Shown: positions 1 through 22,373 of the stretch, piece by piece | How the letters are laid out: each line of letters starts with the position of its first letter | Numbering within the stretch: the stretch's first letter is position 1 | DNA from: a virus | IMG/VR virus record: IMGVR_UViG_3300032047_000150 | Coordinates: 1-22,373 of that record | DNA: 22,373 nucleotides | Direction: 5' to 3' (one strand) | Notes under the pieces: model-generated | What the model was told of the DNA's origin: nothing | Database searches by the model: none | Seen by the model: only the letters and a program-made list of their open reading frames with translations | Translations under genes and position numbers: made by a program

Positions 1-1
1 A

Positions 2-184
2 GTGCCTAGTTTAGTCCCAACATTGTCTAAAGATGAAATTGAGTTTCTAAGAACTAAAGAAGATGCAGTGCCTATACCTGAAGCAATACAAAGAAAAGCG
101 GCAGACCATGCTAAAAAAATGATTGAGCAAGGCAAAAGCCCATTCTATCAACAAGCAAAAAAGAAAAAGTCTCTTATTAAATGA
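2..184 (+). CDS. C-terminal part of unknown phage protein, 5' end cut by window
   Basis: The frame is open from the first bases of the window and stops with TGA at 182-184, sharing ATGA with the terminase start. A GTG at position 2 could be a start, but only one base precedes it, so the gene more likely begins upstream. The visible 60 residues are hydrophilic, helical-looking and end in a lysine-rich tail (QQAKKKKSLIK). A small protein immediately before a large terminase is often the small terminase subunit, but I see no helix-turn-helix or other diagnostic motif here, so function is left open. The overlap suggests translational coupling to the terminase. Confidence 0.6.
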   Translation: MPSLVPTLSKDEIEFLRTKEDAVPIPEAIQRKAADHAKKMIEQGKSPFYQQAKKKKSLIK

Positions 185-1644
185 GCCAAATACAATACGA
201 TTTATGCCCACAGGGACAAGTTCTTCAAGACTTTTCTGATTGTCGCGCACGTAACTCTTTTATCATGGGACCTTTAGGTTCTGGTAAAACAGTACAATGT
301 ATACTTAAACTGTTAGACCTTATCTGTGAACAACAACCTGTCTCTGACCCTGAACACAAAAACTACAACAAGCGTTTATCGAGAGTTATTGCGGCTCGTA
401 ACACCTATTCTGAACTGTTTTCTACAACAATAAAAGACTGGTTAGAGATACATGGGGAGCTAGGTGACTTCAAACAAGGCAATAAAGAACCCCCAACACA
501 CTTTATGCGCTTCAACCTAGAAGATGGAACAGAGGTTGAGTGTGATGTCGTATTTATCGCCTTTGACCGCCCTGAACACGTTAAAAAGGCAAGGGGTATA
601 CAATGTACTTGGGTGTGGCTAAACGAGACGAAAGAGCATTCTAAAGCCGTTTTAGATATGTTAGACCTACGTCATGGTCGTTACCCTTCTCCCAAAGAAG
701 GAATTAAGCCTACACATCATGGAATGCTAGGAGATTCTAACGCCCCTGATGAAGACCACTGGTATTTTAAACTAGCCGAGATCGAACGACCCAAAGATTG
801 GTCATTTTTTAGGCAGGCAGGGGGAGTTTACAAAGACGGTGAAGAGTGGAAAATAAACCCTAAAGCTGAAAACTTAAAGAACTTGCCTGATGGCTACTAT
901 GAGCGTGGTCTAAATGGTAAGTCTGATGACTGGATAAAGGTAAACTTAGCTAATGAATATGGTTTTGTATCGAACGGTAAGCCAGTACATCCTATGTACA
1001 CTGATAGCGTACACTGTCAACACATGGATGACTTTGAGCCATCCCTTGACTACCCTATCGTCTTAGGAATGGACTTTGGTCGTACACCTGCGTGTGCGTT
1101 TATACAACGAACTGCCATAGGCAGATGGATATGTTTCGATGAGATGGTACTTACTGACTCTGGTGCTGTTGATTTTGCACCTACACTTAAACGATATATT
1201 GAAGAAAAGTACCCTGACCATGAGTTCAAAGGGTGGGGTGATCCTTCTGGCAACAATAAAAACCAAGCCAACTCGGAAACACCATTCCAGATACTTCGTG
1301 CGGCAGGTGTTCCTTGTCAACCAACAGCATCTAATGACCCTCTAAAACGTAGAGCCGCCCTAGAAGTACCCATGAAAGAAATGTGTATGGATGGACAGCC
1401 ACGATTCGTTGTCCTACCCAAAGCCTCTATGATTCGTAAAGGTCTACAAGGCGGATTCTGTTACCGTAGAGTGCAGAAGTCAGGCGAACACTACACTGAC
1501 GAACCAGATAAAAATGAATACTCTCACCCTGTAGAAGCACTTGAGTACGCCCTACAAGGAGAAGGCGAAGGTCGCTCTGCATTGCGTGGGACTGGTAAGT
1601 TTACTAAGCCTACAACAGCAAAGGTTAATTTTAGTGTCTTCTGA
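181..1644 (+). CDS. terL: terminase large subunit (packaging ATPase and nuclease)
   Basis: This is the DNA-packaging motor: its N-terminal ATPase drives DNA into the prohead through the portal and its C-terminal RNase H-like nuclease cuts the concatemer. Walker A is GPLGSGKT at residues 30-37. Walker B with the catalytic acid is WVWLNE at 144-149 (E149). Nuclease candidates are D298 in GMDFG and D354 in GDPSG, plus the C-terminal YSHPVEALEYAL block (about 446-457), which matches the usual SH..DALRYAL signature with E in place of D. At 487 residues it has normal full length. The ATG at 181 overlaps the upstream stop (ATGA). Lying directly ahead of the portal, it is in the place common for many podo- and siphoviruses but not for T7, where the terminase is at the end of the late region. 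Confidence 0.95.
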   Translation: MSQIQYDLCPQGQVLQDFSDCRARNSFIMGPLGSGKTVQCILKLLDLICEQQPVSDPEHKNYNKRLSRVIAARNTYSELFSTTIKDWLEIHGELGDFKQGNKEPPTHFMRFNLEDGTEVECDVVFIAFDRPEHVKKARGIQCTWVWLNETKEHSKAVLDMLDLRHGRYPSPKEGIKPTHHGMLGDSNAPDEDHWYFKLAEIERPKDWSFFRQAGGVYKDGEEWKINPKAENLKNLPDGYYERGLNGKSDDWIKVNLANEYGFVSNGKPVHPMYTDSVHCQHMDDFEPSLDYPIVLGMDFGRTPACAFIQRTAIGRWICFDEMVLTDSGAVDFAPTLKRYIEEKYPDHEFKGWGDPSGNNKNQANSETPFQILRAAGVPCQPTASNDPLKRRAALEVPMKEMCMDGQPRFVVLPKASMIRKGLQGGFCYRRVQKSGEHYTDEPDKNEYSHPVEALEYALQGEGEGRSALRGTGKFTKPTTAKVNFSVF

Positions 1645-1654
1645 AGTGTATGTA

Positions 1655-1990
1655 GTGTTCAAAAATGACTCTTCTAATTGGTGGAGTCCATTTCTCAAAA
1701 AAGGAATTAGACACTGTTATGTGGTAAAACCATCAATAGATAGGCTAATTGTTTGCGGTAAGTCAACAAATGATTACGACTTGTTCACGATTGACGCAAA
1801 AAATGGTATAATCGATGATAATTATATTCTATTAGGTTATAAGCCCAAAAAGTGTAGACGCTTTTTATTCATGCTAAATACTTGTGTAGGGCATACGAAA
1901 CAGATATTAGGAATAAACAAGCCTTTTATCTGGACACCATATCAACTGTACAAATACATGAGGAAGAACAATGGGCGGATCAGCACCTAA
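1655..1990 (+). CDS. small His/Cys protein after terminase, possible permuted papain-like fold
   Basis: The frame is open from 1541, but its first part only mirrors the terminase. The protein-like portion begins just past the terminase stop; I chose GTG at 1655, with GTG at 1646 as an alternative. Neither has a strong ribosome site, so the start is uncertain. The 111 residues show H20 in GIRHCYVV, a strand-rich middle, then C77 in NTCVGHTKQILGI followed by PFIWTPYQLYKYM. A His before a helix-starting Cys is the order seen in circularly permuted NlpC/P60 or LRAT-like enzymes. This resemblance is my inference; no activity is established. I recall similar proteins beside terminases in other phages. 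The end overlaps the next gene by 20 bp. Confidence 0.65.
   Translation: MFKNDSSNWWSPFLKKGIRHCYVVKPSIDRLIVCGKSTNDYDLFTIDAKNGIIDDNYILLGYKPKKCRRFLFMLNTCVGHTKQILGINKPFIWTPYQLYKYMRKNNGRIST
1784..1812 (+). promoter_or_regulatory. possible sigma-70 promoter with extended -10
   Basis: A perfect extended -10 (TGG then TATAAT, 1804-1812) is preceded 17 bp upstream by TTCACG (1784-1789), a four-of-six match to the -35 consensus. It would drive the 80-residue gene, portal and scaffold. It lies inside the coding region of the His/Cys protein and the DNA is AT-rich, so chance is a real possibility. Confidence 0.3.
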
Positions 1991-2213
1991 ACCACCAGAA
2001 CCAACACCCGAAGAAATTGCATTAGAAAAAAGAACTCAACTTGGTTTGCGTAGAGAACGTGCTAAAACAGAGCGCATGTTAAAAGCACAGGCTCGCGGCA
2101 AGTTAGGCGTTAAGTCATTACTTGGTGGTATTAAGCCTGACACTGGCATGAAGCAAGAAGATGTTGTTCATAGCAAAGCTATATCTAGCGAAAAGCGCGA
2201 TAGGGCTTTATAA
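1971..2213 (+). CDS. small conserved phage protein before portal, function unknown
   Basis: This 80-residue hydrophilic protein starts MGGSAPKPPEPTPEEIALEKR, followed by an Arg/Lys-rich helical stretch (residues about 22-50, RTQLGLRRERAKTERMLKAQ) and a glycine-containing tail. The Gly/Pro-rich start followed by a charged helix is a pattern I recognise in small genes next to portals in other phages, perhaps minor virion proteins, but I cannot name a function. A good ribosome site (AGGAAG at 1961-1966) precedes the ATG. Its stop TAA shares a base with the portal ATG (TAATG at 2211-2215), so the two are probably translationally coupled. Confidence 0.75.
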   Translation: MGGSAPKPPEPTPEEIALEKRTQLGLRRERAKTERMLKAQARGKLGVKSLLGGIKPDTGMKQEDVVHSKAISSEKRDRAL

Positions 2214-3793
2214 TGAAGATACCATCTGAACTTGGCACTATTCAAGACCTTAAAAAACGCGAAGCTAACGCTTTTAAACGCGCCACACACTGGACTGATA
2301 CGCTTGATGATGCGTATGAATACTTTCTTCCTAACCGAAACTTGTTTGAAACTGTGGTTGCAGGGCAAAAGAAGATGGATAAAATCTTCGACTCTACTGC
2401 TCTTGAGGCTATCCAACAGGGTGCAAGTAAGCTACAAGAAAACGTAGCCCCTATCTGGTCGCGTTGGGCTACTTTTGAGCCATCACTTCGCATAATGAAG
2501 CTTCTACAAACAGGTCAGTTTAACGTTTCAGAAGAAGACATTAGACGCAACCTTGAAGAGCAAGCAGAAGAAGTCTTTGACTACATCAACCGCTCTAACT
2601 TTGCTACACAGTTCTATGAGCATGCACTAGACCTCTTGATTGGTACAGGCACACTTCGTATTGACGAAGATGAAGATGATGATATGCCTATTGTCTTCAA
2701 TGCTATCCCACAGAAAGGTATTGCGTTTGAGGAAGGTCCACAAGGAAATGTAGAAACACACTGGCGTAGATTTGAGGTCAAAGCAAAAGACCTGCCCCGC
2801 AAGTGGAAAGGATTTAAAGCATCTCCATCAATGGCTAAAGTAATCAAAGACAAGCCTGACACTATGGTCAAAGCCTATGAGGGTGTTGTTTATTTGCAGA
2901 AATCTAAAACCTATTACGGTTGTCTGTGGGTAGGAAAAGAAGATACATTAAGTTGGACTGAAGATTACGGTAAGTCATCACCGTGGGTAACAGGTCGTTA
3001 CTCTAAAGTAGCAGGTGAGATTCGTGGTCGTGGTCCTGCCCTACAAGCACTGCCTGATGTTAAGTCGCTGAATAAAGCTAAAGAGTTTACCCTACAAAAG
3101 GCGGCAATCGACCTTGCAGGTATGTACACTGCTACTGATGATGGCGTGACTAACCCCTACAATATTAGCATAAGCCCCGGAGTTGTTATTCCAGTTGGTT
3201 CTAACAACAACGCTAACCCATCTTTAAGACGCTTAGACACTGGTGCTAACTTGCAGTTGTCCCAATTTGTTATTAATGATCTACAAATGAATATTAAAAA
3301 GGCTTTATTTAACGATCTGCGCGATCCAACAGGTGCAGTTAGATCAGCTACAGAGGTAGCTATTGAGTCGCGTGAACTAGCAAAACGTATTGGTTCTGCG
3401 TTTGGTCGCTTGCAAACTGAAGTATTAATCCCTATTATAAAGCGTGTTGTTGCTATATTAACTCGTAGAGGGCTTATACAGCCTCTTCAGTTAGATGGTA
3501 GAGACATTGATATTAAATTTATGTCACCACTAGCAAGACAGCAGGACGCTGAAGATATACTTAATGTTCAACAAGCTGTACAGTTTGTATTAACAACAGC
3601 AGGTCCAGATGAAGCGCGTATTGGTCTGAAGACTGAAGAGTTCGCATCTTGGGTTGCTGAAAAAGCAGGAGTTCCTGCAAGTCTGATACGAAGTGATGCT
3701 GAGAAACAGCAAGTAATGCAAGCAGGAGCGCAAGCATTTGAACAGGGTGCTACGAAAGGTGAGCAACCAATGCAAGGACAGACTACACTTTGA
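2213..3793 (+). CDS. portal protein (head-to-tail connector)
   Basis: This is the twelve-subunit ring at the capsid vertex through which DNA enters and leaves. The 526 residues fit the podovirus head-to-tail connecting family (T7 gp8-like). Recognisable parts are the opening helix region with ATHWTDTLDDAYEYFLPNR (about 22-40) and DKIFDSTALEAIQQGASKLQ (about 56-75). A middle stretch, WVTGRYSKVAGEIRGRGPA, is followed by LPDVKSLNK (about 260-287). After these come RDPTGAVRSATEV and a long helical section, then a Gln/Gly-rich tail. The family is well known for the P.....R..........YGRGP motif, here RYSKVAGEIRGRGP. The gene sits between a small coupled gene and the Bbp19-like gene, whose TTG start overlaps this stop by four bases. 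Confidence 0.93.
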   Translation: MKIPSELGTIQDLKKREANAFKRATHWTDTLDDAYEYFLPNRNLFETVVAGQKKMDKIFDSTALEAIQQGASKLQENVAPIWSRWATFEPSLRIMKLLQTGQFNVSEEDIRRNLEEQAEEVFDYINRSNFATQFYEHALDLLIGTGTLRIDEDEDDDMPIVFNAIPQKGIAFEEGPQGNVETHWRRFEVKAKDLPRKWKGFKASPSMAKVIKDKPDTMVKAYEGVVYLQKSKTYYGCLWVGKEDTLSWTEDYGKSSPWVTGRYSKVAGEIRGRGPALQALPDVKSLNKAKEFTLQKAAIDLAGMYTATDDGVTNPYNISISPGVVIPVGSNNNANPSLRRLDTGANLQLSQFVINDLQMNIKKALFNDLRDPTGAVRSATEVAIESRELAKRIGSAFGRLQTEVLIPIIKRVVAILTRRGLIQPLQLDGRDIDIKFMSPLARQQDAEDILNVQQAVQFVLTTAGPDEARIGLKTEEFASWVAEKAGVPASLIRSDAEKQQVMQAGAQAFEQGATKGEQPMQGQTTL

Positions 3794-4071
3794 GTTGGAA
3801 CAAAATAGACAAGGCTTCTACGGAAACCAAATCTAAATACGCAGAAGAGCAAAGAATAAAAGCCATTGAACTTGCTAAGGCATACAATGGCTGTTTCTCT
3901 ACGCCTGAAGGAAAGAGAGTCCTTGAAGATTTAACGTCTCGTTTTATCTACGGCAACGATACCCCCTTTGAATCACAGAACGTGAACTATGAAGCGGCTT
4001 ACCATAATGGTGAGTCTGGAGTGGTGAAGTATGTGATCAATTTAATACAACAAGCTAAAGTAAGAGGTTAA
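3790..4071 (+). CDS. Bbp19-like phage protein
   Basis: The 93-residue protein contains the pattern CFSTPEGKRVLEDLTSRF (about 35-52) followed by a Tyr/His-containing segment and GVVKYVINLIQQA near the end. This resembles the small Bbp19-type proteins found between portal and scaffold in podoviruses such as Bordetella phage BPP-1. Role is not established; its position suggests a minor head or head-tail part. The start is an unusual TTG at 3790 that shares TTGA with the portal stop. No later in-frame ATG precedes the conserved block, which supports this start and implies coupling to portal translation. Confidence 0.8.
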   Translation: MSWNKIDKASTETKSKYAEEQRIKAIELAKAYNGCFSTPEGKRVLEDLTSRFIYGNDTPFESQNVNYEAAYHNGESGVVKYVINLIQQAKVRG

Positions 4072-4072
4072 T

Positions 4073-4783
4073 ATGTCAGACGAACAAGCCGAAGTACAAG
4101 AAGCTACTTCTGATACCTTGTTAGACAATGCTGAACCCACGTTAAGTGAGAACGAGTATTTTCTAGCTGAAGGTATTAAAGGTACAGGTGAAACCCCAGA
4201 GTGGTACAAAGCAGATAAGTACCAGTCAGTAGCAGAGCAAGCCAAAGCATACACTGAACTAGAAAAAAAGTTTGGTGGATTTAAAGGCGCACCTAAAGAT
4301 GGTTACTCTGCCCCTGAAGGTGTAGAGCAAGATGATGCGTTACTTGCTGAATTAACTGAGTTTGCTAAAGATACCAATATGTCTCAAGAGGCGTATGGTC
4401 GTGCATGGGAACTTTTAACAGCACAAGAGCAAGCCGTTGAAGAAGTCACTGCTGAACAAGAGATGGCGAAGCTAGGTGAAAACGCTACGCAACGACTGAA
4501 GACTGTTGAAGGGTTTTTAAAGAACAACTTAGACGCAGATACTTATACTCAAGTGCAAGACTTAGTAACAACCGCTGAAAGCGTACAGCTAATTGAAGCT
4601 ATCGTTAAGGCAACTGTCCCTGCTAAACTTCCTATCGAGGGTGGTGAGCATCCTGCAGGATTAACGTGGGCAGATGTAGAAGCAGAAATGTTTAAGAAAG
4701 ATGAGAAAGGCAATCTTCTTCGCAGTGTGGATATTAACCACGAACGCAAAGTTCAACAGATGATGGCATCATTTGGCGGTTGA
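4073..4783 (+). CDS. capsid assembly scaffolding protein
   Basis: This is an internal scaffold that guides capsid protein into a prohead and leaves before or during packaging. The 236 residues are highly acidic and helical. After an acidic, Ser/Thr-rich head (1-30) comes the family hallmark PEWYKADKYQSVAEQAKAY, then TELEKKFGGFKGAPKDGY (about 42-79). The rest is long charged helix (LLAELTEFAKDTNMSQEAYGRAWELL). It ends with a basic helix around VDINHERKVQQMMASFGG, as expected for the coat-binding end of such scaffolds. It is the last gene before the leader of the capsid gene, and a consensus-like promoter begins within a few bases of its stop. Confidence 0.92.
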   Translation: MSDEQAEVQEATSDTLLDNAEPTLSENEYFLAEGIKGTGETPEWYKADKYQSVAEQAKAYTELEKKFGGFKGAPKDGYSAPEGVEQDDALLAELTEFAKDTNMSQEAYGRAWELLTAQEQAVEEVTAEQEMAKLGENATQRLKTVEGFLKNNLDADTYTQVQDLVTTAESVQLIEAIVKATVPAKLPIEGGEHPAGLTWADVEAEMFKKDEKGNLLRSVDINHERKVQQMMASFGG

Positions 4784-4785
4784 TA

Positions 4786-4815
4786 TTTACAAGTATGGGT
4801 GTTCGGTGTTATAAT
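4786..4815 (+). promoter_or_regulatory. sigma-70 promoter of capsid gene, extended -10
   Basis: The -35 is TTTACA (4786-4791, five of six consensus bases), followed by an 18 bp spacer, an extended TG (4807-4808) and a perfect TATAAT (4810-4815). A start near 4821-4823 would give a leader of about 117 bases before the capsid ATG. It occupies the only sizeable non-coding gap of the window, directly before the most abundantly needed protein. Confidence 0.8.
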
Positions 4816-4823
4816 ACGGCATC

Positions 4824-4885
4824 GAATACCCTTTCTAAGGCTCGATAAATTTAGGTTGGATGCTGACCAAATTTATTGGGTACTC
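4824..4885 (+). promoter_or_regulatory. structured RNA leader (hairpin) of capsid gene
   Basis: The transcript start is followed by an extended inverted repeat. The inner stem pairs 4844-4856 with 4866-4877: GATAAATTT, bulged A, then GGT against ACC and AAATTTATT, with one G-T wobble. An outer stem pairs GAATACCC (4824-4831) with GGGTACTC (4878-4885), seven of eight bases, leaving a one-sided bulge at 4832-4842 (4843 could alternatively pair with 4878). It has no U-tract right after it, so it is not a terminator. Possible roles, all inferred: mRNA stabiliser, RNase III processing site, or translational control. Confidence 0.55.
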
Positions 4886-4938
4886 AGCTAAAACCTTGAA
4901 AAACTTTTAAATTAAATCTCTTTTTCGAGGATATTATA

Positions 4939-5784
4939 ATGAGTATTAACTTATCTCCAGTAGCTGTTACTGAATTTGACAGCATGGTAAAACACGCGTT
5001 TCAAAACGCATCTCTCCTTCGTGACACCGTAACTGTGCGTAACAACGTAGTTGGTGACACTTACAAGTTTCGTGCAATGGGCAAAGGTCTAGCTAATCAA
5101 AAAGCTACCAGTGCTGATGTTGATCCAATGGATGTTGCACACAGCCTTATCACTGCAACTTTGTCAAACTGGAATGCTCCAGAGTACACTGATGTATTTG
5201 ATCAAGCTGAAGTAAACTTTGACGAAAAACAAGAGCTAGCTACTACTATTGCAGGTGCATTGGGTCGTAGACTTGACCAACTTGTAATTGCACAATTAGA
5301 TGCCGCTACTGTCACATCTGTTGGTTTAGATACTACTGCTCTTAGCCCAGACGATATTGTTTCGGCTAAAATTAAACTAGTAGAAAATGGTGTAGGTTCA
5401 GGCGACTTGTTTACTGTCATTAATGCTAAAGGTTTGTCTGACTTGTTAGGTGCTGAAAAAATTTCATCATCTGATTATGCTAATGTTAAAGCTCTAGTAA
5501 ATGGTGAAGTTGATACATTTGCAGGCTTTAAAGTTATTGTAATGGAAGACCGTTCAGGCAGTGCTGGTGAAGGCGGTTTGGCTGTAGATGGTACAACTAA
5601 TGCTGTTAAAGCATACGCTTACAGCAAAGAAGCTGTTGGTCTTGCTATTGGTATGGATATGAAAACCTCTATTGACTACGTTCCACAAAAGACTTCTTTC
5701 TTGTGTAACGGTATGTTGAAAGCAGGCGCGGCTGTTCGTGATACAGCAGGCGTAGTTCGTATTGGATACGACAACGTACTATAA
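4939..5784 (+). CDS. major capsid protein (HK97 fold family expected)
   Basis: This protein forms the icosahedral shell. It has 281 residues, short for a coat protein but in line with the small podovirus-type coat family. Typical stretches are TVRNNVVGDTYKFRAMGKG (about 31-49), DVDPMDVAHSLITATLSNW and APEYTDVFDQAEVNFDEKQE (about 80-99). These are followed by LATTIAGALGRRLDQLVIAQLDAA and a C-terminal half with VDTFAGFKVIVMEDR and a closing GVVRIGYDNVL. Its place after the scaffold fixes the call. The ribosome site GAGG (4927-4930) is 8 bases from the ATG. It has its own promoter upstream and a strong terminator just downstream, so it can be made as a separate abundant mRNA. Confidence 0.93.
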   Translation: MSINLSPVAVTEFDSMVKHAFQNASLLRDTVTVRNNVVGDTYKFRAMGKGLANQKATSADVDPMDVAHSLITATLSNWNAPEYTDVFDQAEVNFDEKQELATTIAGALGRRLDQLVIAQLDAATVTSVGLDTTALSPDDIVSAKIKLVENGVGSGDLFTVINAKGLSDLLGAEKISSSDYANVKALVNGEVDTFAGFKVIVMEDRSGSAGEGGLAVDGTTNAVKAYAYSKEAVGLAIGMDMKTSIDYVPQKTSFLCNGMLKAGAAVRDTAGVVRIGYDNVL

Positions 5785-5794
5785 GTAACACCAT

Positions 5795-5819
5795 AAGGGG
5801 GGTTCGCCCCCCTTTTTTT
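5795..5819 (+). terminator. rho-independent terminator after capsid gene
   Basis: A perfect stem AAGGGGGG (5795-5802) and CCCCCCTT (5807-5814) closes a TTCG tetraloop and runs into a T-tract to 5819. This is a textbook strong intrinsic terminator 10 bases past the capsid stop. The tail genes beyond it must be reached by read-through or from a promoter I could not identify. Confidence 0.95.
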
Positions 5820-5840
5820 ATTTATACATAAAGGTAAATC

Positions 5841-6398
5841 ATGGCTAGTAAAATAGATTTAATTTCTAACGCATTAATTCTGATAGGTGATTTGCCAATA
5901 ACATCACTGACTGGCAACTCTCGCGCACAGGTTGTAGCTAATAACTTGTATGACAATGTGGTGCAAAACGAACTAACAAAGTATCGTTGGGGCTTTGCTC
6001 GTAAGAAAGCACAACTTAACAAGGATGCTACAGCTATTGTTGGTACAGAGTGGAACGCTAAGTACACTTTGCCTGCTGACTTACTTACACTAATTAAGCT
6101 GAATCCAAATCAGCCATACCAAATTATTGAAGACAAGGTTTATATAAATCACAGTGGTGACTTGTACTGTGACTATATTGCTAATGTCTCTGAAGCAGAG
6201 TTTCCTGTGTACTTTTCTAAGATGATTGAGTATGCACTAGCTAAAGACTTTGCTATGTCTATCCGTGATAACGCTACTACTAAACAAGTTATGGCTATGG
6301 AGTATGAAAACCAATCTCGCATGGCTCGATACACTGATAGTCAGCAACACCCTATTACACCAATACAGAGTAGACCATTCCTTGATGTGAGGTACTAA
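5841..6398 (+). CDS. tail tubular protein A / head completion adaptor (T7 gp11-like)
   Basis: This adaptor ring binds under the portal and links it to the nozzle; it seals the filled head. The 185 residues begin KIDLISNALILIGDLPITSL and continue to VVANNLYDNVVQNELTKYRWGFARK (about 31-55). That is the standard opening of the T7 gp11 / P22 gp4-like family (repeated helices, then YR/W in the .....WNFA.. position). A middle motif WNAKYTLPADLLTLIKL (about 73-89) is also typical. AAGGTAA (5830-5836) serves as ribosome site. The stop shares a base with the next ATG (TAATG), so A and B are coupled. Confidence 0.9.
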   Translation: MASKIDLISNALILIGDLPITSLTGNSRAQVVANNLYDNVVQNELTKYRWGFARKKAQLNKDATAIVGTEWNAKYTLPADLLTLIKLNPNQPYQIIEDKVYINHSGDLYCDYIANVSEAEFPVYFSKMIEYALAKDFAMSIRDNATTKQVMAMEYENQSRMARYTDSQQHPITPIQSRPFLDVRY

Positions 6399-9067
6399 TG
6401 GCTAAAAGCAACTTTGTTCAAAACAAGTTTGTTAGTGGTGAGTTATCTGAAAACATCAAAGCTAGAACAGACCTCGAACAATACTATCAGGGCATGGAAA
6501 TTGCTACCAATGTAGTTACTACTCCACAAGGTGGGGTAAAAAGGCGCATGGGTTCTGAGTTTATTGATGTTCCGCAGGGTAAAACTGTCCGAATTACTGG
6601 TAGTTTTACTTTTAGTTCTAGCAATGTAAAGTCGGGCAGTTCCATCAATGATCTTAATGATAATGACACATCAACTGTAGTAGAGTTCGACGGCATAGGC
6701 TCTAATGCTAACGTAGTAATATGGGAAAATACCTTTTCAAATACTCCTACTTTTAACAAAACTGTTAGCTTTATTGACCTTGTTGGTATTAAGTTTAGTG
6801 AAGATGTTACAAGCACAGAGTTCTTATTAGAAAGTGCTAGCGATGCAAATGGTCCGTGGGGTGAAGACGATACTAATAATGTACAGCAAAGCATAACAGT
6901 ACCTAAGATTACAAACTTTGATCAAGATATGAGACTCAAAGTAGATATTCCTGTATCTACTACTGGCGGTCCAAATACATTTGTCAGACGCTATTGGAGA
7001 TTAGTCCGTAGAGCAAGCACTCCATTAGGTCTGGCGTATATGTCTATAAAGGATGTTAACTTTTATGAGTTAGATACTGCTAACATATCTGAAGATTACA
7101 AATTACATAAGTTTGAAGTAAGTAAGAATGACAGCTTCTTGTTGTTTTTCCAACCATCTAACTTACGTATATTTAGAGTTACAGATACAGCGACAACATA
7201 CTTGCAAGACATTAATCATGGGCTAGGTGTGAACTACCCTAATCGTGTTGCTAGTAACGAAAATGTATTATTACTATTCAACAACAATGTTGCGCCTAGA
7301 CGTTTGGTGTACAACTTTAATAATGATGGGTTGTTTTACTACGACACTCCTACGTTTACTAATATTCCTAGATATGACTTTGATGATAGAAATAGCCCAA
7401 CTGCAACAGCCGCAGTAGCAATAGTAACATTTCACGCTAATTTTAATGCAGGCGATAAGTATCAACTAGAAATAAATGGGGTTCTTAGTAAAGAAATTGT
7501 TTATCATGGCGATGCTAACACTGATGAGCAAACTGCCACAGCAAGGTCTATGCAAATTAATTTACAAGATATGCCTGTATTCGGTGACTCTGGCATTACA
7601 GTTGCAAGAACTGGAACTGATGAATACACCGTAACAATGGCAGGCGATTCTGCTAACGATTACCCTTTAATGACAGGCTTTGGCACTACAAACTCACACC
7701 CAATAACATTCAATGGGTATGTGCAAGGCAATGATACAAAAGAGCCTATCTGGAGTGCTACAAGGGGCTATCCGAATCTCGGTGTATTTGCAGAAGGTAG
7801 ACTATGGTTAGGCGGTACACGCGAGAAACCACAGGTTCTAATGGCATCACAAGCAGGATTTTATTTTGATTTCAAAGTAGACCGAGGCGAAGCAAACGAA
7901 GGGTTTTTGTTTACTATTAACGGTTCAAAAAGTGCTATTGTTGATGTTACTGGTGGTCGTGGTGTTACAGTATTTACTGAAGGCGCAGAGTACAGTATTA
8001 CAGGTAATACTCCTGCTACGCTTGATGCCCAACAGCAAACGCAACATGGTAGCTTTAGTGAAGATGTACCTACACTAGCCCTAGATGGCACTACATTATT
8101 TGTAGACCGCAATGGCAGAACACTTAGACAGTTTATCTTTGATTACAGAGAAGAAGGCTTCAGAAGTGTTGATATGTCTGTACTATCATCACATTTGATT
8201 AACTCTCCTGTAGACATGGATGCGGTTACTGCGGTATCAGCAGATGATGCTAACTATGTATTTGTTATTAACGCTGATGGCACTGCTGTAGTAATGAACA
8301 CATTACGCGATCAAGATATTACAGGCTTTACTAAGTTCGATCAGATTAGAGTAGCTGTTGATGGTAGTGAGATACAAGGTAGTAGTACAGATTTTGACGG
8401 CACTGTAGATAAGTATAAGCAAGTTGTTACAGTAAACAATGTGCTACACGTTTTATGTCAAACAGGCGGCTCTCCTGCTAGTGGTTATGAGTTTACATTA
8501 TCAAGACTTACATTAGATTACTTAATGGATATGAGCGTTAAGTTTGAGCCACAAAATTTAGGTGGTGGATATTACCATCCACAATATCTAACAGGCACTA
8601 AACATTTATCAGGCTTTCAGCTTATTAATGTTGTAGCAGGTAATAGCGTATTGCCACCAAGATACGCGGCACAGTATGCTAATGTAGTAGAACTTTCAGA
8701 TGCAGAAAGACAACTTAATGTTACTATAGAGGTAGGTCGTAACTTTGTACCTACTGTTAAGCCTATGCCGTTAAGCACCATAATGGCTAGTGGTGATAAT
8801 ATACAGATGGCATTAAAGCGCGTGGATAGAATGAATCTTCGCGTTATTAACTCAGCAGGTGTTAATATAGACGGTGTAGCTGTACCTGTTAGAGAGTTTG
8901 GAGATTCTGGTAGTAGCCCACTAAATACATCTTTAGTGCCGTCTACAGGGATTATAGAAGATAATAACGGTGGTAACGGTTGGGGTAGAGAGGTTGTTCC
9001 TAAGATTACAGTGCCAGACCCAACACCATTTCATTTATTAGCAATAGATTACGAGATTAGTTCTTAG
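6398..9067 (+). CDS. tail tubular protein B / tail nozzle (T7 gp12-like) with inserted domain
   Basis: This protein forms the tail nozzle, to which the fibres attach in T7-like virions. The 889 residues open with FVSGELSENIKARTDLEQYYQG and VVTTPQGGVKRRMGSEFID (about 11-57), the usual start of marine and T7-like tail tubular B proteins. The normal core resumes at EDYKLHKFEVSKNDSFLLFF (about 232-251) and contains the family blocks EPIWSATRGYPNLGVFAEGRLWLGG (here about residues 450-474) and FKVDRGEANEGFLFTINGSKSAIVD. It ends with a beta-rich part, LNVTIEVGRNFVPTVKPMPLS. Residues about 63-228 look like an extra domain of beta-sandwich type with YWRLVRRAST and IKDVNFYE, reminiscent of discoidin (F5/8 C) carbohydrate-binding modules. 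This domain call is an inference. Confidence 0.9.
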   Translation: MAKSNFVQNKFVSGELSENIKARTDLEQYYQGMEIATNVVTTPQGGVKRRMGSEFIDVPQGKTVRITGSFTFSSSNVKSGSSINDLNDNDTSTVVEFDGIGSNANVVIWENTFSNTPTFNKTVSFIDLVGIKFSEDVTSTEFLLESASDANGPWGEDDTNNVQQSITVPKITNFDQDMRLKVDIPVSTTGGPNTFVRRYWRLVRRASTPLGLAYMSIKDVNFYELDTANISEDYKLHKFEVSKNDSFLLFFQPSNLRIFRVTDTATTYLQDINHGLGVNYPNRVASNENVLLLFNNNVAPRRLVYNFNNDGLFYYDTPTFTNIPRYDFDDRNSPTATAAVAIVTFHANFNAGDKYQLEINGVLSKEIVYHGDANTDEQTATARSMQINLQDMPVFGDSGITVARTGTDEYTVTMAGDSANDYPLMTGFGTTNSHPITFNGYVQGNDTKEPIWSATRGYPNLGVFAEGRLWLGGTREKPQVLMASQAGFYFDFKVDRGEANEGFLFTINGSKSAIVDVTGGRGVTVFTEGAEYSITGNTPATLDAQQQTQHGSFSEDVPTLALDGTTLFVDRNGRTLRQFIFDYREEGFRSVDMSVLSSHLINSPVDMDAVTAVSADDANYVFVINADGTAVVMNTLRDQDITGFTKFDQIRVAVDGSEIQGSSTDFDGTVDKYKQVVTVNNVLHVLCQTGGSPASGYEFTLSRLTLDYLMDMSVKFEPQNLGGGYYHPQYLTGTKHLSGFQLINVVAGNSVLPPRYAAQYANVVELSDAERQLNVTIEVGRNFVPTVKPMPLSTIMASGDNIQMALKRVDRMNLRVINSAGVNIDGVAVPVREFGDSGSSPLNTSLVPSTGIIEDNNGGNGWGREVVPKITVPDPTPFHLLAIDYEISS

Positions 9068-9075
9068 AGGTTATT

Positions 9076-9462
9076 ATGTGGCAGTTAATTGCATTAGCAG
9101 GTGCGGCACAAGCGTATGGGCAATACCAAACAGGTAAGGCGCAAGAAGCACAAATGAAGCGTCAGGCAGAACAAGAACGCTTACGCGCTCAGACTGAAGA
9201 GCTTGCTAGGCGTGAAGAGTTAAATCAGGCGATTGCGGCTAATCAGGTTGCCATGGCTATGAGTGGTATAAGTGGCGCGACACCACAAAGTGTATCTTTA
9301 GAATCTGCTCGAAAAACAACCACTAGCGAAGCGGCTATAAGTCTCAGTGAAAAACTAAAACAACGTCAACTAGTTAGAGAAGGTGAAGCCGCCGCTTTCG
9401 CAGGAAGGGTTGGTGCTGTTGGCACTTTGTTAGGCACTGCCGCTGATATAAAAGCAACATAG
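9076..9462 (+). CDS. small internal virion protein (T7 gp14-like)
   Basis: This is probably one of the proteins stored inside the head and ejected first to help open a path across the outer membrane, by analogy with T7 gp14. The 128 residues begin with a small-residue hydrophobic stretch (MWQLIALAGAAQAYGQYQTG). A long charged helix with QMKRQAEQERLRAQTEELARREELNQAIAANQVAM (about 27-61) follows, then GISGATPQSVSLESA. The protein closes with AFAGRVGAVGTLLGTAADI, another Ala/Gly-rich hydrophobic segment. Position directly after tail tubular B is the gp14 place. GAGG (9069-9072) precedes the ATG. Sequence identity to T7 is not obvious, so the call rests on layout and position. Confidence 0.75.
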   Translation: MWQLIALAGAAQAYGQYQTGKAQEAQMKRQAEQERLRAQTEELARREELNQAIAANQVAMAMSGISGATPQSVSLESARKTTTSEAAISLSEKLKQRQLVREGEAAAFAGRVGAVGTLLGTAADIKAT

Positions 9463-9470
9463 GATAAAAC

Positions 9471-11615
9471 ATGGCTATTAAACCTATTACAAGATATGGA
9501 AAGTTTGCCCCTACTGGTGTAGATCAGTCAGGGGAAATTCGTATGCGCGCACTTGCAGGTCTTAGTGAGCAGGTTTATGACATTACTCGTGATGTTGTTA
9601 AGACTAAGCGTGAGCAAGAAGCCGTTGGCGAGGCAGTACAAGCGGCAGAAGAAGCGCGCACTGTTGACCCTGCAACTGGTAAAATTACATACGGTGAAGT
9701 TGAACAGCGTGGTGCGTTAAAGTTTGGCTCGGCACAATTTAATCAGGCATTAAACTCTACCGTACGCAGTCAGCGTGAGCAAGATAGTCGCGCAAAAATT
9801 GCTGAATACAAAGAAACTTATAAAGATGACCCTACAGGGTTTCAAAACGCAACAGATGGATATTTAAAAGGGTTGCTAGAGGGTGCGCCAGAAGAAATGC
9901 GCCCAACAATTAGGCAAGATGTAAGTGGTCGTATATTAACTGCACAAACAACGATAAACACTAATTTTCAAATTAAACAAAAAGAAACTGCTATTAATTT
10001 GCACAAAGGTAACATTAATGACGGTGTTACTGAGGCTACACGTTTAGCGCGAATGGGAGATGCTGATGCTCTTGCAGTAGAAAAACAATCTGTTTTTGCC
10101 TCTATAGATGCTAGAGCTTTAGTAGATGAAGACTTTGATCCAGTTGCGGCAAAACAACAATTTAATAATCTAGTTAATCAGCAGTCTGAACTTTACAAAA
10201 TTAACGCGTTGTTTGATAAAGACCCAGAAAGTGCATACGCTTATCTTGATGACCTAAGAGGTAAAATACCAAAAGGCGTTGACCCAGATAATTGGAAAAA
10301 GTTTACAGATAGCGCGCAAACAGGGTTGGGTAAAAGAGAGTACGCAAATAAAATTAAAAACAAACGCGAAGCACAGCAAGATCGAGAGTATGTAGACGGT
10401 GTAGTCGCTCAGATAGGCATGGGTACAGCTGATCCAGAAGATGTGCAAAAAGCTATTGATATGTCTGAAGGTACAGATCAAGCAAAAAATATACGAGACG
10501 CGCAGGAAGTTGCTCAATATTCTGCACAACCTACTAGTGAGCGAACAAAATTTAGAAATAAAGCAGAAGAGTTGGGTAGAGAAGGTGCAGAGCTTTTAGT
10601 CAAAATGAAAGCGCAAGAATACAAGATACAACAAGCATTAGTTAAAGACCCAATGGGACTAGCTTTACAACAAGGTGTTGTTGATTTAGGTGACTTTAAT
10701 CCACTGAACCCTACGCCTGAGTCTGTTGCTTTAGCTAAAGAGCAAGCGGCAGAAGCATCTGAACATTATGGTGTACAAATTCCTATATTAACTGCATCAC
10801 AAACAACACAGTTGATTGAATACTTTAATAGCGAAGATATTACTGCCGAGCAACAAACGGCTATAGCGCGTGTATATGGTGCTGATTCAGGAATATGGAG
10901 TCAGTTTTCTGAAGAAAATGCAGGCGTATATGCACAAGGCGCAACGCATCCTGATGCAACAGTATCTACAGGTATATTTAAAGGTAATAACAGGCTCAAG
11001 CAAGGTATCGTATCGGTTAAAGGTGCAGACAAAACAGATGCACTCGATGAATTTTATGAATATATTGGCAGTGATACAGTACCAGATGCAGACGCAACAG
11101 ACCTGTATGAAGCTAGTCTTGCATATTATGCAGGCACAGTTGGGCAAGGCGCAGACTTTGACAAAGATGCTTTTAAAAGTGCTGTAAAAGCAGTAACAGG
11201 TAATGTTGAAACTGTGCGTGGATTCAAAACTATCCTGCCTAAAGATGTATCGAGTGATGATTTAGAAAAGTATTTTGACAATATGTCTGAGCTTGAATAC
11301 CGTAAAATAGCAGGCGATAAACCAGACAATCAAGTTAAAATGGACTTAGAATTAATTAGAAATGCTGACAGAATTGTAGCAATTAAAGATGGCAAGTATC
11401 TGGTGACTCACGCAAACGGACAAGCAGTGTTTAACGCAAACGGAATGCCGTTAGAGTTTACTGTAAATGCTGAAACTATAAGTGACAACATGTTGCGTAC
11501 TGGTAAAACTCTTGGTCAATATAAAGAAGAGCTAAGAGAAAGAACGGCTCAAAAACAAGCCGCTTTAGCAGAAGCGCAAATGAATGTACTAGAGCAAAGA
11601 ACAACACGCTTTTAA
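9471..11615 (+). CDS. large internal virion protein (T7 gp15-like position)
   Basis: The 714 residues form a mostly helical, Gln/Lys/Ala/Asp-rich protein without signal peptide or membrane segment. It begins ITRYGKFAPTGVDQSG and includes a long N-terminal coiled region (QVYDITRDVVKTKREQEAVGEAVQAAEE). Its C-terminus is also helical (EELRERTAQKQAALAEAQMNVLEQR). In T7-like virions the protein in this position makes the middle part of the DNA-ejection channel across the periplasm. I see no lytic transglycosylase motif. The gene follows the gp14-like gene by 8 bases, and GGATAAA before the ATG is a modest ribosome site. The function is assigned from gene order and composition, so the family name is tentative. 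Confidence 0.7.
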   Translation: MAIKPITRYGKFAPTGVDQSGEIRMRALAGLSEQVYDITRDVVKTKREQEAVGEAVQAAEEARTVDPATGKITYGEVEQRGALKFGSAQFNQALNSTVRSQREQDSRAKIAEYKETYKDDPTGFQNATDGYLKGLLEGAPEEMRPTIRQDVSGRILTAQTTINTNFQIKQKETAINLHKGNINDGVTEATRLARMGDADALAVEKQSVFASIDARALVDEDFDPVAAKQQFNNLVNQQSELYKINALFDKDPESAYAYLDDLRGKIPKGVDPDNWKKFTDSAQTGLGKREYANKIKNKREAQQDREYVDGVVAQIGMGTADPEDVQKAIDMSEGTDQAKNIRDAQEVAQYSAQPTSERTKFRNKAEELGREGAELLVKMKAQEYKIQQALVKDPMGLALQQGVVDLGDFNPLNPTPESVALAKEQAAEASEHYGVQIPILTASQTTQLIEYFNSEDITAEQQTAIARVYGADSGIWSQFSEENAGVYAQGATHPDATVSTGIFKGNNRLKQGIVSVKGADKTDALDEFYEYIGSDTVPDADATDLYEASLAYYAGTVGQGADFDKDAFKSAVKAVTGNVETVRGFKTILPKDVSSDDLEKYFDNMSELEYRKIAGDKPDNQVKMDLELIRNADRIVAIKDGKYLVTHANGQAVFNANGMPLEFTVNAETISDNMLRTGKTLGQYKEELRERTAQKQAALAEAQMNVLEQRTTRF

Positions 11616-11631
11616 TTAAATAGAGATATAT

Positions 11632-13467
11632 ATGCCTTTATTATCAGAACGTGGTTACAGAGAAACATTACTTAGTCTTAGCCCTATAGACTATGATGCT
11701 CCTGATGACCCTACGTTTTACGAAACTATGCAGGCTTCTTATGGTTTTGTGCGAGATGAAGAAAGGTCTAACTCATCTTTGTTTAATAACCAAGCATATT
11801 TTGATAGAAAAAATACAGTTCGTCAGTTAATAAAAGACGGTATGGATTTGAACGCATATACAAATAGAAATGGTGCGTTTAACTATGACAAATTAGCTGA
11901 AGATACTGGACTGATTAAAAGCAATAGAGAGCTTTTTGAAGAGCGGAACAAGATGCTTGCAGAGCGCAGAGAGCGCAATCAAGATGTTATGGAGCGTGGT
12001 AATGGGTTTGCACAATTTTTAGGCATGGCAGGCTCTTATATGTCAGACCCTATTAACATAGCATCATTGCCATTTGGCGGTGTAGGTGCAGGAGCTAAAG
12101 GTCTCAGCGTGTTAAGCAGGTCAATGCTAGGCGCAAGAAATATGGCAGGCGTATCATTAGCTTCTGAAATGGCTATACAGCCTTTAGTTTACTCGCATAA
12201 AAATAATATTGATTCACCATATACAGTTGAAGATTCATTGCGCGTAATAGGCATTACAGCCCTTACAGCGGGCGTATTAGGTGGCGGTGTACAAGGCGTA
12301 GCAGGCTATTTAGCAAAGTCAGCAGAAAAAGCAGCAAAGTATTTAAGTGTAAGGGAAGGCATATACACTAAGCCGCCAATAAAATGGCAACCATCAATAA
12401 TTGAAGGTAAAGCCGCAAGCATCCCAACAGCAAAAAATATAGAGATTGTTAGAACAAAATTGTTTAACGAGCAAACTAGCAAGTTGACTGCTACAGCGGG
12501 CGAAAGGCTTACAGTGCCAGAAAGAAAAAAACTAAATGGCGAACTAAGAAGTCTTGAAAGAAGATTAGAGCTAGATTTAGATAAAATATCAAAACGGTTA
12601 TCTAAAGAAACTAAAGCTACAAAAAAAACAAAAGATAAAAAAGCATTAAAGGCTGAAGCAAATGCGGAAAGAAAAGCATTGCGTGATAAATACAATCCTT
12701 TAATAAAAAGAACACAGCAACAAATTAACAAGGATGCAGAAGCATTAGCGGCACAATCACAACTTGAAAGAATTAAACAAGGGCAAGTGCCATCACTTGA
12801 TGCAAAAGTACAAAAAGAACTAGATGATTGGATACAGCAAAACAGTACACCAGAAACACAATCTGTTTATGCAATAGAAAAGATAGCTGAGAATTTAAAA
12901 TTGCAAAAGGGCTTTAGAGCCGAGGAATTAGCGCTAGAAGCGTTTTCAGGGTTTGCTGAAGGTACGGTCAAGTCTATTGATGAAGCGCGTCAAATCGCAA
13001 TACAGTCGCTTAGGGATAAGCTGAAGACGTTAGATGCAGATGGTTCTAGTGCAAAAGAAGTCGATAGCTTGATAAACAAGTTAGAAGCAACAGATGATGC
13101 TGAAGCAGTGTTTAACGATTTGTTTAAAGCTAATATAGAAAAAGATTTACGCATCCTTGAAAACAATGAGGCTGTGAGAGAAGCTATAGAAACTTATACG
13201 GTTAAGCCAGAAGAATATAATCCAAAGGCTACACCGCCTGCACCTAAAGCTGATACTACTAACTTGCAAGATGCGGCACTTACTGAAGCAGGCTTCACTA
13301 AAGCATACAATGAGGAAATGGCTATCTACAATACTTTAGAAAACAAAAGATTGTTTGATTTAGACGAAGATGGAAATGTTGTCTTTACGTCTGCTGATGA
13401 CGTAATCAAAGCTATAGATGATGATCTTGAAGGCTTAGAGTCAATAATGAGGTGTTCGCGTGTCTAG
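11632..13467 (+). CDS. internal virion protein, N-terminal partner of a gp16-type pair
   Basis: The 611 residues start with a soluble head (1-120) followed by GFAQFLGMAGSYMSDPINIAS and a Gly/Ala-rich hydrophobic region to about 165. A second hydrophobic stretch, VIGITALTAGVLGGGVQGVAGYLA, covers about 205-228. Residues about 285-385 are a very basic coiled coil (ERKKLNGELRSLERRLELDL, then many KK and KAT). The protein ends in LEGLESIMRCSRV. Hydrophobic helices after a soluble head are typical of T7 gp16-like ejection proteins that enter the host inner membrane. The stop is inside the next gene, which starts 8 bases earlier in another frame. An A8 tract lies at 12621-12628. No lytic enzyme motif was seen. 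Confidence 0.72.
   Translation: MPLLSERGYRETLLSLSPIDYDAPDDPTFYETMQASYGFVRDEERSNSSLFNNQAYFDRKNTVRQLIKDGMDLNAYTNRNGAFNYDKLAEDTGLIKSNRELFEERNKMLAERRERNQDVMERGNGFAQFLGMAGSYMSDPINIASLPFGGVGAGAKGLSVLSRSMLGARNMAGVSLASEMAIQPLVYSHKNNIDSPYTVEDSLRVIGITALTAGVLGGGVQGVAGYLAKSAEKAAKYLSVREGIYTKPPIKWQPSIIEGKAASIPTAKNIEIVRTKLFNEQTSKLTATAGERLTVPERKKLNGELRSLERRLELDLDKISKRLSKETKATKKTKDKKALKAEANAERKALRDKYNPLIKRTQQQINKDAEALAAQSQLERIKQGQVPSLDAKVQKELDDWIQQNSTPETQSVYAIEKIAENLKLQKGFRAEELALEAFSGFAEGTVKSIDEARQIAIQSLRDKLKTLDADGSSAKEVDSLINKLEATDDAEAVFNDLFKANIEKDLRILENNEAVREAIETYTVKPEEYNPKATPPAPKADTTNLQDAALTEAGFTKAYNEEMAIYNTLENKRLFDLDEDGNVVFTSADDVIKAIDDDLEGLESIMRCSRV
13449..13454 (+). promoter_or_regulatory. ribosome binding site fixing the GTG start at 13460
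   Basis: GAGGTG lies five bases before the GTG at 13460, inside the end of the upstream gene. It supports a genuine reinitiation start rather than a frameshift or a broken single gene. Confidence 0.65.
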
Positions 13468-15787
13468 TTTTAATTATTGTATAAATGAAGCTGTTAAGAG
13501 CAAAAAGATTAGCAAAACAATGGCTGATGAAATACTTGCCGCACCTGATCAAGCAGAAATAATTAGAGATATTGCTGAGACATTAACGCGCGAACGAAGA
13601 GAAAAGGTTGTAGATGCTATACGTTTATCTAATGCGATAGAAGCCGCAGACTCACACCCAGAGGGGCTAGGTGCAGGATTAGCATCTTTGATGGGCAAAG
13701 ATATAACAGGTAAGGCTAATTATGCAAATGTGGATTTTTTGCAAAAGACATATACAAATAAGTTCCTTGCAGGTTGGGCTAACGGTTTAGAAAGATTTAG
13801 AACTACTACTTTTGGATTGTCACAAGATAAAGAAGGCATTAATAACCTTATACGCGCATTGCATGGCAAGGCTGTAGATGATGCAGACATAATGCAAATT
13901 GCAAAAGATTATAACGTAATGATGGAAAACATACGTTTAGATTTTAATGCAGTAGGCGGCAGTATTAGTAAAAATGAAGATTGGATATTGCCACAAAAAC
14001 ACGACATGACAAGAGTCGCTAAACTGTCTGAAGATGAGTGGGTTGATTACATAAAGCCTTTATTAGATAGAAATAAGATGCTAGATGATTTAGGCAAGCC
14101 GCTAGATGATGCACAATTTAATGAGGGTTTACGGTACACCTATCAAACAATTACTACGGGCGGCATGAATAAAGCGCAAGGCTTAAGTACGCCTAGAGGT
14201 CTTGGTCGCAAACTGTCACGCAAAGGCAGTGAAAAAAGATTCTTATACTTCAAAGATGGCGACTCATGGATTAGCTATCAAAACAAATTTGGTAGAGGCG
14301 ATATATTTACAACGATTACTGACCACATACAAGACAAAGCAGGCGATATTGCGTTAATGCAAGTGCTAGGAACTAACCCTAAAAATATGTATGAGGGTTT
14401 AAAAAACTATGCAGTGCGAGAGTCGCAAAAACGAGGCAAACCTTTGGGTGGGGCAAAGCTACAATATTACGACAACTTATATAAAGTTATCAGCGGTGAG
14501 GTAAATGGCGGTCAGGTAACTGGAATAGCGGATACTATGCAAGCATGGCGTAATGTAGAGGTTGCATCTAAACTTGGCGGCGCGGCATTGGCATCGTTTA
14601 CTGACGTAGCAACTACTGCAATTACAGCTAATTACAATAAAATGAGCGCGACTAAAGTGTTCATGCGACAAGCACAACTATTGAAAGAACAAGCCGCAGG
14701 TGGTGGCGAAGAAGCCCGCAACGTGCTTGCAAGAATGGGCTTTGTATTTGATACCACCTTAGGAAGAGCGCATAGCTTAAATAGATACACTGATACATAC
14801 GGCTCTGGAACAACAGCTAAAGTTGCTGAAGTGACATTACGAGCATCAGGGCTAGAGGCTTGGACACAGGCTATGCAAAAAGGCTTTTCTATGGAGTTTG
14901 CAGGAATGTTGTCTGATAGCTTTAAAAAGTCATTTGATGATTTAGACTTTAAGGAAGTGCTAGAGCGTTATGGTATTACTAAAGAAGATTGGAATGCCTT
15001 CAGAAAGACCGAAGTGCTTGACTTCAAAGGTGCTAAGTTTGCTAATGTAACATTAGATAAAAGCATGAAGTTTCATAGAATGATACTGCAAGAAATGGAA
15101 TATGCTACTCCCACTATGGATGCTAGAACGCAAGCTATTACAACAGCAGGCACACAAAGAGGTACAGGGGTAGGTCAGGCAGTACGCAGTATAATGCAGA
15201 TTAAATCATTCCCTATAACTGTAGCTATGAATCACTGGATGCGTGGCATGTCACAAGCAACAATGGGTGGCACAATATCCTATCTAACTACTTTTTTTGC
15301 GGCTTCTACTATGATGGGTGGTTTATCAGTGCAATCAAAAGAACTAGCTAAAGGGCGCACGCCAAGAAACGTAGACGGTGAATTTTTATTTGACGCATTT
15401 ATTATGGGCGGCGCAGGCTCATTGTTTGCAGACTTTTTGTTAGCTGATTCAGAAAAGTATGGGCAGTCTTTAACTGAAAGCATTGCAGGCGTACAGGCTT
15501 CTACAGCTTCTAAGTTAATTAAGATGACAAAAGGTAATATTAAAGACGCATTAAAAGGCGAAGATACAAACATACTAGGCGATGGATTAAACTTTATAAA
15601 AGGTTTGACGCCAGATACATGGTATACGCAGTTATTTACTGACAACATGATAGAAGCGTTTAGAAAAGAAGTAGACCCTAATAGGGAAAGAACATTAAAT
15701 AAAATGGCAAGACAAAGACAAACTGAATATGGTCAAGGTCAGTGGTGGCAACAAGGTGAATTAACCCCAGAATTTGTGCAAGATTAA
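13460..15787 (+). CDS. internal virion protein, C-terminal partner of a gp16-type pair
   Basis: The 775-residue protein starts with GTG and MSSFNYCINEAVKSKKISKTMADEILAA, a start pattern I recognise in large internal virion proteins of other podoviruses. Further blocks are RGLGRKLSRKGSEKRFLYFKDG (about 250-271) and GRGDIFTTITDHIQDKAGDIALM. Hydrophobic helices lie at about 600-620 (GGTISYLTTFFAASTMMGG) and 640-662 (FLFDAFIMGGAGSLFADFLL). Together with the preceding gene the two total 1386 residues, near the size of T7 gp16, suggesting that they share its work in DNA ejection. The genes overlap by 8 bases. The role is inferred from position and membrane-active regions; no catalytic motif was recognised. 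Confidence 0.75.
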   Translation: MSSFNYCINEAVKSKKISKTMADEILAAPDQAEIIRDIAETLTRERREKVVDAIRLSNAIEAADSHPEGLGAGLASLMGKDITGKANYANVDFLQKTYTNKFLAGWANGLERFRTTTFGLSQDKEGINNLIRALHGKAVDDADIMQIAKDYNVMMENIRLDFNAVGGSISKNEDWILPQKHDMTRVAKLSEDEWVDYIKPLLDRNKMLDDLGKPLDDAQFNEGLRYTYQTITTGGMNKAQGLSTPRGLGRKLSRKGSEKRFLYFKDGDSWISYQNKFGRGDIFTTITDHIQDKAGDIALMQVLGTNPKNMYEGLKNYAVRESQKRGKPLGGAKLQYYDNLYKVISGEVNGGQVTGIADTMQAWRNVEVASKLGGAALASFTDVATTAITANYNKMSATKVFMRQAQLLKEQAAGGGEEARNVLARMGFVFDTTLGRAHSLNRYTDTYGSGTTAKVAEVTLRASGLEAWTQAMQKGFSMEFAGMLSDSFKKSFDDLDFKEVLERYGITKEDWNAFRKTEVLDFKGAKFANVTLDKSMKFHRMILQEMEYATPTMDARTQAITTAGTQRGTGVGQAVRSIMQIKSFPITVAMNHWMRGMSQATMGGTISYLTTFFAASTMMGGLSVQSKELAKGRTPRNVDGEFLFDAFIMGGAGSLFADFLLADSEKYGQSLTESIAGVQASTASKLIKMTKGNIKDALKGEDTNILGDGLNFIKGLTPDTWYTQLFTDNMIEAFRKEVDPNRERTLNKMARQRQTEYGQGQWWQQGELTPEFVQD

Positions 15788-15796
15788 GAGGATATT

Positions 15797-18700
15797 ATGA
15801 CAGTTACAGCAAACACAACCAGAAACGATTACACAGCAGGTTCAGCTCAGAGTGTATATAACTATACGTTTCAGCTTAACGAAGCGGCTGATGTCGATGT
15901 ATACCTCGATGGTGTCAAGCAGACTCTAAATACCCACTACACTGTACAAAATGTAGGCAATGCGTCTGGCAGCACTATTACATTTACTTTGGTGGATGCA
16001 CAGAACAACCCTATACATCCTACACAGGGCGCTGTAATTAACATTGTTATGGCTATGGATTTAGATAGAGACACTAACTATCAGCCTAGTGGTGCATTCT
16101 TAGCCGCAGATGTAAATAATGACTTTGACCGTTTATGGCTTGCTACTAACCAACAGCAAACAGCAGTCAATCGTAGCCTTAGATTGCAAGATGATGATGT
16201 AACTACGTCTTCTATGGAGTTGCCATTAAAGGATGCGCGTAAAGGCAAGCTGTTAGCATTTAACGCTACTACTGGCGATCCTGAAGCTACAAGCAATAAT
16301 CAGTCTAATTGGGATTCAGCATATAACGACATAATAACGTCTGCATCATTTAGTGATGGTAATTACACTCTTACGCAAAGAGATGGCGGCACAATAACTA
16401 CTAGTCTTGATGGGCGTTACTTAAAGCTATCTGGCGGAAATGTTACAGGAACAACAAGATTTATTGAAGGTTTGTTAGTTGACCAAAACAAAGCAATAGC
16501 ATTTAATGGCTCACAGTTAGTAATGGGAACTAGTGGCACTGAAAGTTTTATTATTGAGGGTGGAGCAGGTGATTTAAGTATTGATGCTGCAAACCTTAAT
16601 CTTAGAGCTTCACCTACAGTAAATTACATTACTGCTACTAATGGTGGGGCTGTCAGTTTATACCATAATAATAGTGTTAAGTTGGCAACCACTAGCGGTG
16701 GTATTAGTGTAACAGGCACAATTACTGCTACAGGCTACAATTCAAGTAACTGGGATACTGCCTACAACGATAAGATAAATTCAGTAAGTTACAGTAACAA
16801 TACCCTTACGCTTACTCAACAGGATGGGTCTACATTAACAACCACTATTGCAGGTGGCGGCGGTGGTGGTGAAACATTAGCCCAAACTCTAGCTATTGGT
16901 AACACTACTGGTGGTAACGACATTAGCTTTGGTGATGGCGATAAGGCTACCTTTGGTGCAGGTTCTGACCTACAGATTTATCATGATGGGTCTCATAGTT
17001 ATATTACGGATGTTGGAACAGGAAATCTACGTATTAGAGGTACGGACATTACTTTGCAAGATGCAGATGGTAATGGCTACATCAGTATGGTTGACGGCGG
17101 AGCAGGTGGCACTGTTTACCTAAAACACTTAGGAAGCAATGTTTTAACCACAACATCCACAGGTATAGACGTTACTGGTGGGATTACTGCATCAGGCAAC
17201 GTAGGTATAGGTACTACTAGTCCTACAACTACTCTAGATGTTAACTCAGGAACAAACAACAAAGTAGCTACTTTTACAAGCTCTGATGCAACTGCATTTA
17301 TACAAGTATCTGACAGTAATACTACAGCTTCAGCACATGGTTATGGAGTCAATGGTAATAATCTGAGTTTGTATGCTAACAATTCTGAACGACTACGCAT
17401 AGACTCATCTGGCAACCTATTGGTGGGTAAGGCTGGAGTAGATTTAGCTAACGTAGGTGTAGAGGCTAGAAGTAATGGGACATTAGCGGTAACTAAAGAT
17501 AATGGTACGGTAGCGCATTTTAATAGAAAAACATCTGATGGAACTATTTTAGACTTCCGCAAAGACGGCACAACTGTAGGGTCTATTGGTACTAAAGGTG
17601 GCGACCTTTACTTAAATACAGGTACAACAGGTATAAAGTTTAGGGATGCAGATAACTGCGTAGAGCCAGTTACTAATGACGGAAGTGGGAGAGATGCCGC
17701 TATTGACTTAGGGCGAAGTTCTACACGCTTCAAAGACCTCTACCTATCTGGCACTCTCCACGGTGATAAGTACGATATATACACAGAGGGCGGTGGTAGT
17801 CTTTATCAAACTAATGGTTATGTAAGATTTGCTAATGGTAACACTGAGACAGCTAGGATTGACTCATCAGGCAACGTAGGTATAGGTACTACTACTCCTT
17901 CAGCAGACTTGCATATTTATAAGCAAACAAACGCTAAAATAATTATTGAGGGCGACAGCGATAATAGTGCAGGCGAAGAAAGTGCGTTATTACAGTTTAA
18001 GACTGATAGCGGGATTGTGGCTCATACTATAGGTATTGAACAAGGAACTACTAATGCCTTAGTTATTGATGCAGGTAATGGCAGTAACGGCACAGTATCA
18101 AATCAATTAGTTTTTAAAACAAAACCAACAGATACTACAACTACTGCTGAACGTATGCGTATTGATGAGTCAGGCAACGTAGGTATTGGTACTACTAGTC
18201 CTGCTACAGCATTAGACGTTAGTGGAGATATAACCTTATCTGGCGTTGTCAACGCAGGTGACGGCTCTGCCTCTGCGCCTTCATACACATTTGGTGATGA
18301 CACAAATACAGGTATGTTTAGCCCTGCGGCTGACACCATAGCATTTACTGAAGGTGGCGCAGAAAGAATGCGTATTACCTCATCAGGAAATGTGGGTATT
18401 GGCACTACTAGTCCATCACAAAGACTTCATGTAAATGGGGGCGTTCAAGGCAACAGATTTATTGCAACAAGCAATAATAACTCTATTGCAAGTGCAGGAC
18501 TTTATGGCGGTATAGGATTAACAATTAAGAACGTTTATAGTTCATCTAGTACATCCTATGCAACCATGATTAGCTTCAAGAATAATATTAATGGCGAGGC
18601 AGGAAGAATACGCACAAATGGGAGTTCAACACAATATGTGTCCACATCTGATGAAAGACTTAAAGAAAACATCCAAGATGCAGGGGATGCAGGAGCTAAG

Positions 18701-18922
18701 ATTGATGCAATACAAATCAGACAGTTTGACTGGAAAGGAAGTGGAGAGCATGAAGACTTTGGTGTTATCGCACAAGAGTTACAGTCTGTAGCACCTGAAG
18801 CTGTATCTGAAGGAGAAACAGCAGATGACATGATGGGTGTTGATTATAGTAAACTAGTACCAACCTTAATTAAAGAAATACAATCACTACGCAACAGAGT
18901 TGCAGAACTGGAGAACAACTAA
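15797..18922 (+). CDS. tail fibre with T7 gp17-type N-terminus and S74 self-cleaving chaperone
   Basis: This is the receptor-binding fibre. Residues about 1-130 form the virion-attachment domain of T7 gp17 type (NYTFQLNEAADVDVYLDGVK, then HYTVQNVG...). A low-complexity shaft follows with a duplicated SNWD-AYND unit (170-206 and 317-353) and a six-glycine hinge (353-358). Next are GSDLQIYHDGSHSYI and four SGNVGIGTT(S/T)P units (466, 691, 792, 863). The C-terminal 91 residues are an endosialidase-type intramolecular chaperone (peptidase S74). They start at S951-D952 in STSDERLKENI, with FGVIAQELQSVAPEAV and a closing coiled coil. In this family the fibre trimerises and the chaperone then cuts itself off at that serine. 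The ribosome site is GAGGATATT, right before the ATG. Confidence 0.93.
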   Translation: MTVTANTTRNDYTAGSAQSVYNYTFQLNEAADVDVYLDGVKQTLNTHYTVQNVGNASGSTITFTLVDAQNNPIHPTQGAVINIVMAMDLDRDTNYQPSGAFLAADVNNDFDRLWLATNQQQTAVNRSLRLQDDDVTTSSMELPLKDARKGKLLAFNATTGDPEATSNNQSNWDSAYNDIITSASFSDGNYTLTQRDGGTITTSLDGRYLKLSGGNVTGTTRFIEGLLVDQNKAIAFNGSQLVMGTSGTESFIIEGGAGDLSIDAANLNLRASPTVNYITATNGGAVSLYHNNSVKLATTSGGISVTGTITATGYNSSNWDTAYNDKINSVSYSNNTLTLTQQDGSTLTTTIAGGGGGGETLAQTLAIGNTTGGNDISFGDGDKATFGAGSDLQIYHDGSHSYITDVGTGNLRIRGTDITLQDADGNGYISMVDGGAGGTVYLKHLGSNVLTTTSTGIDVTGGITASGNVGIGTTSPTTTLDVNSGTNNKVATFTSSDATAFIQVSDSNTTASAHGYGVNGNNLSLYANNSERLRIDSSGNLLVGKAGVDLANVGVEARSNGTLAVTKDNGTVAHFNRKTSDGTILDFRKDGTTVGSIGTKGGDLYLNTGTTGIKFRDADNCVEPVTNDGSGRDAAIDLGRSSTRFKDLYLSGTLHGDKYDIYTEGGGSLYQTNGYVRFANGNTETARIDSSGNVGIGTTTPSADLHIYKQTNAKIIIEGDSDNSAGEESALLQFKTDSGIVAHTIGIEQGTTNALVIDAGNGSNGTVSNQLVFKTKPTDTTTTAERMRIDESGNVGIGTTSPATALDVSGDITLSGVVNAGDGSASAPSYTFGDDTNTGMFSPAADTIAFTEGGAERMRITSSGNVGIGTTSPSQRLHVNGGVQGNRFIATSNNNSIASAGLYGGIGLTIKNVYSSSSTSYATMISFKNNINGEAGRIRTNGSSTQYVSTSDERLKENIQDAGDAGAKIDAIQIRQFDWKGSGEHEDFGVIAQELQSVAPEAVSEGETADDMMGVDYSKLVPTLIKEIQSLRNRVAELENN
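16304..16855 (+). repeat. duplicated 37-residue unit in fibre shaft
   Basis: Two coding copies, at 16304-16414 and 16745-16855, encode related 37-residue segments starting SNWDSAYND and SNWDTAYND. Both continue with a Tyr/Thr/Leu-rich strand (YTLTQRDGGT and LTLTQQDGST). The copies are diverged at DNA level, so the duplication is old or shaped by recombination between fibre modules. Confidence 0.75.
17192..18415 (+). repeat. four dispersed 33-base direct repeats in fibre gene
   Basis: Copies at 17192-17224, 17867-17899, 18170-18202 and 18383-18415 each encode SGNVGIGTT(S/T)P. The first three are nearly identical at DNA level, while the fourth has several synonymous changes. They separate shaft modules and are natural sites for recombination or slippage. 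Spacing is irregular and in coding sequence, so they are not a CRISPR array. Confidence 0.85.
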
Positions 18923-19210
18923 ATGAACTTTACAATTTCAACTTTAGAAAGAAACACAGATGACGGTGTAGTAGTAGCACACTGGCGGGTAAGTAAGGCA
19001 TCTGGTGACAACACAGCGACCTCTTATGGCACTTGTAGTTTCACTCCAGATTCATCTGCTGAAGGCTATGTAGCTTATGCTGACCTTACAGAAGCTAATG
19101 TAATATCATGGGTGCAAGAGGCTCTCGATACTGAGTCTCTTGAGGCAACACTAGATGCTGACCTAGCTGAACAAGCAACACCATCAATAATTACAGGAAC
19201 TCCGTGGTAA
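18923..19210 (+). CDS. conserved phage protein downstream of fibre (DUF7936-like)
   Basis: This is a 95-residue protein with VVVAHWRVSKASGDNTATSYGTCSF (about 16-40), YVAYADLTEANVISWVQEAL (about 49-68) and the ending PSIITGTPW. This pattern (HWR, a beta hairpin, ADLTE..VI.WV.EAL, final G.PW) is one I recognise from small genes next to tail fibres in many phages, named DUF7936 as far as I recall. Function is unknown; fibre assembly or attachment is possible from position alone. The ATG begins directly after the fibre stop, and its own stop overlaps the next gene's ATG. Confidence 0.8.
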   Translation: MNFTISTLERNTDDGVVVAHWRVSKASGDNTATSYGTCSFTPDSSAEGYVAYADLTEANVISWVQEALDTESLEATLDADLAEQATPSIITGTPW

Positions 19211-19392
19211 TGATTACTATTGACGACAAAACTTATACAGAAGAAGATTTAGATGATGCACAACTTGTGCAGGTGGAGCGTGTTAATGCACTGCAAGCTG
19301 AACTAAATCATTTACAAATGCGCGCACAGGAACTCAACATTCTTATAAGCGCGTATGCTAATTCTATTAAAGAAAGCCTTGAGGAAGAATAA
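19210..19392 (+). CDS. small coiled-coil phage protein (DUF6447-like)
   Basis: A GTG at 19204 would add two residues, but the ATG at 19210 (TAATG with the previous stop) gives MITIDDKTYTEEDLDDAQLV, matching the usual MITIDGKEY.EEDL start of this small family. The 60 residues continue as one helical coiled coil (VQVERVNALQAELNHLQMRA, ending AYANSIKESLEEE). I recall the family as DUF6447, unknown function, often in the late region of phages. The gene is coupled to both neighbours by TAATG overlaps. Confidence 0.75.
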   Translation: MITIDDKTYTEEDLDDAQLVQVERVNALQAELNHLQMRAQELNILISAYANSIKESLEEE

Positions 19393-19613
19393 TGTCAAAC
19401 TTAGAGCCAAGAGTTAGCAAGCTAGAGTGGCGTGTAGATAATCACTCTAATCAACTAACAAGACTGCATAATCAAACATCTGAACTAAGAGATGAGTTAC
19501 ACAATATTAACAAATCATTACTTCAGATTAAGTGGTTAGCACTTGGTGTTGGGCTTGTGATAGTAGGTGAGTCTCTCGGCTTAGGCGGCATGATGAAAGT
19601 GCTTGGAGTGTAA
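19392..19613 (+). CDS. small coiled-coil protein with C-terminal membrane segment
   Basis: The 73 residues consist of a heptad-like helix (EPRVSKLEWRVDNHSNQLTR through DELHNINKSLLQ, about 5-45) and one hydrophobic segment (WLALGVGLVIVGESLGLGG, about 48-66). This architecture resembles XhlA-type lysis-associated proteins and other small phage membrane proteins, but no specific motif confirms it. It stands immediately before the holin, which supports a membrane or lysis role by inference. The start ATG overlaps the previous stop (TAATG). Confidence 0.7.
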   Translation: MSNLEPRVSKLEWRVDNHSNQLTRLHNQTSELRDELHNINKSLLQIKWLALGVGLVIVGESLGLGGMMKVLGV

Positions 19614-19614
19614 T

Positions 19615-19986
19615 ATGTGGCAATCATTAGTAGGTCCTATAGCTAATATAGCTGGTGGCTACTTAAAAAATAAAGCAGAAGAAAAACAAGCCAAACACAA
19701 GGCTAAACTAAAAGTAATTGAGAACGATGCTGAGTGGGAATCTAAAGCTGTTGATGCTACTCAAAATAGCTGGCGTGACGAATTTTGGACTATAGTTTTG
19801 TCAATTCCTATTTTCATGATCGGTTATTCCATAGTTGTTGGCGATCCAGATATTGTGATTCGTGTTGAAGATGGTTTTCAGGCTTTAGCGCAACTGCCTG
19901 AGTGGTATCAGTATTTATTGTTCATAGCTATTTCTAGTAGCTTTGGTATTAAGGGTGTTAGCAAACTAGCGAGTTTGCGTAAGTGA
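19615..19986 (+). CDS. holin, 3TM (GTA-type) family
   Basis: A holin makes inner-membrane lesions that time lysis and release or activate the endolysin. I start at the ATG at 19615 (MWQSLVGPIANIAGG), not at the in-frame TTG four codons earlier, because GGAG (19605-19608) is well placed before it and homologues as I recall them begin MW. The 123 residues have an N-terminal amphipathic stretch (1-17), a Lys/Glu-rich helix (18-45) and SWRDEFWTIVLSIPIFMIGYSIVV (membrane, about 57-76). Then come DGFQALAQLPEWYQY and a second membrane helix, LLFIAISSSFGIKG (about 100-114). The pattern matches the three-TM holin family found in phages and gene transfer agents. Confidence 0.82.
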   Translation: MWQSLVGPIANIAGGYLKNKAEEKQAKHKAKLKVIENDAEWESKAVDATQNSWRDEFWTIVLSIPIFMIGYSIVVGDPDIVIRVEDGFQALAQLPEWYQYLLFIAISSSFGIKGVSKLASLRK

Positions 19987-20591
19987 GACTACTGTTATTA
20001 CTGTTATCTACTTCAGTGTTTGCGTCAGATAGCCAACAGAATGGTGATTTGAACAATAACACTCAAGACTCTACAGTTAATAGTCACAATGTTACAACAA
20101 GCACTACAACTCAGAATGTAGGGGCAGGGGCAGGAAAGCCTAACCCAGTAAACACTGCTATATCTCCATCTCTTATGTCATCAGGGCAAGATACTTGTCT
20201 GCGTTCAGCTAGTGGTGGCATGCAGATAGATGTACTAGGTATCAATGGTGGTCGCTATGTACAGGATGAGGAATGTAACAGAAGGAAAGACAGTAAGGTT
20301 TTGAAAGACATGGGTATGTCTATCGCGGCAGTGTCTAGGATGTGTCAGAATAATAATAACTGGACCGCCATGTTTATCGCAGGAACACCATGCCCCATAT
20401 TAGTCAATGGTCGCATGGTCTTTGGAAAGAATGCCTTTATAGCCATGAAGAATAACCCGACATTATTTATTCCTGACTATGAAGACAAAGAAGAACACTA
20501 CAACCAACTACTAGGAATAGGGGTAATTATAGATGAAGAAGATACTAGCGACAATCTTAGCGTGTCTGAGCGTTTCCGCCCACAGCATTGA
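19983..20591 (+). CDS. predicted exported cysteine-containing protein, unknown function
   Basis: The GTG at 19983 overlaps the holin stop (GTGA). The first 14 residues (MRLLLLLLSTSVFA) look like a Sec signal with cleavage before SDSQQ. An Asn/Thr/Gln-rich low-complexity linker follows (about 18-50). The folded part (65-180) has four cysteines, C72, C98, C121 and C137, in contexts DTCLRSASGGMQ, EECNRRKDSK, SRMCQNNNNW and GTPCPILVNGR, enough for two disulfides in the periplasm. I do not recognise a named family. Its place between holin and endolysin hints at lysis, envelope modification or superinfection exclusion, but nothing in the sequence decides. The end is overlapped by the next gene over 59 bases. 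Confidence 0.7.
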   Translation: MRLLLLLLSTSVFASDSQQNGDLNNNTQDSTVNSHNVTTSTTTQNVGAGAGKPNPVNTAISPSLMSSGQDTCLRSASGGMQIDVLGINGGRYVQDEECNRRKDSKVLKDMGMSIAAVSRMCQNNNNWTAMFIAGTPCPILVNGRMVFGKNAFIAMKNNPTLFIPDYEDKEEHYNQLLGIGVIIDEEDTSDNLSVSERFRPQH

Positions 20592-21339
20592 TGTATCTAA
20601 CTTAGTTGATACCAGTCAAAGTATTGTAGACACATTTGACTCAGGCATACAGAGAGTATCTGCATTACAAACATTATCTGATCAGGGGTTAATTGCACCT
20701 GACAGTGTGGTGGATGACAGTAAATTGTCCTATGAGCAAGCTCAAGCGTATAATGATGCTTTACAAATGACAACGCAAGCCGTCTATACAATGTCCGCTA
20801 ACGAGTTTGTAGACGAACAAGTAGATCAGGCTAAGCATGAGCTTAACACGGCTGTAAGCGCATTTGTGGGCGCGTCAGAGGTATTGATAAAAGCTGTTGT
20901 TGTTAATGACATGGCAGTCGAGACAGAAGAGAGTGGCGATGCTGTACAGGCACAAGAGATACAGTCTTTTATTGCTAACAATGATGTTGAGATTACTGAC
21001 ACCCATGTTGATGCGTACAATGATTCGCTTGATGCAGTGGAAGAGACAGCACAGACCTTTGCCGCTTTTGTTGCTGTGCAGAATGATGAGGGCTTAGTGC
21101 AGGATATGCAGGCAGAAGTAGATATGATGGGTGATGACTTTATGAATGCTTACGATGCGTCATTTGATTCATCTACTGGTTATGCTTCTTTGTCATTCCA
21201 TACTACTAACGTGGTTATGATTTATAGTTTAGAGGGTGCATTTGTGAGTGCGGCTGATGTGTTGGGCGCAGGGCAAGAAGGTGACTTCTATCAAACTGGA
21301 CCAACTGCTGACAATTGTTTTTACTGTGAGGAATACTAG
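20533..21339 (+). CDS. predicted exported helical protein with C-terminal CxxC, unknown function
   Basis: The 268 residues begin MKKILATILACLSVSAHSID, a signal peptide with probable cleavage after AHS at 18. C11 in ILAC could instead be read as a short lipobox, which I consider less likely. The mature part is acidic and helical, rich in Asp, Val, Ala and Gln, without membrane segments, and ends in NCFYCEEY with a CxxC (C262, C265). AGGGG (20519-20523) lies nine bases before the ATG. The start is nested in the previous gene, in another frame, and the stop overlaps the next GTG (TAGTG). No family recognised; it may work with the preceding exported protein. Confidence 0.7.
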   Translation: MKKILATILACLSVSAHSIDVSNLVDTSQSIVDTFDSGIQRVSALQTLSDQGLIAPDSVVDDSKLSYEQAQAYNDALQMTTQAVYTMSANEFVDEQVDQAKHELNTAVSAFVGASEVLIKAVVVNDMAVETEESGDAVQAQEIQSFIANNDVEITDTHVDAYNDSLDAVEETAQTFAAFVAVQNDEGLVQDMQAEVDMMGDDFMNAYDASFDSSTGYASLSFHTTNVVMIYSLEGAFVSAADVLGAGQEGDFYQTGPTADNCFYCEEY

Positions 21340-21761
21340 TGCTTGCTGATACAGAAGTTAATATAGGTGGTACTAAACTTAAAGGTGTGTGGATTGCCAT
21401 AGTGCTGACGATAGGTACATCCATAGGTGGTACTGTATGGACAGCCAGTAGTTTGTACTCAAGACTAGAGGCGGTAGAGTCTATACAGATACCTGATACC
21501 ACAGAGATGCAAGAGCAACTTGTGGCTTTGGGCGGTAATCTTGAGACTATCATGGAGCGTCAGAAGGAACTCATAGCCCTACAGGAAAGAGTGGTTGATG
21601 TAGAGAAGCTAGTCACTGAGATGCAGGTGACTGTAGAAAAAGCTGAACTAGCTACAGAGAATAGTGATAAGATACAGGGTAGCCTAGATAAGATTGACAA
21701 GGAAGTAGAGGCACTTTGGCAGGGCATGGACTTTTTGGCGAATCCGTATAGAGGTGAATAA
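21339..21761 (+). CDS. membrane-anchored coiled-coil phage protein
   Basis: The 140 residues have a short cytoplasmic head (LADTEVNIGGTKLKG), one membrane segment at about 16-36 (VWIAIVLTIGTSIGGTVWTA) and SSLYSRLEAVES. A long coiled coil (about 55-125) then ends ALWQGMDFLANPYRGE. The motif order GTK.KGVWIA...SIGG..W.AS..YSRLE and the ending ALWQ..D.LANP are ones I recognise from proteins widespread in marine phages, without known function. One N-terminal membrane helix plus an external coiled coil is also the layout of an i-spanin, and the gene sits beside the endolysin, but no paired outer-membrane lipoprotein is evident. The start is GTG at 21339, overlapping the previous stop. Confidence 0.75.
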   Translation: MLADTEVNIGGTKLKGVWIAIVLTIGTSIGGTVWTASSLYSRLEAVESIQIPDTTEMQEQLVALGGNLETIMERQKELIALQERVVDVEKLVTEMQVTVEKAELATENSDKIQGSLDKIDKEVEALWQGMDFLANPYRGE

Positions 21762-22105
21762 TGTTTAGATATTTTAGAAAAGAAGAGTTTAACTGTCAGT
21801 GTACTGGCAACAACGAAATGAAAGATGAGTTCATACATAAGCTAGATGAGTTGAGAAAAGCCTGTGGATTCCCTTTCGTTATATCTTCAGGGTATCGTGA
21901 TCCCTCTCATCCTATCGAGGCTCGTAAGTCTAAGCCCGGAACTCATGCACAAGGTATAGCGGCTGACATAGCTGTGTCTGGTGGCGCAGAGAGATATAAG
22001 ATTGTTAGTGAGGCTATGCGTCTAGGGTTTACTGGGATAGGTGTTGCAAAGACATTCATCCATGTGGACATCCGAGAAACTACACCAGTGGTGTGGGAAT
22101 ACTAA
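21761..22105 (+). CDS. endolysin, peptidase M15 family
   Basis: This is a zinc peptidase that cuts peptidoglycan peptides during lysis. The 114 residues contain the full M15 signature. YFRKEEFNCQC is at 4-14 and FVISSGYRDPSHP at 39-51. The zinc ligands are H62 and D69 in THAQGIAADI, and H101 in FIHVDIR, with D103 next to the last histidine. Length equals a bare catalytic domain with no cell-wall-binding module and no signal peptide, so export should depend on the holin. It is the last plus-strand gene in the window. Its ATG overlaps the previous stop, and its stop overlaps that of the convergent minus-strand gene by four bases. Confidence 0.92.
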   Translation: MFRYFRKEEFNCQCTGNNEMKDEFIHKLDELRKACGFPFVISSGYRDPSHPIEARKSKPGTHAQGIAADIAVSGGAERYKIVSEAMRLGFTGIGVAKTFIHVDIRETTPVVWEY

Positions 22106-22359
22106 GCTAGTAGAGACTTGCGTCTGGTTTTCTTTCTGATCTTCTTAGGCTGAGAGCTGAACTGCTTACCTGCGGCAGTGTCGAGCCTCTTTTTAGCCGA
22201 TGTTGCGGCATACTCTTGAGGGGACAGTGCTTGTCTAACCTTTCTGGGTAGGTATCTTTCCCCTGTAGCCTTTGGACCCTGCGTACTAGGCTTACCTGAC
22301 TTAGTTCCCCAGTCCTGTTTAGTCCACTTCTTTAGGCTACGCTGTGATTTAGCAAGCAT
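22102..22359 (-). CDS. small basic conserved phage protein (DUF5872-like) on opposite strand
   Basis: Reading right to left, this 85-residue protein starts MLAKSQRSLKKWTKQDWGTKSGKPS and continues GERYLPRKVRQALSPQEYAATSAKKR. It ends with AAGKQFSSQPKKIRKKTRRK. The ordered motifs (KSQRSL..WT...W.TKSGK, RYLP, LSP.EYAAT, KGKQF/AAGKQF.QPKKI) match a small basic protein I recognise in cyanophages and other marine phages, DUF5872-like as far as I recall. The high Lys/Arg content suggests nucleic-acid binding, an inference. It is the only minus-strand gene supported here, so an opposite transcription unit enters at this end. Only about 14 bases of its upstream region are inside the window. Confidence 0.85.
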   Translation of the reverse strand: MLAKSQRSLKKWTKQDWGTKSGKPSTQGPKATGERYLPRKVRQALSPQEYAATSAKKRLDTAAGKQFSSQPKKIRKKTRRKSLLA

Positions 22360-22373
22360 TACTTGTACCCACC

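Follow-up and report, generated by a model that had tools for sequence, protein, structure and literature searches.

Gene layout at the right end of the window

The window analyzed here, a fragment of 22,373 bases from a marine phage (IMG/VR record IMGVR_UViG_3300032047_000150, positions 1 to 22,373), carries podovirus-like late genes, all of which map to the plus strand. At the right end of the window, five genes are chained by overlaps, namely, a holin-like gene, three genes that we denote A, B and C, and an M15 endolysin gene. The features of this region are:

19392..19613, plus strand: XhlA-like small coiled-coil protein with a C-terminal transmembrane (TM) segment (PHROG 1193, hemolysin, E 1.2e-5)
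19615..19986, plus strand: holin-like membrane protein, directly 5' of A (PHROG 2524)
19983..20591, plus strand: gene A, GTG start, putative exported protein of 202 aa (PHROG 20531)
20519..20523, plus strand: Shine-Dalgarno-like AGGGG for B, within gene A, 9 nt 5' of the ATG
20533..20591, plus strand: A/B overlap of 59 nt in different frames, encoding the SERFR tail of A and the signal peptide of B
20533..21339, plus strand: gene B, ATG start, putative exported acidic protein of 268 aa
21339..21761, plus strand: gene C, 140 aa, N-in single TM segment (about 16-34), coiled coil, conserved NP[LY] tail
21761..22105, plus strand: endolysin, Peptidase_M15_3 (PF08291, E 3.4e-11; PHROG 894 endolysin, E 3.9e-31)

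The holin-like gene overlaps A by 4 nt, with the GTG start of A sharing GTGA with the upstream stop codon, and the junctions between B and C (TAGTG) and between C and the endolysin gene (TAATG) are overlaps of 1 nt each; no excess of internal promoters or terminators was detected across the gene chain in the window. The Shine-Dalgarno-like site of B reads TAGGAG in relatives. The endolysin identity of the 21761-22105 product is secure. The holin label of 19615-19986 is putative because PHROG 2524 is a family without an assigned function; the homolog from a near relative matches GTA_holin_3TM below the cut-off (E 5e-4), and in phage Baldr, a protein resembling this product adjoins the lysozyme. 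The match of the 19392-19613 product to Pfam XhlA is also below the cut-off (E 6e-4). Directly 3' of the endolysin gene, a small ORF on the minus strand (22102-22359) encodes a very basic protein of 85 aa, and similar basic ORFs come after C in loci L026 and L041.

A preliminary description of this region identified A and B as an overlapping pair of exported proteins between a holin and an endolysin. Both ORFs are present exactly as described, and B indeed begins 59 bases inside A in another frame. With respect to the location, the endolysin stands and the holin remains putative; the pair turned out to be incomplete, C being a third member that had been missed. The A/B overlap is present in all 135 A-B pairs examined, which come from related contigs, with the same relative frame each time. 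The signal peptides reported for A and B are predicted by a fixed sequence rule that is passed by 38 of 45 A proteins, 42 of 43 B proteins and 19 of the 403 other genes in those loci, and export of both proteins is strongly implied on this basis; an initial, looser rule, which passed 180 of 400 random ORFs, was dropped and replaced with this stricter one.

The dN/dS ratios against close relatives are in the range of 0.08 to 0.16 for A, 0.08 to 0.18 for B and 0.04 to 0.19 for C, and 0.12 to 0.13 for the endolysin. Thus, all four genes encode genuine proteins, and A, B and C are under purifying selection.

Sequence and structure of A, B and C

Protein A consists of a signal peptide, an N/T/S-rich linker (about residues 16-58) that is predicted to be disordered, and a four-Cys domain (about 54-150); as the preliminary description had noted, the linker is accompanied by four cysteines, which occupy positions 72, 98, 121 and 137. 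These cysteines are invariant in 18 aligned sequences and near-invariant over the alignments as a whole, and A carries the C-terminal motif S[VIL]S[ED]RFR. In the AlphaFold2 model (mean pLDDT of 70.5; above 90 for about 91-180), disorder at 12-55 is followed, within the four-Cys domain, by a beta hairpin (73-94) and helices (96-132), with the confident helical part extending to about 178. Because C72 and C98 flank the hairpin, a disulphide between them is plausible in the model. The possibility that this hairpin forms an outer-membrane pore was rejected, the alternation of hydrophobicity being not significant (P of 0.58 and 0.20). The sole family match of A is PHROG 20531 (E 5e-11), a family of unassigned function that is matched also by the SAR11-phage relatives of A, covers no more than the four-Cys part and the sequence around it, and leaves out B and C; no Pfam or NCBIfam family matches A. 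Small ORFs directly 5' of A in three loci (L001 3714-3974, L002 886-1101 and L003 1725-1940) match the A-domain HMM with E values of 7e-6 to 1e-3, those in L001 and L002 having lipoprotein-like starts (LLSAC and LVAAC, respectively); perhaps, these are A-derived partners.

Among cellular genomes, the A domain is rare: it was found in 2 of 385 across one class, one of these matches being weak, but in 15 of 60 genomes of a single family, that of the alphaproteobacterial MAG to which locus L064 belongs. The bacterial proteins (L147-L168, e.g. L064 5742-8642), which sometimes occur in tandem, share with A the signal peptide, a low-complexity stretch and the same four-Cys domain, but differ in that the collagen-like or Asn-rich repeats preceding the domain are far longer and that a Pro-rich tail or, in some cases, an OmpA peptidoglycan-binding domain comes after the domain. 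Beside the A-domain copies of L064, neither B nor C was seen. Judging by the fusion with OmpA, the C-terminal side of the A domain would face the periplasm, and the low-complexity linker of A could be a short version of the bacterial repeats.

These homologs, exported proteins with collagen-like or Asn-rich sequences, are compatible with a role of A as a surface fiber or adhesin, whereby the N/T/S-rich part would be displayed and would aggregate cells or debris, in the manner of the 'sibling capture' that has been proposed for phage curli. Such a role would also fit L146, with its about 150 residues of N/T repeats, and the literature on SAR11 phages, where curli genes and sibling capture have been discussed (PMC7029224, PMC9599517). 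Nevertheless, we consider it improbable, given that the linker spans just about 27-70 residues in the aligned phages, that A and B show no curlin match and the cassette includes no secretion pore, and that no clumping was seen by the authors who described phage Melnitz, a carrier of curli pore genes (PMC9004378). The curli genes of SAR11 phages (CsgG/CsgF/CsgA) resemble A-B-C in encoding exported envelope proteins across phage families but represent different proteins; assignment of the set to curli or type VIII secretion was rejected, with no Pfam match of A, B or C to curlin or CsgE/F/G to E 1.

Protein B is acidic (net charge of the mature protein of -42), ends in NCFYCEEY and is helical, all in accord with the preliminary description: the AlphaFold2 model (mean pLDDT of 90.6, pTM of 0.74) consists of long helices (19-199) and a small beta part. 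No family in Pfam, PHROGs or NCBIfam matches B above the cut-off, and neither A nor B has a PDB relative by sequence to E 1. The best Foldseek E values are 0.29 for B and 0.68 for A; the best VIA Z score for B, 8.0 over 64 helical residues, does not exceed the noise level given for helical models, and that for A is 3.0. These fold matches neither assign A or B to a fold family nor rule one out; three viral models in BFVD match B, with function unstated. The tail of B contains two or more cysteines in 34 proteins, none in 9 and a single one in 0; mature B outside the tail contains no cysteines, and C lacks them altogether. This all-or-none pattern in B, together with the near-invariant cysteines of A and the absence of cysteines from C, is as expected for disulphides formed outside the cytoplasm.

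Protein C contains one N-terminal TM segment, with a mean of 1.96 K/R residues before and 1.26 after it, followed by a coiled coil that is predicted to be periplasmic, so that C is by prediction anchored in the inner membrane. The tail motif [NS]P[LYMF] is present in all 47 sequences, and C of the SAR11 phages is homologous to that of the window (hhalign, 96%, E 2e-9). Two C homologs are annotated as 'lysozyme' in public records, CRP810_gp51 (L001 5318-5740) and CRP207_gp73 (L003 3292-3873); the products being TM plus coiled-coil proteins, this label is likely a misannotation. Phage HTVC115P possesses two C-type genes, one per subfamily, after a single A-B pair (L008 5872-6234 and 6577-7005).

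Distribution, exchange of B and genomic position

In almost all first-round IMG/VR loci whose contigs are long enough, an overlapping B comes after A, and C comes next; the wider HMM scan yielded the same picture, with exceptions accounted for by contig ends, small A paralogs and B types unrelated by sequence. Hence, A-B-C is strongly implied to be one conserved three-gene unit. Relatives of A are encoded on at least 589 IMG/VR stretches, in contigs of up to 133 kb, and tblastn detected A in SAR11 phages (HTVC023P, HTVC115P, HTVC202P, HTVC033P, Baldr and Mosig, the last a member of the Kyanoviridae), in one Autographiviridae genome, in CRP-207 and CRP-810, which are Roseobacter phages, and in contigs from freshwater springs. 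The set appears to be a widespread phage envelope cassette, shared by many unrelated marine phages, that has not been described so far. A second layout of the module is the expanded cassette of L061 (1577-5366) and L062 (3607-6743), where three additional small signal-peptide genes of unassigned family lie between A/B and C; in L061, this cassette also includes a gene with a sub-threshold similarity to transglutaminase-like peptidases. The record for L174 (OQ414636.1) is named EXVC032P Baldr, yet its locus tags read EXVC031PHodr.

Across distant phages (SAR11, Roseobacter, T4-like and Autographiviridae), A and C are kept, whereas several of these phages carry another B. The SAR11 phages carry, in place of B, an exported protein of 430-610 aa with a Glu-rich middle (B'), which shows no detectable homology to B, and further B types are present in L004, L061, L062, L063 and L146. 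Some B types show sub-threshold lectin/carbohydrate-binding or NIDO-like matches and are named accordingly in their records. Because A and C are retained while B is swapped, A and C look like a chassis and B like the exchangeable part, from which we infer that B could be the specificity part of the set.

The replacement of B by unrelated exported proteins next to constant A and C, along with the carbohydrate-binding and NIDO matches, is also what would be anticipated under the main rival to a role in lysis, namely, superinfection exclusion or surface modification, in which A-B-C would alter the envelope and block adsorption or injection by other phages, with the swappable B as the target binder; the occurrence of the set apart from lysis genes in HTVC202P and Baldr (see below) points in the same direction. 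We nevertheless regard this scenario as unlikely: in most phages, the position of the set is late and lysis-linked rather than early, masking requires no coiled-coil tether in the inner membrane, and no exclusion family or defense model was matched, the PADLOC defense models giving only weak, unspecific matches.

The position of the set was analyzed in 48 contigs of at least 15 kb by comparing distances to A, within 4 kb, with random placement in 20,000 trials. Of the 37 contigs with an M15 or GH24 endolysin, 29 have it at this distance from A (10.8 expected; 0 of 20,000 trials equaled this); for GTA_holin_3TM, the count is 10 of 15 (4.1 expected, P 0.0015), as against 2 of 15 for the terminase control (3.3 expected) and a non-significant 5 of 10 for the GH24 lysozyme alone (2.7 expected, P 0.10); because the contigs are related by descent, these P values overstate independence. 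The conserved co-occurrence with holins that the preliminary description had proposed as a check was thus found, as was that with endolysins, which supports the lysis-linked location. Since the set is located 5' of the endolysin gene in some phages and 3' in others, there is no single conserved gene order. Among the 145 neighboring proteins, the commonest families include endolysin (12), PHROG 2524 (8), holin (6) and terminase small subunit (6). HTVC202P and Baldr, both complete SAR11 phages, carry the set next to the terminase gene, with the annotated endolysin about 10 kb away, and in CRP-810 and HTVC115P, no recognized lysis gene is present within the flanks read around the set.

The frequent adjacency to holin-like genes raises the possibility of lysis timing control, with the set regulating the adjoining holin from the periplasm, as a sensor or antiholin, in the way that RI regulates the T holin of T4. 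This appears quite improbable because the known periplasmic antiholins are single small proteins, as opposed to the three genes here, and the set is found also apart from recognized holins. A virion or injection component that travels with structural genes would be consistent with the strand and late block shared with these genes and with the terminase or capsid gene that adjoins the set in some phages. The chance of this is slight: A and B bear signal peptides, the set occurs in phages of different types, and among the homologs seen, none is annotated as a virion protein, an annotation that would have spoken against the preliminary description.

Relation to spanins and a possible role in lysis

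The preliminary description had likened the A/B arrangement to nested spanin genes. This likeness did not hold: neither A nor B contains a consensus lipobox, and the two genes overlap tail to head rather than being nested, and nested spanin genes were accordingly rejected. Cys11 of B is not a lipobox cysteine because it is replaced by Ser in L024 and the preceding residues deviate from the consensus. In the 45 related loci, 5 strict lipobox ORFs are found on the coding strand and 6 on the other strand, that is, the coding strand shows no excess; there is no such ORF in the window, which is a fragment, so that a distant o-spanin gene elsewhere in the genome is possible, none in the complete HTVC202P genome and none on the coding strand of S28C10. 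As a control, the same kind of rule recovers Rz1 and Bor in lambda. An unannotated lipoprotein-like ORF of 54 aa (LFLGC) is present in Baldr (L174 37246-37085, minus strand), without a TM partner, its neighbor having no evident TM segment. The Rz family (PF03245) was detected in none of the 48 contigs, with a positive control in E. coli, and A, B and C have no Pfam Rz match; given the diversity of spanin families, the absence of Rz alone is weak evidence.

Compared to the two-component spanins (Rz/Rz1, in particular, the overlapped class; Kongari et al. 2018, PMC6139136), A-B-C is similar in that exported or anchored envelope proteins are encoded by overlapping genes beside the holin and endolysin genes (with the exceptions of HTVC202P and Baldr), that one partner, C, has the predicted i-spanin topology of an N-in, N-terminal TM segment and a periplasmic coiled coil, and that periplasmic cysteines are present. 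In the window, C is the only single-TM, coiled-coil ORF with such a topology, and in the window, HTVC202P and S28C10, leaving aside the signal peptides of A, no other ORF combines a single N-terminal TM segment with a remainder that is charged and coiled-coil-like. Unlike Rz/Rz1, the set comprises three proteins, lacks an outer-membrane lipoprotein and shows no detected sequence relationship, and its long overlap joins the two secreted proteins rather than involving the TM protein. Because the o-spanin lipoprotein is missing, we do not classify A-B-C as a spanin despite the topology of C and the layout reminiscent of the overlapped class. Two other known types were rejected as well: a unimolecular spanin, in view of the lack of a lipobox in A, B and C and of the single TM segment, found only in C and near its N-terminus; and a disruptin, a short cationic amphipathic peptide, in view of the 202 aa of A and the 268 aa and net charge of -42 of B.

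It is highly probable that A, B and C form an exported and anchored envelope complex. Its function can be proposed only tentatively: we consider it possible, if short of probable, that the putative complex spans the periplasm, is produced late and acts, most likely, in the step of lysis that concerns the outer membrane. Under this proposal, A, B and C would be made with the late genes and assemble as a single envelope complex, in which A and B would fold with disulphides, C would tether the complex to the inner membrane, A would be anchored near the outer membrane or peptidoglycan, and B, a helical rod here and other exported proteins elsewhere, would bridge the periplasm or bind a ligand in the wall or outer membrane. 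Less certainly, once holin and endolysin have done their work, the complex might destabilize the outer membrane, performing the spanin job with different parts.

This role in lysis is favored by the conserved order and overlap of A, B and C, the overlaps that link them in the window to the holin-like and endolysin genes, the proximity to endolysin and holin genes, the signal peptides, the cysteine pattern, the topology of C, the absence of lipobox ORFs from the window and of Rz from the 48 contigs, and the fusions of the bacterial A domain with OmpA. Evidence to the contrary includes the terminase-side location of the set in HTVC202P and Baldr, the lack of lysis genes near the set in CRP-810 and HTVC115P, the non-significant result for GH24 alone, and the fact that none of the three proteins is an outer-membrane lipoprotein; the lectin-like and NIDO-like B types and the adhesin-like bacterial A proteins fit a surface role equally well.

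A survey of 677 phages could identify no spanin in 91 of them (PMC6139136), and whether other outer-membrane disruptors exist in spanin-less phages has been stated as an open question (PMC12819732). That many marine phages without spanins would employ A-B-C as a lipoprotein-free, three-component machine for outer-membrane disruption, with an exchangeable middle part, is a more doubtful extension of the proposal. If the role in lysis is correct, A-B-C may be how spanin-less phages break the outer membrane; if, on the contrary, the set serves exclusion or acts at the surface, phages of several unrelated kinds would still share an envelope module, with a swappable part, that appears not to have been described.
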